Source of the DNA: Comamonadaceae bacterium
GTDB taxonomy: Bacteria > Pseudomonadota > Gammaproteobacteria > Burkholderiales > Burkholderiaceae_C
Length of the DNA: 64,000 nt
Direction of reading: 5' to 3'
Assembly (NCBI GenBank): GCA_947450695.1
Contig: CANFWV010000010.1
Coordinates: 1-64,000, forward strand
Both the position numbers and the translations under genes were made by a program. Under the pieces are notes generated by a model, which did no database searches, had not been told where the DNA came from, and was given only the letters and a program-made list of their open reading frames with translations. This document shows, piece after piece, positions 1-64,000 of this stretch. The first letter of the stretch is position 1. Every line of letters starts with the position of its first letter.

Positions 1-861
1 ACCGACTACGGTGACGACAAAGACCGCGTCATGAAAAAGAGCGACGGCAGCTACACCTACTTTGTGCCTGACGTCGCCTACCACTTGGCTAAGTGGGAGC
101 GGGGTTACACCCGCGCCATCAACATCCAGGGGATGGACCACCACGGCACGATTGCCCGCGTGCGCGCCGGTCTGCAAGCGGCGGGTGCTGGCATCCCCGT
201 CAACTACCCCGACTACGTGCTGCACACCATGGTCCGCGTGGTGCGTCACGGCGAGGAAGTGAAAATCTCCAAACGCGCCGGCAGTTACGTCACGCTGCGC
301 GACTTGATTGAGTGGACCAGCAAGGACGCGGTGCGTTTCTTTTTGCTCAGCCGCAAGCCCGATACCGAATACGTCTTTGACATCGATTTGGCGCTGGCCA
401 AGAACAACGAAAACCCAGTCTATTACGTGCAGTACGCCCACGCGCGCATTTGCTCGGTGCTACTTCGGCATGCGGGTCTCGATGATGAAGACATCAAAGG
501 CATGCTGCCCAGCGGACAAGACGAGCAGCAGTTCAGGGCCGAGCGCGTGCTGGCGATTGCCGACGAGTTGCGCAGCGTTGATGTCTCGCCGTTGGACAGC
601 CCGCAAGCCCAGTCCTTGATGCTGCTGCTGGCCAAATACCCCGACATGCTGAGCAACGCTGCCAGTGGGTTTGCGCCGCATGACGTGGCGTTTTACCTGC
701 GTGAATTGGCTGCCAATTACCACAGCTACTACGACGCAGAGCGCATCTTGGTGGATGACGAAGATGTCAAACTGGCGCGGTTGGCGTTGGTAGCCGCGAC
801 GCGGCAAGTGCTGCACAATGGTTTGCAAGTGCTGGGCGTGAGCGCTCCAGCAAAAATGTGA
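1..861 (+). CDS. argS: Arginyl-tRNA synthetase, C-terminal part (5' truncated by window edge)
   Basis: Class I aminoacyl-tRNA synthetase that charges tRNA-Arg in the cytoplasm. The reading frame is open from base 1, so only the last 286 residues are present; the ATG at 31 is internal. The visible part holds the end of the catalytic fold with a KISKRAG sequence (about residue 87 of the fragment), which is the KMSKS-loop equivalent. The helical anticodon-binding DALR-type domain follows and ends near a [10 protein letters not shown] tail. A downstream SPOR-protein gene follows closely on the same strand. Identification is secure; the N-terminal HIGH motif lies outside the window. Confidence 0.95.
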
Positions 862-872
862 AGAAACTGACT

Positions 873-1505
873 ATGAAAAAGCAACGCGGCGGAACCCTTT
901 TGGGTTTCATCATGGGCGCCCTGATCGGGCTAGGCGCAGCCTTGGCTGTAGCGGTTTACATCACCAAGGTGCCAATGCCCTTCATGAACAAGACGCCTGC
1001 CCGCGCGGCTGAAAATGAGGCCGCGGAGGCGCAGAAAAATCGGGACTGGGATCCTAATTCCGGTTTGGCGAACAAGCCGGCAGCCAAGCCGGCGCCAGTC
1101 GACGCTGCTGCTGGGACCGCCCCAACAGCTGACCCGCTGGGTGATCTGGTCAATGCCAAGTCTGAGGCAGCGGTTCGGCCTGCCGTGCCCGCACCTGCCA
1201 CTCAGGCCCCGTTGACATTGCCGGCCTTATCGCCGGCAGTGACGGCCATGCCCGCTGCCAGCGCCGATCCCTTCAATTACTTCGTGCAGGCAGGTGCTTT
1301 TCGCACCCCTGAGGATGCTGAGCAGCAACGCGCCAAGCTGGTGTTGATGGGCTTGATGGCCCGCGTCAGCGAACGTGAGCAGTCGGGTCGCGTGGTGTAC
1401 CGCGTCCGTCTCGGTCCGTTTGACAAAAAAGACGACGCCGACAAAGTCAAGATCAAGCTCGACAGTGGCGGCATTGAAGCCGCGCTGGTGCGCGTTCAAA
1501 AATAA
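873..1505 (+). CDS. SPOR-domain membrane protein (FtsN-like)
   Basis: Predicted 210-residue inner-membrane protein with one N-terminal transmembrane helix (about residues 8-28, LLGFIMGALIGLGAALAVAV). A long Ala/Pro-rich periplasmic linker follows, then a C-terminal SPOR domain (about residues 133-210, starting NYFVQAGAFRTPEDAEQQ). SPOR domains bind denuded septal peptidoglycan, so a cell-division role like FtsN is likely but not proven. A GTG at 858 overlaps the argS stop and would add five residues. I prefer the ATG at 873 because the family usually begins MKKQRGGT. Tight spacing with argS suggests co-transcription. Confidence 0.85.
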   Translation: MKKQRGGTLLGFIMGALIGLGAALAVAVYITKVPMPFMNKTPARAAENEAAEAQKNRDWDPNSGLANKPAAKPAPVDAAAGTAPTADPLGDLVNAKSEAAVRPAVPAPATQAPLTLPALSPAVTAMPAASADPFNYFVQAGAFRTPEDAEQQRAKLVLMGLMARVSEREQSGRVVYRVRLGPFDKKDDADKVKIKLDSGGIEAALVRVQK

Positions 1506-1527
1506 CCCTTCGTTGAGGAAAATATCC

Positions 1528-2187
1528 ATGCAAAGACGTGAATTTTCGCAAGCCGCACTGTCTGCGGCCACCTTGGCCGGTCTGACGGCCACGCTGCCGA
1601 TCGCGGCTTACGCGCAGGGCAAGCCGCCCACCGAAGGCAATGATTATTTGTTGTTGGACAAGGCGGCACCTGTTGAGGCCGCCGCCGACAAGGTCGAGGT
1701 GGTGGAGTTCTTTTGGTACAGCTGCCCACACTGCAATGTCTTTGAGCCACAGTTTGACGCATGGGCAAAAAAAGCCCCTAAGGATGTCTCTGTGCGGCGC
1801 ATCCCCGTGTCTTTTCGGCCCGATTTCGAGCCCCAGCAGCGCCTGTATTACGTGCTCGAAGCCTTAGGGAAGGTCGATGCACTGCACAAAAAGGTCTTCT
1901 ACGCCATTCACGTTGAAAAGCAGGCGCTCAACACGGCTGAACTGGTGATCGCCTGGGCTGAAAAGCAGGGCTTGAATAAAGCCAAATTCAGCGAGTTGTA
2001 CAACTCTTTCCCTGTCAATTTGAAAACCCGCAAAGCGACCCAGCTACAAGATGCTTTCAAGGTGGATGGTGTGCCGGCGCTGGGCGTGGCCGGCCGTTAC
2101 TACACCTCGGGTACTTTGGCGGGCACCATGGAGCGTGCGCTGGCGGTCACTGACTACCTGATCACGTTGGCTCGTAAGAGCAAATAA
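1528..2187 (+). CDS. dsbA: Thiol:disulfide interchange protein DsbA
   Basis: Periplasmic thiol oxidase of 219 residues that introduces disulfide bonds into exported proteins. The N-terminus (MQRREFSQAALSAATLAG, Ala-rich, ending AYAQG near residue 31) is a signal peptide with a twin-arginine-like start. The thioredoxin fold carries the CPHC active site at residues 66-69 and a VP dipeptide near residue 188 as the cis-proline loop. The open frame extends upstream into the SPOR gene, but the ATG at 1528 precedes the signal peptide. A strong terminator follows. Exported substrates could include T2SS-secreted proteins encoded in this window, though that is inference. Confidence 0.95.
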   Translation: MQRREFSQAALSAATLAGLTATLPIAAYAQGKPPTEGNDYLLLDKAAPVEAAADKVEVVEFFWYSCPHCNVFEPQFDAWAKKAPKDVSVRRIPVSFRPDFEPQQRLYYVLEALGKVDALHKKVFYAIHVEKQALNTAELVIAWAEKQGLNKAKFSELYNSFPVNLKTRKATQLQDAFKVDGVPALGVAGRYYTSGTLAGTMERALAVTDYLITLARKSK

Positions 2188-2230
2188 AACGCTATTAAAG
2201 CGGCGGCTAATCAAGCCGTCGCCGGTCAAC

Positions 2231-2265
2231 AAAAGCCGCCCTGTCCTTGTAACGGGCGGCTTTTT
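2231..2265 (+). terminator. Rho-independent terminator after dsbA
   Basis: Perfect 11-bp inverted repeat (arms 2231-2241 and 2254-2264, core AGCCGCCC/GGGCGGCT) with a 12-nt loop. The right arm ends in a run of T, and a TTTTTAAT tract follows. It lies 43 bp downstream of the dsbA stop and before lptA. A weaker hairpin (arms 2200-2208 and 2214-2222) sits just upstream. Confidence 0.85.
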
Positions 2266-2278
2266 AATATGGGCAAGT

Positions 2279-2308
2279 CATCCTCTGGAGGCATGGGCTG
2301 GCTACAAT
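2279..2308 (+). promoter_or_regulatory. Candidate sigma-70 promoter for lptA-lptB-rpoN
   Basis: A good -10 hexamer TACAAT is at 2303-2308, 35 bp before the lptA ATG and beyond the dsbA terminator, so an independent promoter is expected here. The -35 region is poorly conserved. The assignment rests on the -10 and the position. Confidence 0.4.
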
Positions 2309-2342
2309 CAGTAGATAACTTCCCAGCAAGATTCGTGCCTTT

Positions 2343-2999
2343 ATGAACTATTACTCTCCTCTCTGGCTGATGTTGGCCTTGCTGGCGGTTTTTCCAGCAG
2401 CAGCCGAAAAAGCCGACCGTGACAAACCGATGAACGCCGAGTCAGACGCGCTTCGCTATGACGATCTCAAGCAGAGCAGTATTTTCACGGGTAACGTGAT
2501 CATCACCAAAGGCACCATCCTGATTCGGGGCACCCGCGTCGATGTGTTTCAAGATGCGCAGGGTTACCAGCAGGCCGTGGTGATTGCTGAGCCCGGAAAA
2601 CTGGCTTACTACCGCAGCAAACGCGACGGCGTCGATGAAGTCATCGAAGGCGAAGGTGAGCGCATCGAGTACGACAGCCAAGCCGACAACGTCAAGTTCA
2701 TCCGCAAAGCGGTGCTGCGTCGCTATGTGAGCGGCAAGTTGGCTGACGAGAGCAATGGCGCCTTCATTCGCTACGAGAACACCACCGACGTTTTCACCGT
2801 AGATGGCAGTCCGCAGCCGGTTCGTACAGCTTCTAATCCGAGCGGTCGCGTGCGTGCTTTGCTGGCACCTCGTGCGGCTGCCGGTGCCACAGGTGCGGCG
2901 GGGCCCGCCAATACCCCTGCCGTTGTACGCGCCCCAGCCAACGCTGTCCCATCACCCAGCTTGCAACCCAGCACCACGCTGGGTGGCGAAAAAAAATAA
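2343..2999 (+). CDS. lptA: Lipopolysaccharide export periplasmic protein LptA
   Basis: Periplasmic bridge protein of the Lpt pathway, which carries LPS from inner to outer membrane. The protein has 218 residues: a signal peptide (about residues 1-21, ending FPAAA), then the OstA/LptA beta-jellyroll (about 25-160). Recognisable segments are [18 protein letters not shown] and [17 protein letters not shown] low-complexity Ala/Pro tail (about 165-218) is longer than in E. coli LptA. It is followed 10 bp later by lptB and then rpoN. The usual upstream partners kdsD, kdsC and lptC are absent; dsbA and a terminator occupy that place. Confidence 0.93.
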
Positions 3000-3009
3000 A
3001 CACAGCCTG

Positions 3010-3780
3010 ATGGATCTGGACCTAACGCAAGCCCAACAGCCCAGCCGACTCGTCGCGCAAGGTCTGCAAAAATCCTACGGAAGCCGCAAGGTCGTCAAGG
3101 ACGTATCGCTCGCCGTGAAGAGCGGCGAAGTGGTCGGTTTGCTGGGCCCCAATGGTGCCGGCAAGACAACTTCTTTCTACATGATCGTCGGCCTCGTACG
3201 CGCTGATGCCGGTCAGATCAGCATTGATGGCCAGTCTGTGGAGCACATGCCGATTCATCGGCGTGCTCGACTTGGTTTGAGTTACTTGCCACAGGAAGCT
3301 TCGATCTTTCGCAAGCTCACGGTCGAGCAAAACGTGCGTGCCGTGCTGGAGTTACAGGTCGACGATGCCGGTCACTCCCTCGGCGAGGCTGAGATTCGTC
3401 AGCGCACCGACAGTCTGTTGCAAGAGTTGCGGGTTGAGCATTTGCGCGACTCACCGGCGCCTGCGCTGTCCGGCGGCGAACGTCGTCGCGTTGAGATTGC
3501 TCGCGCCCTAGCCACGCAGCCGCGTTTCATTTTGCTGGACGAACCGTTTGCGGGCATTGATCCGATCGCCGTCATTGAAATTCAGCGCATCATCGGTTTT
3601 TTGAAAGCACGCGGTATTGGCGTGCTCATCACTGACCACAACGTGCGTGAAACACTGGGCATCTGCGACCATGCTTACATCATCAGTGAGGGCCAAGTCT
3701 TGGCCACGGGGACACCTTCTGAAATCGTAGACAACGCTGATGTGCGCCGGGTATATCTCGGTGAGCACTTCAAGATGTGA
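3010..3780 (+). CDS. lptB: LPS export ABC transporter ATP-binding protein LptB
   Basis: Cytoplasmic ATPase of the LptB2FG complex that extracts LPS from the inner membrane. It has 256 residues with Walker [10 protein letters not shown] (about residues 47-55), a Q-loop region YLPQEASIF, the signature LSGGERRR and Walker [14 protein letters not shown], then the H-loop ITDHN. The frame is open upstream across lptA, but the ATG at 3010 gives the family N-terminus. The gene lies 10 bp after lptA and 1 bp before rpoN, the conserved lptA-lptB-rpoN order of proteobacteria. Confidence 0.96.
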
Positions 3781-3781
3781 C

Positions 3782-5317
3782 ATGAAGCAAGGCTTGTCCC
3801 TTCGCGTCTCGCAGCACTTGGCGCTGACGCCTCAGTTGCAACAGTCGATTCGTCTGCTGCAACTCTCCACACTGGAACTGAGCCAGGAAGTCGAGCAGAT
3901 GCTCGATGAGAACCCGTTTCTTGAAATCACCGAAGAGGCTGCATCGCGCGAAGAGTTTGGCTTGGCTGAGGCCGATGCGCCGGTCAGTCAGGACATCCGC
4001 GATTTCGAGTATTCCGCCAGTGACAGCGCCGCCAGCAGCGCAGACGATAAGGCGTCAGCCAGTAGCGAGTCCGAGAGCAGCGAACCTAAATTAGAAGAAA
4101 GCTGGGAGGGCGACGGCACGGTCGAGTCGGCGCCTGACGACAGTGAGTGGGGCAGCGACGCGCCAGCCCGCAAGAACAACAACGACGACAGCGAAGACGT
4201 CGATGCGGCCGAGCTGGCACGCAGTCAAGAGTCTCTGCAAGACCACCTGCACCGCCAGTCCTTGGGACTGCGTTTGTCGGATGAAGACCGTGCCGCACTG
4301 CACTTTCTGATCGAGTCGCTCAACGACGACGGTTACCTTGAAGACACGCTGGCGTCGCTGGCTGCGGGGCTGGCGGGTGATGACCTAGAGCAGGCGGAAG
4401 AGCTGGAACAGCACTTTGCCATGGCGCTCAATCTCTTGCAGCACATGGAGCCCGCCGGTGTTGGTGCGCGCAACCTGGGCGAGTGCCTGAGCCTGCAATT
4501 GCTCGACTGCAAAAACACCGAAGAAACCCGTGCAGCCATGGCGATTTGCCTTCAGCCGATGGAGTTGCTGGCCAAGCGCGACGTCAAACGCCTGACGCTG
4601 CTGTGCGGATTTTCAGAGGCCGCCATCAAGTTGGCCATTGGTGTCATTGGCCGGCTGGACCCGAAGCCGGGCCGGCGCTTTGTGAATGTGGAGCGCAACG
4701 TCGTGGTGCCTGATGTGCTGGTCGTCAAGTCCGGTCGCGGCTTCAAGGTCTCGCTCAACGGCGAAGTCATGCCCAAGTTGCGCGTGCACGATATTTACGC
4801 CAACGCACTGAAGCAACACAAAGGCCAAGGCGGCGCTGCATTACAGCAGCGCTTGCAAGAAGCGCGTTGGTTCATCAAGAATATTCAGCAGCGCTTCGAC
4901 ACGATCTTGCGGGTCTCGACGGCGATTGTTGAGCGGCAAAAAAACTTCTTCATGCATGGTGAGTTGGCCATGCGACCGCTGGTGTTGCGTGAAATCGCGG
5001 ACGAGCTGGGTCTGCACGAGTCGACCATTTCGCGCGTGACCACCGCCAAATACATGAGCACGCCCTACGGCACCTTCGAGCTGAAGTATTTCTTTGGCTC
5101 GGCGCTCGGCACCGAGTCGGGCGGCAACGCGTCGAGCACGGCAGTGCGCGCGCTGATCAAGCAATTTGTCGCATCAGAGAATCTGAACAAGCCGCTCAGT
5201 GACAACCAAATTTCCGAAATGCTGAAAGAGCAGGGCATTGAATGCGCCCGCCGCACCGTGGCGAAATACCGCGAAGCGCTGCGCATCGCCCCTGCCAACT
5301 TACGAAAAACCTTATGA
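3782..5317 (+). CDS. rpoN: RNA polymerase sigma-54 factor RpoN
   Basis: Alternative sigma factor recognising -24/-12 promoters and needing AAA+ enhancer-binding activators. Residues 1-50 are the Gln/Leu-rich region I (LTPQLQQSIRLLQLSTLELS). A long acidic Ser/Asp/Glu-rich region II spans about 55-150. The core-binding and helix-turn-helix domains follow (STISRVTTAKYMSTPYGTFELK). The C-terminal RpoN box ARRTVAKYREAL that reads the -24 element is present. Length of 511 residues is normal. The start is 1 bp after the lptB stop, and the gene overlaps the next one by ATGA. The usual followers hpf and ptsN are about 46 kb away in this window. Confidence 0.96.
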   Translation: MKQGLSLRVSQHLALTPQLQQSIRLLQLSTLELSQEVEQMLDENPFLEITEEAASREEFGLAEADAPVSQDIRDFEYSASDSAASSADDKASASSESESSEPKLEESWEGDGTVESAPDDSEWGSDAPARKNNNDDSEDVDAAELARSQESLQDHLHRQSLGLRLSDEDRAALHFLIESLNDDGYLEDTLASLAAGLAGDDLEQAEELEQHFAMALNLLQHMEPAGVGARNLGECLSLQLLDCKNTEETRAAMAICLQPMELLAKRDVKRLTLLCGFSEAAIKLAIGVIGRLDPKPGRRFVNVERNVVVPDVLVVKSGRGFKVSLNGEVMPKLRVHDIYANALKQHKGQGGAALQQRLQEARWFIKNIQQRFDTILRVSTAIVERQKNFFMHGELAMRPLVLREIADELGLHESTISRVTTAKYMSTPYGTFELKYFFGSALGTESGGNASSTAVRALIKQFVASENLNKPLSDNQISEMLKEQGIECARRTVAKYREALRIAPANLRKTL

Positions 5318-6669
5318 ACCAACTCCAACTTTTTCTACCCTGTGCTGCGGGCGTTGAAGAACTGCTGGCAGCTGAAGTCCACCGTATCACGGGGATTGCG
5401 GGCCGTTCTTGGCGGGCCGGTGTGCAGTTGCAGGGCTCGTGGCGCGAAGCGCAGCAGCTCAACCTGCACAGCCGGCTGGCGCAGCGCGTACTGATTGAGT
5501 TGCAGCACAAGCCCTACCGCAACGAACAAGATTTGTACAACGCAGCGTCCGAAGTCGCGTGGGAAATTTGGTTCACCCCAAAGCAGACCTTCAAGATTGA
5601 GGTCACAGCGCAGCACAGCCCGTTGACCAGCCTGAACTTCGCGGCTTTGAAGATCAAGGACGCGGTAGCCGACCGCTTTCGCAGCAAGTTCGATGTGCGG
5701 CCGGACGTCGATACGCGTTGGCCCGATGTGCGGATTTATGTGCACCTGACGACCGACACCGTGACCGTCTACATCGACACCTCGGGCGAGCCGCTGTTCA
5801 AGCGGGGCTGGCGTGAAGACAAGGGTGATGCACCGCTGAAAGAGACCTTGGCTGCGGCCATGCTGGCGGCCAGTGGCTGGAGCGGTGAAGACGGCTTGTG
5901 CGAACAAGGGGTGCCGCTGTACGACCCCTGCTGTGGTTCGGGCACGATCGTCATCGAGGCTGCGCAGATCGCGTGCAACATCGCTCCAGGCATCAATCGA
6001 CGTTTTGCTTTTCAAAAGTATTTGCCGTTTCAGCCGCACGTCTGGGACGGTCTGCTGGACCAAGCCGAGGCCGCTATCACCGAGCCGATGGCGCCGGTCT
6101 TCGGCAGCGATGTCTCGTTCCGGATGGTCGACTTTGCCGAACGCAATGCCGAGCGCGCTGGTGTGGCCAACGCCGTGCAGTTGCGCGGCGGTGACGCCTT
6201 GCAGCGCATGCCGCCCGCACCGTCGGGCGTGATGCTGCTCAACCCGCCGTATGGCGAGCGTATTGACGTCGCCGGTGTGGCCGGTATTTCGGGCACGCAA
6301 GCGCGAGACGATCGGCGCCAAGGCATCGATGAATTTGGTCGTGCGATGCCCAGTGCGCGCGAGTCAGAGGCCCAGGTGTCGCGTGACCGCTCGGCCAATC
6401 CCGGACGCGAACAAGCGCAGACCGCCAGCGGCGAAGAGGTGACGGATTTCTTCCCGCAACTGGCCGCGCACTGGAAGAAAAACTACGCTGGCTGGACCGC
6501 CCACATCCTAACGCCTGACTTGAAGCTGCCGAGCAAAATGCGTCTGAAAGAGTCGCGCCGTGTGCCGATGTGGAACGGCCCGATTGAATGCCGTCTGTTT
6601 CGCTTTGACATGATCGCCGGGTCGGCTCGCGGTAAACCTGCGCCGACTGTTACCCCGACACCAGAGTGA
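5314..6669 (+). CDS. THUMP-domain class I SAM-dependent RNA methyltransferase (RlmL N-half type)
   Basis: Predicted 23S rRNA guanine-N2 methyltransferase of the YcbY/RlmL N-terminal or YpsC type, 451 residues. The N-terminus (about 1-160) contains a THUMP RNA-binding region. The catalytic domain has the SAM motif DPCCGSGTIVIEAA (about 204-217) and the catalytic NPPYGERI (about 310-317). About 58 hydrophilic residues (318-376, rich in Arg/Asp/Ser/Gln) are inserted directly after the catalytic motif, before the conserved DFFPQLAAHWKK block. It overlaps rpoN by 4 bp. It lacks the RlmK half, so rlmL is only a family-level name. Confidence 0.88.
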   Translation: MNQLQLFLPCAAGVEELLAAEVHRITGIAGRSWRAGVQLQGSWREAQQLNLHSRLAQRVLIELQHKPYRNEQDLYNAASEVAWEIWFTPKQTFKIEVTAQHSPLTSLNFAALKIKDAVADRFRSKFDVRPDVDTRWPDVRIYVHLTTDTVTVYIDTSGEPLFKRGWREDKGDAPLKETLAAAMLAASGWSGEDGLCEQGVPLYDPCCGSGTIVIEAAQIACNIAPGINRRFAFQKYLPFQPHVWDGLLDQAEAAITEPMAPVFGSDVSFRMVDFAERNAERAGVANAVQLRGGDALQRMPPAPSGVMLLNPPYGERIDVAGVAGISGTQARDDRRQGIDEFGRAMPSARESEAQVSRDRSANPGREQAQTASGEEVTDFFPQLAAHWKKNYAGWTAHILTPDLKLPSKMRLKESRRVPMWNGPIECRLFRFDMIAGSARGKPAPTVTPTPE

Positions 6670-7121
6670 GCGCTGCACCGCTACCTTCACTGCAGCCTTT
6701 ATCAGTGATACCTCTGTTGCCGCTGTTGATTCTCGACACCAACATCGTGCTCGATGTCTTTGTCTTCAATGATGCAGCGGCTCAGTCCATCCGCGACGGC
6801 CTCGCAGTGAGCAGCTTTGACTGGATCGCCACGACGCCGATGCGCATCGAGTTGGAACGCGTTTTGGGCTACCCGCAAATCGTTCCGCGCTTGGCGTTTT
6901 ATGCTCTGAGCGCAGGCCATGTGCTGGCGAAGTTTGATGCCCATGCACGCTTGGTGCCGGTGCCAGCCAAGGCCCCAGTGACCTGCCCAGACGCCGACGA
7001 TCAGATGTTCATTGATCTGGCCGTGGCGCACCGCTGCACCTTGCTGAGCAAAGACAAAGCCGTGACGTCCATGGCGAAGCGTCTGCAGGCGCTCCACGCA
7101 CGAATACAAAAAACGCTATAA
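6666..7121 (+). CDS. PIN-domain ribonuclease-like protein (no antitoxin seen)
   Basis: PIN-fold protein of 151 residues, resembling the family annotated as putative toxin-antitoxin toxin component. Metal-ligand acidic residues are visible in LILDTNIVLDVF (about 21-32), RIELERVLGY (about 59-68) and CPDADDQMFIDLA (about 105-117). KDKAV follows near residue 128. The start is a GTG overlapping the methyltransferase stop by GTGA, so it is probably translationally coupled. No small antitoxin ORF lies next to it, and convergent gene 7146-8870 follows. Substrate is unknown; an RNA-processing partner of the upstream methyltransferase is possible but unproven. Confidence 0.8.
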   Translation: MSAAPLPSLQPLSVIPLLPLLILDTNIVLDVFVFNDAAAQSIRDGLAVSSFDWIATTPMRIELERVLGYPQIVPRLAFYALSAGHVLAKFDAHARLVPVPAKAPVTCPDADDQMFIDLAVAHRCTLLSKDKAVTSMAKRLQALHARIQKTL

Positions 7122-7145
7122 ACCTTGTGCGACGACTGAGCGGCC

Positions 7146-8870
7146 TCAAGCCGCCGCAAAGCGTTGCGCACTGGCCATTGGCCAATACTGCTTGAAGACA
7201 TTTGGCAGCGCGCTGATGTCGGCCTGAAGCAGGGCCCCCGGTGCGATGTTCATCAGCAGATGAGCCAACAGCCGCACTTCGGTGTCTGTCAGGCGCCGCA
7301 CGATGTGGTGTGCCGTCAGCTCGTTCGGATGCTGCAAGCCGGCGGCTTGCACCAACTCTTTCAGCGCCTCCAACGTGCGCAGATGAAACATCCAGACGCG
7401 CTCGGCTTTGTCGGGTACCACCAGTGCTTGCTGACGTAAGGGGTCTTGCGTGGTGACACCGGTCGGGCATTTCCCAGTGTGGCAATTTTGGGCCTGAATG
7501 CAGCCCAGTGCGAACATAAACCCACGACCGGCATTGGCCCAATCAGCGCCCAGCGCCATCATGCGGGCGATGTCAAAAGCGCTGATGACTTTCCCGGCAC
7601 AGCCTAGTTTGATGCTGTCTCGCAGACCCACACCGATGAGTGTGTTGTGCACCAGCCCGAGACCTTCTTGCAGCGGGACACCAACATGGTCGCTGAACTC
7701 CACAGGCGCAGCGCCGGTGCCGCCTTCAGCGCCGTCCACCACGATGAAGTCGGGCGTGATGCCCGTCTCCAGCATGGCCTTGACGATGGCGAACCACTCC
7801 CATGGATGACCCAGGCAAAATTTGAAACCCGTCGGCTTGCCACCGCTCAGCGTGCGCAGCCGGCCGATGAATTCGAGCATCTCGACCGGACTCGAAAACG
7901 CGCTATGACCGGCCGGTGACACACAGTCGACGCCCTGCGGTACGCCACGCGCCGCTGCGATCTCCCAAGTCACTTTCGGGCCCGGCAAAATGCCGCCGTG
8001 CCCGGGCTTGGCGCCTTGGCTGAGTTTGAGCTCGATCATCTTGACTTGCGGGTCGCTCGCGTTGGTTTCAAAGCGCTCCGGGTTGAAGCTGCCGTCGTCG
8101 TTGCGGCAACCAAAGTAGCCCGAACCAATCTCCCAGATCAGGTCGCCACCATGGGTACGGTGATGCGCAGAAATGGAACCTTCGCCGGTGTCATGTGCAA
8201 AGCCGCCGCGCTTGGCGCCCGAGTTCAACGCCAAAATAGCGTTGGCCGATAAAGCGCCAAAACTCATCGCAGAGATGTTGAAAATACTGGCTGCATAGGG
8301 TTGCGTGCAAGGCAAGCGTGAGTTGGACGCAGCCTCAGGCGAGCCGCCAATCCAGACCCGAAAGTCATGCGAGGCCACTTGGCTGGGCTGCATTGAATGG
8401 TTGATCCACTCATAGCCCTGACGCAAGACGTCAAGATGCGTTCCGAATGGCTTGTTGTCTTGCTCAGCCTTCGAACGCTGATAAACCAGCGAACGCTGAG
8501 CCCGTGAAAAAGGTGCTGCCTCGCTGTCGCTTTCAATGAAGTACTGGCGAATCTCGGGGCGAATAAATTCAAGCAAAAATCGCAGATGACCGATGACCGG
8601 GTAATTACGCAGTATGGCGCGTCGCGTCTGTCTCAAGTCATGCAGACCGACGGCGACAAGGCCGACAAATACTAGGAACGCTAAGAAGCCGACACCAAAC
8701 CCCACCATCGAGAACAAGGCCAGCAAGCCGCCAAAAAAGCAGGCCACCAGAAAACTGTAGCGCACGGGCACCAAGGCATTGAGTCGCTGTGTGTAGCTGT
8801 CCAGTTGCTTCAGTTGGGGGCGCACATCTGGCCAAGGGATATTCTTGACAAAGTTCAGGACACGACGCAT
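7146..8870 (-). CDS. FMN-binding glutamate synthase family protein (GltB central/FMN domain only)
   Basis: A 574-residue member of the stand-alone glutamate-synthase-domain family. Two hydrophobic helices near the N-terminus (about 36-75, FLVACFFGGLLALFSMVGFG) suggest membrane anchoring. The large (beta/alpha)8 FMN domain follows, with ISAMSFGALSANAI, GGLxxEIG-like segments, KPGHGGILPG, VVDGAEGGTGAAP and a Cys cluster CIQAQNCHTGKCPTG like the Fe-S ligands of glutamate synthase. There is no N-terminal amidotransferase domain and no gltD neighbour, so glutamate synthesis from glutamine is unlikely on its own. Physiological substrate is unknown. Confidence 0.87.
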   Translation of the reverse strand: MRRVLNFVKNIPWPDVRPQLKQLDSYTQRLNALVPVRYSFLVACFFGGLLALFSMVGFGVGFLAFLVFVGLVAVGLHDLRQTRRAILRNYPVIGHLRFLLEFIRPEIRQYFIESDSEAAPFSRAQRSLVYQRSKAEQDNKPFGTHLDVLRQGYEWINHSMQPSQVASHDFRVWIGGSPEAASNSRLPCTQPYAASIFNISAMSFGALSANAILALNSGAKRGGFAHDTGEGSISAHHRTHGGDLIWEIGSGYFGCRNDDGSFNPERFETNASDPQVKMIELKLSQGAKPGHGGILPGPKVTWEIAAARGVPQGVDCVSPAGHSAFSSPVEMLEFIGRLRTLSGGKPTGFKFCLGHPWEWFAIVKAMLETGITPDFIVVDGAEGGTGAAPVEFSDHVGVPLQEGLGLVHNTLIGVGLRDSIKLGCAGKVISAFDIARMMALGADWANAGRGFMFALGCIQAQNCHTGKCPTGVTTQDPLRQQALVVPDKAERVWMFHLRTLEALKELVQAAGLQHPNELTAHHIVRRLTDTEVRLLAHLLMNIAPGALLQADISALPNVFKQYWPMASAQRFAAA

Positions 8871-9031
8871 GGCTAGGCTTTCAATGAAGGCGAAAAAAGG
8901 AAGGCATCAGGAATGGGATCAAAACAGAAGGTGCTTGGGACAGATACACTTTCCCGCACAAGTGAGGCTCAACAGTTATACGCCTACCCGTCGTGACCCG
9001 CTCTCATCGGTTTATCTTTGACAACCATTTC

Positions 9032-9877
9032 ATGTCCAACCAACCCCCCTCTACTGCTGTGACCTCTACCGCCCACAACGCCGACGACTTCCTGCCGCCT
9101 GAAACATTTGACGAGCTGGATGCGATTCTCGATGAGTTACGCACCCGCTACGACGAAACCCCGCAATGGGAGTTTTGTGAAGGCTTCATGGCCGCATTGA
9201 TTTGTGGTCGCCGTGCGGTGCCTGCGGCTGACTATTTCCCGGTGTTGCTGGGGCTTGGTGAAGACGGCGCAGCCGCTATAGCGGAAGAAGATAAAGCCGA
9301 AGGCTCGTTCGCCAGCGACGAACAGCGAGAACGTTTCACCGTCTTGTGGCAAGCACGCTGGGCCGAGGTCTCCGCCGCGCTGGACGCCGAATGCAAGACC
9401 CTCGAAGATGACGATTGTTACCACCCCGAGGTGATGGACGTGCGTGCTGCGGTGGCTGAACTACCGGCCGAAGAGCAGGTTAATTTCAAGGCTGATGAGT
9501 TGCCAGCCTTTGCGCAAGTGTGGGCATTGGGCTTCATGTTTGCGGTTGAAAGCTGGCCTGAGGATTGGGCTGAGCCGCGCGACAAAGACGCTGCTAAATG
9601 GCTCAACGGTGCACTGGAAGCCGTGGTCGCCATGACCGAAGACGACACCGGTACACCCGAAGTCTCACCGCTGATGGAAGAGGGCTTGCCGAGCACCAGC
9701 ATCGCCCGCTTGAATGCATTTGGCGAAGCCATTTGGGCGGTCTACGACCTGCGCGAACTCTGGCGTACCCTTGGCCCACGCGTCGACACCGTGCGCAAAG
9801 AAGTCACGCCCGGTCGCAACGATGTTTGCTTTTGCGGCAGCGGGAAAAAATACAAGAAGTGTCACGGGGCAGGTTGA
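9032..9877 (+). CDS. YecA/UPF0149-like protein with C-terminal SEC-C zinc motif
   Basis: A 281-residue cytoplasmic protein. The N-terminal two thirds is an acidic alpha-helical UPF0149/YecA-type domain (EFCEGFMAALICGRR near residue 45; LPAFAQVWALGFMFAVE near 155). The last about 22 residues form a SEC-C zinc finger (GRNDVCFCGSGKKYKKCHG; C-x-C-x8-C-H), the same motif found at the SecA C-terminus. The function of this family is not established. A GTG at 8993 would add 13 residues; the ATG at 9032 gives the cleaner N-terminus. It is divergent from the FMN oxidoreductase and converges on the hydrolase gene 8 bp away. Confidence 0.85.
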   Translation: MSNQPPSTAVTSTAHNADDFLPPETFDELDAILDELRTRYDETPQWEFCEGFMAALICGRRAVPAADYFPVLLGLGEDGAAAIAEEDKAEGSFASDEQRERFTVLWQARWAEVSAALDAECKTLEDDDCYHPEVMDVRAAVAELPAEEQVNFKADELPAFAQVWALGFMFAVESWPEDWAEPRDKDAAKWLNGALEAVVAMTEDDTGTPEVSPLMEEGLPSTSIARLNAFGEAIWAVYDLRELWRTLGPRVDTVRKEVTPGRNDVCFCGSGKKYKKCHGAG

Positions 9878-9885
9878 ACAAACCT

Positions 9886-10785
9886 TCAACCGGAAAAGCC
9901 CGCAACCTGTGTCGTTAGCCCCATTTGCATCAGCGCCGCATGGCCCAATAAACTGTCGGCATGTGCCAGAGTTTCGATGATTTCGAAATGGTTGAGGCCT
10001 TCGGCGACCAGCAGTTGCACTGGTTTCCCGGCGTCCGCAACGGCTGCTGCGAAATCGCGTGACTGGCGTTGGAACTCCGGCGTTTCAAGCGTGCCGTATG
10101 CCACGATCAGGGGCGCATTGAGCCAAGCGATGTGACGCTGCGCGCTCAACGCTTGCTCGCTCTCGTCGGTCAGATGCACATAGCTGCTGCGTGCAGACAG
10201 GCGAACTGGTTTCAGGTCAAAAATGCCGCTGCAGCACAGGCCGCTTTTGATCAAGTCCTGCGGCAGTCCAAACTCGCTGGCCCAGTCGGTCGTCAGCACC
10301 ACGCCTGCTAAGTGCGCACCCGACGAGTGGCCCAGCACGTGGATGCGTTGCGCGTCACCGCCAAAGCGAGCGGCATGTTCGTGCACCCAGACCACGGCGC
10401 GCTTGACCTGATCGGCCAACGTTGCCAGTTGGCCGTCCACGTCTTGCACGGCGGCAAAGTCGGGCACCACCAGATGCGCGCCGCAGCCTAACAAGAGTTC
10501 AGCGCAAAATCCATAATTACGCGCCAAACCAGCGCGCCATGCGCCGCCGTGGATGAAGATAGCGATGGGGGCATTTGGCCGGTTTGCTGGGTAAACATCC
10601 ATCCCTTCAATGGCGCTGTCGCCATAGGCAAAACGCAGCGGTTCACCGATGCGTTGGCGTACGGCAGCGCTGTTGTCCGCGTAGCGCTGCAGCACTTGCT
10701 GCTGATTGGGCGCATACACCGTCTGGTTGTAGGCGGCATCCAGTTCGGCTTGGTCCATGTCCAGCCATACCCGCTGGCCTTTCAT
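9886..10785 (-). CDS. Alpha/beta hydrolase, arylformamidase/HSL-like (second of tandem pair)
   Basis: A 299-residue serine hydrolase. The oxyanion-hole motif HGGAW is at about residues 79-83 and the nucleophile elbow GHSSG at about 152-156 (Ser154). The candidate catalytic His is in LNHFEII near the C-terminus. This HGGxW/GxSxG layout is shared by kynurenine formamidase-type and hormone-sensitive-lipase-type hydrolases. The start at ATG 10785 overlaps the preceding paralogue by ATGA; an upstream start at 10806 would overlap further. It is the last gene of the aromatic-acid array. Substrate is unknown; an amide or ester releasing the oxygenase substrate is a plausible guess. Confidence 0.85.
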   Translation of the reverse strand: MKGQRVWLDMDQAELDAAYNQTVYAPNQQQVLQRYADNSAAVRQRIGEPLRFAYGDSAIEGMDVYPANRPNAPIAIFIHGGAWRAGLARNYGFCAELLLGCGAHLVVPDFAAVQDVDGQLATLADQVKRAVVWVHEHAARFGGDAQRIHVLGHSSGAHLAGVVLTTDWASEFGLPQDLIKSGLCCSGIFDLKPVRLSARSSYVHLTDESEQALSAQRHIAWLNAPLIVAYGTLETPEFQRQSRDFAAAVADAGKPVQLLVAEGLNHFEIIETLAHADSLLGHAALMQMGLTTQVAGFSG

Positions 10786-11684
10786 GCCCGCCCCAGCAAG
10801 GCGCACTGAGCACGAAACAGGGCACTGGTCGGGTCAGCCCATTCGAGCACTGCATCAAAATGATGACGCCCCGCCAGCTCGAACAGTTCGGCGTACTTGC
10901 CTTGCGCCGTCCAGTCAGCCGCTACCTCGCGGCTTTGCAGTCGGTAATCGGCTGTCTCGTTGGCACCAACGGCCACCAGCAATGGACAGTCGGCCTGTGC
11001 CGCGTGGCGCAGCAAAGACACCTGAGCCACCATCTCAGGCGTCAAGTTGAGCTGCGCATTGCGAAAGGACAGGCGCACCGGCTCAAGATCACCCAGCCCG
11101 CTGATGAAGACGGCGCTTTTGATCAAGTCGGCTGGTGCATCGAAGTCGTTGGCCCAATCGGTCATCAACAGCTGCCCAACCAAGTTGGCACCGGATGAAT
11201 GGCCTGCGATATGGATGCGCCCCGGGTCGCCGCCATGCACCGCCACGTTGCGCCAGAGCCAGTACAGCGCCCGTCGAACCTGCGCACCCATCGCAGGCAA
11301 TTTGGTGGCCGGAACCGGTGTGAAATCGAGCGCCACAAACATGGCTCCTGCGGCAACAAAGGCTGGCGCGGCAAAACCGCTGTCGTCTTTCGACAGAGCA
11401 CGCCAGTCACCACCATGCAAATAGACCAGCACGGGTGCACGCTCACCCGTGGCTGGGTAGATGTCCAGCAGCTCGTTCGATCCCTCGCCATAAGCGACGT
11501 TTTCAATGCACGCGAGTGCCGCTTTTGCGGCCGCTGTTTGTTTGGTGTAGTCGCGCAGATAAAGCGTGACATCGGGCACCGTGCCGCGGCTGTTGTATTG
11601 CTGGTCAAGCTCGGCTTGGTCATAGCCTCGCCACACCGCAACGACGTTGGCCGCTGTAGCGGTACTGGCAGTATGGGCGCTCAC
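10782..11684 (-). CDS. Alpha/beta hydrolase, arylformamidase/HSL-like (first of tandem pair)
   Basis: A 300-residue paralogue of the next gene; both share a YDQAELDQQYN/MDQAELDAAYN-like N-terminus and overall layout. The oxyanion motif HGGDW is at about 90-94 and the nucleophile GHSSG at about 161-165 (Ser163). The candidate catalytic His is in GRHHFDAV near residue 275. No signal peptide is seen, so it should be cytoplasmic. It starts 1 bp after the TctC-like gene and overlaps its paralogue by 4 bp, so translation is probably coupled. Family members include kynurenine formamidase, which makes an anthranilate precursor, matching the anthranilate-type oxygenase upstream. That link is inference. 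Confidence 0.86.
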   Translation of the reverse strand: MSAHTASTATAANVVAVWRGYDQAELDQQYNSRGTVPDVTLYLRDYTKQTAAAKAALACIENVAYGEGSNELLDIYPATGERAPVLVYLHGGDWRALSKDDSGFAAPAFVAAGAMFVALDFTPVPATKLPAMGAQVRRALYWLWRNVAVHGGDPGRIHIAGHSSGANLVGQLLMTDWANDFDAPADLIKSAVFISGLGDLEPVRLSFRNAQLNLTPEMVAQVSLLRHAAQADCPLLVAVGANETADYRLQSREVAADWTAQGKYAELFELAGRHHFDAVLEWADPTSALFRAQCALLGRA

Positions 11685-11685
11685 G

Positions 11686-12669
11686 CTATTCGACCTTCGC
11701 GCCGGAAACCTTCACAGCTCGCGCATTGCGAGCGCTGTCAGTCACCAAAAATTCTGCAAACGCCTGAGGCGAGCTGGCGACCAGCTCATAAGACTTGGCG
11801 GTGATTTCTTTTTGGATAAATTCTGGCTCCTTCAAGATGCGGGTGACTTCCGCATGCAGCTTCATGATGATGTCATGTGGCGTGCCGGCCGGCGCAAACA
11901 AGCCAAACCAGGCGTTGGATGGCACATCGGGAAAGCCGGACTCGGCAAAGGTTGGGACGTCGGGCAGCAGCGCCATGCGCGACTTGCCGCCCACCGCCAG
12001 TGCTTTCAACTTGCCCGCCTTGATAAAAGCCTGCGACGAGGCCGCGCCGGAAAACGTCAACTGCACTTCATTGGCCAGTGCGGCAGGCACCGCCTGCGGA
12101 ATCCCCTTGTAAGGCACGTGCACGATGTCCATGCCGGTCTGGACCTTGAGCATTTCCATCGCCAGGTGCGGCTGGCTGCCGCTGCCGTAAGAGGCGTAAT
12201 TGAGCTTGCCGGGGTGGGCCTTGGCATAGACCACCAGCTCTTTCAGATTGTTGGCCGGCACAGTGGGGTTGGACAGCAGCAACTGGTTGAGCAAGACCAG
12301 CTGTGTGATCGGGGCGAAGTCCTTGACCGGGTCGTAGGGGAGCTTGGCATACAGATGCTGATTGATGGTCAGTGTTGAATCGCTCGTGACCATCAGCGTG
12401 TAACCATCTGCGGGCGCTTTGGCGACGAGTTCTGCCGCCAAAATCGTGCCTGCGCCCGGCTTGTTGTCTATCAGCACTGGCTGGCCTAAGCTGCGACTCA
12501 GGCGCTCGCCGATCACGCGTGAGAGAACATCAATGCCGCCACCCGCCGGATACGGCACCACGATGCGTATGGCTTTGGATGGGTAGGCTGCGGCGCTTTG
12601 CGCCAGCGCCGCAGGCATGGCACAGCAAGCCAACAGCAGCGCCGCTAGGGAAGTTTTCAATACGGTCAT
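11686..12669 (-). CDS. TctC/Bug-family periplasmic solute-binding protein (orphan)
   Basis: A 327-residue tripartite-tricarboxylate-transporter receptor. The signal peptide is about residues 1-23 (ALLLACCAMPAALAQ). The Bug-family fold begins YPSKAIRIVVPYPAGGGIDVLSR, with DNKPGAGTILAAE near residue 75 and the second-domain block VPTFAESGFPDV. The TctA and TctB membrane subunits are not in the window, so it must use a remote transporter, cooperate with the adjacent Liv system, or act as a sensor. Orphan Bug proteins are common in Burkholderiales. It lies 94 bp after livF and 1 bp before the hydrolase pair, and ligand is likely an aromatic or small organic acid (inference). Confidence 0.92.
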   Translation of the reverse strand: MTVLKTSLAALLLACCAMPAALAQSAAAYPSKAIRIVVPYPAGGGIDVLSRVIGERLSRSLGQPVLIDNKPGAGTILAAELVAKAPADGYTLMVTSDSTLTINQHLYAKLPYDPVKDFAPITQLVLLNQLLLSNPTVPANNLKELVVYAKAHPGKLNYASYGSGSQPHLAMEMLKVQTGMDIVHVPYKGIPQAVPAALANEVQLTFSGAASSQAFIKAGKLKALAVGGKSRMALLPDVPTFAESGFPDVPSNAWFGLFAPAGTPHDIIMKLHAEVTRILKEPEFIQKEITAKSYELVASSPQAFAEFLVTDSARNARAVKVSGAKVE

Positions 12670-12763
12670 GGGTCATTTCCAAAAATAAGCCTGCTGCCAT
12701 GCAGGGTGATCAAGCCCCGCCAGTGGGCGATGAATGACGGAAATAATAGGCCATAAGTTCAGC

Positions 12764-13476
12764 TCACACGCCGAGGTACTTTGTCCACAGGCTGCGGTCG
12801 GCGTTCAGCGCAGCGGAGTCGCCACTCCACACGACACTGCCGCGCTCCAGAATGACATGTCGGTCGGCCAATCCCACCAGCTTGCGGACGTATTTGTCGA
12901 CCAACAGAATGGTTTGTCCTTCAGACTTGAGTGTGGCCAGGCAGCGCCAGATTTCTTCGCGTATCACCGGCGCCAAGCCTTCGGTGGCTTCGTCCAAGAT
13001 CAGCAGGCGCGGATTGGTGGACAGTGCCCGTCCAATGGCCAGCATCTGCTGCTCACCGCCTGAGAGTTGGTTGCCGAGGTTGTCGGCACGCTCTTTGAGG
13101 CGCGGAAACACGCCGTAGATGCGCTCCAGCGTCCAGCCGTCACGCAGGCCGTTGCGGTTGTCGGCAAAGCACACCAAGTGCTCACGCACCGTGAGGTTCG
13201 GAAACACGCGCCGGCCTTCCGGTACCAGCCCCATGCCGAGCCGTGCAATGGCGTCGGGCTTGTCGCCATGCACCGCCTGCCCGGCAAAACGCACGCTGCC
13301 GGCCATGGGCGCGATCGAGCCGACGATGGTTTTGATGGTGGTACTTTTGCCCATGCCGTTGCGGCCCAGCAGCGTGACGATTTCGCCCTCCCGGATGCTC
13401 AGGTCAATCCCGAACAGCACTTGGCTGGCACCGTAGCCGGCGTTGAGTCCACGGCAATCGAGCAGTGGTTCGGCCT

Positions 13477-13480
<4 letters not shown>
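12764..13480 (-). CDS. livF: Branched-chain amino acid-type ABC transporter ATP-binding protein LivF
   Basis: A 238-residue ATPase of a HAAT-family importer. Walker A is GRNGMGKST (about 38-46), the signature LSGGEQQMLAIGRAL (about 137), Walker B LLILDEATEGLAP and the H-region ILLVDKYV, where Asp/Lys replace the usual ExH context. It overlaps livG by ATGA and ends the importer block. LivF-type subunits pair with LivG under the LivH/LivM channel. In this operon the importer probably carries an aromatic or related carboxylate rather than leucine. Confidence 0.94.
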
Positions 13481-14225
<745 letters not shown>

Positions 14226-14229
<4 letters not shown>

Positions 14230-15200
14230 GCGGTTCTCCTCTTGGCAAAACTCAGCAAAGCCGAGACACCCTGAGGCGCCCACAGTGCGGTGCTAATTAG
14301 CAACAAGCCGAGTGGCAGGTGCCAGTAATCCGTCTGCAGTTTCAATGTTTCTTCAAGCACCAGCCAGATGAACGCGCCCAGCGCACCACCCCAACGTCGG
14401 CCGAGCCCGCCGACCACCACCATCACCACCAGCGTTGCCGACTGCGTCCAGTGCATGGAGGCGGGACTGATAAAGCTGTTGTTCGCGGCCAGCAGCGCCC
14501 CCGCCAGTCCGGCCGCTGCGCCAGCCATCACAAAGGCCGCCAGTTGCAAGCGGTAGACCGGGTAGCCCAGTGCGCGCATGCGCAACTCGTTGTCGCGGAT
14601 GCCGGCGATCGCATGGCCAAAACGGGACTGCATGGCGCGGTTGAACAGCAGCATGACCAGCGCGATGATGGCCAACATCACCCAATACAAGGTGGGTTCG
14701 TGGGTGGCGTCCAGGCCGAAGCCGAGTTCCGGGCGAGCGGCGATGTTGTAGCCGTCGTCACCGCCGTAGCGGCGCAACGAGACAAAAACGAAGTACAGCA
14801 TTTGTGCAAACGCCAGCGTGATCATGATGAAGTAAACCCCTTGGGTGCGCAGTGACACAGCGCCTATGGCTGCGGCGACCAGTGCGGCCACCAGCACGGC
14901 GGCAGGCCACAGCACCCAGGCCGATGTGATCCCTGCATCGCTGAGCGCCACCACGGTGTAGGCCCCGACGCCGATAAAACCCGCGTGCCCGAGGGCGACC
15001 ATGCCGCCGTAACCCAGAATGATGTTGAGGCTGGCAGCCGCCAGCGCAAAAATCAGGATGCGTCTGAGCACGCCGATGTAAAAATCCAGCCCGAATGCCG
15101 AAGCCAGAAAGGGAAACGCGACCAATGCCGCCGCCACGATGGCCAGCAGAACGAGGTGGACGGTTTTAGGTTTTGAAATGCGCTCGGTGTTCATCGTCAT
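14226..15200 (-). CDS. livM: ABC transporter permease LivM
   Basis: A 324-residue inner-membrane permease with about nine predicted helices. The LivM/BPD_transp_2 signature region ILGYGGMVALGHAGFIGVGA is near residues 60-80, and GIRDNELRMRALGY forms the cytoplasmic EAA-like coupling loop near 200. Its start overlaps the livH stop by ATGA at 15197-15200, and its own stop overlaps livG. It forms the translocation pore with LivH. Confidence 0.93.
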
Positions 15201-16111
15201 GCCCGCGTCGCAAACAAGCCGGTCGGCTTGAAACTCAATACCACCGCCATCAGCGCGTACATGGCGATCTCGGCAAACAGGGGGGCCAAATCGGCCGCCG
15301 TGGTGGGCGACAAGGTGGCGCGCAATAGCATCGGTAAAAAGGCCCGGCCAATCGTGTCAACCAGGCCGACCAGCATGCTGGCCACAAGGGCACCGCGGAC
15401 CGAACCAATGCCGCCGATCACGATGACCACCAGGGCGGGGATCAAAATTGACTCGCCCATGCCAACCTGCACGGCCATGATCGGCCCCATGAGTCCGCCC
15501 GCCAGTGCGGCCAGCGCCGCGCCCAGCAAAAACACGCCGTTGAAAACGCGGCCCACACGCACACCCATCAGCTCCGCCATGCCCCGGTCGGAGGCGCCGG
15601 CGCGAACCCGCATGCCGACGCGGGTGTGGTTAACGAGTAGATACAAGCCCAAAGCGACCAGCAGGCCACCCCCGAGAATCAGCAGACGGTAGGACGGATA
15701 AGGCAGGCCGGGGATCAGTTCAATCGGGCCGGCAAGCGAGGCCGGCGTGGGCGCCATCACCGGCGACGGGCCCCAGATCATCTTGACCAGATCGTCGGCC
15801 ACCAAAATCACGCCAAAGGTGGCCAGCACCTGCGCCAGATGGTCGCGCCCATACAGGCGGCGCATCAGCAGCACTTCCAGCAGCAGCGCCACCATCACGG
15901 TGATGACCACCGCGATGATGAGCGCCGCCGCAAATGAGCCGCTGTGCACATGCGCTTGAGCGGCCACATAGGCCCCGGTCATGAACAGCGAACCGTGCGC
16001 CAAGTTCATGACGTCCATGATGCCAAACACCAGTGTCAGGCCGGCCGCCAACAGGAACAGCATGAAGCCGTAGCCCATGCCGTTGAGCAGTTGTTCAATG
16101 ACGAGGATCAT
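15197..16111 (-). CDS. livH: ABC transporter permease LivH
   Basis: A 304-residue inner-membrane permease of the HAAT family with about eight hydrophobic helices. The conserved LTLVFGIMDVMNLAHGSLFM segment is near residues 25-44. The coupling loop GASDRGMAELMGV lies near 180, and the helix VIVIGGIGSVRGALVASMLV near 235. It follows the solute-binding-protein gene by 39 bp and overlaps livM. Together with the binding protein and LivMGF it makes a complete importer inside the oxygenase operon. Confidence 0.93.
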   Translation of the reverse strand: MILVIEQLLNGMGYGFMLFLLAAGLTLVFGIMDVMNLAHGSLFMTGAYVAAQAHVHSGSFAAALIIAVVITVMVALLLEVLLMRRLYGRDHLAQVLATFGVILVADDLVKMIWGPSPVMAPTPASLAGPIELIPGLPYPSYRLLILGGGLLVALGLYLLVNHTRVGMRVRAGASDRGMAELMGVRVGRVFNGVFLLGAALAALAGGLMGPIMAVQVGMGESILIPALVVIVIGGIGSVRGALVASMLVGLVDTIGRAFLPMLLRATLSPTTAADLAPLFAEIAMYALMAVVLSFKPTGLFATRA

Positions 16112-16150
16112 GTCGTGTGCAGGGCGTGTGGGGGGACGGTGGGAGGCGCC

Positions 16151-17356
16151 TCACTTCATCGGGCATTTGTCTGCATAGGCATCGCCGTAGGCGGTCAGCA
16201 CTGTGCCCATGGTCTTGTTGGTCAGGCGGCCCTGGGCGTCCTTGCCGATGACACGCACGTAGAAGTTTTCAATCGGGTAATGGTTGTTGCCATATTTGAA
16301 GTTGCCGCGCACCGATGCGAACTGTGCCTTCTTCAACGCAGCGACCAAACCTTCACGTTGACTGCCGTCACCGCCGACGGCTTTGACCGCTGCGTCCATG
16401 GCCATGATCACGTCAAACGCCTGTGCTGCGTACATTGACGGGTAGCGGTTGTTGTATTCCCTGCGAAAGGCGGCGACAAATGTTTTGTTGGCAGCGTTGT
16501 CCAAGTCATGCGCCCAATACGACGTGTTGAGCAGGCCCAGCATGGGCTCGCCCACCGCCGGGATGATGTCTTCATCGGCAGAAAAACCGCTGGACACCAA
16601 GGTGATGTCTTTCGACAGGCCGGCACCGACGAACTGTTTGATGAAGTTGATGCCCATGGCGCCGGGCAAAAAGAAATACAGCGAATCCGGCTTGCTGGCG
16701 CGCAGCTGGGCTAACTCGGCAGCGTAGTCAATCTGACCGAGCTTGGTATAGATCTCATCACCGACTGCGCCCTTGAACTGGCGCTTGAAGCCGGTCAGGG
16801 CGTCTTTTCCGGCGGGGTAGTTGGGGGCGATCATGGCCGTCTTTTTAAAGCCGCGATCTGACGCGAACTTACCGGCCGCTTCGTGGTGTTGGTCGTTCTG
16901 GTAGGCCGTGCCAAAGAAAAAGGCGTTGCAGCCGGCACCGGCGTACTGGCTGGGTCCTGCGTTGTTCGAAAGGTAAGGGACTTTGGCCGCGAACAAGGTC
17001 GGGCCAATGGCCAACGCCACATTCGAGGCGATGGGGCCGGTGAACAGGTTGATTTTTTCGCGCTGCACAAAACGGTCCACCAGCTGCTTGGCTTGGTCGG
17101 GACTGCCGGCCATGTCGGCTTGGACGAACTCCGCAGGTTGGCCGCCCAGCTTGCCGCCCAGCAGCTTGATGGCCAGGTTGTAGCCGTCACGGGCTTCGGT
17201 ACCGGCCGATGCAAAGGGTCCCGAAATATCGAGCGCAATGCCCACCTTGATGGGGTCTGCGGCCAGTGCTTGCACACCGGATGCGGCCAGTACAGCAGCG
17301 AGGCCCGCCGTGCGTAGCGAAGACATCAGCGGGGATGTGGTCAGGAAAGATGTCAT
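16151..17356 (-). CDS. HAAT-family ABC transporter substrate-binding protein (LivK-like)
   Basis: A 401-residue periplasmic type I binding protein. The signal peptide is about residues 1-33 (TAGLAAVLAASGVQALAA). The fold then begins DPIKVGIALDISGPFASAGTE, with FTGPIASNVALAIGP near 120 and a paired-Cys C-terminus ending YADKCPMK. Homologues inside aromatic-degradation clusters bind benzoate-, anthranilate- or hydroxybenzoate-like ligands as well as amino acids (family knowledge). The operon position directly after the oxygenase ferredoxin supports an aromatic ligand. Gene spacing is 35 bp from the ferredoxin and 39 bp to livH. Confidence 0.92.
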   Translation of the reverse strand: MTSFLTTSPLMSSLRTAGLAAVLAASGVQALAADPIKVGIALDISGPFASAGTEARDGYNLAIKLLGGKLGGQPAEFVQADMAGSPDQAKQLVDRFVQREKINLFTGPIASNVALAIGPTLFAAKVPYLSNNAGPSQYAGAGCNAFFFGTAYQNDQHHEAAGKFASDRGFKKTAMIAPNYPAGKDALTGFKRQFKGAVGDEIYTKLGQIDYAAELAQLRASKPDSLYFFLPGAMGINFIKQFVGAGLSKDITLVSSGFSADEDIIPAVGEPMLGLLNTSYWAHDLDNAANKTFVAAFRREYNNRYPSMYAAQAFDVIMAMDAAVKAVGGDGSQREGLVAALKKAQFASVRGNFKYGNNHYPIENFYVRVIGKDAQGRLTNKTMGTVLTAYGDAYADKCPMK

Positions 17357-17391
17357 GGAGCTTCCAAAAGTTGCAGTTGAAAAAAAGAGCG

Positions 17392-17733
17392 TCAGGCTTC
17401 GGTTTTGACACCGACCTCAACCCGTCCGGCACGCAGCTGGACGGGAAAGCTGAGCACAGCTTCGGTGACCGGTCCACCACAGGGCGCACCGGTGCGAATG
17501 TCGAACAGACCTTGGTGCAAAGGGCACTCAATACAGCCGTTGTCGACATAGCCCTCAGACAACCTGGCGTTGCCGTGGGTGCACAGGTCATGCAGTGCGT
17601 GAAGCGAGTCCCCTTGTCTGAACACAGCAATCGCCATGCCACCAGCCACCACGGGCCAGACGGCGCCATCGGGAAAGTCATCCGGCTCGCCGACGTCGTG
17701 CCAGTTCAGGTCGGTATCGTTCAGTGTTTGCAT
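17392..17733 (-). CDS. Rieske-type [2Fe-2S] ferredoxin of a ring-hydroxylating oxygenase
   Basis: A 113-residue electron carrier. Rieske ligands are C51-T-H53-G and C70-P-L-H73 (CTHG ... CPLHQG) with 16 residues between. It resembles AndAb/NahAb-type ferredoxins of three-component dioxygenases, passing electrons from an FAD reductase to the terminal oxygenase. It lies 12 bp after the beta-subunit gene. The order alpha-beta-ferredoxin matches the anthranilate dioxygenase andAc-Ad-Ab cluster known from Burkholderia. The fourth component, the NADH:ferredoxin reductase (AndAa), is missing: a LivK-like gene follows instead. Confidence 0.9.
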   Translation of the reverse strand: MQTLNDTDLNWHDVGEPDDFPDGAVWPVVAGGMAIAVFRQGDSLHALHDLCTHGNARLSEGYVDNGCIECPLHQGLFDIRTGAPCGGPVTEAVLSFPVQLRAGRVEVGVKTEA

Positions 17734-17745
17734 GGTGTTCGCGCC

Positions 17746-18237
17746 TCAGATAGGGGTTGCCAGCAGCGTCATGACGCGCGATGTGTCATAGACCACGCGG
17801 CGTTGGCTGTAGCGCCAGCCGGCAGGCGTGCGAACAATCCGGTCTAAGTAGCGCCCGGCTTGGTAAACAAAAGACTCACCATTGGTGCGCGTTTGCACCA
17901 CGACGTAGCTTGATTCCGCACTGACTGTGTCGGCGTCCTCCGGCGTGATGATCAAGCCGGAGGTCATGTGGCGGCAGCTGTGTTCTTCAAAAATACTGGC
18001 GTGGCGCAGCGACAGCACACGGTCGCGCAGCATGCGCTGGTTGTTGCAGTAAATAAGGCCAATCGGCAGGCCCATGTCGGCATTTTCTTTGGGCACGATT
18101 TCATACAGACAGTCTTCGGTGAACAAGGTGGCCCATTCTTCGAGCCGGTCGTTGTCCAAGGCTGCGCAGTAGCGTTCCTGCAACTGGTGGATCTCGAACC
18201 AGAGTTGCAGGGTCAATGGCATATCGGTGGTGTTCAT
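17746..18237 (-). CDS. Aromatic-ring-hydroxylating oxygenase, beta (small) subunit
   Basis: A 163-residue SnoaL/NTF2-like small subunit of the alpha3beta3 oxygenase. Typical segments are QLQERYCAALDNDRLEEWATLF near residues 17-38, the VLSLRHASIFEEHSCRHM region near 75-92 and the C-terminal RRVVYDTSRV strand. It starts 1 bp before the alpha-subunit stop region and is followed by the ferredoxin gene. It is structural and has no cofactor of its own. It resembles AndAd-type subunits, but the substrate cannot be fixed from sequence alone. Confidence 0.9.
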   Translation of the reverse strand: MNTTDMPLTLQLWFEIHQLQERYCAALDNDRLEEWATLFTEDCLYEIVPKENADMGLPIGLIYCNNQRMLRDRVLSLRHASIFEEHSCRHMTSGLIITPEDADTVSAESSYVVVQTRTNGESFVYQAGRYLDRIVRTPAGWRYSQRRVVYDTSRVMTLLATPI

Positions 18238-18238
18238 G

Positions 18239-19525
18239 TCAATACCCCATCAAACGTTGATAACCCACCCAAAACCGGCGGATCAGGTTCTCGGTGATCA
18301 TGGTGTCTTGGCGCATCGGGTCGCTGCGGCCCAAGTCCATCACGGACACGGCGTCGCCGTCGCGGTAGGTACCGCGCTGCACCAGCTCGGTGGCTTCGGT
18401 GTCTTCCATCGAGATATAACCGGCTGGCCCGACCAGGTTGGCCTGCTTGATGCGCAGTGCGCGCAACTCGGGTGTGTCGTCTTCGTAGCCGAAGAAATGA
18501 AACACCAACTCGAACTCGTCCGGTCCTTTGGGCAGCACTTGACGCGCCACCAGCGTGTTGTGAATCTGCTGCAGCACCAATTGTGGAAACAGCGACTGGA
18601 TATGGTTGGTGCAAGCCTCTTCGTACTCCGGGATAAAACCCAGCACCGAATCGTCCTCCAGGTGAAAGCCGTCGTCCATAGAACGAATCGCTTGCTGCTT
18701 GTAAGCGCTGGCGGTGTCGTTGTCATCGACCTTGGTGGCGGTGATGATGCTGTGCAAGCCGTGGGTGGCATCCGGAATTGAACGCGCCTTCATGCCGACA
18801 CGGAAAATATTGAAGGTGGTGTGGAACAGGTGCAGCAGGCTGGCGTGGTACGGGTCCTTGACGTTCTCGTAGTACAGCTTCCAGTTTGACTTGGCGTACT
18901 GGCGGGTGCAGCCTAAATAGACAATTGGTTTGTGCATCACGCGGTCGATCCACGGCCGCATCTGCTCGCCTAAGTAGTCCGGCAGCGGTGGTGTTTCGTC
19001 GCTGAAACTGGCGAACACCAAACCCTTGTAGCTGTTCACACGCAACTGGCGCATGCCATGCTCGGCATTCTTGAAGTCGGCCGGCATACCGGGTGCGCCG
19101 TTCTGGCCGCGCCGGAAAGGCACACCTTCCAGATTGCCCTTGGTGTCATAGCTCCACTGGTGGTAGACGCAGGTGTGCGAGCTGGCGTTGCCCTTGGCCT
19201 TGCGGCAGACGATGGCACCGCGGTGAGCGCAGCGATTGACCCAGGCCGCCAAGCCGCCTTCGGGTGTGCGCGTCACCACCACCGGCGTGTCGCCGACGAA
19301 GGTGGACTTGTAGTCCCCTGGGTTGGGAATTTCGCATTCGAGGGCGACAAAATTCCAGGTCGGGCCGCGGAAAATCCGGGCCTGTTCGCGCTCGTAAACC
19401 TCTTGCGAGCTGAAGACCTTGTAGGGAACGCGGGAACCGTCAGGGTGCGGGAAATGCACCAACTCGTCCTGCTGGTGTGTCGGGGTGGCCTTTTTCAGTG
19501 CGCTGATATCAATGGGTATGTTCAT
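18239..19525 (-). CDS. Aromatic-ring-hydroxylating oxygenase, alpha (large) subunit, AndAc-like
   Basis: A 428-residue terminal oxygenase subunit. The Rieske domain has C99-x-H101 and C119-x2-H122. The catalytic domain has the mononuclear Fe(II) site NVKDPYHASLLH, with H227 and H232 as ligands, D224 as the bridging Asp, and D375 in SMEDTEATE the likely third ligand. Such enzymes insert dioxygen into aromatic acids, here probably anthranilate- or salicylate-like, judged by overall character and the alpha-beta-ferredoxin order. The frame extends about 100 codons upstream into the regulatory region, but the ATG at 19525 gives the normal N-terminus. It is the first gene of the array, divergent from the AraC-type regulator. 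Confidence 0.92.
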   Translation of the reverse strand: MNIPIDISALKKATPTHQQDELVHFPHPDGSRVPYKVFSSQEVYEREQARIFRGPTWNFVALECEIPNPGDYKSTFVGDTPVVVTRTPEGGLAAWVNRCAHRGAIVCRKAKGNASSHTCVYHQWSYDTKGNLEGVPFRRGQNGAPGMPADFKNAEHGMRQLRVNSYKGLVFASFSDETPPLPDYLGEQMRPWIDRVMHKPIVYLGCTRQYAKSNWKLYYENVKDPYHASLLHLFHTTFNIFRVGMKARSIPDATHGLHSIITATKVDDNDTASAYKQQAIRSMDDGFHLEDDSVLGFIPEYEEACTNHIQSLFPQLVLQQIHNTLVARQVLPKGPDEFELVFHFFGYEDDTPELRALRIKQANLVGPAGYISMEDTEATELVQRGTYRDGDAVSVMDLGRSDPMRQDTMITENLIRRFWVGYQRLMGY

Positions 19526-19596
19526 GGGCTGGTTCCTTGTGCATGCCTTATTTTTCAAAGAGACGGCAATGCTGGCTATCCGTTTAGCGCAGGATG

Positions 19597-19658
19597 GCGA
19601 ACACCTTGTCCACTTGCCGCCGTTATTGATCGGCTGCCCTGATTCACAAGGTGTTCGC
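19597..19658. promoter_or_regulatory. Perfect 13-bp inverted repeat in the oxygenase/regulator divergent region
   Basis: The left arm 19597-19609 (GCGAACACCTTGT) and right arm 19646-19658 (ACAAGGTGTTCGC) are exact reverse complements separated by 36 bp. The octamer GGATGGCG also occurs twice in direct orientation, at 19592-19599 and 19662-19669. The arms lie about 70-130 bp upstream of the oxygenase start and 34-95 bp upstream of the regulator start. A pair of operator half-sites, possibly looped, is the likeliest meaning. Confidence 0.6.
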
Positions 19659-19691
19659 TGTGGATGGCGCGCTTCTTGCAAATTCAAGACG

Positions 19692-20723
19692 GTGCAAACT
19701 CTGAACGCATCCCCCACCAACGCTTTTGACCTTCGAAGCGCGGGCGTCTTTGAGCCCAGTCTGCTACGCGCCAACCGGCTGTTTGAGTCCAGTGACCTGG
19801 AAGACACGCGCGAACGCATCTCGCGTGTCATGCAGCCCCATCACCTTCAGCCGCTGGGGCGCCACACCCGCAGCCCCCTCCCGCAAAGCTCGCACATGGA
19901 CTTTGTACGTGTGGGCGGCATTGGTCTGGGTGCGATTGACTTTGGTGAAGCCATGCGGGTCGATGTCGACCATGTCGAGGACTACCACCTGCTGATGTTC
20001 TGCTTGCGTGGCAGCGCTCAGACCCTCGCCGATGGCCACCCGGTGCAAGCCAATGTCAGCCACGGCATGATCTGCGCGCCGGGTCGTTCCTTTGTTGCGG
20101 ACCTGTCTGCCGATTGCGAGCAGTTTGTGGTGCGGCTTGACAGCAGCATGGTCGAAGCACATGCAGGCTGCAATTTGCATTTTCACCACAGCTTAGACCT
20201 GCGCCGGCCCGAGTTGCAGGCTTGGCTCGAGCAGTTGCGCATGGTGGCCACGTCCAGCACCTTGCTGCAAACGGCGCAGCACAAACCGCTGATCGCGGTT
20301 GAACTGGAGCGTTTGCTGGTCCTGCTGTTGTTGCACGGCCAGACTTGGACGGATCACAGCCAGGTCAAGGTTTCGAGTACTGCCGGTCGCGGCCTTGCGC
20401 CTTCCTGCGTTCGACATGCCGAGGCGTACATGCAGGCACATGCCGACCAGCCCTTGCGCTTGGCCGACATTGCCCGGGCGACTGACATCCCTGCCCGCAC
20501 TTTGTTGAGTGCCTTTCAACGCTTTCGCGACTGCAGTCCCATGCAGTACCTGCGCAAGGTTCGGCTGGAACTGGCCCACCAGCGCCTGTGCGAGCCCGAT
20601 ACCGGGGCCACAGTCGCTTCAGTCGCCATGGATTGCGGCTTTATGCATCTAGGCCGCTTTGCCCAGATCTACCGCGACCGATTTGGTGTCTCGCCGTCTG
20701 CAACGCTGCAAGCCCGGCGCTGA
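19692..20723 (+). CDS. AraC/XylS-family transcriptional regulator
   Basis: A 343-residue regulator. The N-terminal ligand-binding half (about 1-220) is of the AraC_binding_2 type (MDFVRVGGIGLGAIDFGEAM; RVDVDHVEDYHLLMFCLRG). The C-terminal half carries two HTH motifs, the first at LRLADIARATDIPARTLLSAF and the second at VASVAMDCGFMHLGRFAQIY, followed by the family-typical YRDRFGVSPS. It is divergent from the oxygenase operon and almost certainly controls it, as AndR does for anthranilate dioxygenase genes. The start is uncertain: GTG 19692 gives the usual length, while ATG 19569 would place the 13-bp inverted repeat inside the gene. Confidence 0.85.
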   Translation: MQTLNASPTNAFDLRSAGVFEPSLLRANRLFESSDLEDTRERISRVMQPHHLQPLGRHTRSPLPQSSHMDFVRVGGIGLGAIDFGEAMRVDVDHVEDYHLLMFCLRGSAQTLADGHPVQANVSHGMICAPGRSFVADLSADCEQFVVRLDSSMVEAHAGCNLHFHHSLDLRRPELQAWLEQLRMVATSSTLLQTAQHKPLIAVELERLLVLLLLHGQTWTDHSQVKVSSTAGRGLAPSCVRHAEAYMQAHADQPLRLADIARATDIPARTLLSAFQRFRDCSPMQYLRKVRLELAHQRLCEPDTGATVASVAMDCGFMHLGRFAQIYRDRFGVSPSATLQARR

Positions 20724-20847
20724 TTTTTCCCCGACGCATTCGTCGTCACCGTAGGGCAAGGCTGACAGTGCAACCGGCGTTCAGCCTCTTCAGTACCCCC
20801 TCACGTTGCCTGACACTGCAGACTTTCGTGCCAAAAGGAATGCTCAC

Positions 20848-21012
20848 ATGAAGTTCAGCCAACACCCCCGGCCGGCGCCCTTGCCCGGCGGCCCTCCGCC
20901 GATAGAGGACCCGGACAATCCGGCGCACTTGCCGGTCGAGCCGGATGACGGCAGCATGCCGCCGCCGACACTGCCCGAGGATGAAGGCTTGGGCTGGAAG
21001 CCGCAGGTCTGA
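20848..21012 (+). CDS. Small proline-rich hypothetical protein (54 aa)
   Basis: A 54-residue acidic protein, about one quarter proline (PGGPPPIEDPDNPAHLPVEP and DDGSMPPPTLPEDEG). It has no transmembrane segment or signal. The ATG at 20848 has an AAAGGA Shine-Dalgarno 9 bp upstream, which supports this start over the in-frame ATG at 20806. Similar short PGGPxPxEDPDNPAHLP proteins occur in Comamonadaceae, as I recall them, without a known function. It stands alone between the regulator and the T2SS locus. Likely disordered. Confidence 0.65.
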   Translation: MKFSQHPRPAPLPGGPPPIEDPDNPAHLPVEPDDGSMPPPTLPEDEGLGWKPQV

Positions 21013-21190
21013 GCCCCAAGTTTCTGTCGCGTCAGGTGTGCCGTGTGTGAAGGTGGACATCAACGTAGGTGACGGCTGACGTCAGTTCGGCTTGCGGGCT
21101 CTGTCTTCATCTGCCGGATTGCCTCTAAGGTGACGCCATGCGATTGATCACATGGCGCGCAAACTCTCCCCACGCTGCTGTCGTGATGGT

Positions 21191-21784
21191 TCAGCGCGCG
21201 CTTGGCGCCCCGCGAATGGTCGACAGCGAGGGGGGGCCGGTTTCTGCTTCAACCGTGTTTTGCTGGGGCCCTGATTGGGCCGCTGATAGCGCTGTGGAAT
21301 TGCTGCCAAGCGTTTCGGTTTTGACCTTCGTCGGATCGGGTAACGGCAAGGTTGCGGTCTCCGCGCCTTGCAAGCTGTCCGCCAGTCTGACGTCTCGCTG
21401 CGTCACTGCTTTCAATACAAAACCCGGTGCGACGCTCGCCCCCACACCAAAAGGCCGGGGCGGCTGCTTGTCCACCGAAATCAACGCGACCCCTTGGCCC
21501 GATGCACTGGCCATCACACCGATGGCCCGAAAGCGTTCGGTTGGACCCAGTGCTGCACCAGCCAGTGTGGGGCGTGGAGCACCCAGCACGCGCGCTAGTT
21601 CGGCTGGCGTGCCAGCCCGTATCGGTGCAAGTGCTGGCGTTGATCGTGTCGTCGCAGCAGTCACTGCGGGCATCTCATCTGCTGAGAGCGCCGCAATTGT
21701 CCAGTACCCGGTGCACAGCAGGGCCGTTCCGAGCAACAGGGCGGTGACCCAACGCCGTCGTGATTCAGTTTCAAAATTTATCAT
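21191..21784 (-). CDS. gspC: Short GspC-like type II secretion protein (no PDZ domain)
   Basis: A 197-residue bitopic protein: short cytoplasmic N-terminus (NFETESRRR), a transmembrane helix (about 11-32, WVTALLLGTALLCTGYWTIAAL), and a periplasmic homology region (about 55-140) with LARVLGAP, FRAIGVMASASGQGVALISV and KQPPRPFGVGASV. A Ser/Thr/Pro-rich tail completes it. It would link the inner-membrane platform to the GspD secretin. The C-terminal PDZ or coiled-coil domain of enterobacterial GspC is absent. It is divergent from gspG, and their start codons share two bases (TCATGA at 21782-21787). An in-frame start at 21802 would overlap gspG more. Confidence 0.8.
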   Translation of the reverse strand: MINFETESRRRWVTALLLGTALLCTGYWTIAALSADEMPAVTAATTRSTPALAPIRAGTPAELARVLGAPRPTLAGAALGPTERFRAIGVMASASGQGVALISVDKQPPRPFGVGASVAPGFVLKAVTQRDVRLADSLQGAETATLPLPDPTKVKTETLGSNSTALSAAQSGPQQNTVEAETGPPSLSTIRGAPSAR

Positions 21785-22247
21785 GATCAAAACATCATCC
21801 ACCCATGCCTATCGTCCCTGCAAGCGCGACCGCGGACTGCTGGCGTGCGGCTTCACCCTGATTGAGCTCATGGTGGTGCTGGTCATCATTGGCGTGCTGG
21901 CCGCTTTGATCGTGCCCAATGTGCTGGACCGTGCAGACGATGCGCGCATTTCTGCGGCACGCGTGGACGTCAACAACCTGATGCAGGCACTCAAGCTTTA
22001 CCGACTTGACAACCAGCGTTACCCGACCGCTGAGCAGGGCTTGCAAGCGTTGGTGCAACGGCCTAATTCGCCCCCCGTTCCAACGAGCTGGAAAGCCACT
22101 ATCGACAAGCTGCCGAACGACCCTTGGGGCAACCCTTACGTGTACCTCAATCCTGGTTTGAAGGGCGAGGTTGATGTGATGTCTTATGGTGCTGACGGCA
22201 AGCCCGGTGGCGAGAACAAAGACGCCGATATTGGCAGTTGGCAATGA
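21783..22247 (+). CDS. gspG: Type II secretion major pseudopilin GspG
   Basis: A 154-residue major pseudopilin. It has a long leader (about 22 residues, basic) ending in Gly before the prepilin cleavage site G^FTLIELMVVLVIIGVLAALI, with the essential Glu at mature position 5. The globular domain ends with the GspG signature, including NPYVYLNPG and the calcium-binding loop region MSYGADGKPGGENKDADIGSW. The frame is open far upstream (to 21138), antisense to gspC; the ATG at 21783 is the last usable start before the leader. First gene of the gspGHIJKLM unit, overlapping gspH by ATGA. Confidence 0.95.
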   Translation: MIKTSSTHAYRPCKRDRGLLACGFTLIELMVVLVIIGVLAALIVPNVLDRADDARISAARVDVNNLMQALKLYRLDNQRYPTAEQGLQALVQRPNSPPVPTSWKATIDKLPNDPWGNPYVYLNPGLKGEVDVMSYGADGKPGGENKDADIGSWQ

Positions 22248-22687
22248 GGGCTGAATTTTCCAGCGCTTCTACATCAGCCCGCCGCACAGGCGTGACGTTG
22301 CTCGAGCTGATGGTGGTGGTGTCGATCATGGCCTTGGCCACGGCGGGCATGAGCATCGCCTTGCGTGATGCGCCCAATGCACAACTGGAGCGCGAAGCCG
22401 ACAGGCTGGCTTCGTTGCTAGAAGCTGGCCGTGCAGCGTCTCGCGCCAGTGGCGTGCCGGTACGCTGGGTGGTGACAAACGCAGGTTTTCGTTTTGATGG
22501 GCTGACGCCAAAATCGTTGCCCGAAAACTGGTTGGCTGCGGGCATCAGCGTGCAGTCCGCGCAGCCGATCTTGCTCGGGCCCGAACCGATCATTGGTGCG
22601 CAATCCGTCGTGCTGTCTATCAGCGAAGCGCCCGAGCACACAGCCACTGTCACCAGCGACGGGCTGCGGCCGTTCACGGTGCAGTAA
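22244..22687 (+). CDS. gspH: Type II secretion minor pseudopilin GspH
   Basis: A 147-residue minor pseudopilin with prepilin motif G^VTLLELMVVVSIMALATAGM (cleavage after about residue 17) and a beta-rich C-terminal domain. The conserved EADRLASLLEAGRAASRASGVPVRWV helix-turn lies near residues 45-70. The ATG at 22244 overlaps the gspG stop, so the TTG two codons earlier is unneeded. Pseudopilus assembly needs prepilin peptidase GspO/PilD, which is not in the window. Confidence 0.92.
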   Translation: MRAEFSSASTSARRTGVTLLELMVVVSIMALATAGMSIALRDAPNAQLEREADRLASLLEAGRAASRASGVPVRWVVTNAGFRFDGLTPKSLPENWLAAGISVQSAQPILLGPEPIIGAQSVVLSISEAPEHTATVTSDGLRPFTVQ

Positions 22688-22723
22688 CACGTGTAGGTAA
22701 GTGAATGCAAAAAGTGCAAAAAA

Positions 22724-23134
22724 ATGAAGCCAATACCGACACAGACATCGAAACTCAAGTGTGGTGCCCTTGGCTTTTCCCTGATCGAGGTGCTGGTGGC
22801 CATTGGCATGGTTGCGCTGGCCTTGATGGCGGGCATGGCGGTCAGCATGACGCTGACACGTTTCGCTGAGCGGCAACCCGCGCTGGTGCTGGCGCAGCTG
22901 TGCGTGCAAAACAACTTGGTGCGCTTACGTTTGCAGCACCAACTTCCGCCAAGCGGTGAGAGTGCCAGCATGTGCACGCAGGCGGATCGTGACTTCAGCG
23001 TCAGGCTGAGTGTGATGGCTACACCGAACCCGGATTTTCGCCGGGTTCTTGCACAAGTTCAACCTGTTGGCACCGCAAGAGATGAAACACAGCCGATGCT
23101 GCTGAGTCTGTCTACCGTGATGGGGCGCTATTGA
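22724..23134 (+). CDS. gspI: Type II secretion minor pseudopilin GspI
   Basis: A 136-residue minor pseudopilin. The leader ends G^FSLIEVLVAIGMVALALMAG (cleavage near residue 17). The short globular domain contains AERQPALVLAQLCVQNNLVRLRL. GspI forms the tip complex with GspJ and GspK. The gene follows gspH by 36 bp and overlaps gspJ by ATGA. Confidence 0.92.
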   Translation: MKPIPTQTSKLKCGALGFSLIEVLVAIGMVALALMAGMAVSMTLTRFAERQPALVLAQLCVQNNLVRLRLQHQLPPSGESASMCTQADRDFSVRLSVMATPNPDFRRVLAQVQPVGTARDETQPMLLSLSTVMGRY

Positions 23135-23847
23135 TGTGCCTAACGCAAAAGCAAGGGCTGAGAGGATTCACCCTGATTGAAGTGCTGGTCGCTCTGAGCC
23201 TGATGGCGCTGCTGGCCCTGATGAGTTGGCGCGGCTTGGACGCGATGTTGCGCGTCGCCCAAGTCACACGCGTCAGCAGCGTCCGCGTGGCGGGCTTGCA
23301 GCTGGGATTGGCCCAGTGGGTTGTCGATCTCGACCACGTGGTGGAAACCCCGGATGTGAATGCGCTTGACTGGGACGGTCATGTGCTGCGGATGGTTCGC
23401 AGCAGTCCCGTTGGCAGTGCTGAGGCATTGTTGGTGGTGGCGTGGTCGTTGCGCAGCGTGGCCGGTGTGCAGCAATGGGTGCGATGGCAGTCAGCACCGC
23501 TGAGCCAGCGCAATGCGTTGCTCAATGCTTGGCAGCAAGCGGCGGCATGGGCGCAAACGACTGGGGGCATGGACGACGCGAACACCGGTGTCGGCGACCT
23601 CGCCGTGGCCGTGACGCCGCTCAGCAGCTGGCAGCTGGCGTACTACGCGAACGGGCAATGGGTGCCGTCGGACACGCTGGTTGGATCGGGCAGTGGCCGG
23701 CTGGCGTTGCAGGCGAATGCCGTGGTGGCGAATTTGAGTGACACCCCTGAAGGCTTGCGACTGCTGCTGACGTTGCCGTCAGGTGGGGCCTTGCCAGGGC
23801 GTCTCAGCAGCGACTGGTTCAACCCTGCGTCGGATGTGATGCGATGA
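23131..23847 (+). CDS. gspJ: Type II secretion minor pseudopilin GspJ
   Basis: A 238-residue minor pseudopilin with prepilin motif G^FTLIEVLVALSLMALLALMS near residue 10 and the family phrase MSWRGLDAML directly after the helix. The C-terminal DWFNPASDVM is near the end. Part of the pseudopilus tip with GspI and GspK. It overlaps both gspI and gspK by 4 bp, so the tip genes are translationally linked. Confidence 0.92.
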   Translation: MMCLTQKQGLRGFTLIEVLVALSLMALLALMSWRGLDAMLRVAQVTRVSSVRVAGLQLGLAQWVVDLDHVVETPDVNALDWDGHVLRMVRSSPVGSAEALLVVAWSLRSVAGVQQWVRWQSAPLSQRNALLNAWQQAAAWAQTTGGMDDANTGVGDLAVAVTPLSSWQLAYYANGQWVPSDTLVGSGSGRLALQANAVVANLSDTPEGLRLLLTLPSGGALPGRLSSDWFNPASDVMR

Positions 23848-24836
23848 CGCCGGTCAAGATGCGTCAAGCAAGATGCAGCGGCAGTGCGCTGTTGGCGGCC
23901 TTGCTCACGGTCGCCTTGGTGGCGGCATTTGCGAGTCGGGCTTTCTGGCAAGAATGGCGCAGCATTGAAGTTGAGACCGCTGAGCGAGGCCGCTTGCAAG
24001 CCACTTGGCTGCTGGATGGTACGCACGACTGGGCGCGTGCCCGGCTGCGTGACGATGCACTGCAGAGCGGCGCGGTAGACGATGGCGGCGAAGCTTGGGC
24101 GCAGCCGGTTGTCAACATGCCTCTGGATGATTTTTTTGCGGGTAGCGGAGCGACTCAGGATCGATCTGCGATGGGTGATGGTGCCGAGAAAGCGGACGCC
24201 GATGCAACGGCAAGGCCTTTTGTGTCGCAACAACTCAGCGACGCGCAGGGCAAGATGAACGTGCTGAATCTGCTGGAGAACCAAGCCCTGTCGCCGCTCT
24301 GGTTGCAGGCCTTTGACAAGCTGTTTGAAGTCCTGAAGTTGCCGCCGGAGCAGCTTGTCGCCTTGTCTCAAAATCTTCGTCAGGCCAGCGTTGCGCAAGG
24401 TGTTGCGGCTGTGACGCCACTGTTGCCGCAACAAATGTCGCAACTGGTGTGGCTGGGGCTGGAACCGGCGACGCTGGTGGCGCTGCAAGCGCATGTGACC
24501 TTGCTGCCAAGCCGCACACCGGTCAATCTCAACAGCGCCAGTGTTGAAGTGCTGCAAAGTTTGCTGCCTAGTTTCAAGCGAACCGACGCAGAACACGTCG
24601 TAGCACTGCGGCTGGTGACACCCTTCCAGACAGTCGCCGATGCCGGCATCTCCGACCTGCAGAGCGAGGGTCAATACAGCGTTAACTCGCGCTTTTTTGA
24701 GCTTCATACCGAGATCTCGCTGGGCTCCGGCTGCGTGGCCGAGAACGCCTTGTTACAGCGCGATGGCCGTAACGTGCGAACCTTGTGGCGCAGGCGCGCG
24801 ATAACGAACCCGCTGTCGCTGGCATCCATCCTATGA
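23844..24836 (+). CDS. gspK: Type II secretion minor pseudopilin GspK
   Basis: A 330-residue tip pseudopilin. It has a basic leader and hydrophobic helix GSALLAALLTVALVAAFAS near residues 12-30, without the Glu5 usual in other pseudopilins, as is typical for GspK. Family landmarks include DAQGKMNVLNLL near 135 and the HhH-like LPSRTPVNLNSASVEVLQSL near 225-244. It overlaps gspL by 4 bp. It caps the pseudopilus and may control its length. Confidence 0.92.
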   Translation: MTPVKMRQARCSGSALLAALLTVALVAAFASRAFWQEWRSIEVETAERGRLQATWLLDGTHDWARARLRDDALQSGAVDDGGEAWAQPVVNMPLDDFFAGSGATQDRSAMGDGAEKADADATARPFVSQQLSDAQGKMNVLNLLENQALSPLWLQAFDKLFEVLKLPPEQLVALSQNLRQASVAQGVAAVTPLLPQQMSQLVWLGLEPATLVALQAHVTLLPSRTPVNLNSASVEVLQSLLPSFKRTDAEHVVALRLVTPFQTVADAGISDLQSEGQYSVNSRFFELHTEISLGSGCVAENALLQRDGRNVRTLWRRRAITNPLSLASIL

Positions 24837-26011
24837 GCACCCTGATCATTTCGCTGCCTTTGGAGGCGGTCTCGGCGCAGACCGAATTCGATTTCACCGT
24901 CACTGACGATGGCGTGACCGTGGCCCAGACCGGTCGTGCACGGGCCGAGGCGCTGCCGTTTCTCAACAAGCCGGGTGACCTTTGCATCGCGACCGCACCG
25001 CTGCGTGCGTTGTCATGGCACGCAGTGATCCTGCCCGAAGGGGTCGCACCTGGCTCGACCCGCATGCGTGCGGTGCTCGATGGTCTTCTGGAAGATAAAT
25101 TGCTTGATGACACTGCCCTGTTGCATTTCGTCTTGCCGCCGATTTTTCAGCCAGGCATGACGCAATGGGTCGCGGCTTGTGAGCGGCGCTGGTTGGCCAT
25201 GGCGGTGCAAGGACTGGAGGCTGCTAAACGTCCGGTCTCACGCGTGGTGCCCGAGTGGGGGCCACCCGCTGCGCCGCTGCGCTTGCATGTCACGGGCACG
25301 GTAGAAGACCCGCAGCTGGTGGTCTGTGGCGATGACGGTGTGGGCATGTTGCCGTTGAGTACGGCGGTGTTGGAAGGGCTCGAGCCGATCGACAATATCA
25401 GCGCCGAGCTTGCGTTGGTCGCCTTGGCTACGCAGGTCATGCGGCGCCCGGTCGTGCCACTGTCACAGGCCGAACGCAGTGTTCAAGGGGTCGCGTCAGC
25501 ATGGGATTTATCCAAGCGATTGCAGATGCGCAACCTTGCGAATCGGGGAAAACTCGAATGGCTTCAAGCGCCGCGCTGGCGTTTTACACGCTGGGCTGCT
25601 ATCGCGGTGGTTGGTGCAAATGTGCTCGGTCTGAATGCGTTGGCTTGGGTGGATGAGCATCAATTGCTTGTTAAGCGAGAGGCTATGCAGCACCTGCTGA
25701 CGCGCAGTTTTCCTGATTTGAAAATCATTGTCGATGTGCCATTGCAAATGAGCCGCGAAGTGCGGTTACTGGAACAAGCGCGTGCCGCACCCGCAGCCGC
25801 AGACCTCGATGTCATGCTCGGCGCATTGAGTCGAGCCTTGCCTGCGGGTCAGACCCTCAAAGGTGTCGACTATGCCAATGGGCAGCTGCGTTTAGGGGGG
25901 CTTGAGTTGACGACGAAGGAGGCGAGTGCGCTGACCGGCAGTTTAAAAGCGTTTGGCTACAGCGCCACCCTTGATGGCGTCAACTGGTTGATCACTTCAG
26001 GGAAACTTTGA
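24833..26011 (+). CDS. gspL: Type II secretion platform protein GspL
   Basis: A 392-residue bitopic protein. The cytoplasmic N-terminal actin-like domain (about 1-245) recruits the GspE ATPase. A transmembrane helix follows (about 263-282, FTRWAAIAVVGANVLGLNAL) with a ferredoxin-like periplasmic domain after it (LPAGQTLKGVDYANGQLRL). The frame begins upstream inside gspK, but the ATG at 24833 overlaps the gspK stop and gives the family N-terminus MSTLIISLPLE. It overlaps gspM by 4 bp. Confidence 0.92.
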   Translation: MSTLIISLPLEAVSAQTEFDFTVTDDGVTVAQTGRARAEALPFLNKPGDLCIATAPLRALSWHAVILPEGVAPGSTRMRAVLDGLLEDKLLDDTALLHFVLPPIFQPGMTQWVAACERRWLAMAVQGLEAAKRPVSRVVPEWGPPAAPLRLHVTGTVEDPQLVVCGDDGVGMLPLSTAVLEGLEPIDNISAELALVALATQVMRRPVVPLSQAERSVQGVASAWDLSKRLQMRNLANRGKLEWLQAPRWRFTRWAAIAVVGANVLGLNALAWVDEHQLLVKREAMQHLLTRSFPDLKIIVDVPLQMSREVRLLEQARAAPAAADLDVMLGALSRALPAGQTLKGVDYANGQLRLGGLELTTKEASALTGSLKAFGYSATLDGVNWLITSGKL

Positions 26012-26490
26012 TGCGCAGCCTGACAGACCTCTTAGCCGCCCTGGGTCCGCGCGAAAAGCGTTGGTTGCCGGTGGGTGTCGGTGTGCTGTCGTTGGCGCTG
26101 CTGATCGGCGTGGGCGTGTTGCCGGCGGTGCGTATTTTGCGTGCGAATCCCTTGGCGCAGCAGCAAGCCAACGTACAGTTGCAGACCCTGAGCCTTTTGC
26201 AAGTGCGCGCGCAAGCCTTGCAAGCGCGGCCGCAGTTCGATCAGGCGCAAGCCATCAACAGATTGCAAGCTTCCATCGGTTTGTTGGGAGCCAACACAGA
26301 GTTCAGCACGGGCGATCAGCGCGTCACTCTGGTGTTGCGTGCAACACCGGTCCAAGCCTTGGCCGAGTGGTTGGCCCGCGCCCGCATTGAAGCCCATGCT
26401 GTCCCCATCGAGGCCCGGCTGGCCCGCGAAGCGCAGGGCGATGAGTCGCTGTGGAACGGCACGCTGGTGATGTCGCTGCCGCCTCGTTGA
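26008..26490 (+). CDS. gspM: Type II secretion platform protein GspM
   Basis: A 160-residue bitopic protein with a cytoplasmic start (LTDLLAALGPREKRWLPVG), one transmembrane helix (about 22-43) and a periplasmic ferredoxin-like domain rich in Gln/Ala. It dimerises with GspL in the assembly platform. Last gene of the plus-strand unit. No gspN follows; the convergent gspF stop is only 3 bp away, leaving no room for a separate terminator. Confidence 0.9.
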   Translation: MMRSLTDLLAALGPREKRWLPVGVGVLSLALLIGVGVLPAVRILRANPLAQQQANVQLQTLSLLQVRAQALQARPQFDQAQAINRLQASIGLLGANTEFSTGDQRVTLVLRATPVQALAEWLARARIEAHAVPIEARLAREAQGDESLWNGTLVMSLPPR

Positions 26491-26493
26491 GTG

Positions 26494-27711
26494 TCAGCGC
26501 ACCAGCTGGTTGAGTTGGATTATCGGCAGCAGCACGGCCAGCACAATCAGCATCACAGCGCCACCCATTAAAACGATCAGCAGGGGCTCCAAAATTGTCG
26601 CTAGATTCATTGCGCGTCGCTGCACCTCGGTTGACAGTTGGGTCGCGGCACGCTGCAGCATGAGTGGTAATTCGCCAGTCTGCTCACCCAGTCTCGCAAA
26701 CATGCTGAGCAAACCCGGAAAGCGATTTTTTTGTGCGATGACCAGACCCAAAGGCGAGCCTTCCCGCACCTGCACCAGGGCGTCCAACGCGTCGGCGCGC
26801 ATGGCCTGGTTCGACAGTGTCTCGGCCGCTGCTTGCAAGGCCTTGAGAATAGGGACTCCGGCACCGATCAGCATGGCCAGCGTGCTGGCAAAACGGGCGG
26901 CGTTGTAATGACGCGCCAGCCGCCCGATCACCGGCAGTCGCAACCAGCCGGCGTCAAAGCGCACTTGCAGTGCGGGTTTGCGCAATGCCAGTCGAGCAGC
27001 CAACAACGCCGCCACCAGTGCGCCTAACAGTGCCCCGCCCCACGTCCGTACAAAGTCACTCAGCCCTAGCAAGGCGACGGTCAGAAAGGGCAAGGCGCGT
27101 TTGCTGCCAATGAAAACCGAGGCCACCTGCGGTACGACATAGCTGACCAAAAAAACCACAATGGCCAAGGCCACCAGCGTGACGATGGCGGGGTAAAGCG
27201 CTGCACCCACCAGTTTGGCGCGCAGGTTTCGTGCCTCTTCCAAGTCGTCCGCCAGTCGCTGCAGTACCAACCCGAGTTGGCCGCTGGACTCGCCTGCGCC
27301 AACCACGCTGACATAAATCAGTGGAAAGTCCCGGCTGTGGTGCGTGAGTGCGGCGGCAAAGGACGAGCCCGCATTGACATCGGCGCGCAGCGCTGCCACC
27401 AAGTCGCGCTGGCGCACGTCTTCGGCTTCTTCTGTCAGGGCCGTCAGCGCACGTTCGATGGGCAGTCCGGCGTTGATCAGTCCGGCGAGTTGTCGCGTCC
27501 AGATCGACAACTCGCTGGCACTGAAGGTGCGGCTGACTAAGATCGCGCGGCTCAACCCTGTGTTGTGGCCACGCACAACTGTTTCAACACGCAATGGAAT
27601 CAGGGTTTGTGTGCGTAACAGGCCACGCGCAGAGCGCACAGTGTCGGCCTCCACAACGCCCTTGCACAGCCGACCCTGGAGGTTGAGGGCTTCATATGAA
27701 AACGCCGGCAT
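26494..27711 (-). CDS. gspF: Type II secretion inner-membrane platform protein GspF
   Basis: A 405-residue polytopic protein with the two repeated T2SSF domains (about 70-195 and 273-395). Recognisable parts are SIWTRQLAGLINAGLPIERAL, VSVVGAGESSGQLGLVLQRLAD, ARFASTLAMLIGAGVPILKAL and GEQTGELPLMLQ. Three transmembrane helices lie near 170-190, 220-245 and 375-400. It anchors the platform with GspL/M/E. It is transcribed with gspD and gspE on the opposite strand to gspGHIJKLM. Confidence 0.95.
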   Translation of the reverse strand: MPAFSYEALNLQGRLCKGVVEADTVRSARGLLRTQTLIPLRVETVVRGHNTGLSRAILVSRTFSASELSIWTRQLAGLINAGLPIERALTALTEEAEDVRQRDLVAALRADVNAGSSFAAALTHHSRDFPLIYVSVVGAGESSGQLGLVLQRLADDLEEARNLRAKLVGAALYPAIVTLVALAIVVFLVSYVVPQVASVFIGSKRALPFLTVALLGLSDFVRTWGGALLGALVAALLAARLALRKPALQVRFDAGWLRLPVIGRLARHYNAARFASTLAMLIGAGVPILKALQAAAETLSNQAMRADALDALVQVREGSPLGLVIAQKNRFPGLLSMFARLGEQTGELPLMLQRAATQLSTEVQRRAMNLATILEPLLIVLMGGAVMLIVLAVLLPIIQLNQLVR

Positions 27712-27728
27712 GGGGAACCTTTATCGCC

Positions 27729-29123
27729 TTAATCACGCGTCACGCGAGCCACTTCAGCCGCAGACGTGACGTGTGCATCTATCAAGCGCTGCGCGTCATC
27801 ACGCATGAGCGTCATGCCGATTTGCAGTGCTTGTGTGCGGATGTTGGCTTCTGAATCGCCGCGGTGGATCATGGCGCGAATGGTGTCATCGGCGACCAAT
27901 AATTCAAACACGCCGGTGCGGCCGGCATAACCGGTTTGACCACAAGTGGCGCAGCCTTTTCCGGTACACACTTGGCATGTTTTTCGCACCAAGCGTTGCG
28001 CCAAAACACCCAGCAGCGATGAGCTCAGCAAGTAGGCATCAACGCCCATGTCGATCAGACGTGTGACCGCGCTGCTGGCATCGTTGGTGTGCAAGGTGGC
28101 CAGTACCAAGTGACCTGTGAGTGAGGCTTGAATGGCAATTTGGGCCGTCTCAAAGTCACGAATTTCGCCAATCATGATGACGTCCGGGTCTTGGCGCAAG
28201 ATGGCCCGCAGCGCCCGCGCAAAACTCAGCTCAATCCGTGCGTTGACCTGCGTCTGACCGACGCCGGGGATTTCGTATTCGATAGGGTCTTCCACTGTCA
28301 TGATGTTGTTGATGCTGGCGTCAAACAGACTCAGCGCGGCGTACAAGGTCGTGGTCTTGCCGGAGCCCGTTGGACCGGTGACCAGCACAATGCCGTGCGG
28401 TTGCTTCAGCAAGCGTGTGAAGCGTTGCAAGGTATTGCCTTCCATGCCCACGGCTTGGAGGTTCAGCTTGGCGCCGCTTTTGTCGAGCAGTCGCAACACG
28501 GCACGTTCGCCATGCGCATTTGGGAGCGTGCTGACCCGCACATCAATCGCGCGGGTGCCAATACGCAGCGAAATTCGACCGTCTTGTGGCAAGCGCTTTT
28601 CGGCGATGTCGAGGTCCGCCATGATCTTCAGGCGTGAGATCAACGCAGCATGCAAGGCGCGGTTGGGTCTGACCACTTCACGCAGCGTGCCATCGACCCG
28701 AAAGCGAACAGCCGAGTGTTGCTCGTAAGGCTCAATGTGGATGTCACTGGCACCCTCGCGCGCCGCTTGCGTCAGCAGCGCATTCAGCAACCTGATGATG
28801 GGTGCGTCGCCGCTGGTGGCTAAAAGGTCTTCAACGGCTGGTAAGTCTTGCAGCAGCTTCGAAACGTCAACGTCGCTTTCGACTTCACTGACGACGGCGG
28901 CAGCGCTCGATTCTTCTTGCGCATAGGCGGCGCTGATACGCTGGGCTAGCGTGCCGGATTCAGTCTGCTCGACTTTGTTGACAAGGTATTTGCGCATCAC
29001 TTCGCCCCAAGCCCCGAGCGCAGGTTTTCCGTTGTGCCATAACGTGAGCGTCTCGCCATCGCTTTCGAGTAGCAGCAGTGAGGCCCGTGCAAACGCGTAA
29101 GGCAACGGGTAGCGGAGCGACAT
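27729..29123 (-). CDS. gspE: Type II secretion ATPase GspE
   Basis: A 464-residue cytoplasmic hexameric ATPase. Walker A GPTGSGKTT is at about 250-258, the Asp box DGRISLRIGTRAIDVRVSTL near 181-200, Walker B RQDPDVIMIGEIRD near 313 and a His box TGHLVLATLHTNDA near 335. A four-Cys zinc finger (CQVCTGKGCATCG) sits near residue 388. The N1 domain is shorter than in many GspE proteins. It follows gspD by 2 bp and precedes gspF by 17 bp. Confidence 0.95.
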   Translation of the reverse strand: MSLRYPLPYAFARASLLLLESDGETLTLWHNGKPALGAWGEVMRKYLVNKVEQTESGTLAQRISAAYAQEESSAAAVVSEVESDVDVSKLLQDLPAVEDLLATSGDAPIIRLLNALLTQAAREGASDIHIEPYEQHSAVRFRVDGTLREVVRPNRALHAALISRLKIMADLDIAEKRLPQDGRISLRIGTRAIDVRVSTLPNAHGERAVLRLLDKSGAKLNLQAVGMEGNTLQRFTRLLKQPHGIVLVTGPTGSGKTTTLYAALSLFDASINNIMTVEDPIEYEIPGVGQTQVNARIELSFARALRAILRQDPDVIMIGEIRDFETAQIAIQASLTGHLVLATLHTNDASSAVTRLIDMGVDAYLLSSSLLGVLAQRLVRKTCQVCTGKGCATCGQTGYAGRTGVFELLVADDTIRAMIHRGDSEANIRTQALQIGMTLMRDDAQRLIDAHVTSAAEVARVTRD

Positions 29124-29125
29124 GG

Positions 29126-31273
29126 TCAGCGCTTATCCATGGCGGGTGCAGCAGGTGCCACCGTAGAGGGTTCCGTTGGCTGTTGTATTGGCAGACCGGG
29201 ATAGTCGGGCATCACCGGTCCTTCATTGATCGGTAGCAACAAGCTGCGGGTGGGTTGCGCGATTTTTTGCTGACCGCGCATGAGGTCGTAGCGATCCGTC
29301 GAGAGGCTGTCGGTCGCTGTGGCGTCCCGCACCACAACAGGTCTGATGAAGACCATGAGGTTGGTTTTTTTTCGGCTTCTTGTTTGATTCTTAAACAGGT
29401 TGCCAAAGAGTGGAAGGCTGCCGAGCAGCGGTACTTTATCTTCGTTTTCGGCATACTGGTCTTGCAGCAGACCGCCTAAAACAACAATGCCGCCGTCTTC
29501 AACCAGCACGGTCGAGTCGAAGGAGCGCTTGTTGGTTGTCGGGCCTGACGGCGAATTGACGGATGTCGCATCAACACTGCTGACCTCTTGAGAGATGAGT
29601 AATTTCACGGTGCCGTTTTCGCTGATCTGTGGACGCACGCGCAATGTCAGGCCAACGTCTTTTCGCTCAATAGTCTGGAACGGGTTGACTGTGCCTGTGA
29701 CGGAGCCTGTGTTGGTGTAGAGACCTGTGATGAAGGGAACGTTTTGGCCGATGACGATTTTGGCTTCTTCGTTGTCGAGTGTCAGCAGGTTTGGCGTCGA
29801 CAAGATATTGCCAGAACCTGTTTGCTCCAATGCCCGGGCCAGAAATCCGAGTGCATAAACCCCGTTGCTACGCTGTACGGCACCGATGTTCAGGCCGGCG
29901 CCGGGGGTGACGCCGTTGGTCGAAACGCCACTGATTCCTTGCGTCGAAAGCGCCAGTATGTTTTTTCCTGCAGTACCAAAGTTGGTGCCTAAGAAACCGA
30001 TCACGTTGTTGCCGGCTTGACCCAGTGGACCTTGCCACTGGATGCCGAATTCAGCCGCCTTGTCGGTGTTCACTTCGGCAATCAGGCTTTCAACATAGAC
30101 CTGGGCGCGTCGGGAGTCCAACTGCTCGATCACTGCCCGCAGTTGTCTGTATTGTGGGTCGGGCGCGGTGATGATGAGCGAGTTGGTGGATGGATCGGCT
30201 TGTATTTGCCCGCCGGTGCTGGGCTGTCGCGCGGCCGATGAGACGCCGGCCGTCGAGAGACTCACATTGGTGGCGACGGGCGGACGCGCTGCAGTAGTCG
30301 GTGCGGCGCTCGCCGTGCCAGGGGTACTGCCCTCGCTGGCCATAGCGGCACGCAGCGTCACTGCCAACTGGGTGGCATCCGCATTTTTCAAATACACAAC
30401 GTGAATATTTCCGCTGGGACTTTCGCCCTGTTCTGGCGGTCGGTCGAGCTTTTCTACGAGGGACCTCACCAGTGCTACCCGGGCTGGATTGGCGGCGCGC
30501 AAGATCAGCGAATTGCCGCGCGGTTCTGCCAGCAGGGTGGTGCGATATGAGCTATCGCCTGGCGCCGCACCGCTAGGCTCCAGCAGCTTGATCAGCAGTG
30601 GAACGAGGTCCGTTGCCAGTGAATTTTTCAGCGCAATGATGTCGATATCGCTGGCGTTGGCGATGTCCAGCGCGGCGATGATGCGGGCCAGGCGCTGTAG
30701 ATTGTCGGCATAGTCGGTGATCACCAGTGCGTTGTTGCCAGGATCCAGATTGATGGCGTTGTTGGGCGTGATCAGCGGCCGGAGCACGGGCAGCAAGTTA
30801 TTGGCGGCCTCATGTGAGAGCTTGAATATTTGCGTGACGATCTGGTTGCTGGTGCCCAGCGCCGGTCCGACTGAGACCGCACCACCCTGCATTTTGGCGT
30901 CGGCTTCAGGAACGATCTTGTAAAGCCCGGCAGCTTCAACAATGGCGAATCCTTGTACGCGTAGTTGAGCTGAAAATTGCCCAAAGGCGACCAGCGGTGG
31001 AACGGGGTTTTCAGTGATGAGTGTCAGCGTGCCTTTGACGCGTGGGTCGACCACCACGTTGCGGCCCGTGATGGTGGCCATGGTGCGGGCGACAGCGTCG
31101 ATCTCGGCATTGACGAAATTCAGCGTGACCGGTTCGCCGCGACGCGGAGTGACTTGTGGCTTGTCAAGGGTCTGCGCTATTGACACTGCGCTCGGGCTGA
31201 TCAACGTGATCACGAGCGCACATGCGGCGACGAGCAAGCGCAAAGGGAGTTGACAGAGTTGGGTTGAATTCAT
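29126..31273 (-). CDS. gspD: Type II secretion secretin GspD
   Basis: A 715-residue outer-membrane secretin. Signal peptide about 1-34 (LLVAACALVITLISPSAVSIA). N0 domain begins near GEPVTLNFVNAEIDAVARTM, followed by N1-N3 repeats (PLITPNNAINLDPGNNALVITD; the N3 domain carries an Ala/Thr/Ser insert near 290-330). The secretin C-domain has the VPLLGSLPLFGNLFKNQ motif near 615 and the S-domain tail. The ATG at 31273 starts the signal peptide; an in-frame start at 31309 adds twelve residues. First gene of gspD-E-F. No separate pilotin GspS is seen. Confidence 0.94.
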   Translation of the reverse strand: MNSTQLCQLPLRLLVAACALVITLISPSAVSIAQTLDKPQVTPRRGEPVTLNFVNAEIDAVARTMATITGRNVVVDPRVKGTLTLITENPVPPLVAFGQFSAQLRVQGFAIVEAAGLYKIVPEADAKMQGGAVSVGPALGTSNQIVTQIFKLSHEAANNLLPVLRPLITPNNAINLDPGNNALVITDYADNLQRLARIIAALDIANASDIDIIALKNSLATDLVPLLIKLLEPSGAAPGDSSYRTTLLAEPRGNSLILRAANPARVALVRSLVEKLDRPPEQGESPSGNIHVVYLKNADATQLAVTLRAAMASEGSTPGTASAAPTTAARPPVATNVSLSTAGVSSAARQPSTGGQIQADPSTNSLIITAPDPQYRQLRAVIEQLDSRRAQVYVESLIAEVNTDKAAEFGIQWQGPLGQAGNNVIGFLGTNFGTAGKNILALSTQGISGVSTNGVTPGAGLNIGAVQRSNGVYALGFLARALEQTGSGNILSTPNLLTLDNEEAKIVIGQNVPFITGLYTNTGSVTGTVNPFQTIERKDVGLTLRVRPQISENGTVKLLISQEVSSVDATSVNSPSGPTTNKRSFDSTVLVEDGGIVVLGGLLQDQYAENEDKVPLLGSLPLFGNLFKNQTRSRKKTNLMVFIRPVVVRDATATDSLSTDRYDLMRGQQKIAQPTRSLLLPINEGPVMPDYPGLPIQQPTEPSTVAPAAPAMDKR

Positions 31274-31739
31274 AGCAATCAGCCAGTACATCGCGAGCGC
31301 AACAGTCACACAAGGAGGTCAGCGCGATACTCAAAAACTTTAATGTCCGGCGGCATGTTGCGCTGGTCGTTTTACGTGTGCTGGCACACACAACTTTCGC
31401 GGGCAACCAATCCATGGTGAGCGTCTGTGGAAATGCATAGCACTGCGACGAGTTCAGAGCGGCCCTTGCGAGCAGCTCAGTTGCGTCATTGCCAGCGTAG
31501 CGGCAATCCATGCACCCTCTTTCATGGTCGCTGCTGAGCGACCATGTCTGCCAGTAGCTCAACGCTTTCCTTGCCGTTCTTGAAAACGCGTGAACATTCG
31601 TTAGAGCGCCGACATATCCCGACATACAAGCTACAGAGCGTTACGAACGGTTGGGCGCAGCCTGCCATTGATTCAAGGTGCAATGTTTCTGACAAGCTGT
31701 TTCTGCTGGTCAGTTGCGGTTGAATGGAGGGACGTTGTG
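31274..31739. other. Long divergent intergenic region, gspD / Crp-type regulator
   Basis: About 466 bp without a convincing gene. It must carry promoters for gspD-E-F (leftward) and for the Crp/Fnr-type regulator (rightward). The notable element is the perfect palindrome at 31523-31546. Short ORFs on the minus strand here have no family features and overlap flanking genes. No tRNA or other RNA gene is apparent. Confidence 0.6.
31523..31546. repeat. Perfect 24-bp palindrome (10-bp arms, 4-bp centre)
   Basis: Arms CATGGTCGCT (31523-31532) and AGCGACCATG (31537-31546) are exact reverse complements around GCTG. No T-tract follows on either strand, so it is not a terminator. Its place 194 bp before the regulator ATG and 250 bp before the gspD ATG suits an operator. 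Confidence 0.6.
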
Positions 31740-32495
31740 ATGCAGATAAATTTGTCACTGGCGAATCAATTGATTGCAACTTTGCCGCCACAGGAACGCG
31801 GTCTGTTGATTTCGCATAGTGAGTTGGTTGAACTTGAACTGCACGCGATGGTGTGTGTGGCGGGTGAGATATCAAGACACGTGTGGTTTCCTGTGGATGG
31901 CTTTGTATCGATCATCTTGCCGGTGCCGTCTGCTCCGGATATGGCTGTCGCGCAGGTGGGCCCAGAGGGCATGTTCCACACCTCGGCGGTGTTTGACCTT
32001 GAGCACTCGGCTTTTCATGCTCGCGTGCAGGCGGCAGGGCGGGCCTTTCGCGTGACGCTAGCAACCTTGCAGCAGCATCTGCAGCAAAGCCGTTGGCTGC
32101 GTGAAGTGCTCAACCGCTATGCCGATGCGCGCCTGAGTCAACTGGCGCAGCAAACGGTTTGCATCAACCACCACTCAGTCGAGCAACGACTGGCGCGCGC
32201 CTTGTTGATGACGCGAGACCGGCTCTGTTCAAGCGAGATTTTTTTAACGCATGAAGTGTTCTCTCTCATGCTTGGTGTGCGGCGCGAAAGCGTGACGCAA
32301 GCGGCCAGCGCATTTCAACGGCGTGGCTTCATTAGCTACAGCCGCGGCTATGTCATGTTGCTCGATGAAGCCGCTCTAAACAGCATGGCTTGTGGATGCT
32401 ACAAGGCTGATTTACAGACTTACGAGAGGGCTTTTCCTGCCGTAGCCCCTTTTTCTTTCGGCGAGGACTCACCCGTCGAAGTCACCAGCAGGTGA
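31740..32495 (+). CDS. Crp/Fnr-family transcriptional regulator
   Basis: A 251-residue regulator with an N-terminal cyclic-nucleotide-binding-like beta-barrel (about 20-130; ISRHVWFPVDGFVSIILPV and VGPEGMFHTSAVFDL) and a C-terminal winged helix (about 150-225). The recognition region is LTHEVFSLMLGVRRESVTQAASAF. The canonical cAMP-contacting RxS and the Fnr Cys cluster are absent, so the effector is unknown. ATG 31740 has a GGAGG Shine-Dalgarno 9 bp upstream, which decides it against the in-frame ATG at 31668. Its 3' end overlaps the convergent metallopeptidase gene by 76 bp. Confidence 0.88.
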   Translation: MQINLSLANQLIATLPPQERGLLISHSELVELELHAMVCVAGEISRHVWFPVDGFVSIILPVPSAPDMAVAQVGPEGMFHTSAVFDLEHSAFHARVQAAGRAFRVTLATLQQHLQQSRWLREVLNRYADARLSQLAQQTVCINHHSVEQRLARALLMTRDRLCSSEIFLTHEVFSLMLGVRRESVTQAASAFQRRGFISYSRGYVMLLDEAALNSMACGCYKADLQTYERAFPAVAPFSFGEDSPVEVTSR

Positions 32496-33754
32496 ATGAA
32501 GTGCAACTTGGCCACCACCTCGCGCGGTAGAACAAAGGGGTAAAAGTCGGGTTGACCCATCGAGCGCGACATTTCATTGAGCAGGGTGGTGAGCCGCGTC
32601 CAGTCATTCAAGAAAGCCAAAAAACGTTTGGCCTTCGGGTGCTTGGGCCGGTACAACGCATCAATGGCAAAAGGCGTGAATTCGAGCTGCATTTTCTTGG
32701 CGCTCAAGCCAAAACTCGATGCGGTGTCGACCGTGTCGCGCATGTGCAGGTAATGCGCCCAGCACTCGGCCCAGTCTTCCCATGGGTGTGTGCTGGCGTA
32801 GGCGCTGACGTAATGCTGCGTCCAGTCCGGTGCGGGGCCGTTGTCATAGTGGCGTTGCAAGGCTTCGGCATAGTCGGCGGTTTCATCACCAAACAAAGCG
32901 TGAAAGCCGTTCATCCAGTCGGTGCCCCAGACCAATCGGTCCCAGTAATAGTGGCCGACCTCATGGCGGAAATGCCCGAGCAGCGTGCGGTAGGGTTCGC
33001 GCATGGCTTGGCGCGCGGCTTCACGTGTTGCGTCGTCGGCTTCGACCAAACTGATGGTGATGAGTCCAGTGTCATGCCCCGTCAAGACGTGCCCGCCTTC
33101 GCTGTCTGATCGCAAGAAATCAAACATCAGACCGTGCTCAGGGTCTTCGGTGAGCTTGGAGGCCACGGGCAAGCCCAACACCATGAGCGCTGACACCAAG
33201 CGCCGCTTGGCCAGCTCGACCAAACCCCACAGCCTGCCGTTGTCAGGGTGTTCCGGGTCGTTCAGATCTGGTATTTTGTGATTGAGTTGGCAGGCGCGGC
33301 ACAGGCCTGTGGTGCGGCTGAACGCGTCATGGTCGGGGACCAACCAGTTGCAGGCGGCGGGTGTTGTCAAGTTCAGGCAGCGACGGTAGCTTAAAACCTG
33401 CAACCCCACTGAAACATCGGGCACTTGCCAAGTCTGCCAAAGTTCCGAAGTGTCCTCCGACGTGGCTTCAGTAGCATCGGCAGGCATCAGCGACAGCAAT
33501 TGGCCGAGTTGTGGGTCGTAACCCAGTGGCGTGCCACAGGCGAGACATTGGCTGTTTCTAAAGAAAACCGGACGTCCGCACTGGCAGCTGTAAGCCCTGC
33601 CAGCCAAGCTTGGCAAATGCGTATCGCTGAAGCCAGCAGCGCTTGATGAAACAGGGGATCGGAGTGAAGGCAAGGAGAAGGCTTTCGATGGGGCAGGCAG
33701 ATAAAGTAAAAAGAAAAACAAGCCAAAGGGCAAAGGGACAAACCTGCCAAGCAT
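32420..33754 (-). CDS. Zinc-ribbon putative zinc-binding metallopeptidase
   Basis: A 444-residue protein of the family with an N-terminal zinc ribbon (C57-x-C59 ... C70-x2-C73) followed by a gluzincin-like domain. HEVGHYYWD is at about 263-271, an HExxH-type site with Val-Gly, and DWAECWAHYLH near 320 probably provides the third ligand. Homologues usually begin just before the zinc ribbon. Here about 55 extra residues precede it, including a hydrophobic stretch (FGLFFFLLYLPAPSKAFS) that looks like a signal or anchor. No ATG lies nearer the ribbon, though TTG codons do, so the start is uncertain. Substrate unknown. Confidence 0.85.
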   Translation of the reverse strand: MLGRFVPLPFGLFFFLLYLPAPSKAFSLPSLRSPVSSSAAGFSDTHLPSLAGRAYSCQCGRPVFFRNSQCLACGTPLGYDPQLGQLLSLMPADATEATSEDTSELWQTWQVPDVSVGLQVLSYRRCLNLTTPAACNWLVPDHDAFSRTTGLCRACQLNHKIPDLNDPEHPDNGRLWGLVELAKRRLVSALMVLGLPVASKLTEDPEHGLMFDFLRSDSEGGHVLTGHDTGLITISLVEADDATREAARQAMREPYRTLLGHFRHEVGHYYWDRLVWGTDWMNGFHALFGDETADYAEALQRHYDNGPAPDWTQHYVSAYASTHPWEDWAECWAHYLHMRDTVDTASSFGLSAKKMQLEFTPFAIDALYRPKHPKAKRFLAFLNDWTRLTTLLNEMSRSMGQPDFYPFVLPREVVAKLHFIHLLVTSTGESSPKEKGATAGKALS

Positions 33755-33899
33755 GCCTTGGAATACTTAAGTTTGCCAGGTTGAGGGCTTGGCTGCCTGG
33801 TCTCAATTTTCAAGCGGCATCGTTAAAGGGGCCTTGGGCTTTTATCATGTGTGCCTTCCTTATGTGTATTTTGAATTCAACCCGTTTGAAAGGATCAGC

Positions 33900-34091
33900 A
33901 TGCCCACTTACCGCATTGATATGTTTGAAGGTAGAACCCCCGAGCAAAAGAAAAAGCTGGTGGAAGAGATCACCCGTGTCCCCGTCGAAGTGCTGGGCGG
34001 TTCACCAGAGTCAGTCGACATCTTCATCACCGAACTCAAGCGCGAGAACGGTGCGAGGGGTGGGCGCCTGTGGTCAGAGCCGCGCAGTTGA
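33900..34091 (+). CDS. 4-oxalocrotonate tautomerase-family protein with degenerate active-site region
   Basis: A 63-residue 4-OT-like protein. After Met removal the catalytic Pro1 is kept, as are Arg11 (FEGR) and the family helix EQKKKLVEEI. The position equivalent to Arg39 is Asp. The ENWATGG-like loop reads ENGARGG, so the hydrophobic residue at 50 is Gly, and a Pro (position 27) breaks the helix. These changes suggest altered or lost activity. It sits 20 bp before an MFS gene. The frame is open upstream to 33789, but the ATG at 33900 is needed to expose Pro1. Confidence 0.8.
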   Translation: MPTYRIDMFEGRTPEQKKKLVEEITRVPVEVLGGSPESVDIFITELKRENGARGGRLWSEPRS

Positions 34092-34111
34092 TATCGCTGG
34101 CCGCAACTTAG

Positions 34112-35560
34112 ATGAAGCATTCCGCCAAGCTGGCTGACCTGCAGGCGCATTACGGGCCGCGTTATCGCTGGCTGTTGCTGTTGGCTGTCATGGTTGGAAC
34201 CATGGCGTCGATCATGTCGTCGACCATCGTCAACGTAGCGATTCCCGACATGTCGCACACCTTCGCGCTGGGTCAAGAACGTGCGCAATGGGTCTCGTCG
34301 GGCTTCATGGCCGCCATGACAGTCTCCATGCTGACAACGCCTTGGTTGCTCTCTCGCTACGGTTACCAGCGTACCTACCTTGGATGCATGTGGCTGCTGA
34401 TGGCGGGCGGCATGGTGGGCGGTCTGGCTGGAAGTTTTGATTTGGTGTTGGCTGCACGTGTGGCAGAAGGCTTGGCGGCTGGCGTTGTTCAGCCGATTCC
34501 GGCGATCATCATCATGCGTGCTTTTGCGCCTAGCGAGCAGGGGCGTGCCAGTGGTATTTTTGGCATGGGCGTGGTGCTGGCACCTGCGCTCGGGCCGAGT
34601 GTGGGCGGTGTTTTGGTCGACCTGTTTGGTTGGCGCTCGATCTTTTTCATGGTGGTTCCGCTGTGCTTGGCGTCTATTTGGCTGGCCCTGCGGTACGTGC
34701 CCGATTCTGCGCCGGGTGGTGGTGCGACTAACCGCGAAGTCGCACTCGATTGGCGAGGTCTGCTGCTGGCGGCGGCCGGCACTATGTGCTTGCTCACCGG
34801 CATGGTCGAGTTGCACAGCAGCGGCGGGCTTCACGCGGCCTTGTTGTTGGCCAGTGCAGCGATGTTTGTCTGTGTATTTTTAGCTTGGCAGCAGCGATTG
34901 ACAACGCGCGGCGGTGAGCCGTTGATGAACTTGACCTTGTTTGTCTCGCGGCCGTTTGCGATGGGCAGCATGGTCGCCTTCATTTACGGAATGGCCCTGT
35001 TTGGCTCGACTTATCTGTTGCCGGTTTACATGCAGTTGGCCTTGGGTCTGTCGGCATCGTATGTGGGTTTTGTCTTGCTGCCCGCCGGCGCGGTGTTGGC
35101 CGTCACCATTGCCTTGGTGGGGCGCTTGGCCGACCGACTTCCTACCTACCAGTTGGTGACCCTCGGTCTGGCGCTGTTGGCGGCATCTTTTGCGCTGATG
35201 GTGACGGTTACGCTCGACAGCGTGATTTGGTGGCTGATGCTTTGGGCGACATTGGGGCGCATTGGCTTGGGGTTCATCTTGCCGTCGTTGAACCTCGGTT
35301 CGCTGCGCCCCTTGCCGCAAGTTTTGCTGTCACAAGGCGCCAGCGCCGTGAATTTTCTGCGCATGCTGGGCGGAGCCATTGGTGTGAGCTTGTGCGGCAT
35401 CGTGCTCGAATGGCGGCTGGCAGCGCATGGCGACTCGCTGTCGCAGACGGCCAGCAGCCCGGCGCGGTTGGCTGCCTTCAATGAAACTTTTTTGATGCTG
35501 GCCGCGTTCTGCGTGTTGGCTATGTTCGCGGCTTGGCGGATACGCTCCGACCCTCAGTAG
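34112..35560 (+). CDS. MFS transporter, DHA2 (EmrB/QacA-type) family
   Basis: A 482-residue inner-membrane proton-driven exporter with about 14 hydrophobic helices. MFS motifs are visible: IVNVAIPDMSHTFALGQERAQWVSSGF near 35-60 (motif D1 type), SRYGYQRTYL (motif A equivalent) near 87 and the antiporter motif C region GMGVVLAPALGPSVGGVL near 150. The cytoplasmic loop after helix 6 reads PDSAPGGGATNRE. DHA2 members export drugs and lipophilic compounds; the substrate here cannot be named. No membrane-fusion protein (EmrA type) gene is adjacent. Confidence 0.9.
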   Translation: MKHSAKLADLQAHYGPRYRWLLLLAVMVGTMASIMSSTIVNVAIPDMSHTFALGQERAQWVSSGFMAAMTVSMLTTPWLLSRYGYQRTYLGCMWLLMAGGMVGGLAGSFDLVLAARVAEGLAAGVVQPIPAIIIMRAFAPSEQGRASGIFGMGVVLAPALGPSVGGVLVDLFGWRSIFFMVVPLCLASIWLALRYVPDSAPGGGATNREVALDWRGLLLAAAGTMCLLTGMVELHSSGGLHAALLLASAAMFVCVFLAWQQRLTTRGGEPLMNLTLFVSRPFAMGSMVAFIYGMALFGSTYLLPVYMQLALGLSASYVGFVLLPAGAVLAVTIALVGRLADRLPTYQLVTLGLALLAASFALMVTVTLDSVIWWLMLWATLGRIGLGFILPSLNLGSLRPLPQVLLSQGASAVNFLRMLGGAIGVSLCGIVLEWRLAAHGDSLSQTASSPARLAAFNETFLMLAAFCVLAMFAAWRIRSDPQ

Positions 35561-35572
35561 GACTTTCTTGAA

Positions 35573-36373
35573 ATGTGCCAACTGCTTGGAATGAACTGCA
35601 ACACCCCAACCGATGTGACCTTCAGCTTCGCCGGGTTTGCGCAGCGCGGTGGCCGCACCGACCTGCACACGGATGGTTGGGGCATCGCATTTTTTGAAGG
35701 CAGCAACAAGGTCGGTCAGGCTGGGCCAGAGGGGGATAAAGGCTTGCGCCATTTTGTCGATCACCAGCCTGCCTCCGAATCGCCGGTGGCTGAGTTGATC
35801 CGTCGCTACCCGATCAAAAGCCGCAACGTCATCGCCCACATTCGCAAGGCCACACAGGGCCGTGTCGCGCTGGAAAACTGTCACCCCTTCGTGCGCGAAC
35901 TGTGGGGGCGCTACTGGGTCTTTGCGCACAACGGCGACCTGAAAAATTTTCATCCGCGCTTGCACGCCGGTTTCAAACCGGTTGGCGACACCGACAGCGA
36001 GCGTGCCTTTTGCTGGATCATGCAAGAGCTCGCCAAGTCCCATGCGGGCGTGCCCAGCGTGGCTGAACTCACGTTGACGCTGCGCGAGCTCGCGAAAGAA
36101 GTGGTGCGTCACGGCACCTTCAACTTCATGCTGAGTAATGGCTTGGCGCTCTGGGCGCATGCCTCGACGAACCTGTTTTATGTCGAACGTCGGCACCCGT
36201 TTGCGCACGCCACCTTGAGCGACGAAGACCTGAGCATTAACTTCGCTGAACACACGCAAGCGACTGATCGTGTGGCGGTGGTGGTCACGGCGCCGCTCAC
36301 TACCAACGAAGCCTGGCTGCCGTTTGCCGCCGGGGAATTGAAGGTGTTTGTGGACGGAGCTTTGGTCGTTTAA
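35573..36373 (+). CDS. Class II glutamine amidotransferase (YafJ-like)
   Basis: A 266-residue N-terminal-nucleophile amidotransferase. Cys2 (MCQLLGMNC) becomes the N-terminal nucleophile after Met cleavage. Ntn-fold landmarks are FAQRGGRTDLHTDGWGIAFF near 22-41, HIRKATQGRV near 86 and FAHNGDLKNF near 116. It should hydrolyse glutamine, but there is no synthase domain or obvious acceptor partner nearby; YafJ function is poorly known. It starts 12 bp after the MFS gene and converges on gshB. Confidence 0.9.
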   Translation: MCQLLGMNCNTPTDVTFSFAGFAQRGGRTDLHTDGWGIAFFEGSNKVGQAGPEGDKGLRHFVDHQPASESPVAELIRRYPIKSRNVIAHIRKATQGRVALENCHPFVRELWGRYWVFAHNGDLKNFHPRLHAGFKPVGDTDSERAFCWIMQELAKSHAGVPSVAELTLTLRELAKEVVRHGTFNFMLSNGLALWAHASTNLFYVERRHPFAHATLSDEDLSINFAEHTQATDRVAVVVTAPLTTNEAWLPFAAGELKVFVDGALVV

Positions 36374-36380
36374 AGAGTGT

Positions 36381-37346
36381 TCAGGCTGGGGTGGCCAGCG
36401 CTGCTTCGAGTGCGTCGATGAACATCGCCGCCACGTCAAAATCGGTTTGGTCAAAAATTTCCTGAAAGCAGGTCGGGCTCGTCACGTTGATCTCGGTGAT
36501 GCAGTCACCAATGACGTCAATACCTGCCAGCAGCAGGCCGCGCGCCGCCAGCACCGGGCCGACAGCTTCGGCTATTTCACGGTCACGCGCTGAGAGTGCT
36601 TGCGCCACGCCCAGACCACCGGCAGCCAGGTTGCCGCGCACCTCATTGCCTTGTGGAATGCGTGCCAACGCAAAGGGCACGGGCTTGCCGCCAATCACCA
36701 GCACGCGTTTGTCGCCTTTGACGATTTCTGGCAAAAACTTTTGCACCATGACGCTTTGTGCGCCGTCTTTGTTCAACGTCTCGATGATGCTGCCCAAGTT
36801 CATGCCGTCGGCCTTGACTCGGAAAATACCCATGCCACCCATGCCGTCGAGTGGCTTCAAGATGATGTCTTGGTGCTCGGCGTGAAAGCGTTTGATGTCT
36901 TCTGCGTCGCGCGTCACCAGCGTTGGGCCAATGAATTGCTGAAACTCCATGATGGCGAGTTTCTCAGGGTGGTCACGCAGCGCACGCGGCTTGTTAAAGA
37001 CGCGAGCGCCTTCGCGTTCGGCTTGCTCCAGCAGGTGGGTGCTGTAGAAAAACTCGCTGTCAAACGGTGGGTCTTTGCGCATGATGATGCAACCAAAGTC
37101 ACGCAGCGCCTGCGGCCGTTCGTCGGGGTGCTGCTGCTGGGCGATGAACCAGTTTTGTTCGTCACCTGTGAGGTGAATGTCACGCACAAAGGCCGTCACC
37201 GGCGTGCCGCGCTGCCACATGATGTCTTTAGTTTCGCAGGCACTGATGGTGTGGCCGCGTCGTTGCGCTTCCCGCATCATGGCAAAGGTGGTGTCCTTGT
37301 AAATCTTGAAAGACTCCAGTGGATCGGCAACGAAAAGAATGTTCAT
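36381..37346 (-). CDS. gshB: Glutathione synthetase GshB
   Basis: A 321-residue ATP-grasp ligase joining gamma-glutamylcysteine and glycine. The N-terminal domain has MNILFVADPLESFKIYKDTTF. The ATP-binding parts are RDAEDIKRF, LKPLDGMGGMGIFRVK near 160-175 and VMVQKFLPEI. The Mg-binding end is AGIDVIGDCITEINVTSPT near 275-293. Length equals E. coli GshB. It is downstream of kup and gshA on the same strand, so both glutathione genes flank a K+ transporter. Confidence 0.96.
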   Translation of the reverse strand: MNILFVADPLESFKIYKDTTFAMMREAQRRGHTISACETKDIMWQRGTPVTAFVRDIHLTGDEQNWFIAQQQHPDERPQALRDFGCIIMRKDPPFDSEFFYSTHLLEQAEREGARVFNKPRALRDHPEKLAIMEFQQFIGPTLVTRDAEDIKRFHAEHQDIILKPLDGMGGMGIFRVKADGMNLGSIIETLNKDGAQSVMVQKFLPEIVKGDKRVLVIGGKPVPFALARIPQGNEVRGNLAAGGLGVAQALSARDREIAEAVGPVLAARGLLLAGIDVIGDCITEINVTSPTCFQEIFDQTDFDVAAMFIDALEAALATPA

Positions 37347-37490
37347 GGTGGGACTGAGGTAGTGGGGGCCGGCGCTGCGAAAGCGCAGCTATAGATTTTG
37401 GCAGGTTGCTGAGCTCTCAGTCGTGCGGGTTGGATGTGGCCCCACGTGCGACAAGGCAAACGGGTCAGCGCCAAGTCAAGATCCCAACTG

Positions 37491-39359
37491 TTAAATCTCA
37501 ACCTTACTGCCCAGCTCCACCACCGCGTTATTGGGCAAATTCAAAAAGTCAGCTGCTGAACTTGCATTCCGGTGCATTTGCGCAAATAGTTTTTCTCGCC
37601 ACTGCGCCATGCCATCACCGATGGTTGGAACCACCGTATCTCGCGACAAAAAGTAGCTGGTGGACATCGGATCAACTTGGCAGCCCTGGCCTCGCATCTG
37701 CAGTAGCGCGCTCGGCACGTCAGGGTCATTTTTAAAGCCATAGTGCAGCACCACCTGCCAGCAGTGGCGTCCCAAGGAGGTGACTTCCAGTCGCTTGTCC
37801 ATGTTGATCCATGGCACTTCGTGGCTGCGCACCGTCACAAACAGGTTGGTTTCGTGCAACACCTTGTTGTGCTTGAGGTTGTGCAACATGGCGTTGGGCA
37901 CAGTTCCTGGCTCGGTCGTCAAAAATACAGCCGTGCCCTCAACGCGCAATGGTGGGCTGACAAAAACAGCCTCCAGGAAGCTTTTCAGGTCAATCGCGTC
38001 AGCGCGCAGTTTATTGTTGAGGATGTAACGCCCCTCTTCCCAAGTGACCATCAGGGTGAATATCGCGCCGGCGATCAAAATAGGGAACCAGCCGCCCTCA
38101 ATGAACTTGAGCGCATTGGACGCGAGGAAGGCGAAGTCAATGGCAAAGAAGATACCGGTGGCCGCAAGGCATAGCGCCAGCGGGTATTTCCAGCCATAAC
38201 GAATCACATAAAAAGTCAATATCGTGGTGATCAGCATGTTCCCGCACACCGCGATACCGTAGGCCGTTGCCAGCGCATCGGACGACTTGAAAAATACCAC
38301 GGCCATGGCGATGGCCACAAACAGCGTCCAGTTGATGAACGGAATATAGATTTGGCCGGTTTCTTTGATGCTGGTATGGAGCATGTGCAGGCGCGGCAGA
38401 TAACCGAGCTGGATGATTTGCTTGGTGGCACTGAACGCGCCTGAAATCAGGGCCTGTGAGGCGATCACTGTGGCCATGGTGGCGAGTCCTACCATCGGCA
38501 GCAAAGCCCACTCAGGCATCATCAGGTAAAACGGGTTTTTAACGGCTTCAGGGGTGCTCAGCAGCAGAGCACCTTGGCCGAAGTAGTTCAGCGTCAAGGC
38601 CGGCATGACCACGCTGAACCAAGCCAATCGGATCGGTCGTTTGCCGAAATGTCCCATGTCGGCGTAGAGCGCCTCGGCGCCCGTGACGCACAGCACAATG
38701 GCACCCAAAATCAGAAAGGTAGTGCCGGGGCTGTTCCACATGAAGAACAGGGCGTAATGCGGGCTCAGTGCCTTCAAAATAGCCGGATTCTCAGCGATTT
38801 GAAGCGTACCTAACACGCCGATGGCGACAAACCAGACCAGTGTAATGGGGCCAAAAAACTTGCCAATCCCTGCGGTGCCGCGCTTTTGAACGATAAACAG
38901 CAGCAGCAGAATTCCCAGGGTCAGAGGAATGACATATTTGGTGAATGTTGGCGAGACAATCTCCAGCCCCTCAACGGCTGACAGCACCGAAATCGCAGGG
39001 GTGATGACGCCATCGCCATAAAAAAGTGCCACGCCAAACATGCCGACGACCAGCAGTCGTCTGCGCAAAACCGGCTTGTCTTTAACGGCGTTGGACGCCA
39101 GCGCCAGTAAGGCCCCGGTACCCCCTTCGCCCTGGTTGTCTGCTCTCAGCACCAGCAACACATATTTGACCGAGACGATGACCGTCAGGGTCCAAAAAAA
39201 GATCGACAGAATGCCGAAGATGTTGGTTGGGTTTAAGTCCACATGACCTGTGGCGAAAACTGTTTTAACCGCGTAGAGGACGCTGGTGCCAATATCGCCG
39301 TAAACGATACCGATGGCGCCGAGTGTCAGCGCCGAGAGGGAGGATTTTGAGCTTGTCAC
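37491..39359 (-). CDS. kup: Low-affinity potassium transporter Kup
   Basis: A 622-residue KUP/HAK/KT K+-proton symporter with about 12 helices in the first 430 residues. The family motif [16 protein letters not shown] is near residues 16-31; [11 protein letters not shown] near 75 and [19 protein letters not shown] near 107 follow. The cytoplasmic C-terminus ends [22 protein letters not shown] 39359 gives [17 protein letters not shown] and the E. coli length of 622; another GTG at 39374 adds five residues. It lies between gshA and gshB. Confidence 0.95.
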
Positions 39360-39501
39360 AAAGAATTCACCCACACGGCCAGAACATGCCCCAGTTTCTG
39401 GCGATGCCGGTGAAATAGTTACTTTTAGGAACGCTATTCTGCACTTGCGCTGGGCTCTTGTGACCGAGGGGAAACCGCAGACGGCTTAAAAAGTCAGGTT
39501 T

Positions 39502-39518
39502 TTGTTGCACCGCAACAA
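39502..39518. repeat. Short perfect inverted repeat upstream of kup
   Basis: TTGTTGC (39502-39508) and GCAACAA (39512-39518) pair exactly around ACC. It lies in the 226-bp space between the gshA stop and the kup start. On the minus strand it is followed by A rather than T, so it is not a standard terminator for gshA; it may be an operator or leader hairpin for kup. Apart from this the gap shows no gene. Confidence 0.4.
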
Positions 39519-39585
39519 CTGGCTATTGTCGAACCTGAAACTCTCGGCAATCGACGATCCATTGCCAGATCGCATGGCTCAACGG

Positions 39586-40881
39586 TTAATCGTAGACCTC
39601 GGCTTCAGGGTCTGTCGCTTCTAGCTCGTAGCTGGCGGCCAGCATTGCGAGGCGGCCAATCACGCCGTACATATAGAAGCGGTTGGGGCTGCTTGAGCCG
39701 GGTTTTTGGCCCGGTTGAGGCAGACGGCCGCTGTCGGCAAAGGCCAGTGGTACAAAGCTGGCGCCCGGGGCGTTGAGGTTTTCGTCAACACCTCGCTCGG
39801 CATGGACCCGGTAAAAACCACCCACGACGTAGCGGTCCATCATGTAAACCACTGGCTCGGCCACAGCATCGTTGACGCGCTCGTTGGTCAGCACGCCTTC
39901 TTGGATGATGACTTCAGACAGCGCTTGGCCGTCTTTGGTCAAACTCATCTTGGTTTTGCTCTTGCTGCTCAGTGCGTCAAGGTCTTTGACGTCACGCACC
40001 GTCATGATGCCCATGCCGTAGGTGCCGTTGTCAGCCTTGACGACGACAAAAGGCTTCTCGTTGATGCCGTATTCTTTGTATTTGCGCTTGATTTTGGTCA
40101 GCAGCGCGTCGACGTTGGTGCGCAGGCAGTCCATCCCCAAGTCTTCGTCGAAATTGACTTCGCCGCACTTGGCGTACATCGGGTTGATCAACCACGGGTC
40201 CATGCCGAGCAACTTGCCGAAGCGCTTGGCCACCTCTTCATACGCTAGGAAATGACGCGATTTACGGCGTACCGACCAGCCTGCGTGCAACGGCGGCAGC
40301 AGGTACTGCTCGTGCAGGTCTTCCAGCATGCCTGGAATGCCTGTTGACAAATCGTTGTTCAGCAAAATGGTGCAAGGGTCAAAGTCTTTTAGTCCCAAGC
40401 GACGGTCTGTGCGGATCAACGGCTCGATGGTGATGGTGTCGCCGGTGGGCAAATCCAGCGTGGTCGGATCTTTGATCTCCGGGTCCAGCGAACCAAAACG
40501 CACGTTCAGCCCGGCTTGGTGAAAGATGCGCTTGAGCTGCAGCACGTTGGACAGGTAAAAGCTGTTGCGCGTGTGGCTCTCAGGGACGATCAGAAGGTTG
40601 CGCGCTTCAGGGCAGATTTTTTCAATCGCCGCCATTGCCGCTTGCACGGCCAGCGGCAGCATTTCGGGTGTCAGGTTGTTCCAGCCGCCCGGAAAGAGAT
40701 TGGTGTCTACCGGCGCCAGTTTGAAGCCGGCATTGCGAATGTCGACCGATGAGTACAGCGGCGGTGTGTGTTCCATCCACTCCAAGCGAAACCAGCGTTC
40801 AATAGCCGGGGTGGAGTCGAGGATGCGCTGTTCCAACTCGTTGATGGGGCCGTTCAGGGCGGTGATGAGGTGGGGGACCAT
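39586..40881 (-). CDS. gshA: Glutamate-cysteine ligase GshA (proteobacterial thiobacillus-type family)
   Basis: A 431-residue enzyme of the non-E. coli GshA family found in beta-proteobacteria and acidithiobacilli. It makes gamma-glutamylcysteine, the first step of glutathione synthesis. Landmarks: HTPPLYSSVDIRNAGFKLAP near 38-57, LLIVPESHTRNSFYLSNV near 98 and FVVVKADNGTYGMGIMTV near 278 (nucleotide/metal region). RVNDAVAEPVVYMMDRYVVGG lies near 335. The product is used by GshB encoded about 3 kb away. Confidence 0.92.
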   Translation of the reverse strand: MVPHLITALNGPINELEQRILDSTPAIERWFRLEWMEHTPPLYSSVDIRNAGFKLAPVDTNLFPGGWNNLTPEMLPLAVQAAMAAIEKICPEARNLLIVPESHTRNSFYLSNVLQLKRIFHQAGLNVRFGSLDPEIKDPTTLDLPTGDTITIEPLIRTDRRLGLKDFDPCTILLNNDLSTGIPGMLEDLHEQYLLPPLHAGWSVRRKSRHFLAYEEVAKRFGKLLGMDPWLINPMYAKCGEVNFDEDLGMDCLRTNVDALLTKIKRKYKEYGINEKPFVVVKADNGTYGMGIMTVRDVKDLDALSSKSKTKMSLTKDGQALSEVIIQEGVLTNERVNDAVAEPVVYMMDRYVVGGFYRVHAERGVDENLNAPGASFVPLAFADSGRLPQPGQKPGSSSPNRFYMYGVIGRLAMLAASYELEATDPEAEVYD

Positions 40882-41019
40882 GCGGCCACTTTCAGGTGAG
40901 TTGTTGTTTTTAGTGCAAAGCGGCTAGGCTTCGCTTGCACATTATGGGGTCAGCACGCTTTCAACGTATATATAGACGTCGATCCGGCTTGCAAGCCCCT
41001 TCAAAAGCGTTAACCCGCT

Positions 41020-42333
41020 TCAGCCGCGCACTTCGCCTTCACCCAGTACGACGTATTTCAGGGAGGTCAGGCCTTCAATGCCGACCGGCCCGCGTGCATG
41101 GAATTTGTCCGTGCTGATGCCAATTTCAGCACCCAGCCCAAACTCGAAGCCGTCAGCGAAGCGAGTGCTTGCATTCACCATAACGCTGGCTGAATCAACC
41201 TCGCGTAAAAAACGTTGGGCATGCCCGTGGTCCCGCGTGATGATGGCGTCGGTGTGGTGACTCGAATAGCGGTTGATGTGTGCTATTGCTTCGTCGACGT
41301 CCGCAACGACCTTGATGCTGATGACCGGCGCCAGGTATTCCTCGTACCAGTCTTGTTCGGTGGCGGGCTTCACATTGGCCTTCGGCAAGGCCGCGCTCAA
41401 CAGGTTAAGAGCTTCGGCATCGCAGCGCATTTCGACCGCTTTGGCGGCGTAGATGGCCCCAATCTTCGGCAGGAATTCAGCCGCCACGGCGCGCGCCACC
41501 AGCAAGCCTTCGGTGGCATTGCAAGGGCTGTATTTTTGTGTTTTGGCGTTGTCGGCAATTTTGACGGCCATGGCGATGTCGCAAAAGTCGTCCACATAAA
41601 CATGGCAATTGCCGTCCAAATGCTTGATGACAGGCACTTTGGCGTCACGGCTGATGCGCTCGATCAAGCCCTTGCCGCCGCGCGGAATGATGACGTCGAC
41701 GTATTGCGGCATGGTGATCAGCTGGCCGACGGCTGCGCGGTCGATGGTCGGTACGAGTTGCACGGCCTCTGCCGGCAGACCGGCTTGGACCAGCGCTTGT
41801 CGTACCAGTGCGGCCAGCGCCTTGTTCGACTCAATCGCCTCAGAGCCACCGCGCAAAATGCAGGCGTTGCCGCTCTTGATGGCCAGAGACGCGGCTTCAA
41901 TCGTCACGTTCGGACGGCTTTCGTAAATCATGCCGAAGACGCCGATGGGCACGCGCATCTGGCCGACACGGATGCCGCTGGGCTGCTGTTTCATGCCGAT
42001 GATCTCGCCAATCACGTCGGGCATGACGGCGAGTTGTTCACATCCCAGTGCCACGGTTTCCAAAGCCTCAGCGCTGAGCTTGAGGCGATCCAGCATCGGG
42101 CCGTCCAAGCCGGCGGAGGCTGCGTGGTCAAGGTCGCGCTGGTTGGCTGTTTTCAGCGCTGCAAATTGCTCGCGCAAAAGACCGGCCAGCGTCATCAGCG
42201 CTTGATTTTTCAGGGCGGTGGGCGCTTTGGCCATCAGCGCCGAAGCGGCTTTGGCCTTGACGCCGAGGGCATCCATCAGGCGTGGGACGTCGCCGTCTCG
42301 GGACAGTTCTTCAGGAGTGGCGGTCGAGTTCAT
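41020..42333 (-). CDS. proA: Gamma-glutamyl phosphate reductase ProA
   Basis: A 437-residue aldehyde-dehydrogenase-fold enzyme reducing gamma-glutamyl phosphate to glutamate semialdehyde in proline synthesis. The NADPH region has [20 protein letters not shown] near 131-150 and [14 protein letters not shown] near 158. The catalytic Cys lies in [12 protein letters not shown] near 270. The end is the conserved [20 protein letters not shown]. proB is not here. The gene follows holA with a 54-bp gap. Confidence 0.97.
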
Positions 42334-42387
42334 GCTTGTATTTTGCCGTAAGCGCTCGCCGGGGCGTCGAACAGCCGGCGAGTGTGG

Positions 42388-43482
42388 TCAGCGCCCAGAC
42401 CGGGCGGGTGCCGACGTCACCGAGCATTGCGCGCACAGCAAGCTCGCCAGCCGGTGCAGCGCTTGCCAGCCGTCGGCCGGCCAGTCAGGTTGCTTGAGGC
42501 CTTTGACGATGCCGTCCACCTTGTGGGCGGCTTGCAGCAGGTTGGCCAGTGCGGCTTCGTCTATTTGCGGCAGCACCCGTTCAAAGAGTTTTTCTTTGGC
42601 GCCCCAGACGCGGTTTTCTCGCAGCGCCATGGGCATCGGCCGGCCGGCGGCCATGGCGTCTTTGACGCGCTTCAGGCTACGTATGTCTTCGGCCAGCGCC
42701 CAGTGCACCAGCACCTCGGCTTCGCCTTCAGATTGCAGGCCATCGAGCATGCGCGCCACGCGCACGCCTTGGCCGGCGAGCACGGCTTCAGAGAGTTTGA
42801 AGACGTCGTACCGGGCGACATTAAGCACTGCGTTTTCGACCTGGTCAAAATTCAGCAAGGTTGGTTGGCGGGGATTCAGTGTCGGGTAAAGCAGGGCGAG
42901 TTTTTGAATTTCCTGATGAGCTGCCAACAGATTGCCTTCGACCCGGTCGGCAAAAAACTGCAGCGTGCGCTGGCCTTCTTCGCCGGGCGCGACTTGCAGG
43001 CTGTGCTGTTGCATTCGCAGAGCGATCCAGGTCGGCAGGTTGCGGCGGTCAATCGGGTCGAACTTGATGCTGACGCCATAACTCTCTAGTGCACCAAACC
43101 AGGCACCCTTGGCGGTTGCGCTGTCGAGCCTGGGCAGCAGAACCAGCGTCAAAGTAGAGTCGTCGCCTTGTGCGCGTTCGGCGATTTGCTGCAGCGCGGC
43201 TGAACCATCTTTGCCGGGCTTGCCACTGGGGATGCGGATTTCAACGATCTGCTTGTCAGCAAACAAACTCAGCGAGCCGCCGCTGGCGAGCACTTCGCTC
43301 CAGTCAAAGTGGGCGCCCGCCACGGTGTGGACGGTGCGTTCGGTGTAGCCCAGCTCACGCGCTGTGGCGCGCAGTGCATCGGCACATTCTTGCACCAGCA
43401 GCGGCTCATCGCCGTGCAAGACATACAGGCTTTTCAGCCCGCGCAGAAGGTGTTCGGAGAGTTGCGCGCTAGCCAGTTGCAT
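42388..43482 (-). CDS. holA: DNA polymerase III delta subunit HolA
   Basis: A 364-residue clamp-loader subunit that opens the beta sliding clamp. It has the AAA+ fold start SLYVLHGDEPLLVQECADAL (about 16-35), the beta-interaction region near FADKQIVEIRIPSGKPGKDG (about 75-94) and the C-terminal collar domain (VWGAKEKLFERVLPQI near 300). There is no functional Walker A, as expected for delta. It follows lptE by 8 bp in the widespread leuS-lptE-holA order. Confidence 0.95.
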   Translation of the reverse strand: MQLASAQLSEHLLRGLKSLYVLHGDEPLLVQECADALRATARELGYTERTVHTVAGAHFDWSEVLASGGSLSLFADKQIVEIRIPSGKPGKDGSAALQQIAERAQGDDSTLTLVLLPRLDSATAKGAWFGALESYGVSIKFDPIDRRNLPTWIALRMQQHSLQVAPGEEGQRTLQFFADRVEGNLLAAHQEIQKLALLYPTLNPRQPTLLNFDQVENAVLNVARYDVFKLSEAVLAGQGVRVARMLDGLQSEGEAEVLVHWALAEDIRSLKRVKDAMAAGRPMPMALRENRVWGAKEKLFERVLPQIDEAALANLLQAAHKVDGIVKGLKQPDWPADGWQALHRLASLLCAQCSVTSAPARSGR

Positions 43483-43490
43483 AGTGGTTT

Positions 43491-44006
43491 TTACAGCGAT
43501 TGCACGGCAGCCAGACGCCGCATGATTTGCTGGACGATGTCACTTTGCATATCTCTGTAGAGGAGTCCCTCTTCAGCTTCCTTGGCCAACACGGCCGACT
43601 CGTTGAAACTGATGTCGCGCTGCTGCTCCAAGTCAGCCTGCGTGATAAGTTCCTTACCTTGCGGCGTGCGTAATCTAAACGAAAAGAGCAGACGCAACTT
43701 GAACTCACGCACCAAGCCAGCAGCATTGACCGCCGTCACGATTTTTTGACGCTGGTCGAACAGAGGATCCAAAATCACATCAGACGTCATCATCTGCTGT
43801 GGATCGGTGACAACTCGCAGATTGCTGTTGGACGCCAGTGTGCGTTTGAGTTGGTTGCCCAAGGTTGAGCCTTCAGCCATGTTGACATAGATCGAGGTGA
43901 AGGCGAAGTTGGGCGCAGCACGCAGCTTGAAGCCGCAACCTGCCGTGGCCAGCAAGGCGCTGGCACCCACAGCAGACGCAGACAGCAATAAGTGACGACG
44001 TTGCAT
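43491..44006 (-). CDS. lptE: LPS assembly lipoprotein LptE
   Basis: A 171-residue outer-membrane lipoprotein that plugs the LptD barrel. The signal peptide ends in lipobox LLATAGC (about residues 18-24), giving lipidation at Cys24, followed by GFKLRAAPNFAFTSIYVNMA. The remaining beta-sandwich contains LFSFRLRTPQGKELI. It lies between leuS (15 bp upstream) and holA. Together with lptA and lptB at the left end it gives three Lpt components in this window. Confidence 0.94.
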   Translation of the reverse strand: MQRRHLLLSASAVGASALLATAGCGFKLRAAPNFAFTSIYVNMAEGSTLGNQLKRTLASNSNLRVVTDPQQMMTSDVILDPLFDQRQKIVTAVNAAGLVREFKLRLLFSFRLRTPQGKELITQADLEQQRDISFNESAVLAKEAEEGLLYRDMQSDIVQQIMRRLAAVQSL

Positions 44007-44021
44007 GACGTTTCCGTTCTT

Positions 44022-46733
44022 TCAGATGACGATGTTGATGAGCCGACCGGGCACCACGATGATTTTTTTAGCTGCCGCCCCATTGGCCGCGCGCACAAAG
44101 GCTTCTGAGGCCAAGGCGGCGGCTTCAATCGCGACTTTGTCGGCGCTAGCCGGCACGGTGACCGAGCCGCGCAGCTTGCCGTTGACTTGCAGCATGAGCT
44201 CAATTTCGTCCTGCTGCAGCGCGCTGCCATCGACCTCTGGCCAAGCGGCGTCTAGCAAGTCGCCGTGTTGTTCCGCGTAGCCAAGGTCGGCCCACAAACC
44301 GTGCGCAATGTGCGGCGTGGCGGGATACAGGCAGCGCAACAAAATACCGAAGCCTTCGCGTAGCGCGGCCAAGGATGCCGTGTTGACCTCGCCTTTGAAG
44401 TCTTCCAGCGCGTTCAGCATCTTCATGCCGCCCGAAACCACGGTGTTGTATTGCATGCGCTGGTAGTCGTAGTCGACCTGCTTCAACACGGTGAAAACTT
44501 CGCGCCGCAGCGTCTTGGTGTCTTTGTCTTGATCCACAGAAGAAGCCTCATCTGCAGACATGGCCGAGAGCTTGACGCCAAAATTCCAGACGCGCCGTAA
44601 GAAACGATACGAACCTTCAACGCCAGCGTCATTCCACTCCAGCGTGGCTTCAGGAGGCGCCGTGAACATGGTGTACAGACGTGCGGTGTCGGCGCCGTAC
44701 TTGCCGATCAGGTCTTGCGGGTCGACGCCGTTGTTCTTGCTCTTGCTCATGGTGCCCACACCTTCGTAGGTGATGAGCGTGCCGACGGGTAGCGTGCCTT
44801 TGGCGTCCTTGAGCTTGGCACCTATGACTTTGCCGGTGGCGTCATGCAGGTCTTCAACCTCTTGCGGCCAGAAATATTCAATGCCTCCTTTGTCTGACTT
44901 GCGCGAGTAAATGTGGTTCAGCACCATGCCCTGTGTTAGCAGCTTGGTGAAGGGCTCGTCAATCTTGACCAAGCCCAGGTCGCGCATGACCTTGGTCCAG
45001 AAGCGCGCATACAAAAGGTGAAGAATGGCGTGTTCAATGCCACCGATGTATTGGTCCATACCGCTGCCGCCCGTGGCTAGCGTTTGGTCGCGCATCCAGT
45101 AGTCGGTGCCGGCACCGACCATCTGCTGATCGTTTTTCGGATCGCAATAGCGCATGAAATACCACGATGAATCAACAAAAGTGTCCATCGTGTCGGTTTC
45201 GCGCCGCGCCGGCTGACCACACACAGGACAGACCACACCCGCATGAAAACCCACGTGTTTCACCAGCGGATTACCGGACCCATCCGGCACACAATCCTGC
45301 GGCAAGATCACTGGCAGGTCTTTTTCAGGCACAGGCACCGCGCCATGTTCAGCGCAATGAATGATCGGAATCGGCGTGCCCCAATAGCGCTGACGGCTGA
45401 CGCCCCAGTCGCGCAAACGCCAAGTGGTCTTTTTCTCGCCCAAGCCTTTGGCCGCAAGCGCCGCAGCCACCGCATCAACGCAAGGCTTGAAAGCCAAGCC
45501 ATTAAATTCACCGGAGTTGACCGCAACGCCAACACCCTTCTCAGCGTACCAATCCTGCCAGACAGTTGCGTCAAAAACACGCAAGGACTCCGCAAATGAA
45601 ACCACGGGTTTGATTACCAGCGAATATTTCAAGGCAAACGCAAAGTCGCGCTCGTCGTGCGCCGGCACACCCATCACCGCACCGTCGCCATACGACATCA
45701 GCACGTAGTTGCCGACCCACACCTCGACCTGCTCACCAGTTAAAGGGTGCGCCACAAAAAGGCCCGTCGGCATGCCTTTCTTCTCTTGCGTGGCGAGTTC
45801 AGCTTCCGTCGTGCCGCCCGACTTGCACTCTTCCAAAAACGCCAACAGCTTCGGTTGCGTGGCCGCCGCATGTAAGGCCAGCGGATGCTCAGGTGCCACG
45901 GCGCAAAACGTCACGCCCATGATGGTGTCCGGACGCGTTGTGAAGACATACATTTTGCCCTCTGTCAGCAGATCTCCAGCGGCATCACGAATGTCGTGCG
46001 TGAACGCAAAACGCACGCCTTCGCTCTTGCCGATCCAGTTTTCTTGCATCAAGCGCACGCGCTCCGGCCAGCCCGATAGGGTGGCTTTGTCGTTGCCGAC
46101 CTGCACGTGGTCCAGCAGTTCTTGCGCGTAGTCGGTGATCTTCAGGTAGTAGCCCGGAATCTCGCGTTTTTCAACCACAGCGCCGGTGCGCCATCCCTTG
46201 CCGTCGATCACTTGTTCATTGGCCAGCACAGTCATGTCGACCGGATCCCAGTTGACGACTTGCGTCTTGCGGTAGGCGATGCCTTTGTCGAGCATCTTCA
46301 AAAACAACCACTGATTCCACTTGTAATAAGTCGGGTCGCAGGTGGCGATTTCGCGGCTCCAGTCAACCGCCAGACCCATCGCCTGCATCTGCTTCTTCAT
46401 ATAAGCAATGTTGTCGTAGGTCCACTGCGCGGGCGGCACATTGTTTTTAAGCGCGGCGTTTTCGGCCGGCAGACCAAAGGCGTCCCAACCCATTGGCATC
46501 AGGACGTTATAGCCCTTCATGCGCAGGTAGCGCGTGAGCATGTCGTTGATGGTGTAGTTGCGCACGTGACCCATGTGCAGCTTGCCGCTGGGGTAGGGCA
46601 GCATGGAGCAGGCGTAGTACTTGCCCATGGGCTTTTTGCCGGAGGTGTCTTCGGTGACGCGGTAGGCATCGACGGCAGTCCATTGGGCTTGAGCGTTGCG
46701 CTCGACGTCGAGGTGCTGGTATTTGTCTTGCAT
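44022..46733 (-). CDS. leuS: Leucyl-tRNA synthetase LeuS
   Basis: A 903-residue class I synthetase. The HIGH-equivalent [15 protein letters not shown] is near residues 46-60. The CP1 editing domain holds [21 protein letters not shown] near 240-260 and [19 protein letters not shown] near 325. The Cys motif [22 protein letters not shown] is near 500, and the KMSKS loop MSKSKNNG near 650. The ATG at 46733 gives the family start [11 protein letters not shown]; a TTG at 46748 adds five residues. It is followed by lptE and holA. Confidence 0.97.
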
Positions 46734-46870
46734 GAGAAGCTGGGTCAATCGGATGAAGCGGATAAAACGGAGAAGTTAAAACTTGGAGGACTAAAAGCAC
46801 GGAGCAGGAACGAAGCCTCCCTCAGCCGCAGTGGCCAAACGCTGATTTTAGGTCTTGCGCTGACGGTCGG

Positions 46871-47308
46871 TCAGCGGCCGGCTGTCTGTGAAGGCGCTGC
46901 GGGGGCGTCGGTCACAAAGCCGATGCGGGTCAGTCCGGCTTTTTGCGCGACGCCCAGTACCTCGATGACCTTGCCATAAGGTGCATTTTCGTCGGCACGC
47001 AGTTGCACTTCGGTGTCGGGTTGCCGGGCGGCGGTGCGCTCCAAGCTTTGACTGAGTTCGGCGAGTGGCACGGCTCGGTTGTCTAGGTACGCTTGACCGG
47101 CGCGATCAACCACCAACGAGACACTGGGCGTTGCGTCCGTCGTGGACGACGCGTCAGTTTTGGGCAGTTCGAGCTTGACCGACGAGGCCAGCAGGGGCGC
47201 GGTGAGAATGAAGATGACCACCAGCACCAGCATCACATCGACCAGCGGCGTGACGTTGATCTCGCTGATGGGTTCTGCGCCGTGGCTGCGCTCGAGTCTG
47301 CCGAACAT
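46871..47308 (-). CDS. exbD: ExbD/TolR-family biopolymer transport protein
   Basis: A 145-residue bitopic inner-membrane protein. The single helix (about 24-42) contains the proton-path Asp in INVTPLVDVMLVLVVIFILT, followed by a periplasmic domain. Pairs with the ExbB/TolQ protein of the preceding gene (the exbB stop and exbD start share one base). The pair energises outer-membrane transport with TonB, or the Tol system with TolA. Neither TonB nor TolA/Pal is adjacent, so ExbD or TolR cannot be fully separated. Confidence 0.9.
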   Translation of the reverse strand: MFGRLERSHGAEPISEINVTPLVDVMLVLVVIFILTAPLLASSVKLELPKTDASSTTDATPSVSLVVDRAGQAYLDNRAVPLAELSQSLERTAARQPDTEVQLRADENAPYGKVIEVLGVAQKAGLTRIGFVTDAPAAPSQTAGR

Positions 47309-47970
47309 CAGGGTGTTCCGGCAGGGGGCTCGGGCGCTGTCAGCAGCAGTTCACGCAGGTCGCGGGCAAAGCCTTCGAGCTCGGTTTCGATGCGGTTGAC
47401 GCTGCGACCGAGGACGTTATAGGCAAGCACCGCGGGAATCGCCACAGCCAAACCGGCGGCGGTCATGATGAGGGCTTCGCCGACCGGGCCGGAAATCCGG
47501 TCGATGGTGATTTGTCCGGCAGCGCTCATGCCGACCAGTGCGTGGTAAATACCCCAGACCGTGCCGAGCAAACCGACAAAAGGTGCGGTGGCACCGACGG
47601 TCGCTAGCAGGACTTGCCCGAATTGGAGTTTGTGCAGCACGCGGTGAAGGGCATCGCGCAAAACGCGTGTGAGCTGCTGGCGTCGGTCGCCGGCCGATGC
47701 CAGCGTGCCCAAGCCATCTGCGCGGGTAGCGGCTAACAAGGGCCAGACCAAGGCTTCCCGGTCAAAGGCTTGGACCCGCTGGTCGGCGTCTGCCCATGAG
47801 GCCGATTGCCAGAAAGCCGCAGTGCAGCGCTTAACGTCGCCAGTCGCACGCTGCAGCAGCCAGCTTTTCCAAATAATAACGACCCAGCTGCTGACAGACA
47901 TCAAGAGCAGCAGCGCGGTCACCAGCCGGCTGATGGCGTCGCCCTGCTGCACCGTGTCGAACGCCGTCAT
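47308..47970 (-). CDS. exbB: ExbB/TolQ-family MotA-type proton channel protein
   Basis: A 220-residue inner-membrane protein with three helices (about 17-40, 124-147, 164-187). Family segments [22 protein letters not shown] and [22 protein letters not shown] surround the conserved Thr/Gly channel residues. Its start overlaps the dapB stop by ATGA and its stop touches exbD. The grouping bamE-dapB-exbB-exbD looks like one envelope-related transcription unit. Confidence 0.92.
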
Positions 47971-48800
47971 TTCAAATTCAAGACATCAAACATGTCGAAC
48001 AGGCCTTGCCGCTGACTTGCCAAAAAGCGGGCGGCGCGCAAGCTGCCTTGCGCGTAAGTGGCCCGGCTCGAGGATTTGTGGGTGATTTCAATGCGCTCGC
48101 CGGTGCCGGCAAACAACACCGTGTGGTCGCCGACGATGTCGCCGCCGCGGATGGTTGCGAAGCCGATGCTCGACGGGTCACGCTCGCCGGTGACGCCTTC
48201 GCGAGCGTAGACGGCGCAGTCTTTCAGGTCGCGCCCGAGAGCGTCTGCAATGACTTCGCCCATCTTCAAGGCTGTGCCAGAAGGGGCATCGACTTTGTGG
48301 CGGTGATGGGCTTCGATGATTTCGATGTCGTAGCCGGTGGACAGTGCCTTGGCGGCCATCTCCAGCAGCTTCAGGGTGACGTTCACGCCGACGCTCATGT
48401 TGGGCGCCATGACGATCGCGATGTCTTTGGCGATGACCGCGATCTCGGCTTTTTGTGTCTCGCTAAAACCGGTGGTGCCAATCACAGCGTTGACGCCGAG
48501 TTGACGGCAGATCTGCAGATGAGCCAGCGTTCCTTCGGGCCGCGTGAAGTCGATAAGCACGTTGGCGCCACTCAGGCCTAGGCGCAGATCAGCACAGATA
48601 CGGATACCGGTCAATTGGCCAGCGAATGCGGCTGCATCCAGACCGATCGCCGGGCTGTCCGCACGGTCTAGCGCGCCAGAGAGTTGAAGGTCATCCGCCG
48701 CGCTAACGGCTTCGACCAACATCTGACCCATACGGCCGGTGGCGCCAGCGATGGCAATCTGCAGCGGCTGAGGTGCTGCGCCTGTCAGGCTCGCGCTCAC
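47967..48800 (-). CDS. dapB: 4-hydroxy-tetrahydrodipicolinate reductase DapB
   Basis: A 277-residue NAD(P)H enzyme of lysine and diaminopimelate synthesis. The Rossmann motif is [17 protein letters not shown] near 14-30, the TTGFSETQK segment near 107 and the catalytic [20 protein letters not shown] near 160-179. The start is GTG (48798-48800), overlapping the bamE stop as GTGA, so it is probably coupled to bamE. It supplies peptidoglycan precursor. Confidence 0.97.
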
Positions 48801-49372
48801 TGGCGTGGACTTTCAAGAGGCGGGTAGCTAGCGACCGGTGGCTCTGCGCGTGTGGCTTCAGTCGAAGACGTTGAAGCCGGAGCGGGCATTTTTTTGGCAG
48901 CCGCTTCCAGTTGGGCTGGGGTTGCTTCAAGGGGGGGCACCTTGCCGAGTTTGCGGCGCTGGTCCATTTTTGCAATGAACTCGGTCTCGCTGGGCATGGC
49001 GTCACCGGCAAAAGTGTCGAGCAAGTCGCCTTTGAAAAAGACCGAATAGCTGAATGACTGTGCCGCCACACCTTGGCGACGCATGGTGAACACATAGTCC
49101 CAGCGATCAGCATGGAAAACGCTAGCCAACAAAGGGGTCCCCAGCAAATTGCGGACCTCGTTACGGCTCATGCCTGCACGCAATTGCGCGACTTGTTCGC
49201 TGGAAATGAAATTGCCCTGAACCACATCGGCTTTGTAAGGGGTGATCCAATTGACAGGATTGAACGCGCTGGTGCTCGTACTGGATGCTGTGGTGCTGGA
49301 GCAAGCCGCCAACACGGTGCATGCTGCGACGATCAGGCCAGCCAAGATGGGGGTGCGGTGGTTTACAGGCAT
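48797..49372 (-). CDS. bamE: Outer membrane protein assembly factor BamE (SmpA/OmlA)
   Basis: A 191-residue outer-membrane lipoprotein of the BAM complex. Signal peptide with lipobox LAAC (Cys near residue 25), then the SmpA/OmlA domain: [52 protein letters not shown]. The C-terminal about 60 residues are Ala/Pro/Ser-rich, making it much longer than E. coli BamE (113). The ATG at 49372 is chosen because it starts the signal peptide; the frame continues upstream to 49513 across the fur start. Divergent from fur, as in many beta-proteobacteria. Confidence 0.93.
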
Positions 49373-49390
49373 GACAATAAGTGTGGCGAT

Positions 49391-49402
49391 ATGATGGATC
49401 AT
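49391..49402. promoter_or_regulatory. Weak candidate operator between bamE and fur
   Basis: ATGAT-GG-ATCAT is a perfect 5-bp inverted repeat with a 2-bp centre inside GATATGATGGATCATTG, partly resembling a Fur box (GATAATGATAATCATTATC). It lies in the 103-bp divergent bamE/fur spacer, so Fur autoregulation is possible. The match is short. Confidence 0.3.
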
Positions 49403-49475
49403 TGTAGCGGCTGGGGGCCGTTTGTCATTGGGCACTGCGCCCTCTTCATCCCTTAAGAATTCCCTGAGAAAATCC

Positions 49476-49922
49476 ATGAGTAACATTGATGAATTGAAAA
49501 GTACCGGCCTCAAGGCGACGCTGCCGCGATTGAAAATTCTTGAAATTTTTCAGGTCGGAAAACAGCGGCACATGACCGCTGAAGATGTCTTTCGTGTGTT
49601 GCTTGAAGAGCGCTCCGACATCGGTCTGGCGACGGTCTACCGGGTGTTGACGCAGTTTGAACAAGCTGGCTTGCTGAATCGCAGTAATTTTGAGTCGGGC
49701 AAGGCGGTCTACGAGATCAATGAAGGGCAGCACCATGATCATTTGGTGTGTTTGGACTGCGGCAAGGTAGAAGAATTTTACGACGCCGAAATTGAAAAGC
49801 GGCAAAACGACGTTGCCCAGACAAAGGGCTTCTCGATTGCCGATCATTCGCTGTCTATCTACGCTAATTGCACCAAGACAGCGTGTCCGCATCGGACGCT
49901 GTCAGAGCGTCTTCACGCTTGA
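49476..49922 (+). CDS. fur: Ferric uptake regulator Fur
   Basis: A 148-residue Fe(II)-dependent repressor. The winged helix comprises LKATLPRLKILEIFQ and RSDIGLATVYRVLTQFEQAG. The metal-binding part has HHDHLVCLDCGKVEEF near 86-101 and CTKTACPHR near 133. The ATG at 49476 gives the known N-terminus; the frame is open 18 codons further up. Divergent from bamE and convergent with hprK. Confidence 0.97.
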   Translation: MSNIDELKSTGLKATLPRLKILEIFQVGKQRHMTAEDVFRVLLEERSDIGLATVYRVLTQFEQAGLLNRSNFESGKAVYEINEGQHHDHLVCLDCGKVEEFYDAEIEKRQNDVAQTKGFSIADHSLSIYANCTKTACPHRTLSERLHA

Positions 49923-49952
49923 TGTCGGCGTTTTCGGCAGGGCCTCAGGCTT

Positions 49953-50903
49953 TTAGCTGCCGTTTTCCATCGCCTTGCGGTGGCGCTCCACAAAATCTTC
50001 GTAGGTGTTGACGCCGCGCAGTTGCAAGATCGCGTTGCGCACCGCGGCCTCCACCAGCACCGCGATGTTGCGACCGGCCTCGACCTGAATGATCACTTTG
50101 CGTACCGGAATGCCCAGCAAGTCTTGTGTCAGGGGCTCGTACGGAATGCGCTCATACTCACGTTCCAGCGTTTCACGCCGTACCAAGTGGACGATGAGCT
50201 TGAGCCGGAGTTTGCGGCGCACGGCTGTCTCGCCAAAAATCGCTTTGATGTCGAGCAGACCGATGCCGCGCACTTCGAGCAAGTTTTGCAAAAGTTCGGG
50301 GCAGCGGCCTTCAATCGTGGTCTGGTTGATGCGAAAAAGATCGACGGCGTCATCTGCCACCAAGCCATGGCCGCGTGAAATGAGTTCAAGGCCGAGTTCA
50401 CTTTTGCCCAGGCCGGATTCGCCCGTGATCATCACGCCCATGCCAAGAATGTCCATGAATACGCCATGCATGGACGTGCGGTCGGCAAAGTGTTTGGACA
50501 GGTAGGCGCGCAGCACGTCAATCACGAAGGCGGCTGATTCCGACGTTGCGAACATCGGCAGTTGCCCGCGTTCACACATGGAAATCAAGGTATCTGGTGC
50601 TGTCTGTCCATCCGCCACCACCATCACGGGCGGCTCCAGGGTGATGATGCGGGAGATCCGTCGTGCGCAGTCTTCCTTGCTGCTCTTGCTGAGGTAGGCG
50701 ACTTCGCGCTCACCGAGAATTTGCACCCTGTAAGGGTGGATGTAATTCAGGTAGCCAACCAAGTCTGCACCGGAGCGAGCAGCCCTAACAGCCACTTCGT
50801 CAAAGCGCCGGTCCGAGGCGCCGAGTCCTGCGACCCACTGCCATTTCAGGGCGGCGCGGTGATCCTCGAAAAGGGCTTCAGCGCTGATAACGGTGGGTTT
50901 CAT
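49953..50903 (-). CDS. hprK: HPr kinase/phosphorylase HprK
   Basis: A 316-residue bifunctional kinase/phosphorylase acting on HPr. The N-terminal domain is about 1-130. Walker [21 protein letters not shown] is near 160-179; the signature [20 protein letters not shown] is near 209. In beta-proteobacteria it sits with ptsN and belongs to a regulatory PTS without sugar import. It follows ptsN by 19 bp. Confidence 0.96.
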
Positions 50904-50922
50904 CCTAGTGCTTGAGCTAATG

Positions 50923-51393
50923 TCAAGGGTGCGTGTGGGTGGAGTGCCACGTGGAGATCAGGCGGTGCAAGTCGGTGACTGAGCTGCTGAGCTTGAGTTC
51001 CTCGCGCAGCGCGCTGTCGCTCAACATCTCCGCAATTTCGGACAGAATTTCTAAATGTTTCTGGGTTGCCGCTTCAGGCACCAAGAGAAAAATCAACAAT
51101 CGAACGGCTTGCTCATCGGGGGCATCAAAGCCAATCGGGATGGCCAGTTGGAAGACCGCCGCCAGCGGAGCTTTCAAGCCTTTGATGCGACCGTGCGGAA
51201 TGGCAACGCCATGGCCCAAGCCAGTAGAGCCCAGTCGTTCGCGGGCAAACAAACTGTCTGTGACGAGGGCGCGGTTAAGCCCGTGCAGGTTTTCAAAAAG
51301 CAGACCAGCTTCTTCGAACGCGCGCTTTTTGCTGGTGGCCTCAAGGCCGACCAGAATTTGGGCAGGGGGGAGTATTTGCGAAAGACGGTTCAT
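50923..51393 (-). CDS. ptsN: Nitrogen-regulatory PTS EIIA protein PtsN
   Basis: A 156-residue EIIA-Ntr protein phosphorylated on His in [13 protein letters not shown] (near 66-78); the second conserved block is [19 protein letters not shown]. It regulates K+ transport and nitrogen/carbon responses in related bacteria. The ATG at 51393 gives the family start [10 protein letters not shown]; a TTG at 51405 adds four residues. It lies between hpf and hprK. In many proteobacteria this block follows rpoN directly, but here rpoN is about 46 kb away. Confidence 0.95.
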
Positions 51394-51451
51394 AACAATC
51401 TTCAAGTCGCCGAATTATGCACTTGCTCGGGCCGACACGAACGCGAGCGCA

Positions 51452-51483
51452 TAAAAAAGCCGCCAGATAAGTGTGGCGGCTTG
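51452..51483 (-). terminator. Rho-independent terminator between hpf and ptsN
   Basis: On the minus strand AAGCCGCCA and TGGCGGCTT pair (9 bp) around an 8-nt loop and are followed by TTTTAT. It sits 50 bp downstream of hpf and before ptsN, so hpf mRNA can end here, with ptsN-hprK read by leakage or their own promoter. Confidence 0.8.
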
Positions 51484-51532
51484 GTGTGACCTGATTGCTC
51501 AATGAGAGCAATTGCAAGAGAAACGCTTAACG

Positions 51533-51862
51533 TTAATCTTGATACTTGGCTGCCACGTGGTGGTGGTCTTGGGTTTTGTCCTTGTGACGAACGACTTGGC
51601 GGTCCAGTTTGTCAGTCAGTTCATCGACGGCGGCATAGAGGTCAGCGTGAGAGCTTTCAGCGAAAAGATCGCGACCTTTGACGTGCACATTGCATTCGGC
51701 TCGTTGTCGGAGTTCTTTCTCCTTCATGTTGTCAACCGTCAAGAGGACTTTGATGTCGACCACCTGGTCAAAGTGTCGGGCAATTCGATCGAGTTTTGTG
51801 GTCACATAACCGCGCAGGGCAGGGGTGACTTCAAGGTGGTGGCCGCTGATCGTCAAGTTCAT
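51533..51862 (-). CDS. hpf: Ribosome hibernation-promoting factor (short form)
   Basis: A 109-residue short HPF/RaiA protein that dimerises or inactivates 70S ribosomes in stationary phase. The fold begins [20 protein letters not shown], with [16 protein letters not shown] near 34-49 and the [17 protein letters not shown] helix near 77. No long-form C-terminal dimerisation domain is present. ATG 51862 has a good GGAG site upstream (AAGGAGTCTTTTATG), which decides against 51880. A terminator follows. Confidence 0.94.
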
Positions 51863-52178
51863 AAAAGACTCCTTTTCCATTGGGAAGGGGTTTTAAAAGA
51901 GCCAGCAGAACGTGTGTTTCTGATGGCTTACGGAACTTCGCTCTCGAATTCACTATGCGCCTGAAGACCCGTAATTGCAATCTTGCACTGCAACAATTCG
52001 CAGCTATTGATGGGGCATCATCTGAATGAATTGCCTGCGGGCCTGCTGGGTCTTGTTTTGTACTTCTTTCGGGTTCAGTGGGTGAGGCGTTTGGGTTTGG
52101 AGTGATCGACTTGTTTTGTGCGGCAATGGCGTCAGAGGTTTAACCGGCACAGCTTGAAGGGTTTTTTGGCAACTCCAA
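51863..52178. other. Intergenic region upstream of hpf (no gene seen)
   Basis: About 316 bp of the 506-bp hpf/corA divergent spacer. It must contain the leftward hpf promoter, but I see no clear -35/-10 or -24/-12 pair. No ORF or RNA gene is supported. The right-hand part of the spacer is described as the corA promoter and leader. Confidence 0.5.
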
Positions 52179-52187
52179 TGCCATAAT
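52179..52187 (+). promoter_or_regulatory. Candidate extended -10 promoter of corA
   Basis: TGCCATAAT is an extended -10 (TGn plus CATAAT, one mismatch to TATAAT). The -35 is weak, as is usual for extended -10 promoters. A start near 52194 would give corA a leader of about 175 nt, in which the structured element lies. Confidence 0.4.
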
Positions 52188-52239
52188 GCCGGCCATGTTC
52201 AATGACGGAGAAATCCTTGGAAAGCAGTCCTAGTCGCTA

Positions 52240-52333
52240 GCTTTCAATCCCGCAGGGTAAAAACTGCGCTGGGGTTGAAAGCGATGCACATCCACCAACC
52301 CCCGCCCGCGCGGCCTTGTCTGACCAAGCCCGC
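52240..52333 (+). promoter_or_regulatory. Structured 5' leader of corA (two strong hairpins)
   Basis: Hairpin 1 (52240-52282): GCTTTCAA pairs with TTGAAAGC, continued by CCC/GGG and GCAG/CTGC around an 8-nt GGTAAAAA loop, with a short bulge. Hairpin 2 (52310-52333): GCGGCCTTG pairs with CAAGCCCGC with one mismatch around a TCTGAC loop. They lie 36-129 nt before the CorA start codon. No poly-T follows, so control at translation is more likely than termination. I do not recognise a known riboswitch class. Confidence 0.5.
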
Positions 52334-52368
52334 ACGCGTCTGCCCTTGAATCCCCATGGGAGTCCGTC

Positions 52369-53355
52369 ATGATCAATATTTTCACGCTCGTCAATGGGCG
52401 CCTTTTCCAGGAAGAAATCGAATCCTTGGAGGAGTTGTCCAAGTTCAGTCCTATCTGGGTTGATCTGGAGTCACCCACGGCAGAAGAGAAGTACTGGATC
52501 AAGCAGTATTACGGCCAATCCATCCCTGACAACGTGATGGACGAGGATATTGAAGAGTCGGCCCGTTTTTACGAAGAAGATAACGGCGAGTTACACATTC
52601 GCTCAGACTTTTTAATTGCCGACGCCGATGAGCCGCGCACGGTTCGGGTCGCTTTCATTTTGAATTTGGTTAACGATGACCTGAAAAATAAGGGCGTGTT
52701 GTTCTCAATCCATGATGAAGACGTACCCGTGTTTCGGTTGTTGCGCATGCGGGCTCGCCGCTCCCTCGGCTTGATAGATGACGCCAAAGAAGTCCTGCTC
52801 AAATTGTTTGATGCTGATGCAGAGTATTCGGCCGACACGCTTGAGGGGATTTACGTTGATCTGGAAAAAGTCAGCACCAAGGTGCTGTCAGGTGACCTGA
52901 CTGACGAGATGGCCGGCGAGGTCTTGGGTTCAATTGCACGGCATGAAGATTTAAGTGGGCGAATTCGCCGCAACATGATGGATACCCGGCGGGCAGTGAG
53001 CTTTATGATGCGCAGCAAGATGCTCAGTTCAGAGCAGTTTGAAGAAGCCCGGCAGATTTTGCGCGATATAGATTCGCTCGATTCACACACGGCTTTTTTG
53101 TTCGACAAGATCAACTTCTTGATGGACGCCACCGTGGGTTTCATCAACATCAACCAGAACAAAATCATCAAGATTTTTTCGGTGGCCAGTGTCGCGCTGC
53201 TGCCACCGACCTTGGTCGCCAGCTCATACGGGATGAACTTCAAGTTCATGCCCGAGCTGGATTGGTCGCTGGGTTATCCGTATGCGCTGGCGTTGATGGC
53301 GGCCAGCGCCTTGGTGCCGATGTGGTATTTCCGCCGCCGCGGCTGGCTGAAATAG
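52369..53355 (+). CDS. corA: Magnesium/cobalt transporter CorA
   Basis: A 328-residue pentameric Mg2+ channel. The long cytoplasmic domain is about 1-260. Two C-terminal helices flank the signature YGMNFKFMPELDW (GMN near residue 286). Length and the RRRGWLK end fit CorA. The cytoplasmic helices include RHEDLSGRIRRNMMDTRRAV. It stands alone behind a long structured leader and converges on mtnN (18 bp apart). Confidence 0.95.
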   Translation: MINIFTLVNGRLFQEEIESLEELSKFSPIWVDLESPTAEEKYWIKQYYGQSIPDNVMDEDIEESARFYEEDNGELHIRSDFLIADADEPRTVRVAFILNLVNDDLKNKGVLFSIHDEDVPVFRLLRMRARRSLGLIDDAKEVLLKLFDADAEYSADTLEGIYVDLEKVSTKVLSGDLTDEMAGEVLGSIARHEDLSGRIRRNMMDTRRAVSFMMRSKMLSSEQFEEARQILRDIDSLDSHTAFLFDKINFLMDATVGFININQNKIIKIFSVASVALLPPTLVASSYGMNFKFMPELDWSLGYPYALALMAASALVPMWYFRRRGWLK

Positions 53356-53373
53356 CCGGATCGTCGGTTTTTC

Positions 53374-54150
53374 TCAGGCGGGTTCCGGTAGCGAAATCAG
53401 CAACTCATTGACGATGCGCTGCGCATAACGGCTGGCCACAGCCGCCACAAAAGTAGGAAAGTCGATGTGTGCGGTGTCATCGGCGCGGTCTGAGATCGTA
53501 CGCATGGCTGCAAATGCCACACCATAGTCGGCGCAGATTTGGGCCACGGCGGCACCCTCCATTTCGACTGCAAGCGCTGTGTGCCCGGCGTCTTGCAAGT
53601 CCGCCTGTAAGCGGCTGGACTCGGCAGCGCTAGAGACAAAGCGATCACCGCTGGCGATCAGCCCGCGGTGCACTTGCGCACCCATTAAGAGCTGCAAGGC
53701 GTCATGGCTTGAGGTTGCAAGCGCACGGTCAGCAGCCAGTCCGAGCAGGGACGTGAGTGCCGGGTCACATGCAAAGCGCGAGCGACCATACAACGGTACT
53801 TCGTAGCGCGGAAAAAGTGGCGAAGCGTCGAGGTCATGCTGGATGAAGTCGTGCGCCACCACCACGTCGCCCACCTTCACGCCTTGCGCTAAACCACCGG
53901 CCACACCAGTGAAGACGATTCTGCTGGCGCCAAAGTGCCCGATCAACACGGCGGCCGTTAACGTTGCCGACACCTTGCCAATGCGCGATAAGCCGAGCGC
54001 GACAGGCTGGCCATGCAGCTGACCAAGCCAAAAATCACGTCCGGCTACAGTTTGTTTTTGCGCCCCTTGTAGCTGTTCTAGCAAGCCATGCTGTTCCTCC
54101 GCTAGGGCACTCAAGATGGCGGTGAGCACCGGGCGAGATGAGGGGGTCAT
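53374..54150 (-). CDS. mtnN: 5'-methylthioadenosine/S-adenosylhomocysteine nucleosidase
   Basis: A 258-residue purine nucleosidase that cleaves MTA and SAH, recycling SAM by-products. Nucleoside-phosphorylase-fold motifs are SALAEEQHGLLEQL, FTGVAGGLAQGVKVGDVVVA near 80-99 and the active-site ALAVEMEGAAVAQICADYGV near 192-211. The catalytic Asp lies in MRTISDRADD near 219. It overlaps the fadD stop by ATGA. Confidence 0.93.
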   Translation of the reverse strand: MTPSSRPVLTAILSALAEEQHGLLEQLQGAQKQTVAGRDFWLGQLHGQPVALGLSRIGKVSATLTAAVLIGHFGASRIVFTGVAGGLAQGVKVGDVVVAHDFIQHDLDASPLFPRYEVPLYGRSRFACDPALTSLLGLAADRALATSSHDALQLLMGAQVHRGLIASGDRFVSSAAESSRLQADLQDAGHTALAVEMEGAAVAQICADYGVAFAAMRTISDRADDTAHIDFPTFVAAVASRYAQRIVNELLISLPEPA

Positions 54151-55835
54151 TTCTTGTCGCGCAATTCGCGGCGCAGAATTTTTCCAACGGGGGTTTTCGG
54201 CAAGTCGGCTCTGAATTCAATCACCTTCGGCAGTTTGTAGCCGGCGAGGTTGGCTTTGCAGTAGTCGCGCACTTGCGCTTCAGTTAGCTCGGCATTCCGC
54301 TTGACGATCACCAGCTTGACCGCTTCACTGGTTTTGTCGTCGGGCATGCCGACGCAAGCGCATTCGAGCACGCCATGGAGTTCGCTCACCACGTCTTCGA
54401 TCTCGTTCGGATAGACGTTGAATCCACTGACCAGGATCATGTCTTTTTTGCGGTCGATGATCTTGAAAAAACCATACTCATCGACGACACCGATGTCGCC
54501 CGATTTGAAGTACCCATCAGCCGTCATGACCTTGGCTGTTTCATCCGGACGCTGCCAATAGCCGGCCATGACTTGCGGGCCCTTGATGGCGATCTCGCCG
54601 GGCTCGCCTGCGGGAACTTCGTGGCCCTCGTCGTCGAGTAGTTTGAACCGGGTGCTGGGAATCGGAACGCCGATGGTGCCGCTGAAGTGTCGGCTGGTGG
54701 TCGGGTTGCAACTGGCCGAAGGCGATGTTTCCGACAGTCCATAGCCCTCGCATATAGGGCAACCGGTTTTCTCTAGCCACAGCTGGGCCACAGCACTTTG
54801 CACCGCCATGCCGCCGCCCAAGGACACTTTCAGGTATGACCAATCCACTGAATTGAAGTCAGGGTGATTGGCGAGACCTTTGAACAGGGTGTTGACGGCT
54901 GGAAAAATATGAACTTGATGCCTAGACAACTCTTTGAGCACCGCAGGCAAGTCGCGTGGATTCGGAATCAGAATGTTCTTGGCGCCGGTACGCATGCAGA
55001 GCATCATGTTCACCGTGAAAGCGAAAATGTGATACAGCGGCAAGGCACACACATAAACGGCTTGCGTGCTGGCTGGCAAGCTGGCCATGGCCGGGGCATT
55101 CCAAGCTTCGGATTGTAAGAGGTTGGCGATGACGTTGCGGTGCAGCAGCACAGCGCCTTTGGCAACGCCGGTGGTGCCGCCGGTGTACTGCAGCACGGCC
55201 ACGTCATCGGGGGTTAAATCGGACGGCTTCAGTTTGGCATGCTGGCCCTGCGCGATGGCCTCGTTGAAGCGCACGGCCGTTGGCAAGTTGAAAGCTGGCA
55301 CCAGTTTTTTGACATGCCTCACCACGAAGTTGACGAGCGCGCCCTTGAGCAGGCCGAGTTGGTCGCCCATGGCACACAGCACCACGTGCTTGACGGCTGT
55401 GTTGGCGATGCATTCTTCAAGTGTGTTCGCGAAGTTCTCGATGATGACGATGGCCTTGGCGCCTGAGTCTTTGAGTTGATATTCCAGTTCCCGCGGCGTG
55501 TACAGCGGGTTGACGTTGACCACCACATAGCCGGCTCGCAAGATGGCCGCGACAGCCACTGGGTACTGCGGGCAATTGGGCATCATGATGGCGATGCGAT
55601 CGCCTTTGGTGAGGCGCAAACTTTGCAAGTAAGCGGCCAAGGCTCTCGACTGCGTGTCGGTCTGACCGAAGGTGACATCCTGGCCCATAAAGCTGTAGGC
55701 CACGCGGCCAGCGTATTTGGCAAAGCTTTCTTCTAAAAGCGCTACCAAGGAGGTGTATTGCGCTTCGTCGATGTCGGCTGGAACGCCATCTGGATACGCC
55801 GAAAGCCAAAGGCGTCCGGTGTTGGATTCTGTCAT
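54147..55835 (-). CDS. fadD: Long-chain fatty-acid-CoA ligase FadD
   Basis: A 562-residue ANL-superfamily enzyme that activates fatty acids to acyl-CoA at the inner membrane. The AMP-binding motif is YTGGTTGVAKGA near 214-225; the second is GYGLSETSPSASCNP near 360. The A8 hinge region reads YFKSGDIGVVDEYGFFKIIDRKKD, and the catalytic Lys is in LPKTPVGKILRREL at the end. The ATG at 55835 is preceded by a GGAGAAAAA ribosome site, which favours it over 55886. Confidence 0.94.
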   Translation of the reverse strand: MTESNTGRLWLSAYPDGVPADIDEAQYTSLVALLEESFAKYAGRVAYSFMGQDVTFGQTDTQSRALAAYLQSLRLTKGDRIAIMMPNCPQYPVAVAAILRAGYVVVNVNPLYTPRELEYQLKDSGAKAIVIIENFANTLEECIANTAVKHVVLCAMGDQLGLLKGALVNFVVRHVKKLVPAFNLPTAVRFNEAIAQGQHAKLKPSDLTPDDVAVLQYTGGTTGVAKGAVLLHRNVIANLLQSEAWNAPAMASLPASTQAVYVCALPLYHIFAFTVNMMLCMRTGAKNILIPNPRDLPAVLKELSRHQVHIFPAVNTLFKGLANHPDFNSVDWSYLKVSLGGGMAVQSAVAQLWLEKTGCPICEGYGLSETSPSASCNPTTSRHFSGTIGVPIPSTRFKLLDDEGHEVPAGEPGEIAIKGPQVMAGYWQRPDETAKVMTADGYFKSGDIGVVDEYGFFKIIDRKKDMILVSGFNVYPNEIEDVVSELHGVLECACVGMPDDKTSEAVKLVIVKRNAELTEAQVRDYCKANLAGYKLPKVIEFRADLPKTPVGKILRRELRDKK

Positions 55836-55914
55836 TTTTTCTCCTCCGTTCTTCCTCAAAATGCAGCGCGCCGATAGCCGGGGCACGCCCTCTCTGGGGC
55901 TTTCTGCATGTCCT

Positions 55915-55943
55915 GAAAACGGGCGGTATTGCCGCCCGTTTTC
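55915..55943 (-). terminator. Terminator hairpin after pntB
   Basis: GAAAACGGGCGG (55915-55926) and CCGCCCGTTTTC (55932-55943) pair perfectly over 12 bp around TATTG. It abuts the pntB stop codon (55944-55946). On the minus strand the descending arm ends GTTTTC; the T-tract is only 4 nt. Arms ending in A4/T4 make it potentially bidirectional. Confidence 0.7.
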
Positions 55944-57377
55944 TTATTCGATCGCCTTGCCCATGTCCTCAATGATCTTCTTGGCATCACCAAAAACCAT
56001 CATGGTCTTGTCCATGTAAAAGAGCTCGTTGTCGAGACCGGCGTAACCGGCAGCCATGGAGCGCTTGTTGACGATCACGGTCTTGGCTTTGTACGCCTCC
56101 AGAATTGGCATGCCGTAAATAGCGCTGCCCTTGACGTGCGCAGCAGGGTTCACCACGTCGTTGGCACCCAGAATGATGGCGACGTCCGCTTGGCCAAACT
56201 CCGCGTTGATGTCTTCCATTTCATGCACTTGGTCGTAGGGCACTTCGGCTTCAGCCAGCAACACGTTCATGTGGCCCGGCATGCGACCAGCCACTGGGTG
56301 AATCGCGTACTTGACGCTGATGCCGCGGTCGGTGAGCTTTTGCGCGAGTTCTTTAACCGAGTGCTGCGCACGGGCCACGGCCAAGCCGTAGCCCGGAACG
56401 ATGATGACGGATTCAGCGTTGCCCAAGATGAAGGCGGCGTCATCGGCTGATCCGGACTTGACACTGCGCTGCTCGGCTGAACCCGCCACGGCCGTGCCAG
56501 CGTCACCGCCAAAGCCGCCCAGAATCACATTGAAGAACGAGCGGTTCATCGCCTTGCACATGATGTACGAAAGGATGGCGCCGGACGAACCGACTAGCGA
56601 ACCGGCGACGATCAGCATGGCGTTGTTCAAGGAAAAACCGATGCCAGCGGCAGCCCAGCCTGAGTAGCTGTTCAACATCGAGACCACCACTGGCATATCG
56701 GCGCCGCCGATGGGGATGATGATCAGCACGCCCATCACGAACGACAGCGCGAGCATGGCAAAAAATGCGTTCCAGCTGCCGGTGAAGGTGAAGACCAGAC
56801 CAAGGCCCAAAGTTGCCAGACCGAGCACCAAGTTCAGCTTGTGCTGTCCTGCAAATGTCACCGGTGCGCCTTGGAATAAACGGAATTTGTACTTGCCGCT
56901 GAGCTTGCCAAACGCAATCACCGAGCCGCTGAACGTGACGGCGCCAATCGCTGCGCCGAGGAACAACTCCAGCCGGTTACCCGCCGGAATGTTGGCGGTG
57001 CCCAAGCCTTTGGCGACGATGGCAAACGCATCCGGTTCGGCCATGGCTGCCACTGCGATAAACACCGCAGCCAGACCGATCATGCTGTGCATGAAGGCGA
57101 CCAACTCGGGCATCTTGGTCATCTCTACGCGCTGAGCCATGAGCGTGCCCGCAGCACCGCCGACCACCAGCGCGACCAGCACATAGACCATGCCTTGCGC
57201 GGCGCCAATGGAGAGTTCGACGATGAGGGCAGCGGTGGTCAGCACGGCAATGCCCATGCCGGTCATACCGAAGGCGTTACCGCGGATCGAGGTGGTCGGG
57301 TGCGACAGACCTTTGAGCGCCTGAATGAAGCAGACTGAGGCCAGCAAATACAGCAGGGTGACGATGTTCATGCTCAT
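55944..57377 (-). CDS. pntB: NAD(P) transhydrogenase subunit beta PntB
   Basis: A 477-residue inner-membrane subunit of the proton-pumping transhydrogenase. About nine helices occupy residues 1-270, followed by the NADP-binding domain III, with [19 protein letters not shown] near 324-342, [18 protein letters not shown] near 361 and [13 protein letters not shown] near 404. It interconverts NADH and NADPH using the proton gradient. ATG 57377 overlaps the pntAB stop, with GGAG 7 bp upstream. Confidence 0.96.
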
Positions 57378-57706
57378 TTGGCTGCTCCTGCGTCAGCGGC
57401 GGGTGCGGCTGCTTTTTTTTCTTTTTTCTTGAACATTTCCAGCATGCGGCGCGTCACCAAAAAGCCGCCAAACACGTTGACCGCTGCCAGCGCCACGGCC
57501 AGCACACCCATGGTCTTGCCAAGTGGTGTGACGGTCATGGCGGCTGCCAACATGGCGCCCACAATGACGATGGCCGAGATGGCGTTGGTGACCGCCATCA
57601 GCGGTGTGTGCAAAGCCGGCGTGACGGTCCACACGACGTGGTAGCCGACGTAGATAGCTAGCACAAAAATAATCAGGTTAATGATTCCGGGGGAGGCGAA
57701 TTCCAT
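57374..57706 (-). CDS. pntAB: NAD(P) transhydrogenase subunit alpha part 2 (PntAB)
   Basis: A 110-residue membrane piece that corresponds to the C-terminal helices of enterobacterial PntA, encoded separately as in many beta- and alpha-proteobacteria. Three or four helices are predicted ([51 protein letters not shown]), ending in a Lys/Ala-rich tail. ATG 57706 follows a GAGGA site. It overlaps pntB by 4 bp. Confidence 0.93.
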
Positions 57707-57717
57707 GGTCTTTTTCC

Positions 57718-58839
57718 TCAACTTTTATTTTTGGTGACTTCGCCATTGCGCGTCATCAGGCAGGCGGCAACGATGTCGTCTTCGAGGTCAATCGTCAGCG
57801 CTCCGTCTTTGTTGATGATCAACTTGAGGAAGTCCAACAGGTTGCGGGCGTAGAGTGCGCTCGCATCGGCCGCCACCAAGGCTGGCACGTTGGTTTCGCC
57901 AATCAAGGTCACGCCATGTTTGACAACAATTTGGCCGGGCTCGGTCAGCGGGCAGTTGCCGCCTTGCGGTGCGGCCAAGTCAACGATCACGCTGCCCGGC
58001 TTCATGGACTTGACCATGTCTTCGGTGACCAGCACAGGTGCTGCGCGGCCTGGAATCAAGGCGGTGGTGATGACGATGTCAGCCTGCGCGACGCGCTTGG
58101 CGACTTCGATTTTTTGCCGAGCCAGCCAGCTTGGCGGCATGGGCTTGGCGTAGCCACCGACGCCGACAGCGGCTTCGCGCTCTTCGTCGGTTTCGTAAGG
58201 TACGTCGATGAACTTGCCGCCGAGTGACTCGACTTGTTCTTTCACGCTGGGCCGCACGTCGCTGGCTTCAATCACCGCGCCGAGCCGCTTGGCGGTGGCA
58301 ATCGCTTGCAGTCCGGCGACGCCGACACCCAAAATCACCACGCGGGCGGCTTTGACCGTACCGGCCGCCGTCATGAGCATGGGGAAAAAGCGTTGGTAGC
58401 GGTCTGCCGCCATGATGACGGCCTTGTAGCCGGCGATATTGGCCTGCGAAGAGAGCACGTCCATGCTTTGCGCGCGGCTGGTGCGGGGTGCTGCTTCGAG
58501 CGCAAAAGACGTCAGGCCGGCGGTGGCCAAACGCTGCAGGCCGGTTGCACCAAAGGGGTTCAGCATGCCGGTGATGACCCCGCCAGAACGCGCAAGCGGC
58601 ATCTCGCTGTCCACAGGGCAGCGCACCTTGAGCACGATGTCACAGGCGTAAGCGCCGGCGGCATCGGTGATCTCGGCGCCGACGGCTTCGTAGGCCGCAT
58701 CAGGCACGCTGGCGGCAACGCCGGCACCCGATTGAACGCGAACGGTATGGCCTAGGCCTTTGAGTTTTTTGGCCGTTTCCGGCGTGACGGCGACACGTGT
58801 CTCGCCTGTCATGATTTCAGCAGGTACCCCAATCAGCAT
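57718..58839 (-). CDS. pntAA: NAD(P) transhydrogenase subunit alpha part 1 (PntAA)
   Basis: A 373-residue soluble NAD-binding domain I of the transhydrogenase, related to alanine dehydrogenase. The start [20 protein letters not shown] is followed by the Rossmann glycine motif [22 protein letters not shown] near 168-189. The RQD-loop-like region [20 protein letters not shown] is near 114-133, and [17 protein letters not shown] near 287. It starts with AAGGAG, just downstream of a leader hairpin at 58858-58874. Confidence 0.95.
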
Positions 58840-58857
58840 GGGCCACTCCTTGTTACG

Positions 58858-58874
58858 GGGCGGAATGTCCGCCC
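58858..58874 (-). promoter_or_regulatory. Hairpin just upstream of the pntAA ribosome binding site
   Basis: GGGCGGA (58858-58864) and TCCGCCC (58868-58874) pair exactly around ATG. On the minus strand it lies about 19 nt before the pntAA start and directly upstream of the AAGGAG site. Plus-strand sequence after it is T-rich (GGTTTTTT), but no plus-strand gene ends here, so a 5'-UTR role in pnt expression is the likelier reading. Confidence 0.4.
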
Positions 58875-58990
58875 ACTGGTTTTTTAACTGTCAAGTAGCT
58901 TACATGAGTTTTTTTGCTGTGTGCCCCGCAGGGTTGTACTTTTGATGCTCATTTTGGCCGGCGAATGAGCCCGTGCAGTGAGGTCAGGTG

Positions 58991-59470
58991 TCAGGCCAAG
59001 AGCTGCTTCAGGCGCAGCAGTGCATGTTGCACGGTGGCTTCGCGCACTTGCTGGCGGTCTCCGTCAAAACAGCGTTTGTCGGTGACCACGCCGTCGGGGG
59101 TGGCCCAGCCAAACCAGACGGTTCCGACCGGTTTATCGGGGCTACCACCACCGGGCCCTGCGACACCGGTGACGGCCACGGCGACTTGTGCATGCGAATG
59201 CCGCAGCGCACCTTCGACCATGGCGCGGGCGACGGGTTCACTGACTGCTCCATGAGCCTCAATCAGGTCTGCCGGGACGCCAAGTAACTCGGTCTTAGCC
59301 GCGTTGGAATAGCTCACAAAGCCACGCTCAAACCAGACGCTGGAGCCGGCCAAGTCAGTGCAGGCGGCGGCAATCAGGCCACCGGTGCAGCTTTCGGCGG
59401 TGGCCAGCATCAGCTTTTTCTGCTGTAACAAGGCAGCGACTTGCTGGGTCAGTGAGTGGCGTGCCGGCAT
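58991..59470 (-). CDS. pncC: CinA C-terminal family / nicotinamide-nucleotide amidase PncC
   Basis: A 159-residue stand-alone CinA C-terminal domain that deamidates NMN to nicotinate mononucleotide in NAD recycling. Characteristic parts are LATAESCTGGLIAAACTDLA near 24-43, GFVSYSNAAKTELLGV near 52 and VAVAVTGVAGPGGGSPDKPVG near 95. ATG 59470 is chosen; GTG 59482 overlaps the pgpA stop as GTGA and would add four residues. Nearby pnt genes also act on nicotinamide nucleotides. Confidence 0.92.
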   Translation of the reverse strand: MPARHSLTQQVAALLQQKKLMLATAESCTGGLIAAACTDLAGSSVWFERGFVSYSNAAKTELLGVPADLIEAHGAVSEPVARAMVEGALRHSHAQVAVAVTGVAGPGGGSPDKPVGTVWFGWATPDGVVTDKRCFDGDRQQVREATVQHALLRLKQLLA

Positions 59471-59478
59471 GACGGAAT

Positions 59479-60039
59479 TCACCACCACTGCTTCCAAAAT
59501 GCCAAGACCAGCAAGGAGCAAAAAGCCGCCAGCACATCGTCAAACATGATGCCGAAGCCGCCGCGCGGGCCGAAGCCTTTGAAGTGCTTGTCGGCCCAGG
59601 CCATCGGGCCTGGCTTCAACGCGTCAAAGGCGCGGAACAAGCCAAAGGCCACGATTTGCGCCACAAAGGTGGCCGGTAGCAACAGCCACAAGACGATCCA
59701 GAAGGCGGCTATTTCGTCCCACACGATGTGACCTGAATCAGCGACCTTCATGTGCTGCGCCGTGACGGTACAGGCCCACCAGCCGACCAGCAAGGAGCCG
59801 GCGATGACCCAGCCCAACTGCGTGGTTGTCAGCCAATGCTGCATCACCAAAAAAGCCAGCCAAGCCCACAGCGTGCCGGCAGTGCCGGGCGCCACGGGGC
59901 TCAGGCCCGAGCCAAAACCGAGCGCGATGAAGTGCGCTGGGTGGGACCGCATGAAGCGCGCTGTGGGTCGCAAAATGGCGGCGGCTTCGGCAGATGGCGC
60001 TTGGTCTGGAGGCGCCTGCAGCGTGTCGAGAGGTGTCAT
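59479..60039 (-). CDS. pgpA: Phosphatidylglycerophosphatase A PgpA
   Basis: A 186-residue membrane phosphatase that makes phosphatidylglycerol. The signature is FGSGLSPVAPGTAGTLWAW near 42-60; WACTVTAQHM then DSGHIVWDEIAAFWIVLWLL near 105-124 carry the active-site Asp/Glu. GFGPRGGFGIMFDDVLAAF follows near 155. Several helices span the protein. ATG 60039 fits the family; the frame is open to 60153 inside thiL. Confidence 0.94.
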   Translation of the reverse strand: MTPLDTLQAPPDQAPSAEAAAILRPTARFMRSHPAHFIALGFGSGLSPVAPGTAGTLWAWLAFLVMQHWLTTTQLGWVIAGSLLVGWWACTVTAQHMKVADSGHIVWDEIAAFWIVLWLLLPATFVAQIVAFGLFRAFDALKPGPMAWADKHFKGFGPRGGFGIMFDDVLAAFCSLLVLAFWKQWW

Positions 60040-60058
60040 GGCGTGGCGATCAAGGGTG

Positions 60059-61045
60059 TCATGAGAAGTGGTCAAACGAGGTGAAATTGTTGGGTAACTC
60101 GCAGCCGTTTGGACCGAGCAGCTGCAAGCCCGGTGCGGCGTTAATGCGGCCAATGCAGTGAATCGGTGTGGCGCTTTGCAGTGAGGCGACTTGCAGCGCC
60201 GCAGCAGCGCTGGGTGGTGCGGTGAAGAGTAGCTCGTAGTCGTCGCCGCCGGAGAGTACGCAGGTCAGCGCGGCGTCATCGTTGATGCCTGCGCTGGGCC
60301 AGTCGGCGAGCTTTCGTGCCGCGAGCAGGTCCAGTGCTGCGGCTGTGTGCAGCGTTGCGCCGACTTTGGAGGTTTTTAAAAGATGTTGAAGATCTCCGAC
60401 CAGCCCATCGCTGAGGTCCATGGCCGCGCTGGCCAGACCGCGCAGCGCCAGACCCAAGGCAATGCGGGGGCTGGGTTCTTCAAGCCGCTGCCGTGTCGTT
60501 AGCAGCAGGGCCGGCGGCAGAGGCAGCTTGCCGCGCAAGGCCTCCAGCGCCAGCCGCGCGTCACCCAGATGGCCGCTCACGTAAATATCGTCGCCGGGTT
60601 GTGCGCCGCTGCGCAGCAAGGCTTGGCTCTTGCCGGCTGGTGCAGGCACGCTGCCAAACACCGTGATGCAGATGTTCAGCGGCCCGCGTGTGGTGTCGCC
60701 GCCGATCAACTCGCAGCCATGCTGATCCGCCAGTGCAAACAGGCCTTGAGAAAACCCCGCCAGCCAAGCTTCATCAATCTGCGGCAGGGCCAGTGCCAGC
60801 GTGAAGGCCAACGGCTCAGCACCGCAGGCGGCCAGGTCACTCAGGTTGACGGCCAGCGCCTTGTGGCCCAGCGTGTGTGGGTCGACATTGGCAAAAAAAT
60901 GCAGGCCTTCCACCAGCATGTCGCTGGAGATGGCCATGTGCGTGCCGGCGGGTGGTTGCAACAAGGCGCAGTCGTCACCAATCCCCAGCACCGCGCGCTT
61001 GGCGGGCCGCTTGAAATAGCGTTCAATCAGGTCAAACTCTCCCAT
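60059..61045 (-). CDS. thiL: Thiamine-monophosphate kinase ThiL
   Basis: A 328-residue kinase converting thiamine monophosphate to thiamine diphosphate. The family start MGEFDLIERYFKRPAKRAVL is followed by GIGDDCALLQPPAGTHMAIS near 22-41 (metal/ATP site). Also seen are GCELIGGDTTRGPLNICITV near 106 and AMDLSDGLVGDLQHLL near 211, and LSGGDDYELLFTAPP near 266. Last-but-three of the minus-strand run before pgpA-pncC. Confidence 0.96.
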   Translation of the reverse strand: MGEFDLIERYFKRPAKRAVLGIGDDCALLQPPAGTHMAISSDMLVEGLHFFANVDPHTLGHKALAVNLSDLAACGAEPLAFTLALALPQIDEAWLAGFSQGLFALADQHGCELIGGDTTRGPLNICITVFGSVPAPAGKSQALLRSGAQPGDDIYVSGHLGDARLALEALRGKLPLPPALLLTTRQRLEEPSPRIALGLALRGLASAAMDLSDGLVGDLQHLLKTSKVGATLHTAAALDLLAARKLADWPSAGINDDAALTCVLSGGDDYELLFTAPPSAAAALQVASLQSATPIHCIGRINAAPGLQLLGPNGCELPNNFTSFDHFS

Positions 61046-61094
61046 GGGGCATGAGCATAACGCCGCCGCTGAAGCGGCTGTTGACGTCGCCGTT

Positions 61095-63071
61095 TCACCC
61101 CGCAGTGAAAAAACTGCCAGGGCGTTGACGCAGGCGCAGCCAGATTGCCGCGCGGATGCGTTTGCGATCGGTGCTGGTCACGCTGTGGGCTTGCGCGGCT
61201 AGGCGGAAGGCGCAAAAAAAGCTCACCCCCAAATTGAACAAGCCAATCAGCGGGATCGCTGCCACGCACCACCAAAAGGCCGGAAGACGCCAGACGTCCA
61301 AGCCCAGTGAGGCCCCAGCGGCGGCCAGTTGGCCGGCGGACAGGGTCACATGGCGCACGTCGAGTTGCAGGCCCAAAAAGTCCGTGATGGGCGGGATCAT
61401 GCCGAGCATGAAGCCCAGCGCAACATTGGATGCCAGGCCCGAGATGTTGTCGCGGACAAAGCTGGCCCAGCGGTCCGCCCGGGCGCTGCCCAAGGCGGCT
61501 GTGATGCGTGGGTTGTAACGCATGGCCGACTCCAGTCGGTTCAGTACAAACCAGTTTTCAGCCCAGCCGGCCAGCAGGCTGGCGACAAACAGCAGACCGC
61601 CGGTGAAGCCTGCCCACAAGAGGGTTGGGCCCAGTAAGCTCAGGTTGTGCAACACATGCTGCGCTTCGGTGTGGCTGATCATCCGGTGGCCGCTGATCAG
61701 CACGATCAACCAGTTGATGAGCACGACTGCGGGTACGACCATCAAGACATTGCCGAGCACAGAGGCTGATTGCGACCGTACCAAGTGCGTGACTTCGTCG
61801 ACAAACGCATCGATGGCTTCGCTGTTGTCGAGCTCTTTGAGCTTGACGGCCATGACGGGTGCGGTCATGGCCGGTTGCTTGGTGGCCAGCGTGAAGTGCA
61901 GCAACTGAATCACAACAAAGCTGGCCGCGTACATCAGGCTGGCGCTTATGCCGGTCCAAAAAGCCGACAAGCCAAAGGCCACGATGGCAAATTTCAGGGC
62001 GGTGGTGAACGCGGTGATGCCACCACCACCCAGCGCTTTGCCCAACATGTCACGGTAGTCGGCGCGGGTGCGGGTGATGTAGTGCGCTCCGGTTTCGGCG
62101 CTGCGTTCGGCCATTTTGGCAGCCAACAATGTGGAGTTGGCGGCGATCAGTGCGCGAATGCTTTTCCGGTCTTCAGCGACCAGTGCCATCCGCGCCAATT
62201 GTTTGACGGCGGCTGCGGCGGGTTTGGGCGAGAGCAGGCAATCCAGTAGCTCGCGGACACGCAGAAATCGAGCCCTGAGTTGGCGCAGGCGGAACACCAT
62301 GCCCACTGAAACCCCGTGTTCGTCGAGGTGCGCGTAAATGCTGTTGATCGCACGTCGGCAAACCTCCATGCGCTCGCGGTAGCGGGCCACTGCATCTTGC
62401 AGTTCGTGGGCATGGCGCTGGGGGTTAAAAAAGATTCGTCGCAGTTCTTCGACATCGGTCGGCAGGGCGTGAAAGGGCCGGGCTCTTTTCTCTGCATCGC
62501 TCATGCGCAGACGCAGTTCCGGTGAAAACCCGGTGGCCCTGATGTGCGCCGTGCAGTACGTCAGCGCGTCCAGCAGGCTGTGTTGCCAGCCCCATTCATC
62601 GGTGTCCGAGTGCTCAGTGAGAAGCGCCGTCAACCGATTGATTTGTACTTCGTTCAGCAGCGTCAGCCATTGCGCATCAAAACGGCTCGGCATGAGCAGC
62701 GAAAAGAGCTCGGCAGCGTCGGTGGTTTCAGGCGTCCCTGGCAGCAACTTGACGCGGATGCGCTCAGTCAGTTCGCTGATAAACGCCGTGCGTGGAGCAA
62801 AACCAAAGTCTGCTAGCAAAGGTGTGACGTCGATGGTTTGCAGCAGCGTTCGCCACCACGCTTGCAAGCGGATGTGTACCGCGGGCTGCGCTTCCACGGC
62901 CACCATGAATTGCTCTAGACGCGCTACGGCGGCGGTTGCGGAACGGCTGTCGCCGCGCACCCATTGCAGCAGGTCGATGAGCCAGACATGCCGATCAACC
63001 AAAGCGGCATGAGGGTCAAGCTTGGCCAGCAAGGTGGCCAGCGCCGGGAGCGTGTTGGCGTTCAGTGGCAA
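61095..63071 (-). CDS. Site-specific recombinase family membrane protein (Gcr type)
   Basis: A protein of about 658 residues from the Gcr family, named for gonococcal cross-recombination but with no classical recombinase motif. The first half is helical and soluble (about 1-380). The second half has several transmembrane helices (FAIVAFGLSAFWTGISASLM; LGNVLMVVPAVVLINWLIVL; LLGPTLLWAGFTGGLLFVAS; WWCVAAIPLIGLFNLGVSFF). No ATG exists near the N-terminus. TTG 63071, just after the apaG stop at 63082, gives the expected start at PLNANTLPALATLLAKLD. Its function as a recombinase is doubtful; a membrane role is more plausible. Confidence 0.85.
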   Translation of the reverse strand: MPLNANTLPALATLLAKLDPHAALVDRHVWLIDLLQWVRGDSRSATAAVARLEQFMVAVEAQPAVHIRLQAWWRTLLQTIDVTPLLADFGFAPRTAFISELTERIRVKLLPGTPETTDAAELFSLLMPSRFDAQWLTLLNEVQINRLTALLTEHSDTDEWGWQHSLLDALTYCTAHIRATGFSPELRLRMSDAEKRARPFHALPTDVEELRRIFFNPQRHAHELQDAVARYRERMEVCRRAINSIYAHLDEHGVSVGMVFRLRQLRARFLRVRELLDCLLSPKPAAAAVKQLARMALVAEDRKSIRALIAANSTLLAAKMAERSAETGAHYITRTRADYRDMLGKALGGGGITAFTTALKFAIVAFGLSAFWTGISASLMYAASFVVIQLLHFTLATKQPAMTAPVMAVKLKELDNSEAIDAFVDEVTHLVRSQSASVLGNVLMVVPAVVLINWLIVLISGHRMISHTEAQHVLHNLSLLGPTLLWAGFTGGLLFVASLLAGWAENWFVLNRLESAMRYNPRITAALGSARADRWASFVRDNISGLASNVALGFMLGMIPPITDFLGLQLDVRHVTLSAGQLAAAGASLGLDVWRLPAFWWCVAAIPLIGLFNLGVSFFCAFRLAAQAHSVTSTDRKRIRAAIWLRLRQRPGSFFTAG

Positions 63072-63081
63072 AGCTTGCGGT

Positions 63082-63471
63082 TCAGTGCAGCACCCGTGCT
63101 GCAGCGCCCGCGGTGGCTTCCAGTACAAACATCGGGATTGGCGCTTCAAAGCGGGTGGCGTCCTCGGCGACGCAGAAATAACTGCCGTGCATGGTGCCGC
63201 TGGCGGTACGCAGCCGCGAGCCACTGGTGTATTGGAATGATTCGCCAGGCTTCAGCAGCGGTTGGTGACCGACGACGCCCAAGCCTTTGACTTCTTCGTT
63301 GTGGCCGTTGGCGTCGCTGATGAACCAGTGACGCGCGATCAATTGAGCTGCCACATCACCCGTGTTGGTGATGGTGACGGTGTACGAAAAAGTGAAGACG
63401 TTGTTGCTGGGGTCGGATTGTTCCGGTAGGTACAGCGGCAGGACTTCGCAGGAAATTTGGTAGGTTGGCAT
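63082..63471 (-). CDS. apaG: Co2+/Mg2+ efflux-associated protein ApaG
   Basis: A 129-residue FN3-like immunoglobulin-fold protein with a CxxxPLYLPEQS start. Family segments are FTFSYTVTITNTGDVAAQLI near 27-46, RHWFISDANGHNEEVKGLGV near 48-67 and SGTMHGSYFCVAEDATRFEA near 99. Linked to Co2+/Mg2+ sensitivity in Salmonella; molecular role unclear. ATG 63471 is the family start. Divergent from rpe, with the Gcr-type gene 10 bp downstream. Confidence 0.94.
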   Translation of the reverse strand: MPTYQISCEVLPLYLPEQSDPSNNVFTFSYTVTITNTGDVAAQLIARHWFISDANGHNEEVKGLGVVGHQPLLKPGESFQYTSGSRLRTASGTMHGSYFCVAEDATRFEAPIPMFVLEATAGAAARVLH

Positions 63472-63551
63472 GGCACTCAGAGTAAGCACTGCATGTTAAC
63501 GCGCCGCCTCTGAGGCTGCTCGGCTGAGCTTCTTTCGGCGACAATCCGCGC

Positions 63552-64000
63552 ATGAGTACACCTGCTAAATCCCATAAGCCTGCTTACAAAATAGCCCCTT
63601 CCATCTTGTCGGCCGACTTCGCCCGACTCGGAGAAGAAGTCAAAAACGTCATCGCCGCGGGCGCCGACTGGATTCATTTTGACGTGATGGACAACCATTA
63701 CGTGCCGAACCTGACCTTCGGCCCAATGATCTGTAGCGCCCTCAAACCGCATGCCTTGACGGCCTCGGGTCAGCCCGTGCCGATTGATGTGCACCTGATG
63801 GTGCAGCCGGTCGATGCCTTGGCCGCAGCGTTTGCCGATGCTGGTGCCGACTACATCAGCTTTCACCCTGACGCCTCAGGCCATGTGCATCGCAGCGTGC
63901 AGGCCATCAAGTCAAAAGGCTGTAAAGCCGGGTTGGTGTTCAACCCAGCGGCGTCTATGGATGTGCTGGATTGGGTTATCGAGGACATTGACCTGATCCT
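63552..64000 (+). CDS. rpe: Ribulose-phosphate 3-epimerase (3' end beyond window)
   Basis: The first about 149 residues of the pentose-phosphate/Calvin TIM-barrel epimerase, open to the window edge. Diagnostic motifs: [17 protein letters not shown] near 14-30, [20 protein letters not shown] near 37-56 with metal-ligand His and Asp, and [10 protein letters not shown] near 77 with the metal-ligand His. GLVFNPAAS is near 131. ATG at 63552. Divergent from apaG. In related genomes gph and trpE genes often follow, which would lie outside the window. Confidence 0.95.

What the first reader, a model, noticed from the sequence alone, without database searches (positions are those of the whole stretch)
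9886..20723. Self-contained aromatic-acid locus: oxygenase, ABC importer, orphan TctC and twin hydrolases in one array
Eleven collinear genes on one strand (spacings mostly -4 to 39 bp, one 94-bp gap) join a Rieske oxygenase (alpha, beta, ferredoxin), a complete LivKHMGF-type importer, a TctC binding protein and two arylformamidase-like hydrolases, under a divergent AraC/XylS regulator. Family knowledge: alpha-beta-ferredoxin with divergent AraC matches anthranilate dioxygenase (AndR/AndAc-Ad-Ab). Inference: a module that imports an aromatic conjugate (amide or ester), cleaves it with the hydrolases and feeds the oxygenase. The combination is unfamiliar to me.
Basis: partly seen in the sequence, partly recalled or inferred. 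Interest (0 to 1): 0.72.

Follow-up and report, generated by a model that had tools for sequence, protein, structure and literature searches.

The report
Anthranilate-breakdown genes with their own importer
A bacterium carries genes that probably take up and break down anthranilate (a tryptophan-related aromatic acid) together in one operon, with a separate, loosely attached hydrolase module behind it; the uptake part is a recurring arrangement that offers a testable candidate for an anthranilate transporter.

Summary
The eleven-gene array and the divergent regulator are real. They are best read as two modules. The first (AndR / AndAc-AndAd-AndAb-LivKHMGF, 12764-20723) is an anthranilate-dioxygenase operon in which a Liv-type importer sits where the reductase gene andAa normally is. 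Among 80 AndAc loci, 24 carry this importer and none of those has andAa; 49 of the other 56 have andAa. LivK matches solved benzoate-type binding proteins best. Relatives of the importer also lie within 26 kb of the 2-aminobenzoyl-CoA monooxygenase gene in 7 of the 13 LivK genomes that have it, so an anthranilate-type substrate is the best guess. The second module (TctC-Hyd1-Hyd2) stands alone, in the same order, in the one same-genus genome seen, which has no AndAc over the cut-off. TctC says little: the host has at least 150. The hydrolases are intact and only family-level relatives of N-acetylanthranilate amidase. Verdict: a new variant of a known kind, with a useful candidate anthranilate importer.

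The parts
19692..20723 (+). andR, AraC/XylS-type regulator of anthranilate dioxygenase (start codon uncertain)
   Evidence: NF041686 455.4 bits, cut-off 350; PF14525 and PF12833
19577..19620 (-). predicted AndR operator: two direct repeats (19577-19590 and 19607-19620), 30 bp apart
   Evidence: a direct pair at 29-31 bp spacing in 19 of 20 Liv-type loci with an AndR (L005-L023; in L081 the two hits are inverted); the only two hits in the 64-kb window. The pattern was taken from the alignment of the window with L005-L023
18239..19525 (-). andAc, oxygenase alpha subunit
   Evidence: NF041684 822.6 bits, cut-off 750; iron ligands H227, H232, D375 and R328 invariant in 81 sequences
17746..18237 (-). 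andAd, oxygenase beta subunit
   Evidence: NF041685 274.2 bits, cut-off 230
17392..17733 (-). andAb, Rieske ferredoxin
   Evidence: NF041683 145.3 bits, just under cut-off 150; PF00355
16151..17356 (-). livK-like binding protein
   Evidence: PF13458; best solved relatives 4evq/4evr, 4ey3, 4zpj, 4evs, 4f06
15197..16111 (-). livH-like permease
   Evidence: PF02653
14226..15200 (-). livM-like permease
   Evidence: PF02653
13477..14229 (-). livG-like ATPase
   Evidence: PF00005 and PF12399
12764..13480 (-). livF-like ATPase; last gene of the conserved unit
   Evidence: PF00005; the next gene varies among the 22 relatives with LivF in view
11686..12669 (-). tctC, orphan binding protein (second module)
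   Evidence: PF03401 257.1 bits; 87% orthologue in G099 away from And
10782..11684 (-). Hyd1, HGGDW / GHSSG alpha/beta hydrolase (second module)
   Evidence: PF20434 and PF07859; model pLDDT 90.7, best fold matches 9n8r, 2pbl, kynurenine formamidase 4e15
9886..10785 (-). Hyd2, paralogue of Hyd1 (39% identical)
   Evidence: PF20434 and PF07859; identity

Best explanation
Two neighbouring modules. Module 1 (AndR, AndAcAdAb, LivKHMGF) takes up anthranilate, or a very similar 2-substituted benzoate, with a Liv-type ABC importer and converts it with the AndAcAdAb dioxygenase to catechol, carbon dioxide and ammonium, switched on by AndR from paired repeats ahead of andAc. Electrons come from a reductase encoded elsewhere, since andAa is absent; a BenC-type reductase on another contig is a candidate. 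Module 2 (TctC, Hyd1, Hyd2) is a separable TctC-hydrolase cassette that became attached behind LivF, perhaps sharing read-through transcription. Its two serine hydrolases probably cut an aryl ester or N-acyl amide, whose product may or may not be anthranilate. Shown by computation: gene content, conservation, the separability of the modules, intact catalytic residues. Inferred: substrates, regulation, electron partner, co-transcription and how the modules came together.
Confidence: 0.7

Rival explanations
1. One reading: LivK or TctC brings in an N-acyl (formyl or acetyl) anthranilate or an anthranilate ester, Hyd1/Hyd2 free the anthranilate, AndAcAdAb oxidises it. (Not exclusive of the best explanation; the odds of the rivals overlap.)
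Against: About 30-42% identity to Amq is the family background among the 70 matches listed, and Hyd1 ranks below most of them. Hyd1/Hyd2 fall in another clade than all six importer-linked hydrolases in the tree. Module 2 stands alone in G099. No Hyd homologue was found in the 24 Liv-type And loci.
Confidence: 0.2
2. The importer is a broad aromatic-acid (benzoate, salicylate, hydroxybenzoate) transporter and the oxygenase acts on salicylate as much as on anthranilate.
For: Closest solved binding proteins hold 4-hydroxybenzoate or vanillate where the title names a ligand. RPA0668 binds benzoate and salicylate. Family-4 ABC importers are reported next to several aromatic pathways (PMC2842291, passages). 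The CoA-route monooxygenase model is named salicylyl-CoA 5-hydroxylase.
Against: AndAc passes the anthranilate equivalog cut-off. RidA-type deaminases in the CoA operons fit an amino substrate. The invariant R328 and I309 do not decide: PMC9060491 reports the equivalents in a salicylate hydroxylase too.
Confidence: 0.25
3. The importer carries ordinary branched-chain amino acids and lies beside the oxygenase by chance.
For: Fold and gene order are those of Liv systems.
Against: The arrangement recurs in 24 of 80 AndAc loci, in two separate parts of the AndAc tree. The NCBIfam cut-offs for urea and branched-chain amino-acid importers are not reached. Four of the five best solved relatives by sequence are R. 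palustris benzoate-type binders.
Confidence: 0.05

Closest known systems
andAcAdAbAa-andR of Burkholderia cepacia DBO1 (Chang 2003; cited in PMC9060491, original not held; its gene order is recalled)
   Same: regulator, alpha, beta and ferredoxin genes in the order seen in the Burkholderiaceae loci fetched here; AndAc about 77-81% identical to those loci
   Different: no andAa reductase; five importer genes in its place; TctC and two hydrolases behind
Liv-type (family 4) ABC importers next to aromatic catabolic genes, such as hba/RPA0668 of R. palustris and box-linked importers
   Same: five-gene importer beside an aromatic pathway; nearest binding-protein structures
   Different: here fused to anthranilate dioxygenase genes; ligand not measured
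2-aminobenzoyl-CoA operons with LivKHMGF in G020 and G088
   Same: related importer (LivK 57-58% identical), RidA and a hydrolase of the same family in one collinear run
   Different: non-homologous ring chemistry (CoA ligase and flavin monooxygenase/reductase); hydrolase of another clade
N-acetylanthranilate amidase Amq of pAL1 (name recalled)
   Same: same alpha/beta hydrolase family, 35% identity to Hyd1
   Different: not grouped with it in the tree (Amq is a long branch); other family members are as close or closer

Membership tests
AndAcAdAbAa anthranilate 1,2-dioxygenase | alpha and beta subunits over the equivalog cut-offs | tested here: met
   822.6 against 750 and 274.2 against 230
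AndAcAdAbAa anthranilate 1,2-dioxygenase | ferredoxin AndAb over the equivalog cut-off | tested here: inconclusive
   145.3 against 150, but the best family match
AndAcAdAbAa anthranilate 1,2-dioxygenase | AndAa-type reductase in the operon | tested here: not met
   absent from the array; no PF14759 match at E <= 0.001 in the host; the locus is therefore filed as a variant
AndAcAdAbAa anthranilate 1,2-dioxygenase | divergent AndR regulator | tested here: met
   455.4 against 350
AndAcAdAbAa anthranilate 1,2-dioxygenase | Rieske and mononuclear iron ligands, substrate-carboxylate Arg | tested here: met
   mapped by hand through and residues named in PMC9060491
AndAcAdAbAa anthranilate 1,2-dioxygenase | anthranilate-to-catechol activity | not testable with these tools
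   needs enzyme assay
Liv-type aromatic-acid ABC importer | binding protein, two permeases and two ATPases together | tested here: met
Liv-type aromatic-acid ABC importer | binding protein closest to aromatic-acid binders | tested here: met
   four of the five best sequence matches are R. palustris benzoate-type binders; the fifth, 4zpj, has no stated ligand
Liv-type aromatic-acid ABC importer | aromatic ligand bound | not testable with these tools
   needs ligand-shift or calorimetry
N-acetylanthranilate amidase (Amq) | groups with Amq rather than with other family members | tested here: not met
   Amq is a long branch, so its own place is unsure
kynurenine pathway (arylformamidase with kynureninase) | kynureninase in the genome | tested here: not met
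   0 matches to TIGR01814 at E <= 0.001 in a 92.7% complete genome
tripartite tricarboxylate transporter | TctA and TctB with TctC | tested here: not met
   no TctA/TctB gene in the array; the rest of the genome was not searched for them

The most novel reading that the evidence does not exclude
This LivKHMGF lineage is a dedicated anthranilate importer that has been attached independently to two unrelated ways of breaking anthranilate (Rieske dioxygenase and 2-aminobenzoyl-CoA route), often with a hydrolase that releases anthranilate from N-acyl conjugates; in the window a TctC-hydrolase cassette fills that last role.
Probability: 0.35. Interest if true: 0.65.

Novelty: new variant of a known kind. 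Interest (0 to 1): 0.48.

Why it matters
A 2020 paper states that its authors knew of no specific anthranilate transporter (PMC7778614, passage seen), and a search for 'anthranilate uptake' found 0 papers in the held library. The conserved And-Liv unit and its relatives near the CoA route give a concrete candidate that can be tested with one purified binding protein and one deletion. The exchange of the reductase gene for an importer also raises the question of which reductase serves these oxygenases.

Tried and rejected
A kynurenine source of anthranilate inside the cell: no kynureninase found. AndAa-type reductase elsewhere in the host: none. A terminator in the 94-bp gap: one hairpin at 12705-12690; the scanned region as a whole has 19 terminator-like sites against 11.4 +/- 3.4 in shuffles, mostly inside genes, so no claim. 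A shared leader ahead of TctC in the window and in G099: local alignment score 33 against a shuffled mean of 21.7 and maximum of 35 in 300, too weak to use. Grouping of Hyd1 with Amq: rejected. A longest-ORF gene caller failed on GC-rich opposite-strand ORFs and was replaced by a codon-score caller; later neighbourhood calls rest on that home-made caller. Host catechol dioxygenase: none over the cut-off, with the C18 intradiol matches left unclassified. A search for N-octanoylanthranilate/AqdA papers gave nothing used here.

Rows and limits: L024, L036 and L049 end at or just after AndAd/AndAb and cannot really be scored for the next gene, although they are counted among the 56 without Liv (L024 may cause one of the four label changes). 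L005 and L023 end before LivF. In L021-L023 no AndAb hit was seen between AndAd and LivK. Of 27 LivK genomes, wide contexts were read for 21 besides the host; G228, G282, G477, G505 and G558 were not. Other hydrolase/Liv neighbours with lower identities (L112, L156, L157, L159, L174) are not in the 6 of 21.

Full report
The array. Twelve genes were confirmed between 9886 and 20723. On the minus strand, in order of transcription: andAc, andAd, andAb, livK, livH, livM, livG, livF, tctC, hyd1, hyd2, with gaps from -4 to 39 bp and one of 94 bp between livF and tctC (with the LivG start corrected to 14229). AndR is divergent. Host: a 3.34-Mb assembly in 119 contigs, 92.7% complete. Its family contains contigs whose lengths equal those of named Xenophilus, Pseudorhodoferax and Variovorax records, so it is probably a member of the Comamonadaceae; that is an inference.

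The oxygenase. AndAc, AndAd and AndR exceed curated equivalog cut-offs; AndAb misses by 4.7 bits. The nearest solved structures are terephthalate dioxygenase (7vju, 7q04) and salicylate 5-hydroxylase. Using residues named in PMC9060491 (passages), R309 and I290 of that enzyme correspond to R328 and I309 here, both invariant in 81 AndAc; N224, S243 and R390, reported only in the terephthalate enzyme, correspond to F241, T262 and M409. The mapping was counted by hand on the printed alignment. Position 409 varies (M 18, V 52, L 7, A 2, T 1, N 1 of 81). So it is an AndAc-type oxygenase by sequence; activity is not shown.

The importer is part of the operon in a lineage. Of 80 AndAc loci, 24 have LivK over 60% identity directly after the oxygenase genes: L005-L023, L078 and L081-L084. 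None of the 24 has andAa; 49 of the other 56 do, next to AndAb. Of the remaining seven, three are contig-limited, one (L071) has a BenC-like reductase, and three Methylophilus loci have neither. In the 24, a BenC-like reductase follows LivF in three: L081, L083 and L084. In an even sample of 200 genomes of the host's family, 8 have AndAc over the cut-off, host included, and 7 of those 8 have LivK next to it; at least three of these genomes are the same as named loci above. The AndAc tree needs four changes for the Liv label, against about 22 in shuffles; near-copies inflate such contrasts. The LivK tree and the identity table show the window's Liv genes closer to the Acidovorax type while its And genes are closer to the Variovorax/Xenophilus type. 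The operon therefore looks like a recombination of two parts with the joint between andAb and livK; the decisive LivK fork has SH-aLRT 94.

The second module. In G099, the only same-genus genome seen, TctC (87%), Hyd1 (74%) and Hyd2 (78%) lie in the same order with other flanks; AndAc is below the cut-off there. TctC-hydrolase pairs related to Hyd2 occur in G130, G341 and G566, and MFS genes lie next to Hyd2-type hydrolases in three further genomes and next to TctC in G099. In the tree, Hyd1 and Hyd2 fall in one group of 11 rows with three TctC-linked hydrolases; two other TctC-linked ones (L165, L173) fall elsewhere, as do all six importer-linked ones. Four of those six group with Amq and two (G020, G088) in a third group; Amq and L087 are long branches whose place is unsure. 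The host has at least 150 TctC genes over the cut-off, so an orphan TctC in any eleven-gene stretch is not surprising; weaker TctC paralogues (36-41%) also turn up in 7 of the 24 Liv-type loci. Both hydrolases keep HGGxW, GHSSG and the invariant Glu and His. Hyd1 folds like 9n8r, 2pbl and kynurenine formamidase.

Does a hydrolase belong with the importer? In 21 non-host LivK genomes whose contexts were read, a hydrolase of this family lies within three genes of the importer in 6: G295, G330, G335, G128, G020 and G088. These stand for about three lineages, not six independent events.

Regulation and electron supply. Two direct repeats 30 bp apart lie ahead of andAc at 19577-19590 and 19607-19620. 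A direct pair with 29-31 bp spacing is present in 19 of the 20 Liv-type loci with an AndR; in L081 the two hits are inverted. In the window there are no other hits, so none ahead of tctC. The pattern came from 19 of these same loci and the window, so its presence there is partly built in; the constant spacing is not. AndR binding is inferred. The host lacks an AndAa-type reductase and has a BenC-like reductase 49% identical to the one that follows LivF in Acidovorax soli. It also holds an unlinked 2-aminobenzoyl-CoA gene set on contig C60. No catechol dioxygenase passed its cut-off.

Literature. PMC7778614 (passages) says its authors knew of no specific anthranilate transporter. PMC2842291 (passages) reports family-4 ABC importers beside aromatic pathways, including ring-hydroxylating dioxygenases, and PMC6449761 (passages) reports predicted benzoate ABC importers in BoxR regulons and mentions AndR only in passing, so the kind of arrangement is known. 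The library holds only openly licensed papers, and the original DBO1 paper was not held, so any statement of novelty is limited to the ten searches.

Verdict. Confirmed observation, partly supported interpretation, new variant of a known kind, with a testable transporter candidate as its main value.

Noticed in passing
host genome G000: At least 150 TctC-family genes over the Pfam cut-off in a 3.34-Mb assembly (150 of 166 candidates scored), a very large expansion.
   Followed up: no
L260 2240-10085 (G000 contig C60): A second anthranilate route in the host: 2-aminobenzoyl-CoA monooxygenase, MarR, enoyl-CoA hydratase, acyl-CoA dehydrogenase, CoA ligase and RidA, unlinked to the window.
   Followed up: partly
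window 19665-19679: A 15-bp block (GCAAGAAGCGCGCCA on the minus strand) almost invariant in the window and 19 AndR-type loci, outside the paired repeats.
   Followed up: no
L040 261-8627: Burkholderia sp. WSM2232 carries genes of the 2-aminobenzoyl-CoA route beside its AndAc locus.
   Followed up: no
L232 3171-8170 (G122): A LivK relative without adjacent permease or ATPase genes, near another ring-hydroxylating oxygenase.
   Followed up: no
L184 (G000 contig C4): Two intradiol dioxygenases well below catechol cut-offs near an iron-type alcohol dehydrogenase, perhaps a hydroxyquinol route.
   Followed up: partly
L021-L023 (Pseudacidovorax): Liv-type And loci in which no AndAb ferredoxin hit was seen between AndAd and LivK.
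   Followed up: no
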